A program made the translations under genes and the position numbers. The notes beneath the pieces are model-generated. The model saw only the letters and a program-made list of their open reading frames with translations, had not been told where the DNA came from and searched no databases. DNA of 64,000 bases from Flavobacterium endophyticum (GTDB lineage: Bacteria; Bacteroidota; Bacteroidia; Flavobacteriales; Flavobacteriaceae), in contig NZ_RBLC01000002.1 in the NCBI RefSeq assembly GCF_003634455.1, forward strand, positions 62,001 to 126,000. The letters are read 5' to 3'. The stretch's first letter is position 1, and each line of letters opens with the position of its first letter. Positions 1-64,000 of this stretch are shown here, piece after piece.

Positions 1-1017
1 GCTTCCCATCGGAAAAGTGGTCTTGATAATTTCTATAGGAGATTTATCGCTCTCTACAGTCGAAACAACCGTTGAAATCAAATGATGTACTTGCTTGAAA
101 GTATAGGCCCCACACAACTCTTCGACCTCAACAGAGCCTTTTGAGGCGGTTCGCGACAAATCATTTCGCACAAGATCAACAATCATGATGTTTTCAGAAC
201 GCTCTTTTTCGTTAGCCAACAATTCTTGCTTTATGCTTTCATCTTCTTGAACGTCTGCGTGCCTTTTTGCAGTTCCTTTGATAGGCTGGGAAATAATCTT
301 GTCGTTTTCTTTCCGCAAATATCTTTCTGGTGATGCAGACAAAAGAAATTGCTTGTTATTCTTAAAAAATACAGCAAACGGCGGCTCTGAAATTGCATTC
401 AGGCGCGTGAAGGTTTCGATTGGGTTTAAGGATACATTTTCAGCAAAAAATTCTATGCAGAAATTCGCTTCGTAAATATCACCTCTGTGGATGTGTTCCA
501 ACATGGTTGAAACTTTTTCAAGATAGCTTTCTTTGGAAATTCGCTGCTGGATTTTGATATCTGATTTTTGACTGATTTCTGATTTCTGATTTCTGATATC
601 TTCCAAATCTTCCTCTACCTCATCATCACACATATTCAAATATTGGATTTCAAGCTGATCCTCTTTTAGAAGAAAAAGCTTTTTGGGCTGGAAAAAAAAT
701 ACATCCGGAAAATGCAGTCCGTCATAATTGCTTGATTTTAGTTCCTCTGTATCGTTTTTCAAATCGTAAGAAAGATAGCCAAAAAGCCAGTCTTTTGTAA
801 TCTGCTGATATTGCTTCAGATCTTCGAAGGCATTATGTTCGTCGGTTTTGACAGACGTAAAAGCATCGACGGCCAGAACAGCATCGAACAAGCTATATTT
901 TTGATCGTAATTATTGCTATCTAGAAAAATGGCTTCACGAAATTGCTGCGACCAGAGCAAGAGCTGTATTTTAAATTCGGATGGATTTTCTAGCGTTATT
1001 TTTATCGATGTTCTCAA
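1..1017 (-). CDS. pabB: Aminodeoxychorismate/anthranilate synthase component I family protein, partial
   Basis: A chorismate-using enzyme, most likely PabB of folate synthesis (chorismate plus glutamine-derived ammonia to aminodeoxychorismate). Read on the minus strand, it shows chorismate-binding family motifs: RGDIYEANFC, a PIKGT motif and the ERSENIMIVDLVRND signature, followed by a VHHLISTV segment. The C-terminus lies beyond the window's left edge. No in-frame ATG precedes the conserved part; TTG at 1017 or TTG at 1038 are the possible starts, with a stop just upstream. A short N-terminal region argues for PabB rather than a full TrpE, but the missing C-terminus leaves this open. Family assignment is firm; the exact substrate is inferred. 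Confidence 0.85.
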   Translation of the reverse strand, partial: MRTSIKITLENPSEFKIQLLLWSQQFREAIFLDSNNYDQKYSLFDAVLAVDAFTSVKTDEHNAFEDLKQYQQITKDWLFGYLSYDLKNDTEELKSSNYDGLHFPDVFFFQPKKLFLLKEDQLEIQYLNMCDDEVEEDLEDIRNQKSEISQKSDIKIQQRISKESYLEKVSTMLEHIHRGDIYEANFCIEFFAENVSLNPIETFTRLNAISEPPFAVFFKNNKQFLLSASPERYLRKENDKIISQPIKGTAKRHADVQEDESIKQELLANEKERSENIMIVDLVRNDLSRTASKGSVEVEELCGAYTFKQVHHLISTVVSTVESDKSPIEIIKTTFPMGS

Positions 1018-1071
1018 GAGCTTTGATTTGAAGAGCAAAATTACGATTAAGTTTTTTATTTTTTAGCGACA

Positions 1072-1101
1072 AATAAAAACCCGCTTCTTTTGGAAACGGG
1101 T
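1072..1101 (-). terminator. Terminator after lpdA
   Basis: ACCCG at 1079-1083 pairs with CGGGT at 1097-1101, with three more inner pairs after one mismatch. On the minus strand the hairpin is followed by a T-rich run (complement of 1071-1078). It lies about 25 bases beyond the lpdA stop codon. Confidence 0.6.
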
Positions 1102-1124
1102 CTTTTTATTCAGTTTTTAAACTA

Positions 1125-2531
1125 TTACATGTGAATTGATCTGTTGTCGGTTGCAGCAAGCGCGGCTTCTTTTACAGCTTCAGCATAGGTTGGATGCGCA
1201 TGACTCATTCTTGCAATGTCTTCAGCGGAAGCTTTAAATTCCATCGCAGTTACAGCTTCAGCAATCAAATCGGCAGTTCTGGCTCCAATCATGTGGATGC
1301 CAAGCACCTCATCTGTTTTTGCATCAGCAAGAATTTTCACGAAACCATCTGTATCACCGCTGGCGCGAGAACGCCCAAGGGCTTTGAAAGGAAAGCTTCC
1401 TGCTTTGTACTCTACTCCTGCTTCTTTTAACTGCTCTTCTGTTTTTCCTACAGCAGCAACTTCCGGCCAAGTATAAACAACGCCAGGAATCAGGTTATAA
1501 TCGATATGAGGTTTTTGTCCTGCGATAGTTTCCGCTACAAATACCCCTTCTTCTTCTGCCTTGTGCGCTAGCATAGCACCTTTAATCACGTCGCCGATAG
1601 CGTAGATATTTGGAACTGATGTCTGCAAATGGTCGTTTACTTCAATTTGTCCTCTTTCTGTAATTTTTACGCCTGCTTTGTCAGCATTCAATCCATCGGT
1701 ATACGGACGACGGCCTACAGAAACTAAAGAGTAATCTCCGTCAAGAGTGATTGTTTCACCTTTAGCATTTTCAGCTTGCACTTGAACGCCTTCGCCATTT
1801 CTTTCTACGGATTTCACTTTGTGTGATGTATAGAATTTCATGCCTTGTTTTTTCAAGACTTTTGTCAATTCTTTAGAAAGGCCAGCATCCATTCCAGGAA
1901 TGATTCTGTCTAGATATTCTACTACAGAAACTTGCGCTCCCAAGCGAAGATACACCTGTCCTAATTCAAGTCCGATCACGCCACCGCCAATAACAATAAG
2001 GTGTTTCGGCACTTCTTTTAAGTTCAAGGCTTCTGTAGAAGTAATGATTTTTTCTTTGTCAATTTTGATAAAAGGCAAAGATGATGGCTTAGAACCTGTT
2101 GCAATAATCGTATATTTTGCCTCAAGCGTCTCAGAAGATCCATCTTTTTTTGCAACGTTGATGTGGGTCGCGTCTTCAAAAGAACCTACTCCTTCAAAAA
2201 CAGTGATTTTATTTTTGTCCATCAAGTATTTGATACCAGAAACGTTTTGGTCTACTACATTTCCTTTGCGGGCAATCATCTGCTCAATGCTGAATTTTAC
2301 TTCTCCTGTGATTTCGATTCCATGTTCTTTGAAATGCGAAATAGCATCGTGGTAATGGTGCGAAGAATCAAGCAGTGCTTTTGACGGGATACATCCAACG
2401 TTCAAGCAAGTTCCTCCTAAAGTGCTGTATTTCTCAATGATTGCGGTGTTGAAACCTAATTGTGCAGCACGGATCGCAGCAACATATCCACCAGGTCCTG
2501 AACCAATAACGACTACGTCAAATGAACTCAT
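1125..2531 (-). CDS. lpdA: Dihydrolipoyl dehydrogenase (E3)
   Basis: FAD flavoprotein that reoxidises dihydrolipoamide in 2-oxoacid dehydrogenase complexes and the glycine cleavage system, passing electrons to NAD+. Visible: an FAD-binding GSGPGG near residues 10-15, the redox-active disulfide in GGTCLNVGCIPSK (Cys42 and Cys47), a second dinucleotide fold GGGVIGLELG, and the C-terminal HAHPTYAEA stretch with the catalytic His-Glu pair. I start at the ATG at 2531 (468 residues), where the conserved fold begins directly; an upstream in-frame ATG at 2567 would add 12 residues with no family support. It stands alone, as E3 genes often do in Flavobacteriia. Confidence 0.95.
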   Translation of the reverse strand: MSSFDVVVIGSGPGGYVAAIRAAQLGFNTAIIEKYSTLGGTCLNVGCIPSKALLDSSHHYHDAISHFKEHGIEITGEVKFSIEQMIARKGNVVDQNVSGIKYLMDKNKITVFEGVGSFEDATHINVAKKDGSSETLEAKYTIIATGSKPSSLPFIKIDKEKIITSTEALNLKEVPKHLIVIGGGVIGLELGQVYLRLGAQVSVVEYLDRIIPGMDAGLSKELTKVLKKQGMKFYTSHKVKSVERNGEGVQVQAENAKGETITLDGDYSLVSVGRRPYTDGLNADKAGVKITERGQIEVNDHLQTSVPNIYAIGDVIKGAMLAHKAEEEGVFVAETIAGQKPHIDYNLIPGVVYTWPEVAAVGKTEEQLKEAGVEYKAGSFPFKALGRSRASGDTDGFVKILADAKTDEVLGIHMIGARTADLIAEAVTAMEFKASAEDIARMSHAHPTYAEAVKEAALAATDNRSIHM

Positions 2532-2678
2532 GATATCTATTTTTTGTGTTTTTAAAATTTGTGTCACAAAATTAAGGAAGTTTTTTTGTTTAGGAAGTCC
2601 TTTGGCATTTAAAGTTTGTTTAAAATACTGCTTCTGCTTTCAAATCACTGATCGCTGTGTTTCTTTGAAAGGACAACA

Positions 2679-2710
2679 TAAAAAAACTGCCCAAGATTTC
2701 TCTTGAGCAG
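2679..2710 (-). terminator. Terminator after the Cys-rich peptide gene
   Basis: Ten-base arms at 2687-2696 and 2701-2710 with a 4-base loop. On the minus strand the arms pair fully with one G-U pair, and a run of T follows. This fits a terminator about 20 bases after the stop of the small gene at 2732-2926. Confidence 0.75.
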
Positions 2711-2731
2711 CTCTTTAATTTTTTGTGCTAA

Positions 2732-2926
2732 TTATATCGCTGATTGGTCACAAGTATAAACTTGCGGACAAGCAATATAATATACGCAATACTTAGGCCC
2801 TGTTACAGAGCCGCTACATGAGCAACCGCATAACGAAAGATCTACCGGTCCTTGACCTTTGATTGCTTTTAAATTTTCTTTTGAGAGTACTTCTACTCCT
2901 GCGATGTTTAAAATGTTTGTTTTCAT
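2732..2926 (-). CDS. Small Cys-rich peptide with bacteriocin/RiPP-type leader
   Basis: A 64-residue peptide. The first 25 residues (a MKTNILN start, then VEVLSKENLKAIKG) resemble the leaders of Bacteroidota natural-product precursors, which usually read ...LSKEE/Q-K-x-I-x-GG; here the expected GG is GQG at residues 24-26. The remainder holds six cysteines (33, 35, 37, 47, 53, 59), three of them in a CGCSC cluster. The gene has its own terminator. No peptidase-transporter, radical-SAM, lanthipeptide or cyclodehydratase gene lies nearby, so any maturation would be by distant genes. Coding status is supported by the leader, the composition and the terminator. The function is inferred. Confidence 0.7.
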   Translation of the reverse strand: MKTNILNIAGVEVLSKENLKAIKGQGPVDLSLCGCSCSGSVTGPKYCVYYIACPQVYTCDQSAI

Positions 2927-3070
2927 AACAATATTTCGGTTAAGTTAATAACATCAAATATAAGAAATTATACACAAGAGATTCAATATTATTAATGTTA
3001 TTTCAAAAATTTAACAAAAAAATTATAAAAATAAATATTTAACAATAAGCAAGTTACGTTAAAAATAAAC

Positions 3071-3529
3071 TTATAATACGAAAGCAGTAGTGTTTTTTAC
3101 TTCACCAATCATGAAGGTACTGTGGGTGCTTCCGATATGTTGCAGCGTCGTAAGTTTTGTGACCATAAATTCTCGATATTCTTCCATATTTTCTACGCAG
3201 ATTTTTAGAATATAATCGTAATCGCCGCTCACATGAAAGCATTCTAAGACTTCTGTCAGCTTTATAACTTCTTTTTCAAACTGTGAAATAAATTCTTTAG
3301 TGTGCTGCATCAGCTTGAGGTGACAGAAAACCACAAAGCCTTTTTGGATTTTATTCCTGTCTAAAAGAACGACATATTTTTCAATAATTTTTTCCCTTTC
3401 AAGCTTTTTTATGCGCTCGTAGACTGCGGTAACGGACAAATCTAATTTTAAAGAAAGTTCTTTGGTCGTGCGTTTAGAATCTTCTTGTAGTAGCTTTAAA
3501 AGTTTTTTGTCGATTGCATCTAAAGTCAT
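3071..3529 (-). CDS. Lrp/AsnC family transcriptional regulator
   Basis: 152 residues, the usual length. The N-terminal winged helix-turn-helix (about 1-60) begins with the classic LDAIDKKLLKLLQEDSKRT pattern and the recognition helix in LSVTAVYERIKKLE. The C-terminal RAM/AsnC effector domain (about 65-150) holds the typical V-x-G-x-x-D-Y stretch (VSGDYDYILKI). Such regulators bind amino acids and often control the gene beside them. Here that is the divergently transcribed PLP enzyme starting at 3707, across a 177-base AT-rich gap. Regulation of that gene is inferred from arrangement only. Confidence 0.92.
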   Translation of the reverse strand: MTLDAIDKKLLKLLQEDSKRTTKELSLKLDLSVTAVYERIKKLEREKIIEKYVVLLDRNKIQKGFVVFCHLKLMQHTKEFISQFEKEVIKLTEVLECFHVSGDYDYILKICVENMEEYREFMVTKLTTLQHIGSTHSTFMIGEVKNTTAFVL

Positions 3530-3706
3530 TTGGATAAATTTTCGGCAGGACTGAATTATTCCAGACCTGAATAGTTTATATAATTACCAAAAGTAGTATT
3601 TATAGTTTAATCTTCTAAATATATTCCATATGGTTGATTAATTATTTACATAACTGTTTTTTTGTCTAATTATTTAAAAGCAATCATAACTACAAAAAAT
3701 ATATTC

Positions 3707-4933
3707 ATGAAAAATTTTAATCCAGCAGATAATATTCAGGACTTGCAGTATTTTGGGGAATTTGGGGGCGTAAATCCTTCTATTTCTGATTCATCAACCT
3801 ACACTTTTTTATCGGCAAAGACAATGTTCGATACTTTTGAAGGCAATGCAGAAGGTTGTTATTTGTATTCTCGCCACTCCTCGCCTAGCAATCTGTACCT
3901 TGACAAGGCTTTAGCTGCCATGGAAGGAACAGAATCTGCGAACGTTGCAGCTTCTGGAATGGGCGCAATAACGCCTACACTTTTGCAATTGTGCAGCCAT
4001 GGCGACCATATTGTTTCAAGCCGAACGATATATGGCGGAACTTATGCTTTCTTAAAAAACTTTACACCTAAATTTGGTATCAGAACCACTTTCGTGGATA
4101 TCACTAAGTTAGATATTATCGAAGCCTCAATTACTCCGGAAACTAAAGTACTATACTGCGAGACGGTCAGCAATCCGTTGCTTGAAGTAGCTGATATTGC
4201 TGGATTAGCCAAGATTGCCAAAAAGCACAATATCAAATTAGTAGTTGATAATACTTTTTCTCCTCTGTCTGTTGCTCCTGCAAAATTGGGTGCTAATATC
4301 GTAATCCACAGCTTGACAAAATACATCAACGGCAGCAGCGATACGGTTGGCGGCGTAGTTTGTGCTTCACAAGAATTTATCAACGACCTGAAAAATGTAA
4401 ATAACGGTGCAAGCATGCTTTTAGGCCCCACAATGGACAGCCTTCGTTCAGCGAGCGTGATGAAAAACTTAAGAACGCTGCACATCCGAATGAAACAGCA
4501 TAGCCATAATGCACAATATTTGGCAGAAAAATTTGAAAAAGACGGATTGAAAACGGTTTATCCTGGATTGAAAAGTCATCCGAGCCACGAGCTATACAAA
4601 GGCATGATTAATCCTGAATATGGTTTTGGCGGTATGATGACAATTGACGTTGGTACGTTAGACAAAGCAAACGAGCTGATGGAATTGATGCAACAGCGAA
4701 ACCTAGGCTATCTTGCCGTAAGCTTAGGGTTTTACAAGACGTTGTTTAGTGCTCCGGGTACTTCTACTTCGAGCGAAATTCCTTTGGAAGAACAGGCTGC
4801 AATGGGACTTACGGATGGCTTGATTCGTTTTTCTATCGGTTTGGACAATGATATCGAGAGAACGTATTCTATGATGAAAGCCTGTATGCTAGAATTAGGG
4901 ATATTAGACCAATCTATGGTTTTAGCCGAATAG
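3707..4933 (+). CDS. Cys/Met-metabolism PLP enzyme (methionine gamma-lyase/cystathionine family)
   Basis: 408-residue fold-type I PLP enzyme of the trans-sulfuration family, which makes or breaks C-S bonds of cysteine, homocysteine or methionine. The PLP lysine sits in HSLTKYINGSSDTVGG; other family marks are YSRHSSPSNLYLDKALAAMEGTE split across the substrate site, and SSRTIYGGTYAF. I chose ATG 3707; a TTG 45 bases upstream is less likely. It is divergent from an Lrp-family gene, an arrangement typical for amino acid catabolism, so degradation of methionine or a related amino acid is plausible. The exact reaction cannot be read from the sequence. Confidence 0.85.
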   Translation: MKNFNPADNIQDLQYFGEFGGVNPSISDSSTYTFLSAKTMFDTFEGNAEGCYLYSRHSSPSNLYLDKALAAMEGTESANVAASGMGAITPTLLQLCSHGDHIVSSRTIYGGTYAFLKNFTPKFGIRTTFVDITKLDIIEASITPETKVLYCETVSNPLLEVADIAGLAKIAKKHNIKLVVDNTFSPLSVAPAKLGANIVIHSLTKYINGSSDTVGGVVCASQEFINDLKNVNNGASMLLGPTMDSLRSASVMKNLRTLHIRMKQHSHNAQYLAEKFEKDGLKTVYPGLKSHPSHELYKGMINPEYGFGGMMTIDVGTLDKANELMELMQQRNLGYLAVSLGFYKTLFSAPGTSTSSEIPLEEQAAMGLTDGLIRFSIGLDNDIERTYSMMKACMLELGILDQSMVLAE

Positions 4934-4955
4934 CTTACGATATAAAATATTTATA

Positions 4956-5002
4956 AAAATGCCTTTTTGATTTCGCTTTGGAATCAATAAGGCATTTTTT
5001 TT
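4956..5002 (+). terminator. Terminator after the PLP enzyme gene
   Basis: Fourteen-base arms at 4959-4972 and 4982-4995 with one mismatch, followed by a run of T. It lies about 25 bases after the stop codon. Confidence 0.8.
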
Positions 5003-5144
5003 GACGCGGACTGTGTCGATTTCACGGATTTTTCAATACATATTGAAAACATTGAGAATATTTTTTTTTTAAGGAATATTTGTAACAATCTTTCATTTGC
5101 ACGACTAGTATTTTGAGTAAATTAGCGACTTTAATTTTTACAAC

Positions 5145-7325
5145 ATGAGAAAAATATCTTTTTTATCAGCTTTCCTTTTGGTTGGGATGACGGCTTTCGG
5201 GCAGAAAAACCTGACTATCGAGGAAGCTACTTTTGGACAGTACCGTAATTTTGCTGTTGAAAATCTTGTTTCTCCGCAATGGAGAAAAGATACCAAGGCA
5301 ATAACGTATCTCGATAATTCGTATTCAAAACTGGTTTCAAAAAGCGAGGAAGGCAATTGGGCCGAAACGACGCTATTGACAAAAACCGAATTACAAAATG
5401 CTTTAAAAGGCAAATTTGCTTCCGATGAATTTCAGTTAAGAATGTTTCCGTATTCCTATTCTTGGATTGACAAAAACACTTTAGAATTTGAAGTTGACGG
5501 AAAGAATTCGAAATACCTTATCCAATTTGATGTTGATAAAAAAGAAGTGAAAAACGGCACTGCTTTTTCTTCTGAAGGCAGAAACCAAACTATTTCTTCT
5601 GACGGAAAATATACAGCTTGGCTAGACAATAATAATATCAAAATTACTTCTAATTCCGGACAAACGATTACTGTAACTTCTGACGAAAATGCAGGAATCG
5701 TAAACGGAAGCGATTACACGCACAGACAAGAATTTGGAATCAATAAAGGAATGTGGTGGAGCCCAAAAAGTGATAAATTGGCTTATTACAGAAAAGATGA
5801 AACTATGGTTGCAGATTATCCGCTGACAGATTTCGGAGCGAGAATTGCCACCAACAAGAACATCAAATACCCGATGGCAGGCATGAAAAGCGAGGAAGTA
5901 ACCTTAGTGGTTTATGATGTAAACACTAAAAAATCACTGACTTTGCAGACGGGCGAGCCTAAAGAACAATTCTTGACTAGCATTACTTGGGAACCGAGCG
6001 GAAAGTTTATTTATATCGGAGTATTGAACAGAGAACAGAATCATTTGAAGCTGAACAAATATGATGCTTCTACTGGTGCCTTGGTAAAAACGTTGTTTGA
6101 AGAGAAAGCTCCGACCTATGTAGAACCATTGCACGACCTGACTTTCTTGCCTAATTCGAATACCGAGTTTTTATACCGTAGTGAAAAAGACGGCTTTGAG
6201 CAGTTGTATCTTTATAACACCGATGGAAAATTAGTCAAAAAACTAGGTTATAATGATGTTGTAGTCACTACCCTTTTGGATTTTGACAAGGAAGGTAAAA
6301 ATGTATTTTATATCGGAACTACAAATAAAGGCTTAGACAGGCAGTTTTTTAAAGTCGATTTAAAATCAGGAAAAACGACTCAATTGACCACTGCTTCAGG
6401 AATGCACTCAGGAAGTATCAGCAGTGACGGAACGTTATTGTTTGACCAATATTCCAATGTCGATACACCAAACGAAGTGTCGATCGTAAACTTGAAGGCT
6501 AAAAAATCTACAAATCTTATCAAAGCTTCTAATCCTTACTTAGGAAAAACAAATCTTCCAAAGATGGAATTGGTAACGATAACTGCTGCTGATGGCAAAA
6601 CACCTTTGAACGGACGCTTGATTTATCCTGCAAATTTTGATGCGAATAAAAAATACCCAGTAATGGTATATGTATATGGCGGTCCTCATGCACAATTGGT
6701 ACAAAACGAATGGCTTGGAGGCGCTACTTTATTTGATTTCTTTATGGCGCAAAATGAATTCGTGGTTTTCACGGTAGATAACAGAGGAAGCGATGCTAGA
6801 GGAAAAGACTTCGAGCATGTAATCCACAGAAATCTAGGACAGAACGAAATGGCGGATCAAATGAAGGGAATTGAATTCTTAAAATCAAAAAGTTTCGTAG
6901 ATCAAGATAAAATCGGTGTCTATGGCTGGAGTTTTGGAGGATTCATGACTACTTCATTGATGCTAAACCATAGCGATGTTTTCAAAGTTGGTGTTGCTGG
7001 TGGTCCGGTTTGCGACTGGAAATATTACGAAATCATGTACGGCGAAAGGTATATGGACATGCCGCAGGAAAATCCAGAAGGTTATGAAAAAACAAGCGTA
7101 ATCAACAAGGCAAAACAATTAAAAGGCCATCTGTTGATGATTCATGGAGCGCAAGATCCGGTTGTCGTTCAGCAAAACAGTATGGAGTTTATCCAAGCTT
7201 GTATCAAGGAAGGAAAACAAGTTGATTACTTCCTATATCCTACTCACGAGCATAACGTTAGCGGCAAGGATAGAATTCATCTGAACCAAAAAATTGCTAA
7301 TTATTTCTTCTTGCATTTGAAATAA
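5145..7325 (+). CDS. S9 family peptidase, dipeptidyl peptidase IV type
   Basis: 726-residue secreted or periplasmic serine peptidase that would release Xaa-Pro dipeptides. The signal peptide spans about 20 residues and ends ...TAFGQ. The N-terminal two-thirds is the DPP-IV beta-propeller. The C-terminal alpha/beta-hydrolase domain has the nucleophile in GWSFGG (Ser596), Asp671 in GAQDPVV and His703 in THEHNVSG, a complete triad in the right order. The domain also carries VYVYGGPHAQ and the DNRGS segment. The gene is flanked by strong terminators and seems to be transcribed alone. Flavobacteria usually carry several S9 paralogues for peptide use. Confidence 0.93.
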   Translation: MRKISFLSAFLLVGMTAFGQKNLTIEEATFGQYRNFAVENLVSPQWRKDTKAITYLDNSYSKLVSKSEEGNWAETTLLTKTELQNALKGKFASDEFQLRMFPYSYSWIDKNTLEFEVDGKNSKYLIQFDVDKKEVKNGTAFSSEGRNQTISSDGKYTAWLDNNNIKITSNSGQTITVTSDENAGIVNGSDYTHRQEFGINKGMWWSPKSDKLAYYRKDETMVADYPLTDFGARIATNKNIKYPMAGMKSEEVTLVVYDVNTKKSLTLQTGEPKEQFLTSITWEPSGKFIYIGVLNREQNHLKLNKYDASTGALVKTLFEEKAPTYVEPLHDLTFLPNSNTEFLYRSEKDGFEQLYLYNTDGKLVKKLGYNDVVVTTLLDFDKEGKNVFYIGTTNKGLDRQFFKVDLKSGKTTQLTTASGMHSGSISSDGTLLFDQYSNVDTPNEVSIVNLKAKKSTNLIKASNPYLGKTNLPKMELVTITAADGKTPLNGRLIYPANFDANKKYPVMVYVYGGPHAQLVQNEWLGGATLFDFFMAQNEFVVFTVDNRGSDARGKDFEHVIHRNLGQNEMADQMKGIEFLKSKSFVDQDKIGVYGWSFGGFMTTSLMLNHSDVFKVGVAGGPVCDWKYYEIMYGERYMDMPQENPEGYEKTSVINKAKQLKGHLLMIHGAQDPVVVQQNSMEFIQACIKEGKQVDYFLYPTHEHNVSGKDRIHLNQKIANYFFLHLK

Positions 7326-7340
7326 TAATCATGCTACAAT

Positions 7341-7383
7341 AAAAAAAAAACCGTTTAGGGAATTCCCTAAACGGTTTTTTTTT
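7341..7383. terminator. Bidirectional terminator between convergent genes
   Basis: CCGTTTAGGGAA pairs perfectly with TTCCCTAAACGG (7351-7374), with an A run on the left and a T run on the right. It can serve both the S9 peptidase on the plus strand and the permease on the minus strand. Confidence 0.92.
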
Positions 7384-7397
7384 ATTTTTAAATACTG

Positions 7398-9332
7398 CTA
7401 GCTTTCTTTCACAAAATTAAGCTTACTATTTTTTCGACTGTAGCCAAAGTAAATTGCCAGTCCTATCAGCAGCCATATGAAGAAATAAATCCAGTTCCAG
7501 ACGCTTAATTCTGCCATCATATACAAACAGCAAACGAGTCCGAGTAAAGGAATTAAAGATAGATTTTGGCGGAAAGCCCATACAGCCAGACCTACTATAA
7601 CAATCAAGAAAATCCACATCGGAATTTTATGTTTGAACAAGGCAAAGCCTGTCTCGTATTTCAACGATTTGTCAATAGGAAGCGATTCGACCACGGCAAC
7701 ATATTCTGTTTCATTATTTTGGAAATCACTTAATATCTGCTCTAAGTCGGTTGTCTTATTAAAGACTTTTTCTTTATGGTTTTCTACCAAAAAGGCATAG
7801 ACTTCTTCTGTCTCAGTCTTATTTAAGGAAGTCACAATAGAAGCTGGCGCATTTATCTGCGGCACATTCGTCACAAAATCTATCGTGTTTTTCTTATTGT
7901 AGGTAAAAGAGTAAACGATTCCTGCAATCAATAAAATCGGCACAATATATTTGGAATTGACATAAGGCGTTTTGAATTTCCCTCGCGGAATATTTGGTTT
8001 GTTCTGCAATACTAAAACTCCGGCACACACAAGCACAAAAGCAAAAAGCGTCCCGATACTACATAAATCAGTCACCATCGTCAGGTTAAGAAAAAGCGCC
8101 GGAATGGCAACAACAAAACCTGTTACGATAGTAGCAAAAGATGGCGTCTTGAATTTCGGATGCACTTTCGAGAATTTCTGAGGCAAAAGTCCGTCACGGC
8201 TCATGCTCATCCAGATTCTTGGCTGTCCCATCTGGAATACCAATAAAACGCTTGCCATAGCTACAACTGCACTTACTGCTATGATGCCTGACATCCATTT
8301 TAAATCCAATTCGTCAAAAACAAAAGCCAGCGGATCGCCCACATTCAGCGAACTGTATTTTACCATTCCTGTCAAGACTAAGGCTATAGCAATGTATAAG
8401 ACCGTACAAATAATAATCGCCCACATCATTCCTCTTGGCAGGTCGCGCTGCGGATTCTTGCATTCTTCTGCCGTAGTAGAAATGGCATCAAAGCCTATAT
8501 AGGCAAAAAATACTGCAGAAACTCCCTTAAGCACACCTCCTACTCCGTTGGGAGCGAATGGGTCCCAATTGGCCGTATCTACATAAAAAACACCAACTGC
8601 AATAACCAAAAGAATGATACAAAGCTTAATAACAACCATCATATTGCTGGCATTTCTAGATTCTTTCATCCCTCTATACACCAAGGCAGTTATCAGTACA
8701 ATGATAAATAATGCTGGTAAATCGGCTACAAAATGAAACGAACCGATTACAGGCGAAGTTGTCCAAGCTGTATATGCATCCTGCAATCCAGCATCAAGGT
8801 TTGCAAAAGACTTTCCGCCTTGCATTAAGGCCGTAGCATCAGCAAAACCATTAGAAGCTGTCAGGTAATCCATCTGTATCCATTGGGGCAGATAGAGTCC
8901 ACCGCTTTCCAGAAGTCCTGTAAAATAATCGCTCCACGATATTGCTACGGTAATATTTCCAATAGCATATTCCATAATCAATGCCCAGCCTATAATCCAC
9001 GCAATTAATTCACCAAAAGCAACATACGAATACGTATAAGCACTGCCTGAAACAGGTACCATTGAGGCAAATTCAGCATAAGCAAAAGCAGCAAAACTAC
9101 ACGCTAAAGCTGTGAATAGAAACAGAAAAATAACTGCCGGACCTCCATCTGCGCTAGCTTTACCGATAGTACTAAAAATCCCTGCTCCAACGATAGCCGC
9201 AATTCCAAATGCTGTAAGGTCGCGAGCTGTAAGATGCTTTCCCAATGAGCCATGTCCGTCGATCTCATTCTTTTCAACTTGTTTTAAAATATCCTGTACT
9301 GTTTTCTTTCGGAATAAATTGGAAAAACTCAT
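7398..9332 (-). CDS. APC-family amino acid permease (cationic amino acid transporter-like)
   Basis: 644-residue inner-membrane transporter. After a cytoplasmic N-terminus, the conserved GIAAIVGAGIFSTIG stretch marks TM1 of amino acid/polyamine permeases; FAYAEFASMVPVSGSAYTY sits in TM3 and FFAYIGFDAISTTAEECKNP in TM8. The protein resembles the CAT subfamily (14 predicted TM segments). It is unusual in a hydrophilic insert of about 90 residues (roughly 485-575) between the last TM pairs, rich in Thr, Glu and Asn. Substrate unknown; cationic amino acids are the family guess. Its neighbour is a secreted dipeptidyl peptidase, which fits uptake of peptide breakdown products, though the genes are convergent. 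Confidence 0.88.
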   Translation of the reverse strand: MSFSNLFRKKTVQDILKQVEKNEIDGHGSLGKHLTARDLTAFGIAAIVGAGIFSTIGKASADGGPAVIFLFLFTALACSFAAFAYAEFASMVPVSGSAYTYSYVAFGELIAWIIGWALIMEYAIGNITVAISWSDYFTGLLESGGLYLPQWIQMDYLTASNGFADATALMQGGKSFANLDAGLQDAYTAWTTSPVIGSFHFVADLPALFIIVLITALVYRGMKESRNASNMMVVIKLCIILLVIAVGVFYVDTANWDPFAPNGVGGVLKGVSAVFFAYIGFDAISTTAEECKNPQRDLPRGMMWAIIICTVLYIAIALVLTGMVKYSSLNVGDPLAFVFDELDLKWMSGIIAVSAVVAMASVLLVFQMGQPRIWMSMSRDGLLPQKFSKVHPKFKTPSFATIVTGFVVAIPALFLNLTMVTDLCSIGTLFAFVLVCAGVLVLQNKPNIPRGKFKTPYVNSKYIVPILLIAGIVYSFTYNKKNTIDFVTNVPQINAPASIVTSLNKTETEEVYAFLVENHKEKVFNKTTDLEQILSDFQNNETEYVAVVESLPIDKSLKYETGFALFKHKIPMWIFLIVIVGLAVWAFRQNLSLIPLLGLVCCLYMMAELSVWNWIYFFIWLLIGLAIYFGYSRKNSKLNFVKES

Positions 9333-9583
9333 ATTTTGGAGTGCGTATTTAATTGATTTCGTGAAGAATCTATTTCTGTTGTGTAAATTTTAACCAAAAA
9401 CAAATATATAAAACCAAACTTAATAATAGGATTTATGAAAAAGAAAATTGCCAAAACTAGGAATCCATTAAAATTATCTGAAGAAAATTATATAATTATC
9501 AGTAAATCAAAAAGAATAGCCTGAAGCTATTACAAAATAAATATTTATAATAATTTTCTATAAACAAAAGTGAATCATAAGTG

Positions 9584-9591
9584 TAGCTTTG
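9584..9591 (+). promoter_or_regulatory. Candidate -7 element of the peroxiredoxin operon
   Basis: TAGCTTTG matches the Bacteroidota -7 consensus TAnnTTTG and lies 33 bases before the start codon at 9625. No clear TTG at -33. The rest of the 292-base gap 9333-9624 is AT-rich and shows nothing else I can name. Confidence 0.5.
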
Positions 9592-9624
9592 CATCAGAAA
9601 AAATAACTTTTAAACCATATAATT

Positions 9625-10260
9625 ATGTCATTAGTAGGGAAAAAATTTCCAAGCATTGCAGTAGACGCTATCTCAGAAATGGGCGACAACTTGAAAATCA
9701 ACATTTTTGAAGAAGCAGTAAACAACAACAAAAAAGTACTTTTGTTCTGGTACCCAAAAGATTTTACTTTTGTTTGCCCGACAGAATTGCATGCTTTCCA
9801 AGCCGCATTGCCAGAGTTTGAAAAAAGAAACACTATCGTTATCGGTGCTTCATGCGATACCAACGAAGTACACTTTGCTTGGTTAAACACTCCAAAAAAC
9901 AACGGTGGAATTGAAGGCGTTACTTATCCAATCCTAGCGGATACAAACCGTAACCTTGCCAACATCCTTGGAATTTTAGATATCGAATCTACAAGCTACA
10001 GCGAAGAAACTGACTCAGTTATCATCGAAGGTTCAAACGTAACGTATAGAGCGACTTACTTGATTGACGAGACTGGAAAAATCTTCCACGAAAGCGTAAA
10101 CGATATGCCATTAGGAAGAAACGTTGGAGAATACTTGAGATTAGTTGACGCGTATACTCACGTTCAAACTAAAGGAGAAGTTTGTCCTGCAAACTGGGAA
10201 GAAGGAAAAGAAGCAATGTTCGCTACAAGAGAAGGTGTTGCTTCTTACTTGAATAACTAA
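9625..10260 (+). CDS. 2-Cys peroxiredoxin (AhpC/TSA family)
   Basis: 211-residue cytoplasmic thiol peroxidase that reduces H2O2, organic peroxides or peroxynitrite. The peroxidatic cysteine is Cys51 in DFTFVCPTE; the resolving cysteine is Cys187 in GEVCPANW, so it is a typical 2-Cys enzyme. Length agrees with the AhpC/Prx1 group. It leads a set of three genes with a thioredoxin-like protein and a small conserved protein, and the thioredoxin is the obvious electron donor. A promoter-like TAGCTTTG lies upstream. Confidence 0.95.
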   Translation: MSLVGKKFPSIAVDAISEMGDNLKINIFEEAVNNNKKVLLFWYPKDFTFVCPTELHAFQAALPEFEKRNTIVIGASCDTNEVHFAWLNTPKNNGGIEGVTYPILADTNRNLANILGILDIESTSYSEETDSVIIEGSNVTYRATYLIDETGKIFHESVNDMPLGRNVGEYLRLVDAYTHVQTKGEVCPANWEEGKEAMFATREGVASYLNN

Positions 10261-10333
10261 AATAAATTTTTGATTGTTCGGCAATCATCATGGGAAAGCC
10301 GAACAATCTAATCCAATACTTAAAAAAATTGCT

Positions 10334-10645
10334 ATGTTAATTGATTTAAACGAAGACACGCTTCAGGATGTAGTAAACTCTAATGAAAAAGTTGTCGTGC
10401 AATATTCTGCTTCTTGGTGCGGGAACTGCCGTATCATGAAGCCAAAATTCAAAAAATTGGCTACCGAAAATGAAAACGTAACTTTTGTTTTGGTAGATGC
10501 CGAAAATGCTCCAGAATCTAGAAAATTAGCCAATGTTTCTAACCTGCCGACTTTCGCAACTTTCGTAAACGGACAGTTGGTCAATCAGACACAAACTAAT
10601 AAAGCAGAAGTTTTATCAGAATTGGTAAATGAAATAGCAAATTAA
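10334..10645 (+). CDS. Thioredoxin family protein
   Basis: 103 residues, a single thioredoxin fold with the redox motif Trp28-Cys-Gly-Asn-Cys32 (SWCGNCR) in place of the standard CGPC, and the cis-proline in NLPTFATF. It follows the peroxiredoxin by 73 bases and is probably its reductant. The start at ATG 10334 is used because the fold begins there; an open frame from about 10274 has no family-like sequence. The Pro-to-Asn change should shift the redox potential compared with canonical thioredoxin (inference). Confidence 0.92.
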   Translation: MLIDLNEDTLQDVVNSNEKVVVQYSASWCGNCRIMKPKFKKLATENENVTFVLVDAENAPESRKLANVSNLPTFATFVNGQLVNQTQTNKAEVLSELVNEIAN

Positions 10646-10672
10646 AAGATCTAAAAATTTAAGAAGTCTACA

Positions 10673-10930
10673 ATGAAATTACCCGTTATAAAGCACCTGA
10701 CTCAATTTATCGAAGAAAATGACCAGGATTATATTATCGAAACAATTGAAGTCCTCGAAGCTTTGACTGAGGTTCCTTCTTTAAAAGACGAAGAATTAGA
10801 TGTTATCGGGGAATTGATTTCTAATATGTACGGTGCACTTGAAGTCAATAAGATGATCAAAGACGGTACAGAAAAAAAAGAAGCGCTTAATAATTTTATG
10901 AAGCGGGTTCTTGGCTCCATTGACAAATAA
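10673..10930 (+). CDS. Small conserved protein (possibly DUF6952 family)
   Basis: 85-residue acidic, helical, soluble protein with no cysteines and no signal peptide. From memory it matches a small Bacteroidota family (DUF6952) found directly after peroxiredoxin and thioredoxin genes; I could not check this. It lies 27 bases after the thioredoxin gene and before a terminator, so it is the third gene of the operon. A role in peroxide defence is guilt by association only. Confidence 0.75.
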   Translation: MKLPVIKHLTQFIEENDQDYIIETIEVLEALTEVPSLKDEELDVIGELISNMYGALEVNKMIKDGTEKKEALNNFMKRVLGSIDK

Positions 10931-10947
10931 TCCTTTTTGCCTTATAA

Positions 10948-10974
10948 AACGCTCTCTTTGGGGAGCGTTTTTTA
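10948..10974 (+). terminator. Terminator of the peroxiredoxin operon
   Basis: ACGCTC and GAGCGT arms around a short loop, followed by TTTTTT. It lies about 20 bases after the stop of the third gene. Confidence 0.82.
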
Positions 10975-11014
10975 TTTATACCTTTGAGTTTCCAATTAAT
11001 CTAGATATCAATAA

Positions 11015-11575
11015 ATGCATTTCTACATCAAAAACATGGTCTGCAACCGATGCAAGATGGCCGTTCAGAAGGAATTCGAAAAAACAGGTCTGATGCCTAT
11101 AACCATTGAGTTAGGCGAAGTAGAAACTGCTGAAACTATTTCTAAAGAACAACTCGAAGAGCTCGAAAATGCATTAAAACATCTTGGTTTTGAACTGATC
11201 GATGATAAGAAAAGCCGACTTATCGAGCAGATCAAGACCGAAATCATCCGATTGATACATCATTCAGAAGAAATTGAGAATACTAATCTTTCGAGCCTGC
11301 TTTCAGAAAAGCTCCATTACGAATACAACTACATCAGCAACCTTTTTTCAGAAGTCGAAGGCACTACGATCGAAAAATATTTTATTGCGCAGCGAATAGA
11401 AAAAGTCAAAGAACTATTAGTGTATGATGAACTGTCACTTTCTCAGATCGCAATACAGCTAGGCTACAGCAGTACGGCTTATTTATCGAGCCAATTTAAA
11501 AAGGTCACCGGCCTCACTCCTACCTTTTATAAGTCGTTGAAAGAAACCAAACGGAAGAATATCGACGAACTGTAA
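11015..11575 (+). CDS. HMA-domain/AraC-type HTH fusion regulator
   Basis: 186 residues. The N-terminus (about 1-70) looks like a heavy-metal-associated ferredoxin-like fold with the metal pair in MVCNRCKM (CxxC). The C-terminal 100 residues are an AraC double helix-turn-helix: SLSQIAIQLGYSSTAYLSSQFKKVTGLTPTFYK split over the second HTH. The usual AraC cupin sensor is absent, so the metal domain probably is the sensor. The next gene, 87 bases on, also starts with an HMA domain (CEGC). This suggests a copper- or other thiophilic-metal-responsive pair. Domain assignments are by eye and fairly clear; the ligand is inferred. Confidence 0.85.
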   Translation: MHFYIKNMVCNRCKMAVQKEFEKTGLMPITIELGEVETAETISKEQLEELENALKHLGFELIDDKKSRLIEQIKTEIIRLIHHSEEIENTNLSSLLSEKLHYEYNYISNLFSEVEGTTIEKYFIAQRIEKVKELLVYDELSLSQIAIQLGYSSTAYLSSQFKKVTGLTPTFYKSLKETKRKNIDEL

Positions 11576-11662
11576 AAGTTAATATTCTTTCATGAAATAA
11601 CATAATAGTCTTCCGACCGATGTTTCGCAACTTTGTATCCTACAAATCAAACGACAAAAAAC

Positions 11663-12400
11663 ATGAAACATACGTATAAAATATCAGGTATGACTTGCGA
11701 AGGATGTGCCGCCAAAGTATCTTCCACATTAAAACAAATTCCTTCGGTACAAAATGTAGATATCAATCTGGAGCAAGGAGAAGCTACGATTGAAATGGAA
11801 AGACATATTGCTAGTTCAGAACTGCAAGACATCCTAAAAGACTATCCAAAATACCAGCTTTCTGAAAAAAATGTAACGATGCATCAAAATGTTTTTGCAC
11901 CGATTGCAGAGCCTGAAAAAACATGGTTAGAAACCTACAAGCCGATTGTCTTGATCTTTTCGTACATCTTGACCATTTCTTTAATCGCTGGATTTAGCAA
12001 TGGTATTTTCGACTACATGACGGCCATGCGTGTCTTCATGGCTGGATTTTTCCTGACTTTCTCTTTCTTTAAGATGCTAAACCTCCGCGGATTTGCAGAC
12101 AGCTATTCTATGTATGATGTCGTAGCACGAAAATTTAAGGGCTGGGGTTATTTATATGCTTTCTTAGAATTGGCTTTAGGACTTGCTTTTGCCTTAAATT
12201 TTGAGCCTTTTCTAACAAACTTGGTTACTTTAATCGTAATGACAATCAGCATTATTGGCGTATTGAAAAGCGTACTCAACAAAAAGAAAATCCAATGCGC
12301 TTGTCTTGGGACCGTATTTAATCTCCCAATGAGTACCGTAACGATTATCGAGGACGGACTTATGATCTTAATGAGTTTGGCGATGCTTTTTCTGATGTAA
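11663..12400 (+). CDS. HMA domain plus MauE/DoxX-like membrane protein
   Basis: 245 residues. An N-terminal HMA metal-binding domain has GMTCEGCAAKV at about residues 7-17. It is followed by a linker and a MauE-like integral membrane part with four TM segments (about residues 93-245) and a CACLGTVFNLPM motif between the last two. Other MauE-type proteins help disulfide formation or redox maturation; here the CxC may exchange with the metal site. I use ATG 11663, where the HMA strand begins. It is probably controlled by the HMA-AraC regulator just upstream. A role in metal transport or sensing, likely copper or mercury, is inferred. Confidence 0.85.
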   Translation: MKHTYKISGMTCEGCAAKVSSTLKQIPSVQNVDINLEQGEATIEMERHIASSELQDILKDYPKYQLSEKNVTMHQNVFAPIAEPEKTWLETYKPIVLIFSYILTISLIAGFSNGIFDYMTAMRVFMAGFFLTFSFFKMLNLRGFADSYSMYDVVARKFKGWGYLYAFLELALGLAFALNFEPFLTNLVTLIVMTISIIGVLKSVLNKKKIQCACLGTVFNLPMSTVTIIEDGLMILMSLAMLFLM

Positions 12401-12421
12401 TCTATCTTCCGCCAAATTCAG

Positions 12422-12450
12422 AACTCTTCCATAATGTGGGAGAGTTTTTT
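12422..12450 (+). terminator. Terminator after the HMA-MauE gene
   Basis: AACTCTTCC at 12422-12430 pairs with GGGAGAGTT at 12438-12446 (one G-U), followed by a T run. Confidence 0.8.
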
Positions 12451-12482
12451 GTTTTACGGCAATTTCACAAATATATTTTTCA

Positions 12483-12490
12483 TACTTTTG
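12483..12490 (+). promoter_or_regulatory. Candidate -7 element of tpx
   Basis: TACTTTTG fits TAnnTTTG and lies 21 bases before the tpx start codon, directly after the previous terminator. No TTG at the expected distance. Confidence 0.45.
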
Positions 12491-12511
12491 AACCTTATAA
12501 AATTTAAAAAG

Positions 12512-13009
12512 ATGGCAACAGTAACATTAGGAGGAAATCCAGTAAAAACAAGCGGTGAATTACCAAAAATAGGCTCAAAAGCACCTGATTTCAAATTAGT
12601 AAATAAAGATCTTGGCGTAGTTTCACTTTCTGATTTTACAGGAAAGAAATTAGTATTGAATATTTTCCCTAGTATCGACACTGGAACTTGCGCGGCTTCT
12701 GTCAGAAATTTTAATGCTAAAGCCAGCGGTTTAGAAAATACTACTGTGCTTTGCATCTCAAGAGATTTGCCTTTTGCGCAAAAACGTTTCTGTGGTGCCG
12801 AAGGCCTTGAAAACGTAGTGAATCTATCTGATTTTAGAGACGGAAGCTTCGGAAAAGACTATGGTTTAGAAATTGCCGACAGTGCTTTAGCCGGACTTCA
12901 TTCTAGAGTTGTGGTTGTGCTTGATGAAAACGGAACAGTATTACATACAGAGCAAGTTAGCGAAATTGCTAACGAACCAAACTACGAAAGCGCTTTGGCA
13001 GTATTGTAA
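12512..13009 (+). CDS. tpx: Thiol peroxidase
   Basis: 165-residue atypical 2-Cys peroxiredoxin that reduces lipid and other hydroperoxides with thioredoxin. The peroxidatic Cys60 lies in [12 protein letters not shown] and the resolving Cys94 in [10 protein letters not shown], the spacing expected of Tpx. ATG 12512 is the start; an in-frame open stretch back to 12434 lies over the terminator and promoter and is not coding. It comes 16 bases before the kinase gene dgkA and probably heads the long plus-strand run to ribB. Confidence 0.95.
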
Positions 13010-13025
13010 AACCTTAAATTACTAT

Positions 13026-13400
13026 ATGAAGACAGACCATTCTTTTGTATCAGGAAGGCTAAAAAGTTTTAAGTATGCAATCCACGGTGCCTATAAATTA
13101 GTCACGACCGAACACAGCGTCATGGTCCAGTTTTTTCTGGGTATCATAATGACAGCGGCTGGATTCTATTTTGAAATTTCAAAAACAGATTGGCTTTTCC
13201 AGACTTTGGCAATCGGATTGGTCTTGAGCATCGAGGGGCTAAATACGGCAGTAGAAAAAATTGCAGATTTTATCCACCCTAGCTTTCATGACAAGATTGG
13301 CTTCATTAAAGATGTTGCCGCCGGAGCAGTCTTCTTTGCAGCCGTTGCCGCTATTGCGGTTGGCCTCATCATATATATACCAATATTTCAGAATTTGTAA
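13026..13400 (+). CDS. dgkA: Diacylglycerol/undecaprenol kinase family protein
   Basis: 124 residues, three TM segments. The DgkA signature appears in SIEGLNTAVEKIADF, with the catalytic Glu and the metal-binding Asn-Thr-Ala. These small homotrimeric membrane enzymes phosphorylate diacylglycerol or, in many bacteria, undecaprenol for peptidoglycan and polysaccharide carrier recycling. The start at ATG 13026 follows the tpx stop by 16 bases, so the genes are likely cotranscribed. Substrate is not decidable from the sequence. Confidence 0.92.
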   Translation: MKTDHSFVSGRLKSFKYAIHGAYKLVTTEHSVMVQFFLGIIMTAAGFYFEISKTDWLFQTLAIGLVLSIEGLNTAVEKIADFIHPSFHDKIGFIKDVAAGAVFFAAVAAIAVGLIIYIPIFQNL

Positions 13401-13440
13401 AAAAATTATTTATTTTTACGTATAATCATCACCTTTTTGA

Positions 13441-15912
13441 ATGGCTAAAACGACAAAAAAAGAAACAGCTGGCAAAGCAGATGCTCAACCCAAAGAGAAA
13501 AAACCTTGGAAATTGACCAGACAACATAAAGTAATCATTGGAGCTTTATTAGTCTTGTTTTCTGTGGCCTTATTGCTGGCTTTCATTTCATTTTTCTTAT
13601 ACGGACAGTATGACCAAAGTGCAGTAGATGCTTTGGCCGATAGGTCTATAGAAGTCCAAAACTGGCTGGGAAAATTTGGCGCATATCTTGCCAACTTATT
13701 CCTATACCAAGGATTTGGAGTCGCTTCCTTCTTATTGGTGCGATTGTTTTTCATAACCGGAATGTATCTTATCTTAGACATGCCGGTAAGAAAATTAAAG
13801 AATACGTGGTTCTGGGACTTGTTTGCCATCATCATCATCTCGATATTATTCGGATTCTTTGCCGATTTCTTGCCTGAATTAGGTGGCGTTATCGGATTTG
13901 AAATGAACCTTTTCATCCAAGATTATCTTGGAAAGGCAGGAACCTTGCTCGTTTTGATTTTCGGACTGCTCGTTTATCTTATCTTCAAGATCAAAATCTC
14001 TCCAGACGGAATCAAAAATTATTTTGAAGCCAAAAAGAGAAAGGCCGAAGAAAGAGCTGCGGCAGAATCAATCGTTGCGCCAGTCGCCGTACAAGAACTG
14101 ACGGATGAAATTCTAGAAGAAGATATTGTTGAAGTAGAAGAAGATGAAGACGAAGAAATTGAAGAACCTACGCTAAAACCGATTTCTCAATTCGAAATCA
14201 ACAAAGAAGCGCTAAAGCCTACGATTAATAATCCTTCGCACATTACGATAGAGCCGATTATCAAGGCTCCTGTTGCTCCTATCCAGCATCACACTCCAGA
14301 GATTATCGAAACCAATGACGATGCTTTCGTGATTGAAAAATTTGCAGATGAAGATACGGTCATAGAAAATCTGGCTTCAAAATTAGTAGCCGATTTTGGC
14401 GAATTTGATCCGACCTTAGATTTGTCCAATTACAAATTCCCGACGCTAGACTTGCTAAAAGAATATGCTACGGGAGGAATTACCATCAACCAAGAAGAAT
14501 TAGAAGAAAACAAAAACCGAATCGTAGAAACGCTTCGAAACTATAAAATTGAAATTGCCCAGATCAAGGCCACTGTCGGGCCATCCGTAACGTTGTATGA
14601 AATCGTTCCAGAAGCTGGAATCCGAATCTCTAAAATCAAAAGCTTAGAAGACGATATTGCTTTGTCTCTTTCTGCCTTGGGAATCCGTATCATCGCTCCT
14701 ATTCCTGGAAAAGGAACTATCGGTATCGAAGTTCCGAACAAGAACCCTACGATGGTTTCCATGAAAAGCGTTATCGGAGCCGCTAAATTCCAAGAAGCCG
14801 AAATGGAATTGCCGATTGCTCTAGGGAAAACAATTTCTAACGAAACCTTTGTTGTCGATTTGGCCAAGATGCCTCACCTTTTGATGGCAGGTGCTACCGG
14901 ACAAGGAAAATCGGTCGGACTAAATGCTGTATTGACTTCGTTGCTGTATAAAAAACATCCAGCCGAAGTAAAATTCGTCTTGGTCGATCCTAAAAAAGTA
15001 GAGCTTACGCTGTTCAATAAAATCGAACGCCATTATTTAGCAAAGCTTCCTGATACCGAAGAAGCTATCATTACAGACAATGCCAAAGTAATCAACACGC
15101 TGAATTCGCTATGCGTTGAAATGGACAACCGCTATTCTTTATTGAAAGACGCGATGGTTCGTAATATCAAAGAATACAACGAAAAGTTTAAGTCTCGTAA
15201 ATTAAATCCTGAATTAGGACACCGCTTTTTGCCTTACATTATCTTGGTCGTAGATGAGTTTGCCGATTTGATCATGACTGCCGGAAAAGAAGTCGAGACG
15301 CCTATCGCAAGGCTAGCCCAGCTGGCACGAGCTATCGGTATTCATTTGATTATTGCTACGCAGAGACCTTCGGTAAACGTAATTACCGGTATCATCAAGG
15401 CAAACTTCCCGGCAAGGATTGCATTCCGCGTTACTTCAAAAATTGACTCTAGGACCATCTTAGATACCCAAGGAGCCGATCAATTGATCGGACGAGGAGA
15501 TTTATTGTATACCAACGGAAACGACGTTGTTCGTGTCCAATGTGCTTTTGTAGATACGCCAGAAGTAGAAAGGATTACCGAATTCATAGGATCACAGAAA
15601 GCGTATCCGAACGCATACCTTCTTCCAGAGTACATAGGAGAAGAAAATGGCATCAAACTTGATGTAGATATCTCGGAAAGAGATTCTATGTTCAGGGAAG
15701 CTGCTGAAATCATTGTTACAGCACAGCAAGGTTCTGCTTCATTATTACAGCGCAAGCTGAAATTGGGCTATAACCGAGCTGGAAGATTAATCGATCAATT
15801 GGAAGCTGCTGGAATCGTTGGCCCTTTTGAGGGAAGCAAGGCCAGAAGTGTCAATATCCCCGACTTAGCTTCTCTTGACCAGTTTTTTAACAATGAGAAA
15901 AATGATTTTTAA
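13441..15912 (+). CDS. ftsK: DNA translocase FtsK
   Basis: 823-residue FtsK/SpoIIIE ATPase that pumps chromosome termini through the division septum and activates dif recombination. There are four N-terminal TM segments (about 30-185), a Glu-rich linker (about 200-320), and then the motor: Walker A in GATGQGKSVG near residue 485 and Walker B in LVVDEFADLIM near 602. The C-terminal gamma winged helix, which reads the polar DNA motifs, lies at about 755-820 (SLLQRKLKLGYNRAGRLIDQLE). It is shorter than the E. coli protein because of a short linker, as is normal for Bacteroidota. Confidence 0.96.
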   Translation: MAKTTKKETAGKADAQPKEKKPWKLTRQHKVIIGALLVLFSVALLLAFISFFLYGQYDQSAVDALADRSIEVQNWLGKFGAYLANLFLYQGFGVASFLLVRLFFITGMYLILDMPVRKLKNTWFWDLFAIIIISILFGFFADFLPELGGVIGFEMNLFIQDYLGKAGTLLVLIFGLLVYLIFKIKISPDGIKNYFEAKKRKAEERAAAESIVAPVAVQELTDEILEEDIVEVEEDEDEEIEEPTLKPISQFEINKEALKPTINNPSHITIEPIIKAPVAPIQHHTPEIIETNDDAFVIEKFADEDTVIENLASKLVADFGEFDPTLDLSNYKFPTLDLLKEYATGGITINQEELEENKNRIVETLRNYKIEIAQIKATVGPSVTLYEIVPEAGIRISKIKSLEDDIALSLSALGIRIIAPIPGKGTIGIEVPNKNPTMVSMKSVIGAAKFQEAEMELPIALGKTISNETFVVDLAKMPHLLMAGATGQGKSVGLNAVLTSLLYKKHPAEVKFVLVDPKKVELTLFNKIERHYLAKLPDTEEAIITDNAKVINTLNSLCVEMDNRYSLLKDAMVRNIKEYNEKFKSRKLNPELGHRFLPYIILVVDEFADLIMTAGKEVETPIARLAQLARAIGIHLIIATQRPSVNVITGIIKANFPARIAFRVTSKIDSRTILDTQGADQLIGRGDLLYTNGNDVVRVQCAFVDTPEVERITEFIGSQKAYPNAYLLPEYIGEENGIKLDVDISERDSMFREAAEIIVTAQQGSASLLQRKLKLGYNRAGRLIDQLEAAGIVGPFEGSKARSVNIPDLASLDQFFNNEKNDF

Positions 15913-15913
15913 A

Positions 15914-16558
15914 ATGAAAAGGTTATTACAAATTATTACATTAATTCTTATCGGCTTCAATCTTCAAGCGCAAAACAGCCAAAAAGCGAGAAATCTGCTG
16001 GATGAAGTTTCTGCCAAGGTAAAAAGCTATGATAATATCTCGATTGATTTTAAATATTCCCTTACGAATCCGAAGGAAAACCTTAATCAAGAGAGCAAAG
16101 GAAATGTAATCATGCAGGGTAACAAATATGTGCTCAACTTCATGGGAGTGACCAAAATCTATGACGGAAAAAAAATATACAATATCGTTCCAGAAGACGA
16201 AGAAATAAGCATCTCAAAATTTGACGAAAACGAAGAAGATGCTGTGACGCCGTCAAAAATGCTTACCTTTTTTAATCACGGATTCAAATATTCTTGGGAT
16301 ATCCTTCAAAACGTACGCGGCAGAAAAATCCAATACGTAAAATTAGTGCCTACAAGCTCTAAAGACGACAGAAAAGAGATTTTTCTGGGCATCGACGTAC
16401 AGACCAAACACATCTACAATCTTATGGAAATAGGAAAGAATGGTTCAAAAACAACAATCACTGTTAATTCTTTTAAAACCAATCAGCCATTATCAAAAAA
16501 TCAATTTACCTTTGCGGAAAGTAAATACCCTAATTACTATATCAACAAACTAGATTGA
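15914..16558 (+). CDS. LolA-like outer membrane lipoprotein carrier protein
   Basis: 214 residues with a signal peptide ending ...FNLQAQ. The mature part is a half-open beta-barrel of the LolA/LolB type, with typical stretches such as GNVIMQGNKYVLNF and IYDGKKIYNIVPE. It would shuttle lipoproteins across the periplasm to the outer membrane. The ATG at 15914 begins one base after the ftsK stop; an upstream ATG at 15893 would overlap ftsK by 20 bases and is less likely. LolA next to FtsK and an LptF/G permease is a familiar Flavobacteriia order. Confidence 0.88.
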   Translation: MKRLLQIITLILIGFNLQAQNSQKARNLLDEVSAKVKSYDNISIDFKYSLTNPKENLNQESKGNVIMQGNKYVLNFMGVTKIYDGKKIYNIVPEDEEISISKFDENEEDAVTPSKMLTFFNHGFKYSWDILQNVRGRKIQYVKLVPTSSKDDRKEIFLGIDVQTKHIYNLMEIGKNGSKTTITVNSFKTNQPLSKNQFTFAESKYPNYYINKLD

Positions 16559-16565
16559 TACATCG

Positions 16566-18020
16566 GTGAAAATTCTTGACAGATACATTCTAACGACATT
16601 CCTCAAAACATTAGCTACGGTTTTTGTAATCCTTTATTTCATCTTCATCCTGCAAGCTGTCTGGCTCTTTATCGCAGAATTAGCAGGGAAAGACCTAGAT
16701 GTACTGCTGATCGCAAAATTCCTTCTTTTTTATTCGCCAAAGATGATTCCGCTGGTATTGCCTCTTTCGATATTGCTGGCCTCCATCATGACATTTGGTA
16801 ATCTTGCCGAAAATTATGAATTTGCCGCCATGAAATCTTCTGGAATTTCATTGCAAAGAGCTATGAAAAGCTTGATGGTCTTTATCTTTCTATTAAGCAT
16901 CATCGCTTTCTTTTTTGCCAATAACGTTATTCCTGCTGCTGAATATAAGTTCTTGAACCTCCGAAGAGACATCGTACAGACCAAACCCGCAATGGCTATT
17001 GCAGAAGGACAGTTTAGCGATGTAGGAGAATATAACATCAAAGTCAATAAGAAATCAGGCGATAAAGGCGAAAAGCTGGAAGGCGTTACGATACACAAAA
17101 AAGCAGCGAACGGTATTGGAAATAACGTCGTAATAAAAGCCAAAAATGGAGTGCTTGTCAATCAAGAAGAATCCAGCATGCTCCAGCTGATCTTATTCAA
17201 CGGAAACTATTACGAAAACATCATTCCCAAAAAATACGAAGAACGCAGAAGAGTACCTTTTGTAAAAGCTTCGTTCAAAAAAGACATCATCAATATCGAT
17301 TTGTCAAAACTGAATACGGTGGAGGACGAATCCAACATTACAAACACAAATGCCATGCTCAATGTGAGCGAACTAACCTATACCCTAGATTCATTGCATA
17401 AAAACTATGATAAGGACTTAGTTTCTTTTGCCGAAAACATTTATCAAAGAACCGGAATCACGAGTTTTACCAAGCCGACAGTCACTATCGAAAAGCCTAA
17501 AAAAGCTTCCGATACAGCCGATCTTCTCAGCCTTTTGTCTGCTACAGACAAATCACGAGTGTTAGAAATTGCCAATAGCAATTTAGAAAGCTCCCGATTT
17601 TCAATTGACGGTACCAAGCAAGAAATAGACCTAAAGCAGAAAAATATCAATAACCACTGGTTGGCTCTTTTTGAAAAATTCGTAATTGCCTTTGCCTGCC
17701 TGCTGATGTTCTTTATCGGCGCTCCTTTGGGTGCAATTATCCGAAAAGGAGGATTAGGCCTACCCATCGTATTTGCCGTCTTGATATTTATTACTTTCCA
17801 TTTTATCAATACTTTTGGAAGGAAACTGGCCCAAGAAAACGGAATCCCTCCCTTCTTAGGCTCTTGGATGTCTTCCTTTATTTTGTCTCCTTTGGCTATT
17901 TTATTGACCTACAGAGCTACAAACGACATTGGATTAATCAACATGGATGTAATCCTTACCCCTATCCAAAAAGGATTCCAAAAACTATTTAAACTAAAAA
18001 ACAACAACACACCTAAATAA
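16566..18020 (+). CDS. LptF/LptG family permease (YjgP/YjgQ)
   Basis: 484-residue inner-membrane component of the LPS export ABC transporter, which lifts LPS out of the membrane with LptB and passes it to LptC. The N-terminus (MKILDRYILTTFLKT) is characteristic of the family. There are three TM segments, a large periplasmic beta-jellyroll domain (about 130-370) and three more TM segments at the C-terminus. The start codon is GTG at 16566, 7 bases after the preceding stop; no ATG fits. The stop overlaps the start of the next gene by one base (TAATG), indicating translational coupling with ribB. Confidence 0.93.
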   Translation: MKILDRYILTTFLKTLATVFVILYFIFILQAVWLFIAELAGKDLDVLLIAKFLLFYSPKMIPLVLPLSILLASIMTFGNLAENYEFAAMKSSGISLQRAMKSLMVFIFLLSIIAFFFANNVIPAAEYKFLNLRRDIVQTKPAMAIAEGQFSDVGEYNIKVNKKSGDKGEKLEGVTIHKKAANGIGNNVVIKAKNGVLVNQEESSMLQLILFNGNYYENIIPKKYEERRRVPFVKASFKKDIINIDLSKLNTVEDESNITNTNAMLNVSELTYTLDSLHKNYDKDLVSFAENIYQRTGITSFTKPTVTIEKPKKASDTADLLSLLSATDKSRVLEIANSNLESSRFSIDGTKQEIDLKQKNINNHWLALFEKFVIAFACLLMFFIGAPLGAIIRKGGLGLPIVFAVLIFITFHFINTFGRKLAQENGIPPFLGSWMSSFILSPLAILLTYRATNDIGLINMDVILTPIQKGFQKLFKLKNNNTPK

Positions 18021-19156
18021 TGTCCGAAAATAAAATTACGCAGTTAAATACTATAGAAGAAGCAATTGAAGATATCCGTCAAGGAAAAATCATTATTGTT
18101 GTCGATGACGAAGATCGCGAAAACGAAGGCGATTTTATTGCCGCCGCCGAAAAAGTAACGCCAGAAATGATCAACTTTATGGCTACTCACGGTCGCGGAC
18201 TTATCTGTGCTCCTCTGACCGAAGCACGCTGCAAAGAACTAGACTTGAATTTGATGGTTACAAACAATACCGTATTGCATGAAACCCAATTTACAGTTTC
18301 TGTCGATTTGATCGGCCATGGCTGTACGACAGGAATTTCTGTACACGATCGCGCAAAGACCATCCAGTTTTTAGTCGATGACAACACCAAGCCAGAAGAT
18401 TTAGGACGTCCTGGTCACATTTTTCCGCTAAGAGCAAAACAAGGTGGCGTTTTAAGAAGAACAGGCCACACAGAGGCTGCAATCGACTTAGCGCGTCTAG
18501 CTGGATTAAAACCAGCCGGAATTCTTGTAGAAATCTTAAATGAAGACGGTTCTATGGCGCGTCTGCCGCAACTGTTGGAAGTAGCCAAGAAGTTTGACCT
18601 GAAAATTGTTTCTATTGAAGACTTGGTTGCCTACAGAATGCAACACGACAGCCTAATCCAAAAGAAAGAAGATTACGAAGTAGAAACTCGTTTCGGTACA
18701 TTCAGGCTAAGAGCCTACCTGCAAACAACAAACAAGCAGGTGCATATTGCATTGACAAAGGGAAGCTGGAATATCGGCGAATCGATATTGACAAGGATCA
18801 ATTCTACTCAAGTCAATAATGATATCTTAGGGACCCTTACCAACGATCCAGATCAGAAATTAGAGAACATGTTCAAGAAAATCAATGAAGAAGGCAAAGG
18901 CGCTATCTTGTTTATCAACCAAGAAATCCAGCCTATCGAATTGTTGAATCGTATCACAGAACTCAAAGGATTGCAGGAAAAAGGAATCTTTAAAGCGCCA
19001 CAAGTAAAAATGGACAATAAAGATTTTGGTATTGGAGCGCAAATCCTGCATGATATTGACATCACAAACATCCGATTACTATCCAATTCAGAACAGACCA
19101 AACGTGTCGGAATGATAGGATATGGCCTAGAAATTATGGAATATGTCGAATTCTAG
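18020..19156 (+). CDS. ribB: 3,4-dihydroxy-2-butanone 4-phosphate synthase with degenerate GTP cyclohydrolase II domain
   Basis: 378-residue riboflavin synthesis protein. The N-terminal half (about 1-205) is an intact RibB domain that converts ribulose 5-phosphate to 3,4-dihydroxy-2-butanone 4-phosphate: [11 protein letters not shown] binds metal and substrate, and [14 protein letters not shown] is present. The C-terminal half follows the GTP cyclohydrolase II fold (FGTFRLRAY...) but lacks the three zinc-binding cysteines, having [14 protein letters not shown] where a Cys-rich segment is expected. It is therefore probably inactive as RibA, and a separate RibA should exist elsewhere. It ends the tpx-to-ribB run. 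Confidence 0.9.
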
Positions 19157-19252
19157 AAAAAACACAGAAAATTATTTTTCTTCTAACGTCTAGAAAATGA
19201 AATAATTAAAAATGTTGCCCAAAAAATGTTTTATTTTTAATGATAAAATGTT

Positions 19253-19281
19253 TTGAAACTCGAAAAAGGTTTCTATATTTG
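19253..19281 (+). promoter_or_regulatory. Promoter of tRNA-Ser
   Basis: A complete Bacteroidota promoter: TTG at 19253-19255, an 18-base spacer and TATATTTG at 19274-19281. It lies 32 bases before the tRNA 5' end. Confidence 0.75.
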
Positions 19282-19313
19282 CACTCGCAATCAGGAAATG
19301 AGAGCAACATACT

Positions 19314-19398
19314 GGAGAAATGGCAGAGCGGTCGAATGCGGCAGTCTTGAAAACTGTTGACTGTAACAGGTCCGGGGGTTCGAATCCCTCTTTCTCCG
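19314..19398 (+). tRNA. tRNA-Ser (anticodon TGA)
   Basis: 85-base class II tRNA. The acceptor stem GGAGAAA pairs with TTTCTCC, with a G discriminator. The anticodon loop reads CTTGAAA, giving TGA for UCA codons. A long variable arm precedes the T-arm GGGGGTTCGAATCCC. The terminal CCA is not encoded. It is flanked by a promoter and a terminator. Confidence 0.97.
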
Positions 19399-19408
19399 CT
19401 GAACTAGT

Positions 19409-19446
19409 AAAACGCTGTAAAACTTATGTTTTACAGCGTTTTTTGT
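19409..19446 (+). terminator. Terminator of tRNA-Ser
   Basis: Perfect hairpin: AAACGCTGTAAAAC and GTTTTACAGCGTTT with a 4-base loop, then a T run. The same hairpin scaffold and its right flank recur after the two RCC1 genes at 30064 and 31818. Confidence 0.9.
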
Positions 19447-19590
19447 TTTGTAGCAGTATCAAAGAAGTTCATAAAATGGTAGCACCTTTCTTTTATGAAA
19501 TTACATTCAGTATCCCATACCTAATCACAATCTTAACACAAATTCCATTGTATACTGTGCGCATGACTTATCTTTAAAAAAAGTAAAGAT

Positions 19591-19968
19591 ATGTCAGCTA
19601 AAAACAAGAAGTTATTTGGGGTTTGGATGGATTCCCACAATGCAACCATCGTAGGGAATTTAGAGGAAGAAGAAAAAGTGTTTGCAGTTATTGGGCAGGT
19701 CAAAAACGCAGGCCCGGATAATAACTCCAACGAAAATGCAGCAAACAATCAGGAGATTTCCCTAACACAGAAATTCTTCAAGGAAATTGCCAGTCAAATG
19801 CCAAACATTGATGAAATCCATATAACAGGAACTGGGCAGATCCAGGAACAATTTATGAAATATCTGGCAGAAACACCACAATATAAAAATGTGGTAGTAT
19901 CAGAAAGTACCTCCAATAAAATGAGTGAAGAAAATCTGCTGTTGTTTATCAAAAAACATTTTAATTAA
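19591..19968 (+). CDS. Conserved hypothetical protein
   Basis: 125-residue soluble protein. The start KKLFGVWMDSHNATIV followed by an alternating strand pattern, and an ITGTGQIQEQFMKYLAETPQYKNVVV stretch (interrupted here for length), recall small proteins with an eRF1 domain 3-like alpha/beta fold. That link is a loose impression, not an assignment. No signal peptide or cysteines. A polar Asn-rich linker lies at about residues 42-55. It has no operon partner: the tRNA terminator is upstream and a gene-poor stretch follows. Coding status is good; function unknown. Confidence 0.7.
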   Translation: MSAKNKKLFGVWMDSHNATIVGNLEEEEKVFAVIGQVKNAGPDNNSNENAANNQEISLTQKFFKEIASQMPNIDEIHITGTGQIQEQFMKYLAETPQYKNVVVSESTSNKMSEENLLLFIKKHFN

Positions 19969-20061
19969 GTTTAAAACGACTTTGTGTTACCGCAATTGCA
20001 TGCTTTAAAAAAGTGGACCGGATATTCCAAAAGGTAGAATACATATTTCCTGAACTTCGCC

Positions 20062-20181
20062 ATGAGTATGAAATATTTAGAGGAAGCCGTATTTCGTATC
20101 ACTCAAAATTTTAACCTGGCTTTTAAATCCTATACCGGCATTACGCAGTCCAGTTCACAAAATATCTGTCAAAAAGCATAA
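20062..20181 (+). pseudogene. Possible relic of an AraC-family C-terminus
   Basis: A 39-codon frame ends with FNLAFKSYTGITQSSSQ, which resembles the second helix-turn-helix of AraC proteins (F-x-x-x-F-K-x-x-x-G-x-T-P-x-x-x-R). Upstream in another frame is more protein-like sequence, suggesting a frameshifted, truncated gene. A terminator hairpin overlaps its stop codon. Support is thin. Otherwise the stretch 19969-20468 shows nothing I can name. Confidence 0.3.
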
Positions 20182-20213
20182 AACCTGCGAACTTCAAAAT
20201 TTGCAGGTTTTTC
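20180..20213 (+). terminator. Terminator downstream of the AraC-like relic
   Basis: AAACCTGCGAA pairs with TTTGCAGGTTT (one G-U), followed by TTTT. Its presence suggests that a real gene once ended here. Confidence 0.6.
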
Positions 20214-20468
20214 TGTTTTATGACCTACCTCTCTTCTGCCTCCAAAATTTTCAAAAACCCGCAAAGTTTACGAGGCAATTCTGCGACCTTTTTTTGAACT
20301 GCTATCTTTTTATCATTAGGAATTAAGGCTGTTTTTTTATATCAATAAACTCAGAAACAAAAGACTTACTTGGAAAAAAGAAAGCAAACCGCCCAATTGA
20401 GAATATTATTAAAACTATTAAGCCTGTTTTAATTTCTGTTTCCTAAAAAAATATTCTTTTTTATTCTC

Positions 20469-20476
20469 TATATTTG
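20469..20476 (+). promoter_or_regulatory. Candidate -7 element before the kinase relic and kinase
   Basis: TATATTTG matches TAnnTTTG, 25 bases before the relic at 20502. It may drive the relic and the downstream kinase/regulator pair together. Confidence 0.4.
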
Positions 20477-20501
20477 GACATTTAATATCATATTTTGTCC
20501 C

Positions 20502-20645
20502 ATGCATAGGATTATTAAGACAACTGTTGTGCTTTTAATTGGTTTCTTTTATTCAAATTCCTATTGCCAGGATGATATTGATTCACTTAAAAATATAGGG
20601 GGCACTAAAGTCAGTTTTGAAACCCCTTACATTTACGAAAATTAA
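20502..20645 (+). pseudogene. Internally deleted histidine kinase relic
   Basis: A 47-codon frame joins a kinase-style signal peptide (MHRIIKTTVVLLIGFF, then NSYCQDDIDSLKN) directly to the extreme C-terminus of the LytS-type kinases of this window: GGTKVSFETPYIYEN, compared with GAKISFEIPYIYEN at the end of the next gene. The DNA over the last 60 or so bases also matches the 3' end at about 22585-22645, with mostly silent changes. The roughly 600 codons between are missing. It ends 18 bases before the intact kinase gene, so it is probably one of a former tandem pair. It could still be translated as a 47-residue secreted peptide. Confidence 0.75.
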
Positions 20646-20663
20646 ACCCCGATTGCCATTACA

Positions 20664-22640
20664 ATGTTTAAAATCCCCAAACTGCTAGTTTTAGCTTTTT
20701 CAATCCTGTTTTTTTCGAGCAGCTATTCGCAAGACAAGACTATTGATTCGCTGAAAATTGTCCTTAGGAACACCAAGGTCCATGACACTACAAAATTACA
20801 GGCGATATCTGACGTCATGGATAACTACTATTCACTAGACGACAAAAATTATTACTACCTTAATACTATATTGGGCAACTTAGCCCTGAAAAATTATAAA
20901 AAAGGCAATACCTTCAAAGAGCAAATAATATATGCCGAATGGCTTGCCGCGCATTATTCTATTGTAGCAAATCGATATTCCCAAAAAGCGATGCCCGAAA
21001 AAGCATTGGCTTACCACGACAAAGCTATTGCGATTTTAAGATCCATAAAATCCTATGATGAAATGTACGTAGTTTCTTTAAACAAAGCGGCATTTTATGC
21101 TAAGATGGAAAAAAACAAAGAGGCAATTCCGCTGATTTATGCGGCTCTTAAGTTTTATGAAAAGGATCCTGTGAAGTATGCCGAGCAAATGTCCTATGCC
21201 CTGACGATGATGGCCAATGTGTATTCCAGCCAAAACCAGTACGAAAAAGCCATATCTTATGACCTGAAAGCTATTGGTTACTATGATGCTTTTTATGCCA
21301 AAAATTCAATCACTCACACTCTTTACCTTAAAGCCTTGTGTTATGGCCATATTGCGTTCTGCTACACCCGGATGAAGGAATACAATCAGAGTATTATTTA
21401 CAATAGTAAAGCGCTGGCTATTACGAAAAAAATAGGAGCCGATTCGCAGACAGCACAAGCGTTGGCAAGAATGGGAGAGGCACACACAAAGCTTGGCCAT
21501 TTTGAGGAAGCAGAAAAATTATACCAGGAAGTTCTTGGAATGAAAAGCTTAACTGTAGAAAACGACAACCTATCCATTGCCATGTCTACGCTGGGTCTTG
21601 GGTTGCTCAATTTTGAAAAAGGAGATTTAGACAAAGCCAACTTATATTCCGCCAAAGGTTTTGCCTTGAGCAAAGAAACGGGTAACATCGCTCTTCAGAA
21701 ACAAGGCGCTGATTTGCTATATACGATAAACATCAAGACCAAAAATTTTGAGAAGGCCCTCGAAATGTATAAGTATTATGAAAAGATTGTCGACTCAACC
21801 CAGATTCTCGAAGCAAAAGGCGCTTTTGAAAAACAGCAGCTCCAATACGACTTCGAGAAAAAAGAACTAAACTACAAGCTCGTTTCCCAAAAGAAAGCGG
21901 CCGTTAAGAATAATTGGCTTATTGCACTTTCTGGCGCAATTCTAGTGCTGCTGCTAGGAGTTTATTTCTATTACCGAAATAACAAACAAAAACACGCCAT
22001 AGCCGGACTGGAGAAAAACCAGATCAAGCAGAAGCTTCTGATTACGCAGATGAATCCGCATTTTATCTTCAATTCCATTGATAACATCCAAGGGCTCATC
22101 CACGATAAGAAAGATAGCGACGCAGTAAATTACCTGTCCAAATTCTCAAAACTGACTCGACAAATTTTAGAGAATTCCAATGAAAACTACATTTCTTTAT
22201 CCGAAGAAGTCGAGATGATCGAGAACTACCTTTCCATACAGCAGCTGCTGTATTCCAACAAATTCGACTATAAGATTGAAGTAGAAGATGCCATCGATAC
22301 CGAAGCCATATTGCTGCCGCCAATGCTGACTCAGCCATTTATTGAGAATGCCATCAAGCATGGTTTGGGCAACAAGGATAAGAACGGAATGATCGAGATT
22401 CACTTTTACCTGAAGGAAAGCAAACTCTTCTTCGAGGTTTCGGATAATGGAAAAGGCTTTGATGCCGAGAAGAAAGTGACCAACCACAAATCGCTTGCAA
22501 TGACCATAACGAAGGAACGTCTTGTAAACTATACCAAAAATGCCGACTTTATCGTGCAGGCAGATAATATAAAAGATACCGATGAAAATATTGTAGGTGC
22601 CAAAATTAGTTTTGAAATCCCGTATATTTACGAAAATTAA
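20664..22640 (+). CDS. TPR-containing LytS-type sensor histidine kinase
   Basis: 658 residues. The signal peptide ends near SYSQ. It is followed by a periplasmic array of tetratricopeptide repeats (about 80-370, e.g. NQYEKAISYDLKAIGYYD), a coiled coil, one TM segment near 416-437 (NNWLIALSGAILVLLLG), and then a His_kinase domain with phosphorylated His466 in QMNPHFIFNS. The ATPase part has PFIENAIKHGLG and DNGKGF. The last residues PYIYEN are conserved in its paralogues. The cognate LytTR regulator starts 6 bases downstream. A signal sensed through periplasmic TPRs is inferred. Confidence 0.92.
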   Translation: MFKIPKLLVLAFSILFFSSSYSQDKTIDSLKIVLRNTKVHDTTKLQAISDVMDNYYSLDDKNYYYLNTILGNLALKNYKKGNTFKEQIIYAEWLAAHYSIVANRYSQKAMPEKALAYHDKAIAILRSIKSYDEMYVVSLNKAAFYAKMEKNKEAIPLIYAALKFYEKDPVKYAEQMSYALTMMANVYSSQNQYEKAISYDLKAIGYYDAFYAKNSITHTLYLKALCYGHIAFCYTRMKEYNQSIIYNSKALAITKKIGADSQTAQALARMGEAHTKLGHFEEAEKLYQEVLGMKSLTVENDNLSIAMSTLGLGLLNFEKGDLDKANLYSAKGFALSKETGNIALQKQGADLLYTINIKTKNFEKALEMYKYYEKIVDSTQILEAKGAFEKQQLQYDFEKKELNYKLVSQKKAAVKNNWLIALSGAILVLLLGVYFYYRNNKQKHAIAGLEKNQIKQKLLITQMNPHFIFNSIDNIQGLIHDKKDSDAVNYLSKFSKLTRQILENSNENYISLSEEVEMIENYLSIQQLLYSNKFDYKIEVEDAIDTEAILLPPMLTQPFIENAIKHGLGNKDKNGMIEIHFYLKESKLFFEVSDNGKGFDAEKKVTNHKSLAMTITKERLVNYTKNADFIVQADNIKDTDENIVGAKISFEIPYIYEN

Positions 22641-22646
22641 AAAAAC

Positions 22647-23396
22647 ATGTTAAGAGCCGTTGTCGTAGACGATATCGAAAATATCAGAAAAAAGAATATT
22701 GCCATTATCAAAGCCAGTTGCCCTAATGTTTCAGTAATCGGGCAGGCAGATTCTGTAGAATCCGGAATTGAAGCCATTAAGCAGCTTTCGCCGGATATTG
22801 TTTTTCTCGATGTTGAAATGCCAGATGGTACCGGTTTCGACCTGCTTCAAAAACTTAAACCGATTAACTTTAAGGTGATTTTCATTACGGGTTATGAGGA
22901 TTTTGCGATTCGGGCCTTCCGCTTTTCAGCTATTGATTACCTGTTAAAGCCGTTGGATGCGTCAGACTTGGTTGATGCTGTTAAGAAAGCTGAGGAAGCC
23001 CTGAGTAAGGAAGTTTTTGACATGAAGCTAAGCAATCTGTTCTCTAATCTCGAAAGGCCGAAAAACCTGCAGAAGCTAATCCTAAAAACGGCCGATAAAA
23101 TTTACTCGGTCAATATCCAGGATATTGTCAACTGCGAATCCGATAAAAATTATACCACTTTTAATTTCATTAATGCGCCAAAGCTTATTGTTTCTACCAA
23201 TCTTAAGGAATATGAAACGATGCTGTCGCCTTATAATTTTTTCAGGTCACACCAGTCGCACCTGATCAATATGGCGTATTTCGACCATTTCATCAAAACC
23301 GATGGAGGAAATACGATTATGATGAAAAACAAAACGGCCATACCGCTTTCAGTCCGTAAAAAGGAAGAATTCTTGGTCTTGCTCGAAAACCTTTAG
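22647..23396 (+). CDS. LytTR-family response regulator
   Basis: 249 residues. The N-terminal receiver domain has the phosphoacceptor Asp55 in VFLDVEMPDG, the conserved Thr/Lys region FITGYEDFAIRAFRF and IDYLLKP. The C-terminal LytTR DNA-binding domain (about 145-245) contains VNCESDKNYTTF and FFRSHQSHLINM. LytTR proteins bind pairs of short direct repeats about two helical turns apart. Exactly such a repeat lies downstream at 23415-23446, ahead of the next gene. Cotranscribed with the kinase. Confidence 0.94.
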   Translation: MLRAVVVDDIENIRKKNIAIIKASCPNVSVIGQADSVESGIEAIKQLSPDIVFLDVEMPDGTGFDLLQKLKPINFKVIFITGYEDFAIRAFRFSAIDYLLKPLDASDLVDAVKKAEEALSKEVFDMKLSNLFSNLERPKNLQKLILKTADKIYSVNIQDIVNCESDKNYTTFNFINAPKLIVSTNLKEYETMLSPYNFFRSHQSHLINMAYFDHFIKTDGGNTIMMKNKTAIPLSVRKKEEFLVLLENL

Positions 23397-23414
23397 GTCG
23401 AAAATTTCCCTAAA

Positions 23415-23446
23415 ACGAATTTCCTTTACTATCCTACGAATTTCCT
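23415..23446 (+). promoter_or_regulatory. Candidate LytTR operator (21-bp direct repeat)
   Basis: ACGAATTTCCT occurs at 23415-23425 and again at 23436-23446, exactly 21 bases apart. It lies 50-80 bases upstream of a good -7 element, where an activator would bind. Its binding by the regulator at 22647-23396 is inferred. Confidence 0.5.
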
Positions 23447-23496
23447 CCAAAAGGAAACGTATACACATTGCCTAAAATTTCCATTCCATTTTGATT

Positions 23497-23504
23497 TATG
23501 TTTG
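23497..23504 (+). promoter_or_regulatory. Candidate -7 element of the secreted protein gene at 23548
   Basis: TATGTTTG matches TAnnTTTG, 43 bases before the start codon. It has no ideal TTG at -33, consistent with a need for an activator. Confidence 0.45.
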
Positions 23505-23547
23505 ACCTGTAATTAAAAAAGTACTAACTTTTAAAGACATTAAAAAC

Positions 23548-24660
23548 ATGAAACAGATTAAAACCAGTGCGATGATTGTTGCACTATTATTTTCCTTTAC
23601 GGCAGCCAATGCGCAACTTTTGAATAAAGTTACAAAAGCAGCCAATACTGCCAGCAACGTGGTAGAAGGTGCCAAAGGTGTCGACAAAGTAGCAAAAAAA
23701 GTAAAAGGTAAAGCAGCAGCCGGCGGATTCGCAACCGGATTAAAGTTAGACTGGAGTATGTATAAGCAGACACCGGCCATAACTTTTAACTCACTTCTTT
23801 ATGGAACCAGAGACGGAAGATGTGCTGACTATACCGGCACCTTTATTCCGAATAAAACAGCAAGCGGAAAAGCAGTAGACTATACCGCAGACCAGTCAGA
23901 GTATTTAAGAATCAAGGTTTATAAAGACGGCGAATACATGAACTATTTTGAATATGACGGACATCAAGTTTTTGATGACGGTAAGAAGACAAAGTTTAAT
24001 GTGCCAAGCAGTCGTTACAAGCGTGATGGCGAATGGGTTGGATGGTCAGAATCATTTATAACAGACTGGGGCCCGGGTAATTACAGATTGGATTTTTATG
24101 CCGGCGACAAAATGTTCTATGCTTTCGACTTTGAACTGCACAAGCTGATAAACGATGACCCGTATGGTGCTATAAAAGATATGTTTGTTACACGTGGGCC
24201 ATGGAATAATTTTGCCTATTTGAATTATGCAGATACAGGAAATTTGGTTTTTGGGTACTATATCACACATGAAGAGTTTAAGCCGTTTCCTGCAAACAGC
24301 AAAAAAACGACCAAGAGTGTAAAGTGGTCGGTAAATATGTTTAAAGACAACAAATTGTATGCACAGCATTATGGAAACGGGCCTAACCAAGCTCAGGTAG
24401 AACAGGCCAAATGGAACGAAGTTTCTTGTGCTTTCAAACTGGTTAATAAACCAGGGGAAATCAAATTTGCTGACCTTACCGATGGCGCTTATAGAATTGA
24501 ACTTTCAGTTGAAGGTGAAAGCAATGCGAGGATCTACAAATTTACAGTTAAGGATAAAAAAGTAGTGCAAATACCTGAACAAGACAGAACTAAGAATACA
24601 GACCCTACCCGATTGATCGAAGGATGGAATGACTATTTCTGGTTGAAGCTTGAAAAATAG
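23548..24660 (+). CDS. Secreted protein of unknown function
   Basis: 370 residues with a clear signal peptide (ends TAANAQ). A Lys/Ala-rich helical segment (about 25-62) is followed by a beta-rich, Tyr/Trp-rich body with two similar halves, each with a D-x-Y-x-L-x-F-Y or Y-R-I-E-L-S pattern. There is no lipobox, no T9SS sorting domain and no cysteine pair in a redox motif. I do not recognise the family. It sits directly after a LytS/LytTR pair with a candidate operator and -7 element in between, so it is the best candidate target of that system. Confidence 0.75.
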   Translation: MKQIKTSAMIVALLFSFTAANAQLLNKVTKAANTASNVVEGAKGVDKVAKKVKGKAAAGGFATGLKLDWSMYKQTPAITFNSLLYGTRDGRCADYTGTFIPNKTASGKAVDYTADQSEYLRIKVYKDGEYMNYFEYDGHQVFDDGKKTKFNVPSSRYKRDGEWVGWSESFITDWGPGNYRLDFYAGDKMFYAFDFELHKLINDDPYGAIKDMFVTRGPWNNFAYLNYADTGNLVFGYYITHEEFKPFPANSKKTTKSVKWSVNMFKDNKLYAQHYGNGPNQAQVEQAKWNEVSCAFKLVNKPGEIKFADLTDGAYRIELSVEGESNARIYKFTVKDKKVVQIPEQDRTKNTDPTRLIEGWNDYFWLKLEK

Positions 24661-24730
24661 AGACAATAGTAGCTTTCAAAGACCAAAAAGTGAAAGCTAA
24701 TGCCTCAAATTTTTAAATAAAATAACTTCC

Positions 24731-24765
24731 AAAGCAACAATTATTAATAAAAAAATTGTTGCTTT
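24731..24765. other. Perfect 12-bp inverted repeat between genes
   Basis: AAAGCAACAATT (24731-24742) is repeated inverted at 24754-24765 around an 11-base AT loop. It lies 70 bases after the previous stop. It may terminate transcription, but no T run follows the right arm. Confidence 0.5.
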
Positions 24766-24813
24766 CGGCTCGTTAAAAAAAATAAAATACCAACTCTATT
24801 ATTTTAAGACAAA

Positions 24814-25998
24814 ATGAAAAAACAATTACTTCTTATCGCAATCGCGGGCTTGTTTACCTCGATGGCCAATGCAGCTGATTTGTATGTTAGGGCATCTGGA
24901 GCAAATGGTGCTTACACTACTGTATCTGCAGCTATAACAGCAGCTGCCAACGGTGACCGCATCATTATCCAGCCAAAAACCGATGGCTCTGCCTACGTTG
25001 AAAACTTGACCATCAACAAATCGCTAACTTTCGTTTCCGAAACCAATTACAACAAGTATTTCATCAGAGGAACGATAAATATCAATCCGGCTGCAGGACG
25101 CGTGGTGACGATAAGCAACTTAAATTCCGGTAGCTTTACCATTTACAACGTAATCGCAACAGGTCCAACAACTGGCGGAAGAACTACCATCAATCTGTTC
25201 AATTGCAATTTGAACAATGTGGATACAACCCAAGCGAACACAACCACAAACATGTCTGGATGTACCGTTGGCGGCTATGTGTTCTTTTCGCACGGAAGGA
25301 TAACCGGAAACAGAGTGCAGAGAATGACGGCCTACAACACTTCTTCTGATACTTCCCTGGCAGCTGACGATGTTGAAATTATAGGAAATTCAGCCTCTTC
25401 CGTAATTGCGAATCAACAGACCAGCTATAATTTTAAGTTCTACAATAATTTTACGTCAGGATTTGGAGTATACGCAACCAAAGCAGGCGGATCCAACGAA
25501 ATCGTAAACAATACAGTGTATGAGCCAAATGGCGGAGACGTAGCGCCAATTTATATCACCGGAAATGGCAATCCGGGCAGTGGCGGAAACGTTGCCATCA
25601 TGAACAATGCGATTTCTTTTGTTGTGGCCCAAACTAATACCTGTATCTATTCGGATAATATAGCAACAGTAACAGCGAGCTATAACGTATCTACAAATGC
25701 CTTTGTAGTAGAGGGAACAATCACACAAAGCAACAATACAGGATCTGTCAACATGAATTTCGACAATACAGCTTATACGGTTACAGGAGGCAATGTAAAT
25801 GCAGGAAACCCTGCGGTACAATATACCGATTTAGATTTAACCAGAAATGATGCCGGGCATTACGGCGGTTCCAACAGCTGGGCGAATTACTTTCCAGCGG
25901 ACAATGGCGGAAGGCCTCAGGTAAACTATTTTATCACCCCTAGAACCATTTTAAGCACCAGCACATTAAATGTAAGTGGATCAGCTTATTCTAAATAA
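24814..25998 (+). CDS. Secreted right-handed beta-helix-like protein
   Basis: 394 residues. The signal peptide ends SMANAA. The start of the mature chain (LYVRASGANGAYTTVSAAITAA) is the typical opening of pectate-lyase/parallel beta-helix proteins (vxxx-G--Tvq-Ai). Further repeats rich in Asn, Thr and Gly (NNTVYEPNGG, MNNAISF) fit stacked beta-coils. No T9SS sorting domain is visible. The function may be polysaccharide binding or lysis, or a surface structure; no catalytic residues could be picked out. It lies 18 bases before the next gene, so they probably form an operon. Confidence 0.75.
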   Translation: MKKQLLLIAIAGLFTSMANAADLYVRASGANGAYTTVSAAITAAANGDRIIIQPKTDGSAYVENLTINKSLTFVSETNYNKYFIRGTININPAAGRVVTISNLNSGSFTIYNVIATGPTTGGRTTINLFNCNLNNVDTTQANTTTNMSGCTVGGYVFFSHGRITGNRVQRMTAYNTSSDTSLAADDVEIIGNSASSVIANQQTSYNFKFYNNFTSGFGVYATKAGGSNEIVNNTVYEPNGGDVAPIYITGNGNPGSGGNVAIMNNAISFVVAQTNTCIYSDNIATVTASYNVSTNAFVVEGTITQSNNTGSVNMNFDNTAYTVTGGNVNAGNPAVQYTDLDLTRNDAGHYGGSNSWANYFPADNGGRPQVNYFITPRTILSTSTLNVSGSAYSK

Positions 25999-26016
25999 TT
26001 CGTAATTTAAAGTAAG

Positions 26017-26793
26017 ATGAGAAAATTTATATATACTATAACTGCAGTACTGGCTGTTAGCTTTTGTACTGCACAAAGCTCGATAACGCAGGCTGAATAT
26101 TTTTGGGATACCGATCCGGGAGTTGGACTTGGAACTGCTGTCCAGGCTGCCGATGGTAATTTCAACAGTGCTTTTGAACGATTAACCAAAACAGGAATTA
26201 CTGCACCAAGCGTAGGATTGCATAAATTCTGTATTCGAGTAAAAGACAATACCGGGCAATGGGGACCTGTTTTTACCAACATTATTAATGTGGAACAGCC
26301 TGGCACTACATCTGTAATGTCAATATTGCAAGCCGAATATTTCTGGGATACCGATCCGGGAGCTGGAAACGGAACAGCAATTTTGGCCACTGATGGCAGC
26401 TTTAACAGTGCCTACGAACAACTAAGCAGAACCGGAATCGCATTGCCTTCCGTAGGCTTGCACGTATTCAATATCCGTGTAAAAGACAACACGGGTCAAT
26501 GGGGGCCAGTTTTTAGGAACGTTGTTTCAGTACAGAATTCTTTGTCTACAGACGATCTTTCGCTTGCTAATTTAGTGGTTTATCCAAACCCGGTAAAGGA
26601 TGTACTGAATGTTTCGTTTGATAAAGAAATCAGAACCATCGCTGTTTTCAATACCTTAGGGCAGCAGGTTATGGAAAGACAAGTAAACGCTACTGAAACA
26701 GTTATTAATGTTTCGAGTTTAACATCAGGTACTTACTTTGTAAAGGTAGCTGCCGATAACGCCTTTAAAACACTAAAAGTTATAAAAGAGTAA
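26017..26793 (+). CDS. T9SS-sorted protein with two tandem repeats
   Basis: 258 residues. After a signal peptide (ends FCTAQ) come two copies of an about 83-residue repeat, each starting QAEYFWDTDPG and ending RVKDNTGQWGPVF, 88% alike by eye in their conserved parts. The C-terminal 75 residues are a type A T9SS sorting domain (VVYPNPVKDVLNVSF ... GTYFVKV ... LKVIKE). The protein should therefore be exported by type IX secretion and anchored or released at the cell surface. The EYFWD-TDPG repeats occur in other Bacteroidota surface proteins; their ligand is unknown. Confidence 0.85.
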   Translation: MRKFIYTITAVLAVSFCTAQSSITQAEYFWDTDPGVGLGTAVQAADGNFNSAFERLTKTGITAPSVGLHKFCIRVKDNTGQWGPVFTNIINVEQPGTTSVMSILQAEYFWDTDPGAGNGTAILATDGSFNSAYEQLSRTGIALPSVGLHVFNIRVKDNTGQWGPVFRNVVSVQNSLSTDDLSLANLVVYPNPVKDVLNVSFDKEIRTIAVFNTLGQQVMERQVNATETVINVSSLTSGTYFVKVAADNAFKTLKVIKE

Positions 26794-26891
26794 TACGTTT
26801 TTTATTTTGATTACGCCTCAGTTTAGGTATTTTACAAAATAGTAATGTAACTAACTGAGAAAGAATATAAACTTATAATTATTGATAGATG

Positions 26892-26924
26892 AAGAGACAA
26901 CCTGTTGGTTGTCTCTTTTTTTTT
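26892..26924 (+). terminator. Terminator after the two-repeat T9SS gene
   Basis: GAGACAACC and GGTTGTCTC with a 4-base loop, followed by a run of T. It lies about 100 bases after the stop codon. Confidence 0.88.
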
Positions 26925-27012
26925 GACGGTAACGGCCAGATTATTTATTGAATTATTACAGAGGTGCCCTTTAATTTTTTTTTAAACTAACATTTAGGGT
27001 ATAAGAATATGC

Positions 27013-27020
27013 TAACTTTG
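27013..27020 (+). promoter_or_regulatory. Candidate -7 element of the sugar dehydrogenase gene
   Basis: TAACTTTG, an exact TAnnTTTG, lies 32 bases before the start at 27053. Confidence 0.45.
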
Positions 27021-27052
27021 TTTAACCAAACCTACTAATTCATTAAATCGCT

Positions 27053-29974
27053 ATGAATCCAAATCTACCTTTCCGTTTCCCAAAACGCCTACACCCATTA
27101 TTTTTAGTGCTTACTGTATTTTTAATCAGTACATGGCAGGCCAGCAGCCAATACATTACAGAAAATCTTACGCCTGCAGCAGTAATTAAGGAAGGACTGT
27201 CTTTAGAGCAGTCTTCAGACGGGCGAATATTTATAGCAGAACGAGGCGGTATCGTAAAAGTGTACCAAAATAATACCGTTTCTACTGTCTTTACAGTAAC
27301 AACCGTTACAGACAATGAGCAAGGATTGCTAGGACTTACATTACATCCTGATTTTGCCACAAACGGCTATATCTACGTGTTTTATTCTGTCAACGATGGA
27401 GCGGTCATCAGGCATCGGATTGAAAGAGTCCAGATCAACAATGCCAATCAGGAAATAGGCAGGCAACAAATCTTGCTATTAGAACCCATCGGCGGCGGAT
27501 TCCACAATGGCGGCGATTTGAAGTTCTTTAACGGCTATCTTTATGTGACAGTCGGTGATAGCCAGCAAAACACTAATTCCCAAGATTTAGATACGTATAA
27601 AGGAAAAATACTTCGAATTACCGAAAACGGACTGCCAGCTCCTGGAAATCCGTTTTATGGAACCGGTTCTATACAGCGACAAAGCATTTGGGTATATGGT
27701 TTCCGTAATCCGTGGAGGCTGATTCCCAATCCCACAGCTAATAAATTGTTTGTCTTGGATGTTGGAACTTCATGGGAAGAAGTAAATGAAATCAGCAATC
27801 CAACCATCCGCAACTATGGATGGGGACACCCGCAAGGCGGCGACGGAGTACAGACCGAAACGAATTTATTTACCAATCCGATATTTACGTATGCGACAGG
27901 AAGCATAGGGAACGCACTGACAAACGGAGTGCTTTATAATCCTGCAACGCCTCGATATCCAAATCTTCAAGGAAAGTTTATATTTAAGGACTATGTAAGG
28001 AATGAAATCCGAGCTTTTGATCCGACAATCGCAAATCCGGTTTCCAACGTATTCTATACTGCGCCACAGCAATATGCACTGGGCATGATGCTCGGAAATG
28101 ATGGGTATATCTACTATTGCAGTTACAGCAACACAGGCGATTTGATCAAGCTGAATTACATTGAAACTGCTGCTCCAACCATAGTCGACCATCCTGTTTC
28201 GCAAACAATAATGGAAACCTATCCTGTAACCTTTAGCGTTACCGCTAGCGGAGTCGGACAAACCTACCAATGGCAGTTTAATGGCGTAAATATAACCGGA
28301 GCAACTGCAGCCAGCTATACCATTCCGGCAGTGACTATGGCAAATGCCGGCAGCTATTCGGTTATAGTTTCCAATTCCGCAGGAACAGTAACAAGCAATT
28401 CTGCAATACTAACGGTAGTACCGTTTAGCAATAGACCACAAGTACAGATTATCGCCCCCTTGCCTACTTTGACATGGAATGCCGATGATGTGGTTCATTT
28501 TGAAGCCACCGCAACCGATGTGGAAGACGGAGTATTGCCTGCCAGCGCTTTTTCTTGGAGCATCGACCTGTTTCATGAAGACGTTCCTGGTTCAGGACAT
28601 TCGCATCCAGGTGCCAGCCCTCAAGGTGTCCGATCAGGAAATTTTACAGCATCAAACCAGGGCGAAAAGACACCGAACGTTTGGTACCGATTTACGGTAA
28701 CGGTAACAGACAGCAACGGACTGACTGCTACGGCATCTGTAGATATTGATCCCAATCTGGTGGATATCACGACAACCAGCTCCCCTGCTTTGCTAAACTT
28801 AGAATTCAATCAAAAGCCAATAGTAGCGCCTGCTACAAGACAAGTCGTTGCCAATGCCAATTTGCAGACACTGAATGCCCCAACGCCACAATATGCAGGT
28901 ACTACCCGTTATGACTTTGACCATTGGAGCCAAGGCGGAGCCGCTAATCAGACATTTCAGGCACCTGCCACTGGCACTGCTACATTTACGGCATTCTATA
29001 CTGCAACTCCCCTACAGACTGCTCCCTATCAAGGTATTGTAGCCCAGATTCCGGGTGTTATAGAAGCAGAAAACTACGATATTGGCCCTGCTGCTTATTT
29101 TGACACCAACGGTGGCGGTGATAACGTCTACAGGCCAGGCGACGGAGTGGGAACAGAAGCCTGCAGTGAAGGAGGTTATAATATAGCGTATGTTGCTACA
29201 AATGAATGGCTCAAATATACGGCGCAAGTAACTACTACAGGCAATTACAATATCAGCTTCAGAACCTCAACTCCCTATAATGCCAAAACGCTGCATCTTG
29301 AAGTCGATGGTATCAATGTGACTGGATCTGTGACGATACCAAACTCAGGAGGCTTCCAAGCATGGCAAACCGCTACAGTAACTAATATTCCTTTAACTCA
29401 GGGCGTACATGTCATCACCTTGCATTTTGAAAGAGCCGATATTAATATCAATAAGATGGAGTTTGTACTTGCTGGAGCAACTGCAGCCCCAATCGCCGAT
29501 TTTGAAGTAAACCCACAGATGGGATGCATCAACGCAGCAGTTACTTTCACATCGGTCTCTATAGGAACCGTAGATACTTATGCATGGGACTTTGGTGCTG
29601 GAGCGCAGCCGGCAACAGCAACTGGAGTCGGTCCCCATTCTGTACTGTATTCGACAGAAGGCACTAGAGATGTTTTATTAACCGTTAGCAATACAATTGG
29701 CAGTAATACAAAAGAGATTTCCTATATGGTACATCACTGTGATCTTGGTGTTGAAATTCCTGAAGAAAATTCAAATAAAATAAAAGTCTATCCAAATCCG
29801 TCAACAGGAATATTCCAATTATCAAAAGAACTAGAATGGACCGTATTTTCAGCCCTCGGCGCTAAAATAAAACAAGGATCCGGAAATCTGATTGATATTT
29901 CAGAGCATGCCTCAGGAGTATACTTCCTAAAAACAAATGAAGCCAATAAGGCGATACATATTATCAAATTATAA
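27053..29974 (+). CDS. PQQ-type sugar dehydrogenase with Ig, CBM6-like and PKD domains and T9SS sorting domain
   Basis: 973-residue surface or secreted enzyme. The signal peptide ends ASSQ. Residues of about 30-365 form a glucose/sorbosone dehydrogenase beta-propeller (GLLGLTLHPDF, HNGGDLKF, YGFRNPWRL). Then come an Ig-like domain (about 375-460, YQWQFNGVNITGA), a Ca-dependent-type region, a CBM6-like sugar-binding module (about 660-800, IEAENYD ... WLKYTAQV), a PKD domain (about 815-900) and a type A sorting domain (KVYPNPSTGIFQL). It would oxidise sugars bound at the surface. Its 3' end is duplicated at 33607-33697, beyond the RCC1 genes. Confidence 0.88.
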   Translation: MNPNLPFRFPKRLHPLFLVLTVFLISTWQASSQYITENLTPAAVIKEGLSLEQSSDGRIFIAERGGIVKVYQNNTVSTVFTVTTVTDNEQGLLGLTLHPDFATNGYIYVFYSVNDGAVIRHRIERVQINNANQEIGRQQILLLEPIGGGFHNGGDLKFFNGYLYVTVGDSQQNTNSQDLDTYKGKILRITENGLPAPGNPFYGTGSIQRQSIWVYGFRNPWRLIPNPTANKLFVLDVGTSWEEVNEISNPTIRNYGWGHPQGGDGVQTETNLFTNPIFTYATGSIGNALTNGVLYNPATPRYPNLQGKFIFKDYVRNEIRAFDPTIANPVSNVFYTAPQQYALGMMLGNDGYIYYCSYSNTGDLIKLNYIETAAPTIVDHPVSQTIMETYPVTFSVTASGVGQTYQWQFNGVNITGATAASYTIPAVTMANAGSYSVIVSNSAGTVTSNSAILTVVPFSNRPQVQIIAPLPTLTWNADDVVHFEATATDVEDGVLPASAFSWSIDLFHEDVPGSGHSHPGASPQGVRSGNFTASNQGEKTPNVWYRFTVTVTDSNGLTATASVDIDPNLVDITTTSSPALLNLEFNQKPIVAPATRQVVANANLQTLNAPTPQYAGTTRYDFDHWSQGGAANQTFQAPATGTATFTAFYTATPLQTAPYQGIVAQIPGVIEAENYDIGPAAYFDTNGGGDNVYRPGDGVGTEACSEGGYNIAYVATNEWLKYTAQVTTTGNYNISFRTSTPYNAKTLHLEVDGINVTGSVTIPNSGGFQAWQTATVTNIPLTQGVHVITLHFERADININKMEFVLAGATAAPIADFEVNPQMGCINAAVTFTSVSIGTVDTYAWDFGAGAQPATATGVGPHSVLYSTEGTRDVLLTVSNTIGSNTKEISYMVHHCDLGVEIPEENSNKIKVYPNPSTGIFQLSKELEWTVFSALGAKIKQGSGNLIDISEHASGVYFLKTNEANKAIHIIKL

Positions 29975-29998
29975 TAGATACTATTAAAGTAGAGTAAA
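29906..29998 (+). repeat. 3' end of dehydrogenase gene, left copy of flanking direct repeat
   Basis: This segment, covering the last codons, stop and about 24 bases of trailer, is repeated nearly identically at 33607-33697. The two copies flank the RCC1 gene pair in direct orientation about 3.7 kb apart. Confidence 0.85.
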
Positions 29999-30063
29999 GA
30001 AAATGCCAGTTAAAATCTATTGGAAAGTAGTTCTTTTTCCACAGACCGAAAGGTAATGTAAAG

Positions 30064-30100
30064 TAAAACGCCGTAAAACAAATGTCTTACGGCGTTTTTT
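30064..30100 (-). terminator. Terminator of RCC1 gene 1
   Basis: A hairpin AACGCCGTAA.../...TTACGGCGTT whose minus-strand arms pair throughout, with a G-U pair. It lies 38 bases past the RCC1 stop. Similar to the tRNA-Ser terminator. Confidence 0.7.
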
Positions 30101-30137
30101 GCATTATGCTCTATCAAAGAAATTCATTACGAAGTTT

Positions 30138-31513
30138 TTACTGTTTTACGATTTTCAGGGTCTGTGTATTAGCAGCAGAGGCAACCTTTACCAAATAGGT
30201 TCCTGGTGACAAAGCAGACAAATCAAGCGCAGCTTCATTGTCCTGAATGGACTTGCTGAATACTTCCTGTCCTAACAGATTATAAACGGAAACCATAGTA
30301 ATTCCCTGCTCGTAAGAAAGGTGAAGTAATTCTCTGACCGGATTGGGATAAGCGTTGACTTTCGTGGCTGCATATTCATTTACGGCTAAGGAAGTACAGA
30401 TAATAGGTGTCAGTGTATTTTTGTTGGTATTGGTTCCGTCTCCCAATTGCCCCAAAGTATTTACCCCCGTTGCATATAGAAAGCCATCGCTATTCATTAT
30501 CTGCGAGAAATTTCGTCCTGCAGAAATCAAGGTCTTGTCTGCATTGGTACTTATCAGGGTAGGAATAGTGATGTTGGTGGTGCTGGCTGTTCCATGGCCC
30601 AGCTCACCAGTTTCGTTGTTGCCCCAGCTCCAAAGACCGCCGTTTGTTTTCAGGGCAAGAGAATGGTCGGATCCGGCCACGGCCTTTGCCCAATCATTAT
30701 CTGTTCCTATTTGAGTAGGTGTCACGGCTGAGGATGAGTTTCCTAGGCCTAATTCTCCATCACTTCCAAATCCCCATGCCCAAAGCGTTCCGTCTGTCTT
30801 GATACCTAGGCTATGGGTATGTCCTCCGTCTATGCTTTTCCAGTTGGTGGCTGTGCCAATCTGTGTAGGTATTTTTTTGTTAGTATTGGTGCCGTCACCT
30901 AATTGGTGTGTACCATTCCATCCCCATGCCCAAAGCGTTCCAGTGGTCTTAATAGCAATTGAGTGAGCGCTTCCGGCTTCGATAGCCAGCCAATCGGTAT
31001 CGACGCCTATCTGGACGGGTTGATTTTTATTGACAAGCGTGTTGTCGCCCAGTTGGCCTTGGGCGTTGTCACCCCATGTCCAGAGAGTACCATTGGTTTT
31101 TAGGCCTATGCTAGATCCTCCTAGTAATCCTGAAGCGGCACTGATATTTGCCAATCTGTTGCGGTTCCTATCTGAACAGGAGATTGTTTGGAGATATTTG
31201 TTCCATCTCCCAGTTGGCCAAATAGATTGGTTCCCCATGCCCAAAGTGTTCCATTGGTTTTTATGGCTAGGGAAAAATTATTTCCTGCACTGATTTTTTG
31301 CCAGTCGTTTGCTGTACCGATCTGTACGGGCAGGTTTTTGTCTACTGTGGTACCGTCTCCCAATTCGCCGGTGCCATTGTCGCCCCAAGCCCAAAGCGTA
31401 CCGTCAATTTTTAAGGCAAGTGTGTGGTCTGTGCCTGAACTTATGGTCTGCCAGCATTGTGCGTAGTTTTGTAATGATAAAAAAATAAAAAAAAGGGTAA
31501 TTGTTTTCTTCAT
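30138..31513 (-). pseudogene. RCC1-repeat T9SS protein, frameshifted copy
   Basis: Two open frames, 31121-31513 (signal peptide plus first repeats) and 30138-31244 (rest), together match the intact neighbour at 31893-33269. The full span is 1376 bases compared with 1377 in the neighbour. Aligning them places a single missing base near 31146: the plus strand reads CTGATATTTGCC here and CTGATACTTTTCC there. Downstream of it the repeats (GTLWAWG...GQLGDGT) and the C-terminal T9SS sorting domain are undamaged. Either a recent inactivating mutation, a phase-variation-like event or a sequencing error. Confidence 0.85.
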
Positions 31514-31817
31514 GCTTGCTGTTTTTCGGTCTGAAATTGTTTCAGAAATTGTTGGTATTTAAATGATTATTTTTCTTGCTAAAAGCGAATCTTACCCAAT
31601 TTAATATTTTGTAAAAAGAGTAGTACCTAGCATTTTCAGTACAAAAATTAAGAAAATAAACAAAAAAATTTCGGCGAATGAACAAGTGTTCCTTTTTTAG
31701 ATATAAGCGTTGGCTTTCGATGTACAATCGTTTTTTGGAAATAAATAATGGGTAAAGAAAGCGTCTATCAATAAAGTTTGATTCCTCTTTTCCACAGACT
31801 GAAAGGTAATGTAAAGC

Positions 31818-31853
31818 AAAACGCCGTAAAACAAATGTCTTACGGCGTTTTTT
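31818..31853 (-). terminator. Terminator of RCC1 gene 2
   Basis: Same hairpin as at 30064-30100, here after the intact RCC1 gene. Confidence 0.7.
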
Positions 31854-31892
31854 GCATTATGCTCTATCAAAGAAATTCATTAAACGAAGTTT

Positions 31893-33269
31893 TTACTGTT
31901 TTACGATTTTCAGGGTCTGTGTATTAGCAGCAGAGGTAACCTTTACCAAATAGGTTCCTGGTGACAAAGCAGACAAATCAAGCGCAGCTTCATTGTCCTG
32001 AATGGACTTGCTGAATACTTCCTGTCCTAACAGATTATAAACGGAAACCATAGTAATTCCCTGCCCATAAGAAAGTTGCAGTAGGTCTCTGACCGGATTG
32101 GGATAAGCGTTGACTTTCGTGGCTCCAAATTCATTTACGCCCAGGGCAGTACAGATAACAGGCGTAAGTGTGTTTTTGTTGGTGTTGGTCCCATCTCCCA
32201 ATTCTCCATCAGCGTTGAAACCTGTTGCATACAGAAAGCCATCAGCATTCATTATTAGTGAGAACTCTCCCCCTGTTGAAATCAAAGTCTTATCCGCATT
32301 GGTATTTACCTGGGTAGGAACCGTTATGTCAGTAGTGCTGTTTGTTCCGAGGCCCAGTTCACCGCTTTCATTTTTGCCCCAGCTCCAAAGGGTGCCATTG
32401 GTTTTCAGGGCAAGGGAATGATCGTCTCCTGCTACGGCCTTTGCCCAATCATTATCTGATCCTACTTGAGTAGGAACATTGATATATAGTACCGTTCCCA
32501 AGCCCAATTGTCCTTCACTTCCAAACCCCCATGTCCAAAGCGTCCCGTCTGTTTTGATACCCAGGGTATGATTTCTTGTAGTGTCTATGCTTTTCCAATT
32601 GGTAGCCGTGCCAATCTGTGTAGGTGTTAATTTGCTAGTGCCGGTACCGTCACCTAATTGGTATGAAACATTATTTCCCCATGCCCAAAGTGTTCCGGTA
32701 ACCTTAATAGCTACTGAGTAGCTGCTTCCGGCGCAGATAGCATTCCAATTGGTATCAGTCCCTACCTGGACAGGTTGGTTTCTGCTAGTAAGCGAGCTAT
32801 TGCCCAGCTGACCTGATGAGTTGAAGCCCCATGCCCAGAGTGTGCCGTTGGTTTTTATGGCCAGGCTATGTCCCCCTAATGTTCCTGCTGAGGCACTGAT
32901 ACTTTTCCAGTCGGTTGCGGTTCCTATCCGAACTGGGTAATATCGGCGAGTATTGGTACCATCCCCCAACTGGCCTAAGGCGTTGTTTCCCCACGCCCAG
33001 AGTGTCCCATCGGTCTTTATGGCTAGGGAAAATCTTGTACCCGCACTGATTTCTTTCCAGTTGTTTGCTGTGCCGATCTGCACGGGCACGTTCTTGTCAA
33101 CATCCGAACCGTCACCCAATTGGCCGACTCCATTTTCGCCCCAGGCCCAAAGCGTTCCGTCGGGTTTTATGGCAAGTGTGTGGTCTATGCCTGAACTTAT
33201 GGTCTGCCAGCATTGTGCGTAGTTTTGTAATGATAAAAAAATTAAAAAAAGTGTAATTGTTTTCTTCAT
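31893..33269 (-). CDS. RCC1-repeat protein with T9SS sorting domain
   Basis: 458 residues. The signal peptide ends NYAQC. Seven RCC1/BLIP-II-type propeller blades of about 50 residues follow, each with [15 protein letters not shown] and GQLGDGT elements. The C-terminus is a type A sorting domain (VNAYPNPVRDLLQLSY ... GTYLVKV ... LKIVKQ). Such seven-bladed propellers bind proteins or ligands; here it should sit on the cell surface after type IX secretion. A frameshifted tandem paralogue follows on the same strand. Function unknown beyond a binding role. Confidence 0.9.
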   Translation of the reverse strand: MKKTITLFLIFLSLQNYAQCWQTISSGIDHTLAIKPDGTLWAWGENGVGQLGDGSDVDKNVPVQIGTANNWKEISAGTRFSLAIKTDGTLWAWGNNALGQLGDGTNTRRYYPVRIGTATDWKSISASAGTLGGHSLAIKTNGTLWAWGFNSSGQLGNSSLTSRNQPVQVGTDTNWNAICAGSSYSVAIKVTGTLWAWGNNVSYQLGDGTGTSKLTPTQIGTATNWKSIDTTRNHTLGIKTDGTLWTWGFGSEGQLGLGTVLYINVPTQVGSDNDWAKAVAGDDHSLALKTNGTLWSWGKNESGELGLGTNSTTDITVPTQVNTNADKTLISTGGEFSLIMNADGFLYATGFNADGELGDGTNTNKNTLTPVICTALGVNEFGATKVNAYPNPVRDLLQLSYGQGITMVSVYNLLGQEVFSKSIQDNEAALDLSALSPGTYLVKVTSAANTQTLKIVKQ

Positions 33270-33550
33270 GCTTGCTGTTTTTCGGTCTGAAATTGTTTCA
33301 GAAATTATTGGTATTTAAATAATTATTTTTCTTGCTAAAAGCGAATCTTACCCAATTTAATCTTTTGTAAAAAGAGTAGTACGTAGCATTTTCAGTACAA
33401 AAATTAAGAAAATAAACAAAAAAATTTCAGCCAATGAACAAGCGTTTCTTTTTTAGGTCTAAGCGTTGGCTTTCGATGTACAATCGTTTTTTGGAAATAA
33501 ATAACGGATAAAGCAAGCGTCTAATCAATAAAGTATCCCACTTGCTACGC

Positions 33551-33594
33551 AAAAACCTTTGTAGATTGAGCATCTGCAAGGGTTTCTTTTTTTA
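33551..33594. terminator. Hairpin terminator with no clear gene
   Basis: Arms 33553-33566 and 33572-33585 pair over 14 bases with two G-U pairs, followed by a T run. No plus-strand gene ends here. It may be a leftover from the gene whose 3' end persists at 33607. Confidence 0.65.
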
Positions 33595-33606
33595 TTCACA
33601 GTCCAT

Positions 33607-33697
33607 CCCTCAGGAGTATCTTCCTAAAAACAAATGAAGCCAATAAGGCAATACATATTATTAAATTATAATAGATACTATTGAAGTAGATTAAAGG
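33607..33697 (+). pseudogene. Fragment of the sugar dehydrogenase 3' end
   Basis: Matches 29906-29998 closely, including trailer sequence past the stop codon. A 2-base deletion shifts the frame relative to the parent. It encodes only the tail of a T9SS sorting domain. Between here and 34223 the sequence is AT-rich and I see no gene; the gap 33270-34223 thus holds duplicated RCC1 upstream DNA, a hairpin, this relic and about 520 bases with nothing I can name. Confidence 0.85.
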
Positions 33698-34223
33698 ATT
33701 TTCAGTAAAATCAAAGATTCTTCTTTTTTTATGTACAACAACGGAACCGAAAGTTGAGTCTTCAAAAAACTTGAAACTCTTTCGTAGAAAAGTTTCGAAA
33801 GAAAATTCATTCCTTACAAATCCTTCAAACATTAATGTTAAATAGTTTTTCTTTTTTTAGTACATTTCAAATGTACGTTAGGTATCAACTTATATATGTC
33901 TTATTATTGTTAACTTAAATTTAAAGACCAACTGATAATATGTCTGATATTAAGAGTATTAAAAGATAATTAGAAGGATCTAAAGAAATAAAGTTGCTTA
34001 GCATCTTTTTTGTTTTTTATAGAATTTCACCTACATTAGCATTTCCAAAACAAAAGAGCCAAACCGAGCTCTACTTCCCTTTTATATTATTTTGCTTCTT
34101 TACGGAAAACCGCAATTGCTCTGTAATGCATTTACTTAATATTGGCATAAATTGATGTGGAAAATTTTGAATGCCAAAATTTATCGTTTTTACAACCATA
34201 ACCCTTAAACAAAAAGAAAGACT

Positions 34224-36119
34224 ATGAACGACCTGCTGACAAATGGTACTGAAATTAAGCAACGAATACTTTCTGAAATCAACAATGCAAGTCAATGTAT
34301 TTATATTGCGATGGCTTGGTTTACCGATAGAGATATTGCTATGGCAATCATTGAGTCAAAAAACAGAAATTTGATTATAGATGTTATTCTTTCTTCAAAT
34401 GTTCAAAATGAAACTGTAAAGTTAATGCTAAAAGGAGCAGGCATTAGTGTTCACTCTTTTGAAACAGGTGATGTACGAGGCATAATGCATCATAAATTTT
34501 GTCTTATTGATAATAGAATTTCAATCAACGGTTCATACAACTACTCTATCAATGCAAGTAATAACAACATTGAAAACATTCAAGTTTCAGATAACGTTTC
34601 AGTCTATTCACAGTTCTTATCGGAATTTGAACGACTGAGATATAACATTGACCACAATATTGCAGTTAATAGTATAGTAGCTAATTCATCTCCTATTCAA
34701 CAGATTCAAGTACCCCAAACTATGAATATTATTGACATATTTACACGACAGTTAAACGACCTTGTCTATTCTTCTGCACAAATTAACACGGAAGAATATA
34801 AAAAGAAAGGTTATGAAGCCTCTAAAGAAAACCAAGGAAATATTGACATTTTCAGAACCGAATATAATACTATTAAAGAAAAAATTAAAACTTATGCTAC
34901 CGATGAAGGCTTAAGTAGTCGAAAAAATATACTTATGTCAAACATTACAAATGCTTTTGAAAGCACAAAAACAAATTTAGAGATTGAAAAAGCAGATAAG
35001 ATTAATGTTGAAAAAAAGAATAACGAATTAGAAAAGCGTCAAATTAAAGATAAAATATTAGAACTAAAACAAGAAAAATCTCTTTTAGAATCAGGTAATC
35101 AAAACACAGGTGAAAAAGGTCTTTTGCAGCTCAACAAAGAAATTGAGAAAAATAAACTTGATAGACGGACTTTAGAACAATCTTTTGTAATAAAAAAGTT
35201 TTGGACAATCGGCACAATTTTTATCTTAATTGGCTTAGTAATTTTTATCTTTTATCTATCTATATTTTTTGCTTCTGCAATTTACAAGGTATTTTTTGAA
35301 AGCAATATTATTCAAGCTTCGCTAGAGTCTGGAATAAATCCAGGCCTTCCTCAGCTTATTGATGCAAACGCTATTATTAAAATATTTAGACAACAAGGAG
35401 TTCTGTTCGGATTTATCGCAGCATTATTCTTTATCATACCTGTTTTATTATCTAATTTAAAAATTCTTGGAAGTGAAAATAAACTAGTAAACAATCTTTT
35501 ATTCTGGATGGGTTTAGTAATATTCGACATTGTAGTTTCGACAATGGTTGCAATTAATTCAGACAAAATTCAAGGTCTGTTAGTAGGACGAGAATCTACA
35601 TTACAAATTTGGGATGTTGTTAAACACGGTGAATTTTACTTAATTTTCACATTTGGGATGTTTCCACTGATATTGACACATTTTATAATCGACTACATAA
35701 TCAATGCTTATAAAAAATCAAAACGAGAAATAGTTAATGCTGAAAAAAACAAAAATATTCAAGTTTTGGATGAAGAACTATTAGATCTTATTTCAGATAA
35801 AGACTTGCTAAGTCAAAAAGTGAAAGTAAATGAAGATGCGATTAGCGAAAACAACAGTAAAATTTTGAATTTGGAAACAGAAATAAATAATAGTGAGAAT
35901 CAGATAGAAGGTAAGTATTATGAATTACTGAAGCAAATTAAGTCTATATTCGATGATTTTAGTGCAAAAATCATAAGTGGTAAAATCTTCACGGATGTTA
36001 TTCTAGACAGTGTAATTTCTGCATACAAATCAGGCTTTATAGAGCATCTACCTAAATATTATGCCACTGATGAAGTAGCTGTGAGAGTTCAAGAAATTGA
36101 ACAAACAACAACAATTTAA
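34224..36119 (+). CDS. Phospholipase-D-like protein with coiled coils and membrane domain
   Basis: 631 residues, AT-rich. The N-terminus (about 1-145) is a single PLD/nuclease domain with a complete motif His89-x-Lys91-x4-Asp96 followed by NGSYNYS, resembling Nuc/PLD6-type enzymes that work as dimers on DNA, RNA or phospholipids. After a linker, a coiled coil (about 215-315) leads to four TM segments (near 325-348, 392-410, 424-445, 471-493), then a second coiled coil (500-560) and a C-terminal tail. A PLD domain tied to a membrane by long coiled coils is not a housekeeping design I recognise. Overlap with the next gene's operon suggests a pair. Biochemical role unknown; defence or toxin-like action is a guess. 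Confidence 0.85.
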   Translation: MNDLLTNGTEIKQRILSEINNASQCIYIAMAWFTDRDIAMAIIESKNRNLIIDVILSSNVQNETVKLMLKGAGISVHSFETGDVRGIMHHKFCLIDNRISINGSYNYSINASNNNIENIQVSDNVSVYSQFLSEFERLRYNIDHNIAVNSIVANSSPIQQIQVPQTMNIIDIFTRQLNDLVYSSAQINTEEYKKKGYEASKENQGNIDIFRTEYNTIKEKIKTYATDEGLSSRKNILMSNITNAFESTKTNLEIEKADKINVEKKNNELEKRQIKDKILELKQEKSLLESGNQNTGEKGLLQLNKEIEKNKLDRRTLEQSFVIKKFWTIGTIFILIGLVIFIFYLSIFFASAIYKVFFESNIIQASLESGINPGLPQLIDANAIIKIFRQQGVLFGFIAALFFIIPVLLSNLKILGSENKLVNNLLFWMGLVIFDIVVSTMVAINSDKIQGLLVGRESTLQIWDVVKHGEFYLIFTFGMFPLILTHFIIDYIINAYKKSKREIVNAEKNKNIQVLDEELLDLISDKDLLSQKVKVNEDAISENNSKILNLETEINNSENQIEGKYYELLKQIKSIFDDFSAKIISGKIFTDVILDSVISAYKSGFIEHLPKYYATDEVAVRVQEIEQTTTI

Positions 36120-36127
36120 AGACTGTC

Positions 36128-37000
36128 ATGAAGAAAATTATAAAAATTATTTTGCTGATACTATTGATAGTTTCATGCAATCCGGAATCTCAAAGCAAGC
36201 AATTAATCTACAAAAACATTGTCATCATTTCAGATATGTCGAGCCGTCTAGACAACAAACCCTCAAAAGATATAGATGAAATCCATAAATTAATTCAGTA
36301 TTTCAAGACTGAATGTGTTAAACCTGGTGAAAAAGTTGGTGATAAGTCGAGCATTTCGTTTTCTCTATTTTCAGAAAAGGTTCTAGCTTCTATAGATGTA
36401 GATAAAATTAAAAATTTGGGAGAAAAGCAACGTTTTATTAATTCTACTGGAGAGTATAAAAGCAAAGGGCTGCTACAAGAAATTGACAATTTTGAAAATA
36501 TGGTCAAAAAAACCTATGCAAATACCAGAAATCAAGGACTAGACTTAATAAGCATCTTGATTGATAAAATCGAAAATCAACAAATTACTAAAGAAGACAC
36601 ATATTTGACTGATGGTATAGATACGACATTCATCAAATACGAGAATCATATTTATATATTCACAGACGGTTATTTAGAATATAAAAACAAGGAAAGAAAT
36701 AGTCAATTCTATTTCGGCAGCTCTGAAATAGACAAAATAAGACAATTTTGTAAAGTCAATAAGGTAGATGTAGCTAAAGCTCTAGAAACCAATAACTCGT
36801 TGTGCTTGCCCCCTACAAAAAACAAAAAAAATCAACATATTTTTCTTCATGTATTAGAAACGCACGAACGAGACAAAAATGAAAAGTCGCAATCTTATAA
36901 GCACACTATGGCACTACGAGATAATGAAATTCTTCGGGCGGTTTGGCAAAAATGGGCTTTAGAAAGTGGCTTTAAGGAATTTGAATGGAAAAAGTATTAA
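36128..37000 (+). CDS. vWA-like lipoprotein
   Basis: 290 residues, starting 8 bases after the PLD-like gene. A lipobox (LLIVSC, Cys18) marks it as a lipoprotein. A von Willebrand A-like fold follows: IVIISDMSSRL gives an incomplete MIDAS pattern (D-x-S-S), and HIYIFTDGYLEY matches the strand with the conserved Asp-Gly. The C-terminal part, with LRAVWQKWALESGFKEFEW, resembles nothing I know. Such domains bind metal-dependently to partner proteins. Because it is coupled to the PLD-like gene, the two products probably act together at the envelope. Confidence 0.82.
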   Translation: MKKIIKIILLILLIVSCNPESQSKQLIYKNIVIISDMSSRLDNKPSKDIDEIHKLIQYFKTECVKPGEKVGDKSSISFSLFSEKVLASIDVDKIKNLGEKQRFINSTGEYKSKGLLQEIDNFENMVKKTYANTRNQGLDLISILIDKIENQQITKEDTYLTDGIDTTFIKYENHIYIFTDGYLEYKNKERNSQFYFGSSEIDKIRQFCKVNKVDVAKALETNNSLCLPPTKNKKNQHIFLHVLETHERDKNEKSQSYKHTMALRDNEILRAVWQKWALESGFKEFEWKKY

Positions 37001-37315
37001 ATAGTGATAGACTAACTCTGTAAACTAAAAACCATATTATATTTAAAGTTTGATAACAATTCTTTTTTTCCTACAAAAAATTTCAAACACAAAAAATTCC
37101 CAAAATACCACCCTATTTTTTCCTATCCCAAAAAACAGTTACACCGTAAAACTGACCAATTACGCCCGTATTTTGAACAGTTATTACTTTTCGGTTGTGT
37201 TTTTATCCTAGAACTTTTAGTATTGTATAAAGAAAACAGAAGTTACCCAGATTCTGGCCTCTTTCGTTATCAAGAAATTATATGTAAAGTCAATTACTCT
37301 ATTACTCGGAAGAAT

Positions 37316-37702
37316 CAGTACTGCATCCTGTCGGTTCAGTATTGCATGGAGCAGATGCAGAATAACACATACTCCTTATAACACAACATAGTGACGGTGC
37401 TATACAGCAACATACACATGAAATACAACATAAAATTATTGCTTTATAACATGTACTAGTATGTCATACTACATGCAGTAGATGTATTAGTACCTATAGA
37501 TGATGTTATGCTACAAGGAATATTTACTGGGCTACACCTGACAAACATTATATTACATAATACTAATGTTATATAACAATAATCGTATGTTGTGCAACAT
37601 AGAACTGATGTCATGTAACACGATAAAGATAGCATACAACAAGAAGTGCTTGTTACACAACATAAGACTGATGTAATATAACAAACACTTCCTGCTTATA
37701 GC
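37316..37702. repeat. Degenerate 21-bp tandem array
   Basis: About 18 contiguous units of 20-22 bases, most of exactly 21, each with a YAACA or similar core, e.g. TAACATGTACTAGTATG, CAACATAGAACTGATG, TAACACGATAAAGATAG, CAACATAAGACTGATG. Units are strongly diverged but keep phase. There is no spacer structure, so it is not CRISPR, and no open frame. It occupies most of the 816-base gene-free gap 37001-37816; the rest of that gap (37001-37315) is AT-rich without visible structure. Confidence 0.7.
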
Positions 37703-37816
37703 ACTATATCAATTCTTTGCAGAGCTTGAGACTTTTAGGCTTTTGCCCTCTCCCAATACTCCCAACTTTATGACTTTACAGCTTTCCACTATCAACTATC
37801 CATTAAAAACTATCAA

Positions 37817-38416
37817 CTACAAACTATCCCTCCGAAGTATCCCCTTCTCCACACTCTCTTCTAACAAACGCTCCGCGTAGTTCCAAATAGAAGTTGAACC
37901 GTTTGCGATTGCTTTTTTCTTGTCGTAAACCGTGTGGTATTCGACATTGAATTCGGCCCAGGTTCCGCCATTGTTGCTAGAGTTCTGCAATAAAGGTTCA
38001 AAGCGGTCCATGGCCCTGGCAAATTTTGCCTCATCGGTACTTCCTTCTTCAAACTCTTCCCAAACCGCTATGAAGTCTTGCGCCTGCGCTTCCGGCAATA
38101 GTCCAAAGATTCGCTTTGCGGCCAAAAGCTCTTCCTCCGTATTAGTATGATTTTTTGTAGTATCGTAGATAAACGTATCGCCTGCGTCAATTTCGACCAG
38201 ATCGTGGATCAATACCATTTTTACGACCTTAAGCACGTCAATCGGCTTGTCGGAATGCTCCGCCAAGACCAGCGCCATTACGGCCAGATGCCAGCTGTGC
38301 TCCGCATCATTTTCATGCCGGTCGCTGTTAAATAATTTAGTCCGGCGCTGTATGTATTTTAATTTATCGATTTCCTTGATAAAGGCGACCTGTTGCAGCA
38401 AATTGTTTGTATCCAT
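37817..38416 (-). CDS. HD-domain hydrolase (5'-nucleotidase YfbR-like)
   Basis: 199 residues from ATG 38416. The metal-binding HD pattern is complete: His in RHENDAEHSWHLAVMAL, His-Asp in VLIHDLVEIDAGD, and a later Asp in KFARAMDRFEPLL. This family dephosphorylates deoxynucleoside monophosphates or similar substrates. A TTG 13 codons upstream is possible but adds non-conserved sequence. It stands alone on the minus strand. Substrate inferred from family only. Confidence 0.85.
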   Translation of the reverse strand: MDTNNLLQQVAFIKEIDKLKYIQRRTKLFNSDRHENDAEHSWHLAVMALVLAEHSDKPIDVLKVVKMVLIHDLVEIDAGDTFIYDTTKNHTNTEEELLAAKRIFGLLPEAQAQDFIAVWEEFEEGSTDEAKFARAMDRFEPLLQNSSNNGGTWAEFNVEYHTVYDKKKAIANGSTSIWNYAERLLEESVEKGILRRDSL

Positions 38417-38577
38417 TACGTTTCGAGTTATGCTAGTAGCGCAAAGCCAAGACAAAGCAATTGGTTATCTCAAGCTTTTTTGTTGTTGATAAACATTACT
38501 GCAAAGGTACAGCGATTCGCGCGGAGGCAGCGTAGCAATTCCCTTAAAATTTCAAGTCCGTTTTATAAAAATGCAGC

Positions 38578-39072
38578 TTATATAGCAACCGTGTTGTTGT
38601 TTTTCTTTTGTTTCCTAAACTGATAGACGAAGCCGGCAATAAAAAGGACAAGCAAAACAAGAAGCGTCTTTCCGATGATAGGATCGCTGCTATCCTTTGC
38701 CAACGGATGTCCAATCGGAACGCGGGTAAACGTTTCGTTAACGGTAGGCACAAGCGACAGGAAAAAGCTAAACGACAGGCAGAAGTTTTCAAAATGACGC
38801 GCCCTGCCGCTGCTTTTCTTTTTAGAGTAAAGAAAATAGGCTTCCACTACAAGGAACATGATAAACACAGAAAAAGCATGTCCCGCATTCAGTCCGCCAT
38901 GTTTTGAAATGCCCAACGACGTCAGCGACGTAATAAGGGTTCCATAAAAATATATTTTACCCGATAAGGCGCCGAGATAGATCTTACCGTATTTGACAAA
39001 TCCTACGATGGCCGCAACAATGGCCGCAATACCGATAACGGTATGAAAAATTCCTAAATTTGAAAGTCCCAT
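38578..39072 (-). CDS. Four-TM membrane protein of unknown function
   Basis: 164 residues with four predicted TM segments: near 10-25 (IGIAAIVAAIVGFV), 40-55, 65-82 (AFSVFIMFLVVEAYFLY) and 138-152 (TLLVLLVLFIAGFVY). The third loop is long and contains a THP-like IGHPLAKDSSDP stretch. I do not recognise the family with certainty; it resembles small Bacteroidota membrane proteins near AraC genes. A divergent or upstream AraC gene (39235-40089, same strand) may control it. Confidence 0.75.
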   Translation of the reverse strand: MGLSNLGIFHTVIGIAAIVAAIVGFVKYGKIYLGALSGKIYFYGTLITSLTSLGISKHGGLNAGHAFSVFIMFLVVEAYFLYSKKKSSGRARHFENFCLSFSFFLSLVPTVNETFTRVPIGHPLAKDSSDPIIGKTLLVLLVLFIAGFVYQFRKQKKNNNTVAI

Positions 39073-39109
39073 TTTATCTTATTTTAAGTTAGTAATGACG
39101 GGACAAATG

Positions 39110-39193
39110 TCTATCAGAATAAACAGAATCATTTAGCGGATCGGTTCAATTGTTTGGCAATTTGGTTCACAAAAAAAACACACTTCTGATAGA
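39110..39193. other. Long-range 10-bp inverted repeat upstream of the membrane protein gene
   Basis: TCTATCAGAA (39110-39119) recurs inverted as TTCTGATAGA (39184-39193), 64 bases apart, in the leader of the gene at 38578-39072. It may be paired regulator sites, or a loop, for the AraC protein encoded next door. Function unproved. Confidence 0.4.
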
Positions 39194-39234
39194 TCAGAAA
39201 GAGGCTTAAAAGAAGATAGTCTATTAGGTACTTA

Positions 39235-40089
39235 TTACTTGCTGTTTTGCTTTTGTCGGTAAGCTGTAGGCGAAACCTTGTATTTGCTGGTAAAGCTTTT
39301 GGTGAAATTTGCAAGATCATTAAACCCGCAATCAAACGCAATTTCAGTAATACGCTGGTCAGACAGCAAGAGCAGTTCGGCCGCTTTCTCCAGCTTTTTG
39401 GCTTTGATGTAGTTGGCGGGCGTATCGTTGTATATCTTAGCGAATTCGCGTTTGAAGGAAGATACGCTTAGGTTGTTCTGCTGTGCCAGTTCTTCAATGG
39501 TAAGCTGCGAAAACAGGTGCGCCTCGATAATCTGCTTAAACGTATAGGTAGTAGGAGAAAAAAGCTGCGATAAAATAAGCTGTATCGCTTCCGCATTCTG
39601 TGTCTGCGATAGGAGCAATATGATTTCCTTTACTTTCAAGATCAGGATGTCTTCGTTGATCAGGGACGGATTCTCGAAATAAAACAGCAATCCTTCGATG
39701 TATTTTTGGATCAGGAAATCGTTGTTTATCTTTTCGCTAGATTGGTTAGAGATGGTATTCTTTGGTACCTGAAGCAATACCGGCAGTTCCCTGTCGTATA
39801 TCTTCTTTAATATCTCCGGATAAAAGGTAACGATCACAATCTCGCAATTGCTTTTCGGATGGGAATGATGGAGCTGCTTTCCGGACTGGATGCAGTTCAG
39901 CAATAAAGAATAGTTCGTCGGAATGTTGAGCCGCTCGTCATCGATCTGGTATTCGACATCCCCTTTCAGCACGTATAAAAAGCAAGCTTGTTCCGTGACC
40001 GGAAAATCAAACTGGAAGGGCGGCGTCAAAGCAATTTTTTGAAGCAAGGTCTTGCCGTATAGATCGTGCTTTTTATAATCGTTTATCAT
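39235..40089 (-). CDS. AraC family transcriptional regulator
   Basis: 284 residues. The N-terminal cupin-like ligand domain (about 20-130; FLYVLKGDVEYQIDDERL) is followed by a helical linker and the C-terminal double HTH (about 185-283): LTIEELAQQNNLSVSSFKREFAKIY and ITEIAFDCGFNDLANFTKSFTSKY. The start at ATG 40089 has a minus-strand -7 element upstream. It faces the divergent VOC gene at 40284 and precedes the membrane protein gene, both possible targets. Confidence 0.92.
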   Translation of the reverse strand: MINDYKKHDLYGKTLLQKIALTPPFQFDFPVTEQACFLYVLKGDVEYQIDDERLNIPTNYSLLLNCIQSGKQLHHSHPKSNCEIVIVTFYPEILKKIYDRELPVLLQVPKNTISNQSSEKINNDFLIQKYIEGLLFYFENPSLINEDILILKVKEIILLLSQTQNAEAIQLILSQLFSPTTYTFKQIIEAHLFSQLTIEELAQQNNLSVSSFKREFAKIYNDTPANYIKAKKLEKAAELLLLSDQRITEIAFDCGFNDLANFTKSFTSKYKVSPTAYRQKQNSK

Positions 40090-40126
40090 AGCAATGTAGT
40101 GGCATCGTTTCTGCGTGTCCGAATAC

Positions 40127-40134
40127 CAAAGATA
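40127..40134 (-). promoter_or_regulatory. Candidate -7 element of the AraC gene
   Basis: On the minus strand the bases read TATCTTTG, an exact TAnnTTTG, 37 bases before the start codon. Confidence 0.45.
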
Positions 40135-40239
40135 CGCTATAATTTAAGAAATCGGATTATCGGTGCCGACGGATCTGCATTCCGACACAACAAATCCAGT
40201 CCGAAAGAAAAAAGCCAAGACTGCTGACAGACTGTTGTC

Positions 40240-40265
40240 ATACCGCCCCATTACATTTGCGGTAT
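40240..40265 (+). promoter_or_regulatory. Promoter with overlapping inverted repeat upstream of the VOC gene
   Basis: TACATTTG at 40252-40259 is an exact -7 element. The inverted arms ATACCGC (40240-40246) and GCGGTAT (40259-40265), 12 bases apart, enclose it. A protein bound here would block transcription of the gene at 40284; the adjacent AraC regulator is the obvious candidate. Confidence 0.5.
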
Positions 40266-40283
40266 AACTTTAAAACAGAAGAA

Positions 40284-40694
40284 ATGAATTTCGTATCCAT
40301 CCGCATTATTACCGATCGTCTAGACGAATTGGTAGCATTTTACGAACAGGTAACGGGCAAGACCGCCGTGCGCTATACTCCCGACTTTGCCGAGCTAAAA
40401 ACAGCCACCGCCACCTTGGCTATCGGAAGCATCAAGACCTTGCTTTTCTTTGGCGGCGAGGCTATTGCAAGGCCCGCCCAAAACAGCAGCGTCATCCTCG
40501 AATTTAGGGTAGACGATGTAGAAAAAGACTATGCCCGGTTGGCAGCCTATCTTGAAGATCGTATCGTCCAGAAGCCTACGGCGATGCCTTGGGGTAATAC
40601 CTCGCTGTTGTTTCGCGATCCCGACGGCAACCTCGTAAATCTGTTTACGCCTGCAACACCCGAAGCCATAGCAAAGTTTGACAACAGCAATTAG
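40284..40694 (+). CDS. VOC family protein (glyoxalase/bleomycin resistance fold)
   Basis: 136 residues with two beta-alpha-beta-beta-beta repeats of the vicinal oxygen chelate fold. The C-terminal motif SLLFRDPDGNLVNLFTP is typical, with metal-binding Glu candidates at about residue 84 (ILEFRV). ATG 40284 is used; an in-frame codon 27 bases upstream overlaps the -7 element. The enzyme could act on glyoxal adducts, aromatic diols or antibiotics. Gene order next to two AraC regulators and an efflux pump hints at detoxification. Confidence 0.88.
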   Translation: MNFVSIRIITDRLDELVAFYEQVTGKTAVRYTPDFAELKTATATLAIGSIKTLLFFGGEAIARPAQNSSVILEFRVDDVEKDYARLAAYLEDRIVQKPTAMPWGNTSLLFRDPDGNLVNLFTPATPEAIAKFDNSN

Positions 40695-40696
40695 AT

Positions 40697-40704
40697 TAAA
40701 TTTG
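40697..40704 (+). promoter_or_regulatory. Candidate -7 element of the second AraC gene
   Basis: TAAATTTG, an exact match, preceded by TTG at 40678-40680 with a 16-base spacer. It lies 33 bases before the GTG start at 40737. Confidence 0.5.
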
Positions 40705-40736
40705 TACTTTTATCGCCCTAAGAAATTGCATAAAGC

Positions 40737-41573
40737 GTGAACCCGAAGCCTAAAATACTGCTGCATAAAGATGAATTAAAAAGCATTGGGATTGATATAA
40801 AGTCCTTATCGCTGCTTACAGATGTGACCCATCCTGCGCACAGGGACGATCATTTTATGTTTATCATCCAAGCAAAAGGAACTTCGACATGGGAATTGGA
40901 TTTCAATACGATAACCTTAGAACCCAATTCTCTTTGTTATGTTGCGCCCGGACAGGTGCATCGCAATATCAGCTCGGAAAAGCCGGAAGGATGGCTGTTT
41001 TTTGTCGATCCCAGTTTTGCCTTGCAACAGTACCGCGAAGTTTTTGATACCTTCTTAAATAGCAACCAATACCTTCTTTTAGATAAAAATGAGGATCTTT
41101 TTGAATTGGTGGCTATGCTACAAAAGTGGCTCGAAAGCGGCGAAGCCCTATTAAAAGCGCAAATGCTCACCTCCCTGACCAAAACGATTGTGGGATGGAT
41201 AGCCCAAAAAATATTGACGACCAACGAAAAGCGCATTGATTTTGAAGGTTCTAAATACGTGATAACCGCAAAGTTCAAGCAGCTCATCCAGCAGAAGTTT
41301 CGAGAATACAAGCAGGTGAAGGAGTATGCCGACTTTCTCAACATCACGCCGCTCTATCTTAATGAGGCTATAAAAAAGATCACCGGATTTGCGGCCAGCT
41401 ATTGGATCCATCAAGAAATTATCCTGGAAGCAAAGCGGCTGTTGCAGTATACCGACCTCAACATTACGGCTGTTGCTTATGAATTGGGCTATGACGATTA
41501 CGCCTACTTTTCGCGCTTCTTTAAAAAGAATACGGGCACTACCCCGCTTCATTTTAGAAACAGAAAACCATGA
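40737..41573 (+). CDS. AraC family transcriptional regulator
   Basis: 278 residues from a GTG start. The N-terminal cupin sensor (about 35-110) has HPAHRDDHFMFIIQ and the PGQVH motif. The C-terminal HTH pair (about 180-277) has VKEYADFLNITPLYLNEAIKKITG and ITAVAYELGYDDYAYFSRFFKKNTG. The MFS exporter gene at 41659 and the NmrA-type gene at 42901 follow on the same strand, so this regulator likely controls them. The inducer is unknown. Confidence 0.92.
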   Translation: MNPKPKILLHKDELKSIGIDIKSLSLLTDVTHPAHRDDHFMFIIQAKGTSTWELDFNTITLEPNSLCYVAPGQVHRNISSEKPEGWLFFVDPSFALQQYREVFDTFLNSNQYLLLDKNEDLFELVAMLQKWLESGEALLKAQMLTSLTKTIVGWIAQKILTTNEKRIDFEGSKYVITAKFKQLIQQKFREYKQVKEYADFLNITPLYLNEAIKKITGFAASYWIHQEIILEAKRLLQYTDLNITAVAYELGYDDYAYFSRFFKKNTGTTPLHFRNRKP

Positions 41574-41625
41574 TTTGTCCAACTAATACCATGAAATAAC
41601 AGCGTTATCCCCTATCCTCCCTGCC

Positions 41626-41633
41626 TAATTTTG
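41626..41633 (+). promoter_or_regulatory. Candidate -7 element of the MFS gene
   Basis: TAATTTTG matches TAnnTTTG, 25 bases before the start codon at 41659. Confidence 0.45.
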
Positions 41634-41658
41634 TACCCGAAAGTTTAATTACAATAAT

Positions 41659-42843
41659 ATGGATACAATCATCAGCGGGGATACTACCAAAACCTCTTTT
41701 TATGCCGCGATCGCTCCGATTATCTTATCGGTATTCGCAATCTACCTTACCATCGGAATAACGCTGGGCATACTGCCCGGCTACATACAAAACAGCCTAG
41801 AATTCGGGAGCGTTACCGTGGGTATCGTTATAGGACTGCAAGCCTTGGCAACGTTATTGACAAGAGCCTATGCAGGCAAGACGACCGACACCAAAGGCGC
41901 AAAAGTCAGCACCCGTTTGGGGACCATTCTTACGACAACGACGGGCATCTTGTACGTTGCCTCTACCTTTTTTATGTCAAACGTATCTTTGGCGCTTGGG
42001 ATTATCTTGGTCGCAAGGATGATTCATGGCATTGCCGAAAGCCTATTTCTTACCGGAGCCTTGACTTGGGGAATCGGCTTGGTGGGAGCCCAAAAATCAG
42101 GACGGGTAATGACCTGGAACGGTATTGCCATGTATGCCGGAATTGCGATTGGCGCGCCTTTGGGCATCGGAATGACAAAAATCTTCGGGATTGAAAGCGC
42201 CTTTGCTACCCTCGTGCTTTTGTCGATCATCAGCTGGCTTATTATCAAAAAGCTTCCTACCCTATCTGTAGACCTAAGTCATGTTCGCACGCCGTTCTAC
42301 AAAGTAATCGGCAGCATTGCCGGACAAGGATTGGCGCTGGCCTTTTCATCGATAGGATTCGCTTGTATTTCGTCTTTTATCGCGTTGTTCTTTGTCCAAA
42401 AACAATGGGGCGATCCTTCGCTGGCCTTTGTCTGCTTTGGGGTTTCGTATGTGCTTGTCAGGGTCTTTTTTTCTTCGTTTCCTGACAAATATGGAGGACT
42501 TAGGGTGACCTTGTTCTCGTTACTGATCGAAATCCTTGGACAGCTTTTAATCGGATTCTCTACTTCAAAAGTGATGGCCATAGCAGGATGCAGTTTGACA
42601 GGCGCAGGATTCTCGCTCATATTTCCGTCGTTGGGCGTTTTAGCGATAAAAAAAGTGAATCCGCAAATGCGCGGCACCGCTTTAGGAGCGTATGCAGCCT
42701 TCTTCGACTTGTCGCTTGGAATCGCCGCTCCTATTGCCGGATTTGTAGCCAGCTGGTTCGATTACCAATCCGTTTATATATTCGGCGGAGTCAGCGCGCT
42801 GCTCGCCATCGTTGTCTTATTGCTTGGAAAGAACAAAGCCTAA
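41659..42843 (+). CDS. MFS transporter, efflux type
   Basis: 394 residues with twelve predicted TM segments. The loop after TM2 reads RAYAGKTTDTKGAK, the major facilitator motif A. The TM5 GIGLVGAQKSGRVMTWNGIAMYAG... stretch (shown only in part) recalls YhhS/arabinose-efflux-like drug exporters. The likely substrate is a drug, sugar or toxic metabolite. It lies between an AraC regulator and an NmrA-like oxidoreductase. Confidence 0.88.
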   Translation: MDTIISGDTTKTSFYAAIAPIILSVFAIYLTIGITLGILPGYIQNSLEFGSVTVGIVIGLQALATLLTRAYAGKTTDTKGAKVSTRLGTILTTTTGILYVASTFFMSNVSLALGIILVARMIHGIAESLFLTGALTWGIGLVGAQKSGRVMTWNGIAMYAGIAIGAPLGIGMTKIFGIESAFATLVLLSIISWLIIKKLPTLSVDLSHVRTPFYKVIGSIAGQGLALAFSSIGFACISSFIALFFVQKQWGDPSLAFVCFGVSYVLVRVFFSSFPDKYGGLRVTLFSLLIEILGQLLIGFSTSKVMAIAGCSLTGAGFSLIFPSLGVLAIKKVNPQMRGTALGAYAAFFDLSLGIAAPIAGFVASWFDYQSVYIFGGVSALLAIVVLLLGKNKA

Positions 42844-42900
42844 ATCGGCACGAACGTGCTTTATTACTCTCAAATATCCACTAATCAAAAAAACATACAA

Positions 42901-43809
42901 ATGAAAATAGTCTTAACAGGTTCTCTTGGAAATATCGGAAAACCACTCACACGCGAACTGGTACAGAAAGGACATTCGGTTACCGTTATCAGCAGTACCC
43001 TTGAAAGAAAAAAAGAAATCGAGCAGCTGGGCGCACTAGCCGCTATCGGCAGCATGTTTGACACCGACTTCTTGGCCGCTGCCTTTACAGGAGCCGATAT
43101 CGTTTACCTTATGGAAACTATGGAGGCGGCCGGAGATCTATTCGACAAGGAAGTCGATTTTATCAGCCGCATTACAGAAATTGGCCGCAACTATAAAAAA
43201 GCCATCGAGCAATCTGGCGCACAAAAAGTCGTGCACCTGAGCAGTGTCGGCGCGCATACAGACACCGGAATCGGCATCTTGCTTTTTCACCATAACGTCG
43301 AAAAGCTCTTGCGTCAATTGCCCGAAGCCGTTTCCATCAAATTTATCCGTCCGGTCGGATTTTACATCAATATGTTCTCTTTTGTGCAGACCATCAAGTC
43401 GAAAGGTTCCATCATTTCAAACTACGGCGGCGATACGAAAGAACCGTGGGTATATCCGACCGATATCGCCAGCGCGATAGCCGAAGAAATAGACCGTCCG
43501 TTTGATGGAAGAACTGTGCGTTATGTCGCCAGCGACGAAGTGGCTCCCAACGAAATCGCCAAGGCCTTGGGCGAAGCCATCGGCAAGCCCGATTTGCAAT
43601 GGCAGGTCATCTCAGACGAACAGCTGCTCGACAATTGGCTGCGCATCGGCTTTAATCCTCAAGTCGCCCACGGTTTTGTCGAAATGCAGGCCAGCCAGGG
43701 TAATGGCTCGCTCTATGAAGACTATTACCGCAACAAGCCGGTCTTGGGCAGCGTAAAGCTGGCGGAGTTCGCGGCAGAATTTGCGAAAGTTTACAGTAAT
43801 CTTCTCTAG
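42901..43809 (+). CDS. NmrA/SDR-type NAD(P)-binding protein
   Basis: 302 residues. The N-terminus MKIVLTGSLGNIGKPLTREL has the Gly-rich Rossmann motif GxxGxxG; an HLSSVGAH stretch matches the atypical SDR active-site region. No Tyr-x-x-x-Lys pair is obvious, as usual in NmrA-like proteins, which often sense NADP or act as quinone reductases. It follows the MFS gene by 57 bases and precedes a strong terminator, so the two likely share a transcript. Start ATG 42901 is preferred over an upstream codon at 42856. Confidence 0.88.
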   Translation: MKIVLTGSLGNIGKPLTRELVQKGHSVTVISSTLERKKEIEQLGALAAIGSMFDTDFLAAAFTGADIVYLMETMEAAGDLFDKEVDFISRITEIGRNYKKAIEQSGAQKVVHLSSVGAHTDTGIGILLFHHNVEKLLRQLPEAVSIKFIRPVGFYINMFSFVQTIKSKGSIISNYGGDTKEPWVYPTDIASAIAEEIDRPFDGRTVRYVASDEVAPNEIAKALGEAIGKPDLQWQVISDEQLLDNWLRIGFNPQVAHGFVEMQASQGNGSLYEDYYRNKPVLGSVKLAEFAAEFAKVYSNLL

Positions 43810-43880
43810 CTATGAGAAGCACAGAATCAATACGTTATAATAGGCTACAATAGGCTCTCGTATCGTATGTTTCTAAACAG

Positions 43881-43912
43881 AAAAACCTGATGCAATGCAT
43901 CAGGTTTTTTTT
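43881..43912 (+). terminator. Terminator after the NmrA-type gene
   Basis: AAAAACCTGATGC pairs with GCATCAGGTTTTT (43881-43909), followed by T's. The hairpin is nearly symmetric, so it may also stop the convergent minus-strand gene at 43934. Confidence 0.88.
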
Positions 43913-43933
43913 ATCTGCTTGTGCGAGGCTTAC

Positions 43934-44395
43934 TTATTTGCCTTTTTTTCCATGTCCTTTTCCTTCACCATGTCCTTTGGCTTTGCCTTGCGCCTTGTTA
44001 TTACCTTTTCCAGGCTTAGCGCCGATAGTCTTTTGTGGTTTTCCCTTATAGCCTTTGGCATATTTTATTTTATGGGCTTTAAAATTTGCATAGGGAGCAT
44101 TGCCTCTGTAATCTGTCAAAACAACCTTGTAGCCGCCATAAAGATCGTAGTTTCGATACGCCACAGGCAGTGTCCTGCCATGAATCCATTTACCCTTGCT
44201 GATATAGATATAGTCAGAGGTCTGTATGTCATAATAGGTTTCAATATCGGGAATATAATAATAACGGACATCTGTATAGCCGACAGGCCCCCACGCCGGA
44301 GGGTTTCCTATGTTCACATTGACATTTACCTGAGCTTGAGAAATCGCAGATATCAAAAGCAACATACCAAAAATTAATCTTTTACTACTTTTCAT
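43934..44395 (-). CDS. Secreted protein with basic Gly/Lys/His-rich tail
   Basis: 153 residues with a signal peptide ending ISQAQ. The mature part (about 24-115) has an aromatic, Tyr-rich beta pattern (VRYYYIPDIETYYDIQTSDYIY, abbreviated) followed by a 40-residue tail built from Gly, Lys, Ala and His (KGHGEGKGHGKKGK). The basic tail could bind nucleic acids, anionic polysaccharides or metal. Similar secreted proteins are common in Flavobacteriia; their function is unknown. Confidence 0.75.
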   Translation of the reverse strand: MKSSKRLIFGMLLLISAISQAQVNVNVNIGNPPAWGPVGYTDVRYYYIPDIETYYDIQTSDYIYISKGKWIHGRTLPVAYRNYDLYGGYKVVLTDYRGNAPYANFKAHKIKYAKGYKGKPQKTIGAKPGKGNNKAQGKAKGHGEGKGHGKKGK

Positions 44396-44484
44396 AAGCC
44401 AAAATTTTAAATTACTACTGTCCCGTTAGGAATTAAATTAGAAATCTGGAACTAAGATACGACATAATAGTATATGGCATTTAT

Positions 44485-45615
44485 TTAAAATTGATATAAT
44501 ACAAAGCCCAGCAAAGCGCCTCCCAATACAATCAGTGCACTATTGATATTCTTGAAGCGGAATACGACAAAAGCACTGCTAAGGGCAATAATAACGGTAT
44601 CCGAATCATAAATTGTTTCTCTGCCCATTGCAAGGCATACTGAGGCTATGATGGCTACAGAAGCGACATTTACCGCATCAAGAAAAGCGGATAGCATCTT
44701 GGACTGGCGTATTTTTTTCATCAGGGGATTGAGCAGTGCCACAAATATAAATGATGGGAGAAATATTGCAATGGTAGATACTGCGGCTCCCATGAAGCCG
44801 TTAATTTGGTAACCAATAAAAGTAACAGATGAAAAAACGGGACCCGGCGTAAACTGACCTACAGCAATAGCATCCGTCAATTGCTGCCTACTCAATAACC
44901 CTGTTGCTACTAATTCAGTATCTAAAAAAGCAAACAATACATAACCGCTTCCATACAAGATAGCGCCTATTTTCAGAAAGATGAAGAACAATCGGATAGT
45001 TGTATCGGAGAATAAGCTACTGCCGCTTAGCTGTAAAAACAGAAACGGTGCAACGTTTTGTAAAGTAGATGTCTTTCTGCTTGCGAGAGAATAAAACACG
45101 ACAGCCAGCAAGCCAGCCCCAAACATAAGGTAAATTTCATTGATATTGAACAGAGAGGCTGTCAGTACCCCGATACCAACAATTACTAAGAATAGTGATT
45201 TTAAGGATTTCCTTGCCAACGGATAAACTGCTCCGATAATTACTGCAATAATCGCAGGCTTGATACCATAAATAAAAGGCTGCACTTCAGGCAATTGTCC
45301 GTATTGTTGGTATAGAAAAGCAAATATACCCGTAATGAAAACAGCAGGAAGAATAAAGCTCAGTCCTGCCGCTAGCAAGCCTTTCCATCCTCCCTTCTCA
45401 TAACCAATGTGTATAGCCATCTCGGTACTGTTGGGTCCGGGTATAAGATTGGTAGCACCGAGCAAGTCTAGAAAATGCTGTTCGCTCATCCATTTTCTTT
45501 TCAATACGACTTCTTGCTGCATCATAGCAATGTGCGCTGCAGGACCGCCAAAGCCAATAAAGCCCAATTTTAGAAATAGCTGTATGATTTTTTTTATACT
45601 GACTTTAGCTTCCAT
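44485..45615 (-). CDS. chrA: Chromate transporter (ChrA), bidomain form
   Basis: 376 residues. Two CHR half-domains: the first starts LGFIGFGGPAAHIAMMQQEVV and contains GATNLIPGPNSTEMA; the second repeats the pattern with GSGYVLFAFLDTELV and QFTPGPVFSSVTFIG. Fused halves and about ten TM segments agree with the long-chain ChrA family, which exports chromate driven by the proton gradient and often serves sulfate or other anions. It is a single gene with its own upstream region. Confidence 0.92.
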   Translation of the reverse strand: MEAKVSIKKIIQLFLKLGFIGFGGPAAHIAMMQQEVVLKRKWMSEQHFLDLLGATNLIPGPNSTEMAIHIGYEKGGWKGLLAAGLSFILPAVFITGIFAFLYQQYGQLPEVQPFIYGIKPAIIAVIIGAVYPLARKSLKSLFLVIVGIGVLTASLFNINEIYLMFGAGLLAVVFYSLASRKTSTLQNVAPFLFLQLSGSSLFSDTTIRLFFIFLKIGAILYGSGYVLFAFLDTELVATGLLSRQQLTDAIAVGQFTPGPVFSSVTFIGYQINGFMGAAVSTIAIFLPSFIFVALLNPLMKKIRQSKMLSAFLDAVNVASVAIIASVCLAMGRETIYDSDTVIIALSSAFVVFRFKNINSALIVLGGALLGFVLYQF

Positions 45616-45818
45616 TGTCTCTTTTCTTACCTGTGGAATATGCCGTCTTTAGGCATGCTAAAATAACTATAAAAGCTATAATAATTGTCTGTGCAGATTG
45701 TACTTTTTACTTTGATAATAATCGAATAGATAAACCAAGACTGCAAAATTGTCATCTTGCTTCTTTGGTAGTGCAACTGCTTTCACAATACCTTATTATT
45801 GTCTTTCTTATTTAAAAA

Positions 45819-45855
45819 GAAGCCTTCAAAATCAACGATCTTGAAGGCTTTTTTG
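45819..45855. terminator. Terminator of the methyltransferase gene
   Basis: AAGCCTTCAA and TTGAAGGCTT arms with an 11-base loop and T/A runs on both sides. It lies 15 bases past the stop of the gene at 45870-46502. The rest of 45616-45818 shows nothing I can name. Confidence 0.82.
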
Positions 45856-45869
45856 CTACGGATTATCTT

Positions 45870-46502
45870 CTAAAGCTGACCCGCTTCTTTCTTGCATTTG
45901 ATCAAGAAGAACGGCTGGTTTTCCTGAATCTCACTAATTTCAAACAATCCGGCCTTGCCAAACTCAGCATGGATGGATTCGGTATCATAAAAGAACAGCT
46001 GTGCTCCTGCAAAGATTTCATAACGGTCTTTGCTCACAAGAGTTCCCTGTCCATAGGTAGGCGCTTCTTTCGAGATTACCGTAAAGACCATATAGCCATT
46101 GTCTTCTAGCTGGTTGTAGCAGTCCTGAATCAGCTTTTCTCTTTCGTGCGTATCTAATAGATGGATTAGGGCATAACAAAATACGCCGTCGTATTTTTTG
46201 GCATCAAAAGGCATATCGGTTACAGAACCATGGTGGATGACCATATCCGTTCCGTAATGCTTTCTTGCCATTTCGATAGCCGTTTTTGAAATCTCTATTC
46301 CGGTTACGGTCATGCCGCTGTCTTTGAAAATCTGGGCATTCCGTCCATAGCCGATTCCGGGTATCAGGAGGTTCTTTACGCCTTTTTCCACAAAGAAATC
46401 TTTTGTCGCTACTGCCGACTTAGCAGGCTCAAAGCCCCACATCTCCTGCTTTTCTTCAAAAGCGGTTTCCCAAAACTCTGGCTTTCCAGTTTCGTCTGTC
46501 AT
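45870..46502 (-). CDS. Class I SAM-dependent methyltransferase (TPMT/TehB-like)
   Basis: 210 residues. SAM-binding motif I is LIPGIGYGRNAQIF, followed by VTGIEISKTAIE (motif II) and VFCYALIHLLDTHER. The N-terminus PEFWETAFEEKQEMWGFEPAK resembles the thiopurine/tellurite methyltransferase group. Those enzymes methylate thiols, selenium, tellurium or halides as detoxification. It follows an HxlR gene on the same strand by 35 bases. Exact substrate unknown. Confidence 0.88.
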   Translation of the reverse strand: MTDETGKPEFWETAFEEKQEMWGFEPAKSAVATKDFFVEKGVKNLLIPGIGYGRNAQIFKDSGMTVTGIEISKTAIEMARKHYGTDMVIHHGSVTDMPFDAKKYDGVFCYALIHLLDTHEREKLIQDCYNQLEDNGYMVFTVISKEAPTYGQGTLVSKDRYEIFAGAQLFFYDTESIHAEFGKAGLFEISEIQENQPFFLIKCKKEAGQL

Positions 46503-46537
46503 CTTCTATTTGCTTATATGATTCATCCTACAATGTA

Positions 46538-46894
46538 CTATAAATTTCTTTTCAAGATAACTTCCCTCAGTCGTTCTTCGTGCTCGTCTCCCCATTGTCC
46601 CAAAGTGGCAATAACAGGAATCAAGGTCTTGCCGAATTCGGTAAGGCTGTATTCTACTTTTGGCGGAACCACGGGATAGATCTTTTTTGTAATCAATTCG
46701 TGTTCTTCCAGTTCTTTAAGCTGCATCGTCAGCACCCTTCGGGAAGCGTCGGGAATTTTGCGTTGCAATTCGCTGGGGCGCTTATGCCCTTCATTGATAA
46801 ACCATAGCAAACGGACTTTCCATTTGCCATACAGTACCTCGCCTATCAGGTCAAGGCCGCAGTTTAAACTCAACGGGATCTTTCTTTCATACAT
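46538..46894 (-). CDS. HxlR family transcriptional regulator
   Basis: 118 residues from ATG 46894 (or 124 from ATG 46912). Winged HTH with a single leading cysteine in LSLNCGLDLIGEVLYGKWK, which serves as the thiol sensor in related regulators such as HypR or YodB. KRPSELQRKIPDASRRVLTMQLKELEEH is the recognition part (listed in pieces). It is divergent from the SDR gene at 47019. A longer upstream open frame is the antisense shadow of that SDR gene. It probably represses itself and the SDR gene in response to electrophiles (inference). Confidence 0.9.
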   Translation of the reverse strand: MYERKIPLSLNCGLDLIGEVLYGKWKVRLLWFINEGHKRPSELQRKIPDASRRVLTMQLKELEEHELITKKIYPVVPPKVEYSLTEFGKTLIPVIATLGQWGDEHEERLREVILKRNL

Positions 46895-46922
46895 ACTACA
46901 AAAATAATCCATTGTCTCAAGC

Positions 46923-46978
46923 TGTACAATATAGGATAAATTTATCCCTATGCAATTCGTTTTTCCGTACTTGTACAA
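46923..46978. promoter_or_regulatory. Candidate HxlR operator sites
   Basis: TTGTACAA, a perfect palindrome, lies at 46971-46978 and the related TGTACAAT at 46923-46930, in the 124-base divergent region. A CAACTTTG -7-like element at 46994-47001 follows the first. They are candidates for the HxlR dimer; no experimental basis. Confidence 0.4.
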
Positions 46979-47018
46979 ACTGATTGTATGTCCCAACTTT
47001 GCACTAAACAAATGTAAA

Positions 47019-47813
47019 ATGGAACACGAATTTAATTTCAACAATGAGTTGTCAGGCAAGATTGCCTTGGTGACTGGCGGTACAAAAGGTGCCGGAAATG
47101 CTATTGCAAAACGACTGCTACATGCAGGCGCAACAGTAATCATCACGGCGAGAAATGCGCCCGAAACAGCAAACGAAAACCTGCATTTTATTTCGGCAGA
47201 CCTGAGCAAGCCTGAAGGAACGCAAAAGGTGGTAAACGAAGTTTTAGGAAAATACGGCAGGCTCGATATTCTTGTAAACAACCTAGGCAGCTCCGAAACA
47301 CCGAGCGGCGGTTTTGCCGTATTGGATGACGAGGCTTGGGAAAGTACGATACAAGCAAATCTGCTTGCTCCTGTGCGCCTAGACAGAAAGTTTTTGCCGC
47401 AAATGATCGAACGCAAAGGCGGCGTTATTATCCACATTGCTAGCATACAGGGCAAATTGCCTTTGTATGATTCTACTTTGCCTTATGCAGCGGCAAAAGC
47501 AGGATTGATAAACTATAGCAAAGGATTGTCTAACGAAGTTGCGCCAAAAGGCGTCCGCGTATTGACCGTATCGCCAGGCTGGATCATGACGACAGCATCA
47601 ACAAGAATGATAGAACGGATTTCGGCAAGTTCCAATCGATCTATAGAAGAAGCCGCGCAAAGCGTAATGGACGCACTTGGAGGCATTCCTTACGGCAGGC
47701 CAGCACAGCCAGAAGAAGTAGCAGAACTTGTCGGTTTTTTAGTTTCGCCGCGAGCGAGCTATCTGACCGGAACCGAATACATCATTGATGGCGGTACCCT
47801 CCCGACAATTTAA
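47019..47813 (+). CDS. SDR family oxidoreductase
   Basis: 264-residue classical short-chain dehydrogenase. It has the cofactor motif TGGTKGAGNAI, the NNLGSS stretch, the catalytic Ser in HIASIQG and YAAAKAG with the Tyr-Lys pair, and the C-terminal TEYIIDGGTLPTI. NADP(H) is likely. Start ATG 47019 (MEHEFNF) is chosen; an in-frame stretch back to 46950 overlaps the operator. It is divergent from the HxlR gene and followed at 21 bases by an NTF2-like gene, forming a probable two-gene operon for a small-molecule reduction. Confidence 0.92.
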   Translation: MEHEFNFNNELSGKIALVTGGTKGAGNAIAKRLLHAGATVIITARNAPETANENLHFISADLSKPEGTQKVVNEVLGKYGRLDILVNNLGSSETPSGGFAVLDDEAWESTIQANLLAPVRLDRKFLPQMIERKGGVIIHIASIQGKLPLYDSTLPYAAAKAGLINYSKGLSNEVAPKGVRVLTVSPGWIMTTASTRMIERISASSNRSIEEAAQSVMDALGGIPYGRPAQPEEVAELVGFLVSPRASYLTGTEYIIDGGTLPTI

Positions 47814-47833
47814 TAACTCTAAAAAATAAAATC

Positions 47834-48157
47834 ATGAATTTACCCAATAGTATCCTTGAATTAGTAAAGGCGCAAAACAACTTCGATAGTATCGCCTATG
47901 CCAACTGTTTTGCAGAAACAGCTACCGTTTTAGATGAAGGCAAGGCGTATACTGGAACGATTGAAATTGAGAAATGGATTGCTGAAGCGAACCAGAAATA
48001 TAAAGCCGTCATGAAACCGATCGGTTATACGGAATCAGGCAGCTCAAGTATTCTGACAACAGAAGTTTCGGGCACATTTGAAGGAAGTCCGCTTATCCTG
48101 AATTATCATTTTGAGATTATCGACGGACTGATCCAGTCGTTGGAAGTAACAGCTTAA
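47834..48157 (+). CDS. NTF2-like/SnoaL-type protein
   Basis: 107-residue cone-shaped NTF2-like fold protein: helical start ILELVKAQNNFDSIAYANCFAETATVLDEGKAYTG followed by four strands ending LNYHFEIIDGLIQSLEV (both quoted only in part here as a pattern). These folds serve as small hydrolases, isomerases or binding proteins. It follows the SDR gene by 20 bases and most likely works on the same compound. Confidence 0.82.
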   Translation: MNLPNSILELVKAQNNFDSIAYANCFAETATVLDEGKAYTGTIEIEKWIAEANQKYKAVMKPIGYTESGSSSILTTEVSGTFEGSPLILNYHFEIIDGLIQSLEVTA

Positions 48158-48210
48158 GAAAATGCGAATCGGAATGCTTGCTCTTTTGCTCTTCGCGTTC
48201 GATGCTGCTT

Positions 48211-48636
48211 TTACTTTTTATCCAAAGAAGCGGCAATCATTCCTTTCAGTACATCCAAATCAACATCAGCTAGCTTGTTGATATAAAGACAGCCTACGCC
48301 TGTCTTATGCTTGCCGAGTTTTTTAAGAGTCTCGGCGTGTTCTGCTATGCCTACGTTGATGTATAGAGACAGATTGGCCTTGCGCGGCGAAAAGCCTATC
48401 TTGAGCCAATCTACTTCTCTTCCTGTGGCAGCGCTCTTGTATCTTTTAGTACCAAACCCGATGAGGGAACTGCCCCATAAGACAGGTTCTTCTCCGCTCG
48501 CCTCTTTCATCATTTCTAAAATCACAAAACTATCTTTTCGCTTTTGCTCCTCCGGAATCGTATTGATAAAATCTTCTACGCTTGCCACGGTTGGTTTGGT
48601 CTTGATTTCTGCCAGTTTTGATTTTTTCTCAGCCAT
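48211..48636 (-). CDS. DUF1801 (YdhG-like) protein
   Basis: 141 residues from ATG 48636. Contains SVEDFINTIPEEQKRKDSF and the GTKRYKSAATGREVDWLKIGF segment; the fold resembles iron chaperone frataxin-like domains. Members are widespread in Bacteroidota and of unknown function. An upstream open extension to 48783 reads as non-coding. It lies divergent to a lipoprotein gene. Confidence 0.85.
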   Translation of the reverse strand: MAEKKSKLAEIKTKPTVASVEDFINTIPEEQKRKDSFVILEMMKEASGEEPVLWGSSLIGFGTKRYKSAATGREVDWLKIGFSPRKANLSLYINVGIAEHAETLKKLGKHKTGVGCLYINKLADVDLDVLKGMIAASLDKK

Positions 48637-48795
48637 CGTACATCGTATTTGGGTTGTTTCTGTAGTATCCAGCGCAAGAGCCGCTCGTTTTTGTAAAGAT
48701 AAGAATATGCCGATTGTTATTTTGAACATCCTAAAAAATTTAGTAACTTCACTATACCATCCCCCTTTGATTAGAATACGCAAAAGGAAAAGATT

Positions 48796-49326
48796 ATGGA
48801 AAAACTAAATAAGGCCGTTCTTTTTTTGATGATCACGCTCTCGTTCTTTTCTTGCGGCAAGCAGAAAGCAGCGGATTTCAGAAAGGCCATCCTTCAAGAA
48901 AAACAGATTTCACACATTCTCATTCACGAAAAAGGCTCCGAATCCCGCAAGCTGGACTATCTCATACAGCATGATTTCAACAAAGCCTTGTCTGTTGTAG
49001 ACACGCAGGAAACTGAATTTGACGCCATCATCAAGCAGATCGAAACGCTCCAGCCTGATGATCTGACTATGGGACAGCAGCTGAAGCAGACAGCCATCGG
49101 TTATTACAAATCCTTAAAAGAACTGCACTTGTACTCCAGACAAGAAATAGCACAGGAAATCACAATCAAAAATGCCAAAGGCGAACAACTGGATAAGGAA
49201 TTAGACCGCTTGCTCGAGCTTTCTAAAGAAAAACGAAAGCTGTACCAAAACGTGTATGAAGCAGAACGGTTATTTTCGAATGCCATGCGCAAATTCAATG
49301 AAGCGAACGATCTGGATCCGGCCTAG
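48796..49326 (+). CDS. Predicted lipoprotein, helical
   Basis: 176 residues with a lipobox at LSFFSC (Cys20), then a charged, wholly helical body (about 22-175), with heptad-like repeats of Lys, Glu and Leu in the last third (KELDRLLELSKEKRKLYQN). It resembles secreted helical-hairpin lipoproteins such as LIC11966-type or DUF4142-like, but no family can be fixed. No operon partners. Confidence 0.75.
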   Translation: MEKLNKAVLFLMITLSFFSCGKQKAADFRKAILQEKQISHILIHEKGSESRKLDYLIQHDFNKALSVVDTQETEFDAIIKQIETLQPDDLTMGQQLKQTAIGYYKSLKELHLYSRQEIAQEITIKNAKGEQLDKELDRLLELSKEKRKLYQNVYEAERLFSNAMRKFNEANDLDPA

Positions 49327-49374
49327 TTTATATAGCGTACCGATTTATATTGTCAGGAGAGACTTATCCCTTCC

Positions 49375-50424
49375 CTAACCGATACGGCTCCTGATAAGGG
49401 CAAGGCATGCCTCAATTCCAATCTCCTCTGTATTGACACCGAGGCTATTATTTCCATAAGGCTGGTATGTAGTACTATCCGTAACCGAAAAAAGTCCTAT
49501 CGTTGGTGTCTGCACCGAACTAGCCAAATGCATGATACCGCTGTCTGCCCCTACAAAAACATCGGTATTGGCTATGACAGCACCAATTTCTCGTACATCT
49601 TTGCTGTAGAATGCCGGAGCTTGGAAAGAAATCTGCGAGACCTTTTCGATAGGCAGTATTTCAAGAATATTGCACTCCGGAAATGCTTGCTTTAGGGCCT
49701 CGTAAAATTGAGCCCACCAATCGCACGAATAACATTTATGTCCGGTCGCATACGTAAAGAGGGCTATGGTCTTCTTGCCGTCTCCGACTATATTTTGTAC
49801 GATGCCTTTGCCTTTCTCCAACTCAGCAGTGCTTAATTTAAGATCGAGCAACGGAACCGCCCCGCTTCGTTCCGGAAGGCCGCAATGGAGCAGGAAATCA
49901 CGGAAATAATAGACTGGAAACTTGGCCATGTGCTGCGCGTTTTCATACCGAGAAGCAATCAAGCCTCCTTCGTCATTGCCAAATAGCTTGTACTTTCCTC
50001 TGGCAATCCAAGTGGCCAGCCTTCCTGACGAGGAATAGCTGACAACATTGATAATCAGGTCGTAGCGCGTCCTGCGAATGGCCGTCCATTTTTGAAAGTA
50101 CTTAAAAAGGCTCTTGAAGGGCTTCTTGGGCAGCTTGATCGTATGATCGATAGCATCATAATTCTCGAAAAGTATCGGAGCCAGATTTCCTTTTACCATA
50201 AGGTCGATCTTGCAGTTTGGAAAGACGGCTGTGATTTCCTGCACCAGCGGCGTGACCAAGAGCAGGTTTCCCAAACGTCCGTTAGGCCTGCAGACCAACA
50301 CCTTTTCAATCTTGATGTCTTCAGGAGTCTCCTTTATTTTAGGATAGCTGCAGCTCCCGATATTTTTGGTAAGGCCTTTCATAAAGGCCCTGCGCCTGCG
50401 GTTTATTTTTTTTAGAATACCCAT
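49375..50424 (-). CDS. Glycosyltransferase family 9 (heptosyltransferase-like)
   Basis: 349 residues from ATG 50424. The N-terminal Rossmann half has VLVCRPNGRLGNLLLVTPLVQEI (the GDLLLTTP-like donor motif), and the C-terminal half has VGADSGIMHLASSVQTPTIGLF, the sugar-nucleotide binding pattern of GT9. These enzymes add heptose or other sugars to the LPS core. An upstream ATG at 50484 would add 20 residues. The gene is alone, with no other LPS-core genes in view. Confidence 0.88.
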   Translation of the reverse strand: MGILKKINRRRRAFMKGLTKNIGSCSYPKIKETPEDIKIEKVLVCRPNGRLGNLLLVTPLVQEITAVFPNCKIDLMVKGNLAPILFENYDAIDHTIKLPKKPFKSLFKYFQKWTAIRRTRYDLIINVVSYSSSGRLATWIARGKYKLFGNDEGGLIASRYENAQHMAKFPVYYFRDFLLHCGLPERSGAVPLLDLKLSTAELEKGKGIVQNIVGDGKKTIALFTYATGHKCYSCDWWAQFYEALKQAFPECNILEILPIEKVSQISFQAPAFYSKDVREIGAVIANTDVFVGADSGIMHLASSVQTPTIGLFSVTDSTTYQPYGNNSLGVNTEEIGIEACLALIRSRIG

Positions 50425-50598
50425 GTCTGTCTCATTGAGAACCTTATAAGTTATTACATATTTATGGCCTGCACGATAAGCCAAAACAGCGGTTGTAATA
50501 TCTTAAATTCCTACTGCAGCAAGTCTCTGTTTATATAATTAAATTGTTAACTTATTTCGAGCCTGAACCAAGCTTTTTGAAAAGAAACCAATCCGCAT

Positions 50599-50630
50599 AA
50601 AAAAATCCCGCTGCTTTCGCAAAGGGATTT
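50599..50630 (-). terminator. Terminator of the T9SS gene
   Basis: On the minus strand AAATCCC and GGGATTT arms with an inner GC pair stack, followed by TTTTT. It lies 25 bases past the stop of the gene at 50656-51558. Confidence 0.8.
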
Positions 50631-50655
50631 CGTATTTCAAAAGGTTGGTAAAACC

Positions 50656-51558
50656 TTATTGCTTTACAAATCGTTTAGTAGCGGCCGTGCCGTCTTCCAT
50701 ACGAAGTTTTAAAAGATACACACCCGAAGCCAGATCGTCTACCGACACTTTGTTTTGTTCTACGGCTGCCGAACGTACCAGCTGTCCGGTCAGGGTATAA
50801 ATTTCGCCGGCAGTGGCCTTATCTTCAGATCCGATAAAAAGATTGTCGGTTACCGGATTTGGATATATCGCAATACGGCTTGCCAAACCATGCTCGTCAA
50901 CTCCTAACGTAATGCCGTTCAAGACAATCTGCGGACGCGTTCTTTTGGCTTGCACCGAAGTAGCTGTCGTAGTTCCCGTATAGCTTAGAGGCGGATTTAG
51001 CGGATCGGCATTCTCCGCTGCCTGATCCGTCCTGATCATTAACGACGTTACATCTGTTGTCGCAGCAGCTTGATAGAATTTTATCGTATTTCCGTCATCG
51101 CCTGCTTTATTGGCATCTACTGTAATCACCAAGTTATCCGTTCCATTATAGGAAAACGGCGTGTCAAACGTAAACCTAAGCGTCGTACCCGTCAGCGTAA
51201 AAGAACCGTTGGTCAGTACGTGCGAATGGCTGGCCACGCTAATCCAGTCCGCACCGGAAGCGCCGACTACAGGACTGTAGGAAGCTCTTGAAGTATGGCC
51301 TACCCATACATCAATCATCGTATTGGTATTGGCCAGCGAGCCGGTAGTGTTTAGCATGAAATCAATCGAAGTGATCGTTCCTGCCGTACCGATTTCAGAA
51401 GCAAAATAAATAGTCTGAGACAATGAAGTCGAATAATAAATCGAGATAGGCGTCGTGAGTCCCGCATTGCTGTCTACAAGAGTCCCCGAACCGATCGGAA
51501 CCTGCCCAAAAGAGAATGTGCTTGCTGTAAGTGCAAATAAAAGTAAAGTTTTTCTCAT
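50656..51558 (-). CDS. Secreted T9SS-sorted beta-sandwich protein
   Basis: 300 residues. A signal peptide (ends TFSFGQ) precedes a single beta-rich domain (about 20-215), with a repeating fibronectin- or discoidin-like strand pattern, e.g. IDVWVGHTSRASYSP and LRFTFDTPFSYNGTDNLVI. A type A sorting domain ends the protein (IAIYPNPVTDNLFIGSE ... GVYLLKLRM ... KRFVKQ). It should be delivered to the surface. Function unknown. Confidence 0.8.
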   Translation of the reverse strand: MRKTLLLFALTASTFSFGQVPIGSGTLVDSNAGLTTPISIYYSTSLSQTIYFASEIGTAGTITSIDFMLNTTGSLANTNTMIDVWVGHTSRASYSPVVGASGADWISVASHSHVLTNGSFTLTGTTLRFTFDTPFSYNGTDNLVITVDANKAGDDGNTIKFYQAAATTDVTSLMIRTDQAAENADPLNPPLSYTGTTTATSVQAKRTRPQIVLNGITLGVDEHGLASRIAIYPNPVTDNLFIGSEDKATAGEIYTLTGQLVRSAAVEQNKVSVDDLASGVYLLKLRMEDGTAATKRFVKQ

Positions 51559-51787
51559 AATTTATAACTTTATTGTTAATATGATATAAATATAACATAA
51601 TATATAGAATAATTTATCTATAAAGACAATAAGTATCTTAATAACTTATGATGCCGATAAAGTAGCAACCAACCAACTGCCTCACTGCAGTTGTAGCCTC
51701 TTATCTGTACCCATTAAAAAACATATTTCTGTATCTGTAACCAAACCTGCCGTCTTCCTAACTTTACTAAACCAAATACGTACAGTC

Positions 51788-52153
51788 ATGGAAACCTCTT
51801 TAGAATACCAAGAAACACTGCAATTTGCACAAGTGTATATTACCGACATGGAAGCGCTGAAAAAAATCTTTCTTCAAGCCTTCCCGCTAGAACACGATAT
51901 TACCGCTGCTTTTGGCGTCCCTTTCCTGCTGGCCAAAAAAGAAGATCGCATTGTTGCCTTTGCGAGCCTCGTGCTCAATGCCAAGGGAGCAATCGATTTT
52001 GAGGTGTACAATAGTCCTGATATGAATGCAGACGAAAAAGGAATCTTCGTATCTTTCGTGTCCCGCTACCTCAAAGAAAAAGGCACCGGCAATTATAGCG
52101 ATCCAGAACAATTAAAAGACAGTATTTGCAGGGTATTGAAATGGCTCAACTAA
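51788..52153 (+). CDS. Conserved hypothetical protein upstream of the MocR gene
   Basis: 121 residues, soluble, no signal peptide and no cysteines but one near the C-terminus (ICRVLKWLN). Mixed alpha/beta pattern with the segment FLLAKKEDRIVAFASLVLN, reminiscent of an acetyltransferase half-domain but too short for a full GNAT. Its 3' end overlaps the start of the MocR-type gene by 13 bases, so it is cotranscribed. Family not recognised. Confidence 0.7.
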   Translation: METSLEYQETLQFAQVYITDMEALKKIFLQAFPLEHDITAAFGVPFLLAKKEDRIVAFASLVLNAKGAIDFEVYNSPDMNADEKGIFVSFVSRYLKEKGTGNYSDPEQLKDSICRVLKWLN

Positions 52154-53628
52154 GCCCAGATGCCCAACGCACAAGCACATCCTATTATCGCCCAAAAAAC
52201 AACAAGCCCATGCAGCGCAAGGAAACACTCTACCTGAAAATAGCCAAGATTATCGAAGAACAGATCCAGAACGAGACGCTGCTTCTCGGCGACAAGCTGC
52301 CATCGATACGCAGCGTGCAAAAGCTCCATAATGTCAGCATCAATACCGCCAAGCAAGCCTACCTCGAGCTCGAAAGTCGCTCGCTGATTGAATCGCGTCC
52401 CAAGACAGGCTATTACGTCAGCAAGACCTCACAGCGAAAACTGGCCCTGCCCTCTGTTACGGCTATAGCCGATGCTGGAAAAGGCAAAACCCCAGAAGAC
52501 CTTATCAGCAAGGTCTACGATACTATTGCCAAGCCCGATGTGACCCAATTTGCCTTGGGACTGCCCGGCAGGAATTTCCTGCCATTGGCCAAGCTCAACA
52601 AAGGAGTCATCAAGGCCATACGCAGCCGAAGCGACAGCGGTACCGATCTAGAACCGGTGCAAGGCAGCGAGCACCTGCGCCGTGAAATCGCCAAATGGTC
52701 GCTGGTCTTAGAAGGCAAAGTAACCGAAGATGACCTTGTCATTACTTCGGGCGCCATGAACGCCATCTATCACGCCCTGATGGCAGTTACCAAGCCCGGC
52801 GACTCGGTGGCCATAGAAAGCCCAGCTTATTTTGGCATCTTGCAGGCCATAAAGCTGCTCGGACTGAAAGCAGTAGAGCTTCCGACCCATCCCGTCTATG
52901 GCATCGATCTGGATGCCTTAAAAAAAGTACTGCCTGCGATCTCGGCCTGCTGCTTCGTGACCAATTTCAACAATCCGATGGGTTTCCAGATGCCCGACGA
53001 AAACAAAAAAGAACTCGTGCGGCTCATCACCGCCTATAATGTCCCGCTGATTGAAGACGACATCTACGGCAACCTTTATTTTGGAGCCGAACGCCCTAAG
53101 CCCTGCAAGTTTTATGACGAAGCAGGACTGGTGCTCTGGGCCGGATCGGTTTCCAAGACGCTGGCACCCGGCTACCGCGTGGGCTGGATTGCCCCTGGGC
53201 AGTTCAAAGACAAGATCATACGCCAAAAGCTCGTGCAGACCGTATGCAATCCGTCGCTCTATTCCGACGTCATTGCTGATTTTCTGGAACACGGACGTTA
53301 TGACCACCACCTGCGTATGTTTCGCAATAAGCTTTATGCCAACTACCTGCAGTTCCAGCGTGCCGTAGAAACTTATTTCCCGGACAACACCAAGATCTCC
53401 CAGCCCAAGGGCGGCTTTATGCTGTGGCTGGAACTTGACAAGAGGATCTGCACCGAAGACCTGTATGATGCCGCCGGAGCCATGAATATCAATTTTGCGC
53501 CCGGCAGGATGTTCTCCCAGCACGACCAATACAACAACTGCATGCGCCTTAATTATGCGATGGAATGGAACGACCGCGCAGAAGAAGGCTTGCAGAAGCT
53601 CGGCAAGCTTGTGAAAAACAGTATTTAA
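52141..53628 (+). CDS. MocR/PdxR-type GntR-aminotransferase regulator
   Basis: 495 residues from ATG 52141 (ATG 52210 is the alternative). An N-terminal GntR winged helix (about 25-100; LLLGDKLPSIRSVQKLHNVSINTAKQAYLELE in pieces) is fused to a class I aminotransferase fold (about 120-495). The PLP lysine lies in SVSKTLAPGYRVGW; TNFNNPMGF and PGRMFS are also present. Such proteins regulate PLP, GABA or amino acid genes and usually control a neighbour. No vitamin B6 gene is adjacent. The coding DNA is richer in G+C than its surroundings. Confidence 0.92.
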   Translation: MAQLSPDAQRTSTSYYRPKNNKPMQRKETLYLKIAKIIEEQIQNETLLLGDKLPSIRSVQKLHNVSINTAKQAYLELESRSLIESRPKTGYYVSKTSQRKLALPSVTAIADAGKGKTPEDLISKVYDTIAKPDVTQFALGLPGRNFLPLAKLNKGVIKAIRSRSDSGTDLEPVQGSEHLRREIAKWSLVLEGKVTEDDLVITSGAMNAIYHALMAVTKPGDSVAIESPAYFGILQAIKLLGLKAVELPTHPVYGIDLDALKKVLPAISACCFVTNFNNPMGFQMPDENKKELVRLITAYNVPLIEDDIYGNLYFGAERPKPCKFYDEAGLVLWAGSVSKTLAPGYRVGWIAPGQFKDKIIRQKLVQTVCNPSLYSDVIADFLEHGRYDHHLRMFRNKLYANYLQFQRAVETYFPDNTKISQPKGGFMLWLELDKRICTEDLYDAAGAMNINFAPGRMFSQHDQYNNCMRLNYAMEWNDRAEEGLQKLGKLVKNSI

Positions 53629-53652
53629 GTTGCAATACCTCTTTTAAAAACA

Positions 53653-53678
53653 AAAAGCCTCCCAAAAAGGAGGCTTTT
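53653..53678 (+). terminator. Terminator after the MocR gene
   Basis: AAAAGCCTCC and GGAGGCTTTT arms with a 6-base loop. It may also stop the minus-strand regulator gene that ends at 53704. Confidence 0.85.
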
Positions 53679-53703
53679 ATACTTTTGAAGTCGATACGAA
53701 GGC

Positions 53704-54429
53704 TCATAAAAAGCTCTTGACCCAATCCTGAAATTTGATTTTGTAAGTTTCGCCAATAGGAACAATCTTATTTTGAATAAATACCCGGTTGCGCTCTATG
53801 GTTTCAATCTGATCGAGCCGAATGATATAGGATTTGTGTACCCGCATAAAAGAAGGTGCTGGCAGTTTTGCTTCAAATTCTTTCAAGGTGTCCAGCACGA
53901 TTAGTTTTTCGTTTTTTAGATGCAAATACAGATAATCCTTTAGGCCTTCTACCAGCAGCAAGTCGTTCAGGTTTATTTTTACCAGCTTGCCATCGGTTTT
54001 TATAAATAAAAACTCATCCTGCTTTTCTTCTGTTTTAGCCAATACTTCTACGGCTGGAGCGGGCTTTTCTTGAGAAAGGGATTCTATTTTCTGTATGCAT
54101 TTATAAAAACGGTCAAATGAAATCGGCTTTAATAAATAATCCACCACATTATGCTCATAGCCTTTCAGGGCATACTCGCTATAGGCCGACGTGATTACAA
54201 ATTTTGTTTTGTTGCCCAGCATTTCCATCATCTGCAGGCCCGTAAGTTCTGGCATCTGTATGTCGATAAATAAGACATCGATAGTGGTTTGGGCGATGAG
54301 TTCTAGTATCTCAAACGGATTGGTTGTTGCTTTAACCAATTCAAAACTTGAAATTTTTTCTACATATTTTGACAACAGAGCCACTGCCATAGGTTCATCG
54401 TCTAGGATTGCACAGCGGATGATTCTCAT
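53704..54429 (-). CDS. LytTR-family response regulator
   Basis: 241 residues. The receiver domain has Asp56 in DVLFIDIQMPEL, the ITSAYSEYALKGY Thr/Ser region and VDYLLKP. The LytTR DNA-binding domain (about 135-240) contains LLVEGLKDYLYLHL, SFMRVHKSYIIRL and the C-terminal IGETYKIKF. Its start overlaps the kinase stop by 4 bases (ATGA). The regulator probably acts on the divergent receptor gene through the symmetric box set at 55531-55594. Confidence 0.94.
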   Translation of the reverse strand: MRIIRCAILDDEPMAVALLSKYVEKISSFELVKATTNPFEILELIAQTTIDVLFIDIQMPELTGLQMMEMLGNKTKFVITSAYSEYALKGYEHNVVDYLLKPISFDRFYKCIQKIESLSQEKPAPAVEVLAKTEEKQDEFLFIKTDGKLVKINLNDLLLVEGLKDYLYLHLKNEKLIVLDTLKEFEAKLPAPSFMRVHKSYIIRLDQIETIERNRVFIQNKIVPIGETYKIKFQDWVKSFL

Positions 54430-55469
54430 AGTTTGATATCTAATTTTACGTAATACATATTTTCTTTTGTGGTAATGTCTAGCGAATGCCTGTCAGGAAA
54501 ATACAATTGCAGTCGTTTCTTTATATTTTCGATGCCAATGCCCGACTGATGGTCTTTTTTATAATTGCTGATGCTGTTTTGCGTCTGCAAAATTAGATGA
54601 TTTTTATTTTGCGTCAGCTCGATAGTAAACACCTGCCCCGGATTGTTCAGTATACCGTGCTTAAAGCCATTTTCTACAAACGGAATCAGTAACAAGGGCG
54701 GAATGCGGCATTCCGGATTTTCGATATTTTTCTTAAAAACCACTTGTGCGTCACCCGAAATCCGCATCGATTCTAAGGCAATAAAGTCATCTATATAGGC
54801 TACTTCGCGTTGCAATGCAATAGTTTCGTTCTGGCTTTCATAGGTCATATACCGCATCAGTCCGCTCAATTGCTCCACAGCCGGAAGCGCTTTTTCTGAT
54901 TTTTCGAATATCAGATAATAAATATTGTTCAGGGTATTGAATATAAAATGCGGATTGATCTGCGATTTCAGGAAATTGATTTCTGTCTCGCGTTTGCTCT
55001 CCAATAAAACGATCTGCTCTTTTTGCAGGCGCAGCATGTTTACAATAAACCATAAGACAGAAGAAGCCATGATCGGGCGGCTGCCATAATAGAGATTGTC
55101 ATAGATATAATACGCAATTGTTGCATCGTTGGAATAATTATGGAAGCCAAGCCATGTGTCGTACAAAACCTCTTCTATTAAATATCGCATTCCGATAAAA
55201 ATAACAAACAGGCCCAAAAACGATAGTATGATTCGTTTTACATTTTTCACATCAAAAAACTTGGGCATAAAGACTAAGTAATTCAAATAAAAAATAAAAA
55301 TATAGATTGTTGTAAAAGAGTAGGTCAATGCATTTCCCGGAGTTTTAAAATCGAAAGACAGTATCGGGAAACTGAATGTATTTTGTTCAGGGTCAAATAC
55401 AGCCAAATCTTGCATTATATAGTACATCCAAAATAACAGATGCAGTAGAATCACATATTTTTTCTTCAT
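54426..55469 (-). CDS. LytS-type sensor histidine kinase
   Basis: 347 residues from ATG 55469. Four TM segments occupy about residues 1-140 (e.g. KYVILLHLLFWMYYIMQ). His174 in SQINPHFIFN is the phosphorylated residue, and PFVENGFKHGIL and GIGIENIKKRL are the ATP-binding elements. Unlike the TPR kinases in this window it lacks a periplasmic domain. It forms an operon with the LytTR regulator. A longer frame starting at 55538 is less likely. Confidence 0.92.
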   Translation of the reverse strand: MKKKYVILLHLLFWMYYIMQDLAVFDPEQNTFSFPILSFDFKTPGNALTYSFTTIYIFIFYLNYLVFMPKFFDVKNVKRIILSFLGLFVIFIGMRYLIEEVLYDTWLGFHNYSNDATIAYYIYDNLYYGSRPIMASSVLWFIVNMLRLQKEQIVLLESKRETEINFLKSQINPHFIFNTLNNIYYLIFEKSEKALPAVEQLSGLMRYMTYESQNETIALQREVAYIDDFIALESMRISGDAQVVFKKNIENPECRIPPLLLIPFVENGFKHGILNNPGQVFTIELTQNKNHLILQTQNSISNYKKDHQSGIGIENIKKRLQLYFPDRHSLDITTKENMYYVKLDIKL

Positions 55470-55530
55470 GGTTTGGGCTATTTTTTTAAAGTGGAAAAGT
55501 AGCGCATTACGGAATACTAAAAAACTTTTT

Positions 55531-55594
55531 TTCGACAAACACCTGTTTTTCTCCGACCAACCTATTGGTCGGATTTTTTATCGCGCTGGTCGAA
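55531..55594. promoter_or_regulatory. Symmetric four-box operator between the LytS/LytTR operon and the receptor gene
   Basis: Four CGAC boxes: TTCGAC at 55531-55536, TCCGACCAA at 55552-55560, and their reverse complements TTGGTCGGA at 55565-55573 and GTCGAA at 55589-55594. Boxes of the same orientation start 21 bases apart on each side, and the whole set is symmetric about 55562.5. The inner pair would also form a perfect 9-bp hairpin followed by six T. LytTR proteins bind direct repeats of this spacing; the next regulator is the obvious ligand. Confidence 0.65.
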
Positions 55595-55647
55595 ATAAAA
55601 AAAATAAAAACAGTAAAAGTCGAAGATTTGCTGAAAAATAATACACC

Positions 55648-58023
55648 ATGAAAACACCAGCACATTTTTTAATTTGGATCACATTTTTAATTACTACTTC
55701 TCTTTTTGCACAGACGCATGAAGTAAAAGGCATAGCGCAAGCCAACGGCGGATCGGCAGCATTTTATGATGTCTTATTGATAGCCAAAGATACTATTAAA
55801 GGCAAGACTGCCGAAAACGGTTCTTTTGCCTTAAAAGCACAAACAGGCGATTACCGCTTAGAAATTTTATATTTTGATAAAGCGGTGCACAAGCAAGAGC
55901 TGGCAGTAAAAAACGATATCGATTTAGGAGTGATTTCCTTTGAAAGCAACACCAAGCTGGACGAGGTAGTAATCGAGGCTCCTAAAAAACTGATGGAACG
56001 CAAAGCAGACCGCTTTATCTATCATGTAGCCAATGCGACTTCATCTACAGGAGGTACGGCTATAGATGCTCTTAGAACCACGCCTGGCGTTACCGTAACA
56101 CAAGAAAGCATCAGTATTTCGGGTAAAAATTCGGTTATGGTTTTAATCGACGACAAGCCTACTTATATGGGACAGGCGGAACTGATGAATTATCTCGAAA
56201 GTATCAGCGCCTCCAATTTGGCAAAAATTGAAGTGATTACTACGCCGCCAGCCAAATATCAGGCCGAAGGCAACAGCGGTATCATCAATATAGTTACCAA
56301 AAAAGTTAAGAAAGACAGCTGGAATGCCTTAGCAGGCGGAGCGTATCAACGTGGACGAAGAAACACGCAGCAGTACAATACGGCATTCAACCTGCAAAAG
56401 AATAAGCTGACATTGAGAAGCTCTCTTTCTACAGGAATACGACGCTCTTTAATCAATTGGGACAATGATATTTATTATCCAGATGCTTTTTGGAAGAATG
56501 AGAGCGGCTCTGACGGTAAAAATCGTTATGTAAACGGACAATTGTCTCTGGATTATCAGCTGACAAAACAATGGACGATTGGTACGAAAGTTTCTGCCTA
56601 TGCTTCTAAGTTTACCGATTCGCAGCCACAGCTTACGACTCTTTTTGATCAAAAAGGAGGCAGTATCCAGCAGTTTATGAAGAATAATGCGGCCTCAAAC
56701 GATAAGACCTACCAGCAGATTTACAATATTTACTCAGAATATAAATTGGATACTTTGGGCAAAAAAGTGATGGTGGATGTTGATTTTGTAAACTACCACA
56801 CGCCAACTTTCAATGAATATGCCTACGCAAACTATACGCCGGCAAACGAACTGATTGCCAACTCTGAGCATGCAGGCATCAATGATGTAGATATCAAAAT
56901 ACAAAATCTATCCGTCAAAGTAGATTTCGAATTGCCAACCAAAATAGCTGATTTTACGGCTGGTGCCCGTTTTTCCAATTCAAAATCAGACAACCTGATC
57001 AATGCCTTTAAGCAAGACGAAAATGGCGAAATGGTCTATGACACCAACCTGTCGAATTATTTCGAATACACCGAAAAGAATGAAGCGCTTTATATTTCGG
57101 GAAGCAAAAAGTTTAATGAAAAATGGAATATCCAGTTAGGCCTACGCTTAGAAGCTACGCAAACCGATGGATTTTCGAGAGAAGCCAATAATCGCCATAC
57201 CAATGATTACCTGAAATTGTTTCCTACAGTGTATGTACTGCATCAGTTTACAGAAGACAAAAGTCTTGGATTCAATTATTCGCGCCGTATCCGCCGTCCG
57301 AGTTACGAAAGCCTGAATCCTTTCCGTACGATCAACAACGAATTTAGCTACAATGAAGGAAATCCGTTTTTGAAGCCGTCGTTTACGCATAATTTTGAAG
57401 TGACCTTTACGTATAAGACATTCGATTCCCGAATCGGTTTTTCAAGCATGAAAGATGGCGTAAACCAAGCTTCTATATTAAATCCGGATACAAAACAGAA
57501 CAATTATATCTGGATGAATTATGTCAACGAAGACATGCTTAGCTTTACGCAGAGTTATACGGCAAAACCGACACCGTGGTGGACCAGCGTGAATAATCTT
57601 AATTTCAGCTACTCCGAATCAGACATTGTCGTTTCTGACAAAAGGAATAAGGGAACCTCTACGTCTTTTTTCTCAACCAATGATTTTACATTAAATAAAA
57701 ACAAGACGTTTTTCATGAGCCTTAGCTATTTCCAGAATTTTGGGGAAACGTTCCAGAATTCAAGCTTAAAACCGTATGCCAAATTTTATGCTACGGTAAA
57801 ATACCAAATGTTTGATAAAAAATTAGAGCTGGGCATTAGCGGAACCGATATTTTTAACGGACGTGAATATTCAAAACAGAAAATGTATGGGGTAACCCAG
57901 GAATTTAAAAATGTTTGGGACACGCAACGCATACGTTTTTCATTGACGTACCGTTTTGGCAACAGCAATCTTAAGACGAAAGAACGCCAGTCGGGCAATT
58001 CTGAGGAATTGAACAGATTGTAA
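55648..58023 (+). CDS. Outer membrane beta-barrel receptor (TonB-dependent-like)
   Basis: 791 residues. A signal peptide (ends SLFAQ) precedes a carboxypeptidase-like domain (about 23-105), then a plug-like domain (about 115-225; ALRTTPGVTVTQESISISG and NSGIINIVTKK) and a beta-barrel of OMP_b-brl_3 type (about 240-780), ending with the aromatic RIRFSLTYRF strand. No SusD partner is adjacent. It is divergent from the LytS/LytTR operon across the four-box region, so it is the best target of that system. Substrate unknown. Confidence 0.9.
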   Translation: MKTPAHFLIWITFLITTSLFAQTHEVKGIAQANGGSAAFYDVLLIAKDTIKGKTAENGSFALKAQTGDYRLEILYFDKAVHKQELAVKNDIDLGVISFESNTKLDEVVIEAPKKLMERKADRFIYHVANATSSTGGTAIDALRTTPGVTVTQESISISGKNSVMVLIDDKPTYMGQAELMNYLESISASNLAKIEVITTPPAKYQAEGNSGIINIVTKKVKKDSWNALAGGAYQRGRRNTQQYNTAFNLQKNKLTLRSSLSTGIRRSLINWDNDIYYPDAFWKNESGSDGKNRYVNGQLSLDYQLTKQWTIGTKVSAYASKFTDSQPQLTTLFDQKGGSIQQFMKNNAASNDKTYQQIYNIYSEYKLDTLGKKVMVDVDFVNYHTPTFNEYAYANYTPANELIANSEHAGINDVDIKIQNLSVKVDFELPTKIADFTAGARFSNSKSDNLINAFKQDENGEMVYDTNLSNYFEYTEKNEALYISGSKKFNEKWNIQLGLRLEATQTDGFSREANNRHTNDYLKLFPTVYVLHQFTEDKSLGFNYSRRIRRPSYESLNPFRTINNEFSYNEGNPFLKPSFTHNFEVTFTYKTFDSRIGFSSMKDGVNQASILNPDTKQNNYIWMNYVNEDMLSFTQSYTAKPTPWWTSVNNLNFSYSESDIVVSDKRNKGTSTSFFSTNDFTLNKNKTFFMSLSYFQNFGETFQNSSLKPYAKFYATVKYQMFDKKLELGISGTDIFNGREYSKQKMYGVTQEFKNVWDTQRIRFSLTYRFGNSNLKTKERQSGNSEELNRL

Positions 58024-58046
58024 AGAGCTATTCATTTTGATAACTA

Positions 58047-58069
58047 AACCCCTTTGTACAGAAGGGGTT
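58047..58069 (+). terminator. Hairpin after the receptor gene
   Basis: AACCCCTT and AAGGGGTT arms, 7-base loop. No T run follows, so termination is uncertain. Confidence 0.4.
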
Positions 58070-58199
58070 CGTTACGTTTCTTGCGCCCATTTTCTTTATA
58101 ACCGAAGGTGAAAGATCTATTCGCAGATATTGCCTTTCATTTATCCTATCAATTAATTACTTTTACCTCCGTTTTTTATTAACCACAACTCCCACATTT

Positions 58200-60347
58200 A
58201 TGTTAAACCGCAAGCCTTTAGTACCTTTTCTACTCCTTTTCTTTAGCATCCTTCCTATTTATTCCCAAAATAAAACAATTGATTCCATAGAAACGATATT
58301 AGCCAATCGCAAGATTAGTGATACGACACGCATTAATACAATTATTGCGGGTATGGATAACACAATCATGTTGAGCAAACCTCATGTGGCCTACTTCAAT
58401 CAGTTGCTTCCTGTTTTTACTAAAGGATTGGCAATGCCCAAACTTCACCCAAAAGTAAAGCGAAAATACCAATTTGCTGCGGGTGTGTATTACTACAATA
58501 CAGCAAAAAAAGAAACAAGTGAGGGCAACAAAAATGCGCCAATCCACTTTGATGAAGCTATAAAGTATTGGAAAGAGTCGAAAGACTACAAGCCTATGGC
58601 ATTAGCAATAGTTGGTAAAGGTGCGTACTACCGCCATATTGCCGACTGGCCAAATACGTTCAAATACTTTTTTGAAGCATTAAAATTCTACGAAAGCATT
58701 AATAATGAAAACGGAATATCAACCGTAAATATGGAAATAGGAACCGCTTGTATAGCCCAGCAGGACTGGAATAAAGCTATTGTTCATCTAAAAAAAGCAT
58801 TGCCCTATTTTGATGTCCCAGAGTCAGAATTAAGAAAATCAGACCGCCATAGTTTAGCGGTAATCCATAATAACATAGGCACATCTTATACCCGTCTTAA
58901 AAACTTTACCGAAGCCCATAACCATTTTCTAAAAGCGTACTACTATATCAAAAAGAATAAAGATCCGCAGGCAGAATCGATAATTTTAGTACAATTGGCT
59001 CAATCCTCCAGTGAATTGGGAAAACTAGCGGAGTCGGAAGATTATTTAAAAAGAGCCTTAGAGTTATGTAATGATGATATTTCAAAACAAGGAGTATACG
59101 GGAGTGCTGCACGCATTAATTACAAAAATAAAAACTATGATAAAGCGGCAGAGTATGGTGAGTTAAGCTACAGCCTGGCGAAAAAAAATAAAAACATCAA
59201 TTCGCAGTCGGGTATCACTTCCCTGCTATACAAAATTTATAAAGAGAGCGGACAGTATGAAAAAGCATTAAAAATGCATGAGGCGAACATCGTAATAAAA
59301 GATTCTACAAATTTAGAAGCCTCAAAAAACGAATTGGCGCAGCAGGAACTCAAATACCAATTTGAGAAAAAAGAACTGCAGCAAAAAATACTCCAGCAAA
59401 AGAAATTAGCGGCAGTTACACTAGAACAGCAAAAGAAAGTGACAGCCGTCAAGCTCGAAGCCCAAAAGAAAGCGGCTCTAGAAACCTCAAAAAACAAATT
59501 AGCCCAACAACAGTTAGTCTATGATTTTGAAAAAAAACAGCTGAACCAGAAACTCGCTCAAGGAAAAAAAGTAGCCGCGATCAAGCTAGATTCTGAAAAG
59601 AAAACGGCCGTTAAAAATAACTGGCTGATTGCCGTTTCTTCTGTATTCCTGCTTTTTTTGCTCGGTGCTTATTTCTACTACCGCAACAATAAGCAGAAAC
59701 AAGCCATTACGGTTTTAGAAAAAAACCAAATCAAGCAAAAGCTGCTCATCACCCAGATGAACCCCCATTTTATATTCAATTCGGTACAGAACATCGAAAG
59801 CCTGATCGATAACAAGCAGAACGACGAAGCGGTGGTTTATCTGGGCAAATTTTCAAAACTGACAAGACAAATACTTGAAAACTCCAATGAAAATTACATA
59901 TCGCTAGAAGAAGAACTAGAAATGATTGAAAACTACCTTTCTATCCAGCAGCTGCTCTATGAGAACAAATTCAAATTTACGATTCTGGTAGAAAAAGAAA
60001 TCGATACCGAATCGATATTCTTGCCGCCGATGTTAGCCCAGCCGTTTATTGAAAACGCCATCAAGCACGGACTGAGCAACACTTTGGAAAATGGAAAAAT
60101 TGCTATTCATTTCTATCTGAAAGAAAACAAGCTGTTTTTTGAAGTAACAGATAACGGCAAAGGTTTTGGTACCAGCACCCAATCAAGCAGTCACAAATCG
60201 CTAGCCATGACCATTACCAAAGAACGCTTGGTTTCGTATACCAAAAACAAAGATTTTATAGTGCAGACCGATAATCTGATCGCCTCAAACGGAATGATTG
60301 AAGGTGCCAAAGTTGTTTTTGAGATTCCTTATATTTACGAAAGTTAG
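58200..60347 (+). CDS. TPR-containing LytS-type sensor histidine kinase, orphan
   Basis: 715 residues, a paralogue of the kinase at 20664. The signal peptide ends PIYSQ; TPR repeats occupy about 110-370; then a long coiled coil (about 375-468), one TM near 474-494, His523 in QMNPHFIFNS, PFIENAIKHGLS and DNGKGF, and the conserved PYIYES end. The coiled coil is duplicated: LAQQELKYQFEKKELQQK recurs as LAQQQLVYDFEKKQLNQK about 62 residues later, absent from the other kinase. No response regulator lies beside it. Downstream are a giant hairpin and a 21-bp repeat array. Confidence 0.92.
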   Translation: MLNRKPLVPFLLLFFSILPIYSQNKTIDSIETILANRKISDTTRINTIIAGMDNTIMLSKPHVAYFNQLLPVFTKGLAMPKLHPKVKRKYQFAAGVYYYNTAKKETSEGNKNAPIHFDEAIKYWKESKDYKPMALAIVGKGAYYRHIADWPNTFKYFFEALKFYESINNENGISTVNMEIGTACIAQQDWNKAIVHLKKALPYFDVPESELRKSDRHSLAVIHNNIGTSYTRLKNFTEAHNHFLKAYYYIKKNKDPQAESIILVQLAQSSSELGKLAESEDYLKRALELCNDDISKQGVYGSAARINYKNKNYDKAAEYGELSYSLAKKNKNINSQSGITSLLYKIYKESGQYEKALKMHEANIVIKDSTNLEASKNELAQQELKYQFEKKELQQKILQQKKLAAVTLEQQKKVTAVKLEAQKKAALETSKNKLAQQQLVYDFEKKQLNQKLAQGKKVAAIKLDSEKKTAVKNNWLIAVSSVFLLFLLGAYFYYRNNKQKQAITVLEKNQIKQKLLITQMNPHFIFNSVQNIESLIDNKQNDEAVVYLGKFSKLTRQILENSNENYISLEEELEMIENYLSIQQLLYENKFKFTILVEKEIDTESIFLPPMLAQPFIENAIKHGLSNTLENGKIAIHFYLKENKLFFEVTDNGKGFGTSTQSSSHKSLAMTITKERLVSYTKNKDFIVQTDNLIASNGMIEGAKVVFEIPYIYES

Positions 60348-60367
60348 AACCCGTAAAGTTTATAAAG

Positions 60368-60443
60368 AGAACTTTATGAGAGTGAATAAGAAGCCTATCT
60401 CCTTTATTGGGTATAGGCTTCTTATTCACTCTCATAAAGTTCT
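60368..60443 (+). terminator. 31-bp perfect inverted repeat after the kinase
   Basis: Arms 60368-60398 and 60413-60443 are perfectly complementary over 31 bases with a 14-base loop. It starts 20 bases after the kinase stop. The right arm contains the first unit of the following 21-bp array. No T run follows, so it could be a terminator, an mRNA stabiliser or a structure of mobile origin. Confidence 0.7.
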
Positions 60444-60670
60444 TATAGGCACTTCTTAAGTTCTTATAGGCTCTGCTCAAGTTCTTATTGGCTCTACTCA
60501 ACTTCTTATAGGCTCCGTTCAACTTCTTATTGGCTCTGCTCAACTTCTTATTGGCACTGCTCAAGTTCTTATTGGCTCTGCTCAACTTCTTATAGGCTCT
60601 GCTCAACTTCTTATAGGCTCCGCTCAAGTTCTTATATTCACTGCTCAACTTCTTATTGGCATCCCTCAAC
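60419..60670. repeat. Twelve-unit 21-bp tandem array
   Basis: Twelve contiguous units, all exactly 21 bases, with consensus TTCTTATTGGCTCTGCTCAAC. Variation is confined mainly to a few positions (ATAGG/ATTGG, CTCAAC/CTCAAG). On the minus strand the array stays open as heptads A-N/Y-K-K-L-S-R. It lies in the 423-base gap 60348-60770 with the 31-bp hairpin; the remainder to 60770 shows only a possible promoter region. Confidence 0.9.
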
Positions 60671-60770
60671 TTGAAACTGAACGATTTGATGCTTTATAAT
60701 TGTAAAAATTATCCTCTTTTTAGTCGCTACATCTTGCCGTTTTTTGATTTCGTTTCCGTAAATTCGCAGG

Positions 60771-61142
60771 GTGAAAAAAATGGCATCCATATTTGCATTG
60801 TTTATGCTCCTGAAGCCCGTGCTTCCTGTGATTGAGTATGCTATTGATTACGACTACATAGCAACCGTACTCTGCATCAACAAGGACAAGCCGGAGTTGA
60901 AGTGTAACGGAAAATGCCACCTGATGAAGGAACTTGCCAAATCCTCTCAAGAAGACGGTGAACAGTCTCACGAAAAAAGAGCGGCAGCCTCAGAAAGCCA
61001 CATTTTGTTTTTTGAAGAAATCTTAGATTTCGGGCTCGAAGCTCAAGTATTTCCATTGGCAGATCGTAGTCGCTACATCTTCTATCCAAACCTCTACAGC
61101 CATCTGGATAGCAGATCGATCTTCCGTCCTCCCCTTTCTTAA
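60771..61142 (+). CDS. Small secreted or membrane Cys protein, first gene of copper-type operon
   Basis: 123 residues from GTG 60771 (ATG 60780 is the alternative). A hydrophobic N-terminus (SIFALFMLLKPVLPVI) acts as signal or anchor. It carries VLCINKDKPELKCNGKCHLMKEL, with cysteines in C-x10-C-x3-C spacing (abbreviated), which might bind copper. A Bacteroidota family found upstream of MbnP-like genes. The C-terminus HSHLDSRSIFRPPLS-like segment is conserved in relatives, to my memory. Function unknown. Confidence 0.75.
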   Translation: MKKMASIFALFMLLKPVLPVIEYAIDYDYIATVLCINKDKPELKCNGKCHLMKELAKSSQEDGEQSHEKRAAASESHILFFEEILDFGLEAQVFPLADRSRYIFYPNLYSHLDSRSIFRPPLS

Positions 61143-61252
61143 ATTTCCATACGATTTGCAGAAATGCTGCGGTAGCAGCCTGTTTCTGAACGCTATACTC
61201 CGAAACCCATTCCGGAGCAGCCTCATCCTATAACAAATTTAAAAAATACATC

Positions 61253-62086
61253 ATGAAATCACGCTTAAAAAACATAGCGGGCCTTCTTGCCCTATCCCTA
61301 TTTATCAACTCGTGCAGCAGCGACGATAACGGCTCGGCTCCTGCCGACGGAACGTCTGGCGACGTAGAACTGTTCTTCGACAACGGCGTTGCCGGAGATG
61401 CCCTGATGCTCGGAAACTCCTATACCAATTCCAACGGTGAGACTCTTATCTTTGAACGCTTCACCTATATCGTAAGCAACTTTGTATTGATAAAAGAAGA
61501 CGGCTCTGAGTTTACCTACCCTAAAAACGAAAGCTATTTTATCATCAACGAAGAAACCGGACAGTTTACGGTGCACCTAGAGAACGTGCCTGCTGGCGAT
61601 TATAAAAAGATCAAGTTTGGTATCGGCGTTGACCAGCAGCGCTACCTGCAAGGCGAAACCGCACAGCAGAGCTTCTGGGACCTTGCCTTTGCCAATAACA
61701 TGACCTGGACATGGTCTACAGGATACCGCTTTATCAACTGCCAGGGTACTTTTACCGTAGACCCTGCTCATGGCGGCGATACTACATCAAGAGGCTTTAT
61801 GATTCACCAAGGCAGCAACACGGCTACAGACAACTATAGAGAAGTAGTCTTGAACCTGCCGACTACGGCACGCGTGAGAGAAGGAGAAATGCCAAACATC
61901 CACCTAAAATCAGATGCCAACGTTATTCTTGACGGCGACACCAAGATCGAGCTGCACCACAACCTGAACGGTGCCGGAACTGCAGCAAGCATCATGGCGG
62001 GCGAAAACCTCATCACCATTGCCAACAACACCAAAAAGATGTTCACTGTAGACCACGTCCATAACGGAGCGGGAACGCACCACTAG
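61253..62086 (+). CDS. MbnP family lipoprotein
   Basis: 277 residues with lipobox LFINSC (Cys21). The domain follows the MbnP pattern: VELFFDNGVAGDALMLG (start), FTYIVSNFVLIKEDG, a WDLAFANNMTWTWSTGYRFIN stretch, rich in Trp, and the C-terminal HNGAGTHH. MbnP proteins bind copper after a Trp is oxidised to kynurenine by a partner di-haem enzyme, MbnH. The gene after next on the same strand is exactly such an enzyme, so the pair is probably functional. Confidence 0.88.
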   Translation: MKSRLKNIAGLLALSLFINSCSSDDNGSAPADGTSGDVELFFDNGVAGDALMLGNSYTNSNGETLIFERFTYIVSNFVLIKEDGSEFTYPKNESYFIINEETGQFTVHLENVPAGDYKKIKFGIGVDQQRYLQGETAQQSFWDLAFANNMTWTWSTGYRFINCQGTFTVDPAHGGDTTSRGFMIHQGSNTATDNYREVVLNLPTTARVREGEMPNIHLKSDANVILDGDTKIELHHNLNGAGTAASIMAGENLITIANNTKKMFTVDHVHNGAGTHH

Positions 62087-62189
62087 ACAAAAACAGAATG
62101 CTTTTAAAGGAATCAGCCTAGATGATTTTAGGCTGGCTGTCCTTTAGCATGCACAATCCGGAAAACCTTCCGGCCCTAAAACTTTACTA

Positions 62190-63233
62190 ATGAAAAAAAT
62201 AGTATATTTTCTCAGTATCCTATCGGTACTCTCGTGCCAAGATGATAACGGCGAATACATCGAGATCGACCAGCCCTTAGATTTTATCATTCCGGCTAAT
62301 TTTCCAGAACCCGTACAAGACATCAGCTACAATGCTCCGACCCAAAAGGGATTCGAGCTCGGCAGGAAGCTTTTTTACGACGGCAGGCTGTCTAGAGACG
62401 GAACTGTTTCCTGCTCCTTCTGCCACGAACAGGCTTCTGCGTTTACACACCACGGACATGATTTCAGCCACGGCGTCGACAACCTCGAAGGACTCCGCAA
62501 TGCGCCTGCCGTGCAGAACATGGCGTTCCAAGGCGAATACTTTTATGACGGCGCTTCCAGCAGCCTAGAGATGCTCTCCATTGTGCCGATACACAATCCA
62601 GTAGAAATGGACGAGAACCTCGAAAGCATCGTGCTCAAGCTCAAGCAAGACCCAGTGTATGTAAAGCTCTTTAGCCAAGCCTTTGCCAACAAAGAAGTCA
62701 GCTCCGGCAACATGCTCAAGGCATTAGGCCAGTTTATGACCATGATGGTCTCTGCCAATTCGCGCTACGACAAATACGTCCGCAACGAAGCTGGCGGCAC
62801 GCTCAGTACCCAAGAACTGCAAGGACGCGCGCTCTTTCAGACGAACTGTGCCACCTGCCATGCGACCGACCTTTTCACCGATAACAAGTTCCGCAACAAC
62901 GGCCTGCCGCCGAATCCCAACCTGAACGACCTCGGCAGGGAAACAGTCACCGGATTTGCTTATGACCGCTACAAGTTTAAAGTACCCAGCCTAAGAAACG
63001 TGGCACTGACTGCGCCTTATATGCACGATGGCCGTTTCGGCTCCCTACAGTCGGTATTGAATTTTTACGCCTCGGGAGTACAGAACACGCAGAATCTCGA
63101 CCCTTTGCTGCAACAGCATCCTACGCTCGGAATTCCTTTGAACCAGCAGGAAAAAGAAGCCATCATTGCTTTCTTGAAGACGTTGACCGACGAAGAATTC
63201 GTCAGCAATCCCCTATTCTACTTTCGAACCTAA
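62190..63233 (+). CDS. Di-haem cytochrome c peroxidase/MbnH-MauG family enzyme
   Basis: 347 residues. Lipobox LSVLSC (Cys16). Two c-type haem motifs: Cys75-S-F-Cys78-His79 and Cys220-A-T-Cys223-His224, in the usual half-molecule spacing for this family. PSLRNVALTAPYMHDGRFGSL is the conserved C-terminal signature. Its genomic partner is MbnP, so a tryptophan-oxidising MbnH role is more likely than simple peroxide removal. The two functions cannot be told apart by eye. Confidence 0.88.
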   Translation: MKKIVYFLSILSVLSCQDDNGEYIEIDQPLDFIIPANFPEPVQDISYNAPTQKGFELGRKLFYDGRLSRDGTVSCSFCHEQASAFTHHGHDFSHGVDNLEGLRNAPAVQNMAFQGEYFYDGASSSLEMLSIVPIHNPVEMDENLESIVLKLKQDPVYVKLFSQAFANKEVSSGNMLKALGQFMTMMVSANSRYDKYVRNEAGGTLSTQELQGRALFQTNCATCHATDLFTDNKFRNNGLPPNPNLNDLGRETVTGFAYDRYKFKVPSLRNVALTAPYMHDGRFGSLQSVLNFYASGVQNTQNLDPLLQQHPTLGIPLNQQEKEAIIAFLKTLTDEEFVSNPLFYFRT

Positions 63234-63270
63234 AAACCCGAAAGCCTTTTTTAATTCATAAGACAAACAG

Positions 63271-64000
63271 ATGAAAAAAATAATTCTTACGCTCGCAATC
63301 TCAATCCTTGCCCTGAATGCAGCCCAGGCTCGTACCGAAAAAGATTCGATTGACAATCCGTTCCGCAGATACGTCGCCCTGCTGGAAGAAGACTGCGATG
63401 CCTGCGGCTGTTCGGCCAATGGCGGAAGCATGGGATTCAGTTCTATGCTCAACAGCAATTTCGTCGGCATACGCTACATCCACCAAAGCTACAAGAGTCG
63501 CGACGGCGTCTTTAACAACTCTCCGTGGATCGACGAGAATTTCAATACCGCACAGCTCTGGGCCCGAGTGCCTATTACAGAGCGGATTGAAGTCATGGCC
63601 TTAGTCCCGTACCATTTCAACAACCGCGAAAAAGCCACCGGAAAAGAAAACATCGACGGACTGGGCGACATTACCCTGATGGGCTTCTATACCCTTTTCG
63701 GAACCAAGAGCGACAGCGCTACGGTGTTCCATAAATTCCAGCTCGGTGCCGGAGTAAAAGCCCCTACGGGAAAATACGACAGCGCCAATAACGGCAGTAT
63801 TAATCCGAGCTTCCAGCTGGGTACTGGCAGCTGGGACTATACGCTCGCCTCAGAATATACGGTCAAAAAGAACAACCTCGGACTAAACGCCACGGTCAAC
63901 TATGTTTTCAAGACAGAGAATGAAAAGAACTACCAGTTTGGCAACCAGTTCAATTATGCCGCGACCCTGTTCTACAGCACAAAGATTGACAATCTGGACA
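63271..64000 (+). CDS. Outer-membrane transporter-like beta-barrel protein, partial
   Basis: At least 243 residues; the C-terminus lies beyond the window. Signal peptide ends NAAQA. The CDACGCSANGGSMG stretch near residues 44-57 has three close cysteines and looks like a metal site. Beta-barrel strands follow (QLWARVPITERIEVMALVPYHF, GDITLMGFYTLF, LGAGVKAPTGKY; pieces), resembling the transporter/MetA-like phenol-degradation barrel group. Position after MbnP and the di-haem enzyme suggests passage or binding of copper at the outer membrane. Confidence 0.8.
   Translation, partial: MKKIILTLAISILALNAAQARTEKDSIDNPFRRYVALLEEDCDACGCSANGGSMGFSSMLNSNFVGIRYIHQSYKSRDGVFNNSPWIDENFNTAQLWARVPITERIEVMALVPYHFNNREKATGKENIDGLGDITLMGFYTLFGTKSDSATVFHKFQLGAGVKAPTGKYDSANNGSINPSFQLGTGSWDYTLASEYTVKKNNLGLNATVNYVFKTENEKNYQFGNQFNYAATLFYSTKIDNLD

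Follow-up and report, generated by a model that had tools for sequence, protein, structure and literature searches.

The 64,000-nucleotide stretch of Flavobacterium endophyticum DNA analysed here (the window) carries four short boxes between a two-component operon and a divergent receptor gene, which raises the question of what binds these boxes and which of the two genes they serve. The reading that we favour, with a probability of about 80%, is that they form a two-sided LytTR operator with an agr-like layout in a member of the Bacteroidota.

Gene context and geometry of the four boxes

According to Pfam, the minus strand encodes a LytS-like sensor histidine kinase (PF06580, 347 aa, 54426-55469) and a response regulator of 241 aa (53704-54429) with a receiver domain (PF00072, E 1e-16) and a LytTR domain (PF04397, E 2e-18). 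The plus strand encodes a receptor-like outer-membrane beta-barrel of 791 aa (55648-58023; PF14905, plus matches to TonB-receptor and plug families). A profile built from nine such LytTR regulators and compared with PDB chains matched ComE (E 8e-11) and AgrA (E 5e-6). A longer reading of the kinase would begin at TTG 55538; its start is probably the ATG at 55469, since the kinases of two relatives (L003 and L004) align from that codon, and this start makes all four boxes intergenic, within the 178 bp that separate it from the receptor start (ATG 55648). A Pfam search confined to five neighbouring proteins recognised neither AgrB nor AgrD. Further downstream of the receptor gene, a TPR protein contains a second PF06580 domain (58200-60347). 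Directly past its gene we observed a 21-bp tandem repeat of 11 copies (60440-60672), which corresponds on the minus strand to 7-aa repeats (ORF 60256-60669) and is preceded by a perfect inverted repeat of about 29 bp noticed by eye (60370-60398 / 60413-60441). At the other end of the locus, a probable terminator stem (AAAAGCCTCC / GGAGGCTTTT, 53653-53678), also seen by eye, separates a GntR-aminotransferase gene from the LytTR regulator gene, which converges on it.

Two of the boxes are oriented toward the kinase and two toward the receptor. Box 1 (55533-55540, CGACAAAC, reading GTTTGTCG on the minus strand) and box 2 (55554-55561, CGACCAAC, reading GTTGGTCG on the minus strand) are the promoter-proximal and distal halves of the kinase-side site. 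On the plus strand, box 3 (55564-55571, ATTGGTCG), 2 bp from box 2, and box 4 (55585-55592, GCTGGTCG) are the distal and promoter-proximal halves of the receptor-side site. The cores are CGAC at 55533 and 55554 and GTCG at 55568 and 55589, spaced by 21, 14 and 21 bp. The initial annotation had placed the boxes at 55531, 55552, 55565 and 55589; the last position was right and the other three were off by 2, 2 and 3 bp. Its description of the geometry was accurate: on either side, the interval between boxes of like orientation is exactly 21 bp, and the two nested inverted pairs are both centred on 55562.5.

This arrangement is rare. The exact pattern CGACN17CGACN10GTCGN17GTCG occurs once in the genome of this strain (3,745,791 bases), and CGACN17CGAC is found three times in the window against 0.53 expected, a count reached in 2 of 100 shuffles; two of these three occurrences are the boxes themselves. 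A box model trained without the four-box loci scored 16.4 for the receptor side (right) and 24.9 for the kinase side (left), and none of 1000 dinucleotide shuffles of the 178-bp spacer between the genes scored as high as either half.

Read in the direction of the gene that it serves, the box has the form G[T/C]TN[A/G][T/C][C/A]G, and the consensus of the loci described below is GTTNRYMG; the window's receptor-side boxes deviate from the usual first two letters. The LytTR family consensus of Nikolskaya and Galperin (2002) reportedly has a core around GTTNR, which GTTNRYMG may resemble. In the excerpted text of two reports, LytTR operators consist of a pair of direct repeats, each of about 9 bp, separated by 10-13 bp, with a period of about 21 (PMC2766830, PMC11347149); the window, with 8-bp boxes and a 13-bp spacer on both sides, falls within this spacing. 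The four boxes look like two LytTR-type direct repeats (approximately GTTNRYMG, 21-bp period) facing away from each other.

Box pairs and promoter-like elements in related loci

Related loci were collected by searching for the kinase. Counting the window's own genome each time, matches were obtained in 26 of the 101 genus-group genomes (E <= 1e-40), in 35 of 398 by a profile search (E <= 1e-90), in 47 of 395 across the phylum (E <= 1e-80) and in 36 of 397 across the family (E <= 1e-80). Loci were taken from the best matches listed (the best 80 for the named species collection and about the best 30 for each of the 398-, 395- and 397-genome searches), so that the comparison set represents the better-scoring relatives. 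After duplicate removal, 137 loci yielded 122 distinct upstream regions; the widest tally comprised 160 loci. A search of a plasmid collection returned only three short weak matches, within kinase or LytTR coding sequence.

Of 46 closely related loci, 36 carry a strict box pair with a period of 21 (on the side of the divergent gene in 28 and on the kinase side in 8), and none has one at the other 27 periods between 8 and 35. The other 76 loci contributed one right and 10 left pairs, again only at period 21. The abundance at 21 is partly built in, since the pattern had been derived by visual inspection of some of these loci; fairer tests of the period are the emptiness at other periods and a looser score. 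With this looser score, the 122 loci yielded sites at 21 bp 47 times on the right and 32 times on the left; no other period exceeded the 17 sites seen at period 17, followed by 10 at period 30 and 9 at period 13, these three counts all being right-hand ones. Control coding stretches gave 2 in 976. Altogether, 41 of the 46 related kinase/LytTR loci have a site on one or both sides. This figure includes L041, which carries a strict pair that the looser score missed, the start of its right-hand gene being misset. The remaining five (L033, L061, L046, L064 and L049) had no site at the looser cut-off.

We then considered the distance from the boxes to the nearest promoter-like element. The flavobacterial sigma-A -7 box is given as TAnnTTTG at -12 to -5 in the excerpted text of PMC9723704, and the loosened form [TC]ANNTTTG was chosen after an initial distance tally; both the box and the -7 pattern were picked after some of the same loci had been viewed. 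Among 47 sites on the side of the divergent gene, 21 have this element 30 nt beyond the proximal box and 9 have it at 31 nt, with no match at any other offset from 5 to 61; the exact sequence TANNTTTG is absent from these offsets. The remaining 17, including the receptor side of the window, lack [TC]ANNTTTG. On the kinase side, TANNTTT was found at 30 or 31 nt in 15 of 30 sites, with 11 matches scattered elsewhere. The window has a candidate -7 element for the kinase operon 31 nt from box 1 (TACTTTTC, 55494-55501, minus strand) and one for the receptor gene 30 nt from box 4 (AAGATTTG, 55623-55630, plus strand), both imperfect and both unchanged in a close relative (L122). In seven of the eight four-box loci of two sister clades the distance is 30 or 31 nt on both sides (ties resolved toward 30), the exception being L004, whose right site was under the cut-off of this tally.

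As the candidate elements of the window stand at these same distances, each dimer may activate one promoter. Transcription would start at about 55635 (plus strand) and 55489 (minus strand), and the dimer centres would lie about 57-58 bp upstream of these starts, roughly the place of AgrA. In the mechanism that we propose, the regulator (53704-54429) is presumably phosphorylated by the adjacent kinase; one dimer would then occupy boxes 3 and 4 and activate, rather than repress, the receptor gene, and a second dimer on boxes 2 and 1 would activate its own kinase-regulator operon in a positive loop. Because the inner boxes abut with a 2-bp gap, the four boxes would lie on approximately one face of the helix, and the two dimers may touch. 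The earlier proposal that two divergent dimers could control both flanking genes at once is strengthened by the recurrence of box pairs at 30 or 31 nt, the promoters concerned being themselves predicted from sequence. The combination of box, 21-bp period and 30-31 nt to the -7 element would amount to a rule by which targets can be predicted.

Lineage distribution and spacing of the two sites

The full set of four boxes can be made out in L122 and L135, whose kinases are 91% and 68% identical to that of the window. Box positions changed less often than the others in both (0 of 32 vs 15 of 130 in L122, 6 of 32 vs 52 of 130 in L135). A sister clade (L003, L127, L128, L030/L124 and L004), of which Myroides odoratus is a named member, also has four boxes, with 1-2 bp between the inner ones; its right-hand boxes are mostly weaker than the left (p 0.015 in L004, 0.001 in L003). 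In a tree restricted to site-bearing loci (78 of 84, the 76 others being excluded) and midpoint-rooted for drawing only, the window's clade and the Myroides-like clade form one branch (support 99/90) beside 33 loci with a site for the divergent gene only. In the 160-locus tally, no kinase-side pair was found in 36 loci, which were classed as having a site on the divergent-gene side only; loci of this kind that retain the kinase, the LytTR regulator and the divergent receptor number 21. A further 76 of the 160 loci yielded no site, among them 13, most of which have a more distantly related kinase, that encode a kinase, a regulator and a receptor-like divergent gene. The case that the initial annotation had named as counting against its reading, orthologous loci with the genes but not the boxes, is realised in part: the layout persists in the sister clade, L122 and L135, and the genes are kept without the kinase-side pair in 21 loci and without any pair in 13. 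The four-box form is therefore lineage-specific. Third boxes, 21 bp further in, were seen by eye in what appear to be five-box forms, on the left in two Parapedobacter loci (L057 and L082) and on the right in a Spirosoma locus (L047).

The two groups of loci also differ upstream of the kinase. The consensus TANNTTTG is present in 21 of 21 receptor-side-only loci with a divergent receptor and in 0 of 9 two-sided loci with a receptor, which would fit a kinase promoter that needs an activator in one group only, with few independent lineages behind the contrast. In other species the divergent gene often encodes a DUF5694 protein (5 cases among 8 proteins examined: L005, L047, L053, L161 and L173), a family whose name was absent from the open-licence literature searched; the LytTR site common to both suggests that its role is related to that of the receptor.

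Where both sites are present, the gap between the inner boxes appears, across Bacteroidota lineages, to be a whole number of helical turns with about 1-3 bp added, as though selection kept the dimers on one face of the DNA at any distance. We clustered loci with both sites at a score of at least 11 by kinase identity (60%), and the median gaps of the nine clusters were 1, 2, 2, 3, 22, 22, 32.5, 43 and 43 bp. For a period of 10.5 these give R 0.92 (Rayleigh p ~5e-4), or R 0.91 (p 0.0012) with L058, whose left site lies at an extrapolated kinase start, left out; addition of two weak clusters (scores 9.7 and 10.1, gaps 7 and 46) lowers R to 0.67 (p 0.007). The best-fitting periods for these 11 clusters are 5.1 and about 20.8, and a period of 21 gives R 0.76 with nine clusters and 0.70 with 11; with 13 gaps, R is 0.73 for period 21 vs 0.69 for period 10.5. 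The idea of a phase arose after part of the gap data had been seen. Loci added later have gaps of 22 (five of one clade), 22, 22, 3, 3 and 43 bp, and a weaker pair (L174) one of 21. Three further loci with both sites (L034, L055 and L149; gaps 21, 21 and 43) fell outside the clustering owing to a short kinase reading. Erosion of longer 21-bp arrays explains the spacing nearly as well as helical phase. Against such arrays stands Parapedobacter, where the gap is 11-12 bp by eye if the third left box is counted, and, weakly, L031, with 11 bp by eye and a right pair of p 0.054. That the two divergent dimers would constitute one phased four-subunit complex coupling both promoters is accordingly a tentative proposal, which we consider doubtful at present; if true, cooperation between divergent LytTR dimers becomes directly testable.

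The abutment of the inner boxes lends itself to a different view, in which the 2-bp gap bars joint filling, so that one promoter is served at a time or one side brakes the other, and in which the kinase-side pair, fitting the box model better (24.9 vs 16.4), could win. We consider such a competitive switch unlikely, as exclusion by overlap needs no phasing, yet the site spacing looks phased in lineages with gaps of 21-43 bp, and both sites stand at the recurrent distance from a promoter-like element. It is much less probable still that another dimeric regulator, one that binds palindromes, uses this palindrome as its operator, with the LytTR resemblance secondary: in the window CCGACCAA-N4-TTGGTCGG forms a perfect inverted repeat, but it is mismatched in L003, L004 and L030, where the 21-bp pairs persist, and 36 loci have the divergent-gene-side pair without the kinase-side one.

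The same inner palindrome (TCCGACCAA-CCTA-TTGGTCGGA, 55552-55573, plus strand) had been described as a hairpin followed by a T run, which is real as sequence: hairpin scanning and folding return a 9-bp stem with a loop of 4, then TTTTTT, with a folding z of -4.2 on the plus strand and -5.8 on the other. The further suggestion of an attenuator or terminator in a leader RNA can draw on these values and on the one terminator-like hairpin found by the scan, on the plus strand, against a shuffle mean of 0.4. We nevertheless rejected it as highly improbable, for the hairpin lies upstream of both predicted starts, an Rfam search with it found no matching family, and comparison by eye shows an imperfectly paired stem in L003, L004 and L030 and a run of A in place of the T run in the sister clade. 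The hairpin is read as a by-product of two abutting inverted boxes. Chance is a negligible explanation of the four-box arrangement, despite AT-rich intergenic DNA and short boxes, given that none of 1000 shuffles matched either half and that the boxes are conserved in relatives.

Known LytTR systems and the search for further targets

The two-sided LytTR reading has its closest counterpart in the P2-P3 region of Staphylococcus aureus agr, where, as here, the LytTR regulator (AgrA) is encoded in one of two divergent transcripts and, in the excerpted text of PMC4227749, binds direct repeats upstream of each of the two promoters. The centre is given there as about -60, against about -57 here (predicted starts), and may refer to the proximal repeat instead of the pair. 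The locus described here departs from agr in its LytS-like PF06580 kinase, in having an outer-membrane receptor as the divergent target, in its Bacteroidota-type promoters and in the 2-bp spacing of its inner boxes (in agr, the space between the AgrA repeats is bound by SarA). The two-sided form would be reminiscent of agr wiring, in a phylum with quite different promoters.

In the streptococcal sil system (P3/P4 and P5/P6), the LytTR regulator SilA is associated with paired 10-bp direct repeats and an 11-bp spacer, i.e. a 21-bp period, and P5 and P6 are divergent with putative SilA sites, as here (excerpts of PMC2766830). That system serves peptide quorum sensing from Gram-positive promoters, and the likeness is one of layout, box sequences aside. 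CoxC and RcoM likewise have a LytTR domain acting on direct repeats about two helical turns apart, but with three direct repeats, and CoxC represses by overlapping -35; the excerpted portions of PMC11347149 mention no second, opposite site. In the open-licence literature searched, no title or abstract dealt with such a LytTR operator in Bacteroidota, which is weak evidence of absence.

Searching the window's own genome with RYTNRTCGN13RYTNRTCG gave five places, compared with 1 and 1 for a reversed-pattern control. Two are this region, two lie in ORFs and one (L141, contig C3:168075-168103) is intergenic: two copies of GTTCGTCG make a perfect pair with a 21-bp period, and neither a promoter nor a gene is clearly recognisable where it would be expected. 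As these other places are in ORFs or without a suitable promoter and gene, no second regulon target is established. Pairs of a PF06580 kinase and a LytTR regulator recur in the Bacteroidota genomes searched. In a coevolution experiment with Flavobacterium johnsoniae, all five lines are reported with a mutation in a LytTR regulator or in the histidine kinase of the next locus tag, as listed in Table 2 of the excerpted PMC10197871.
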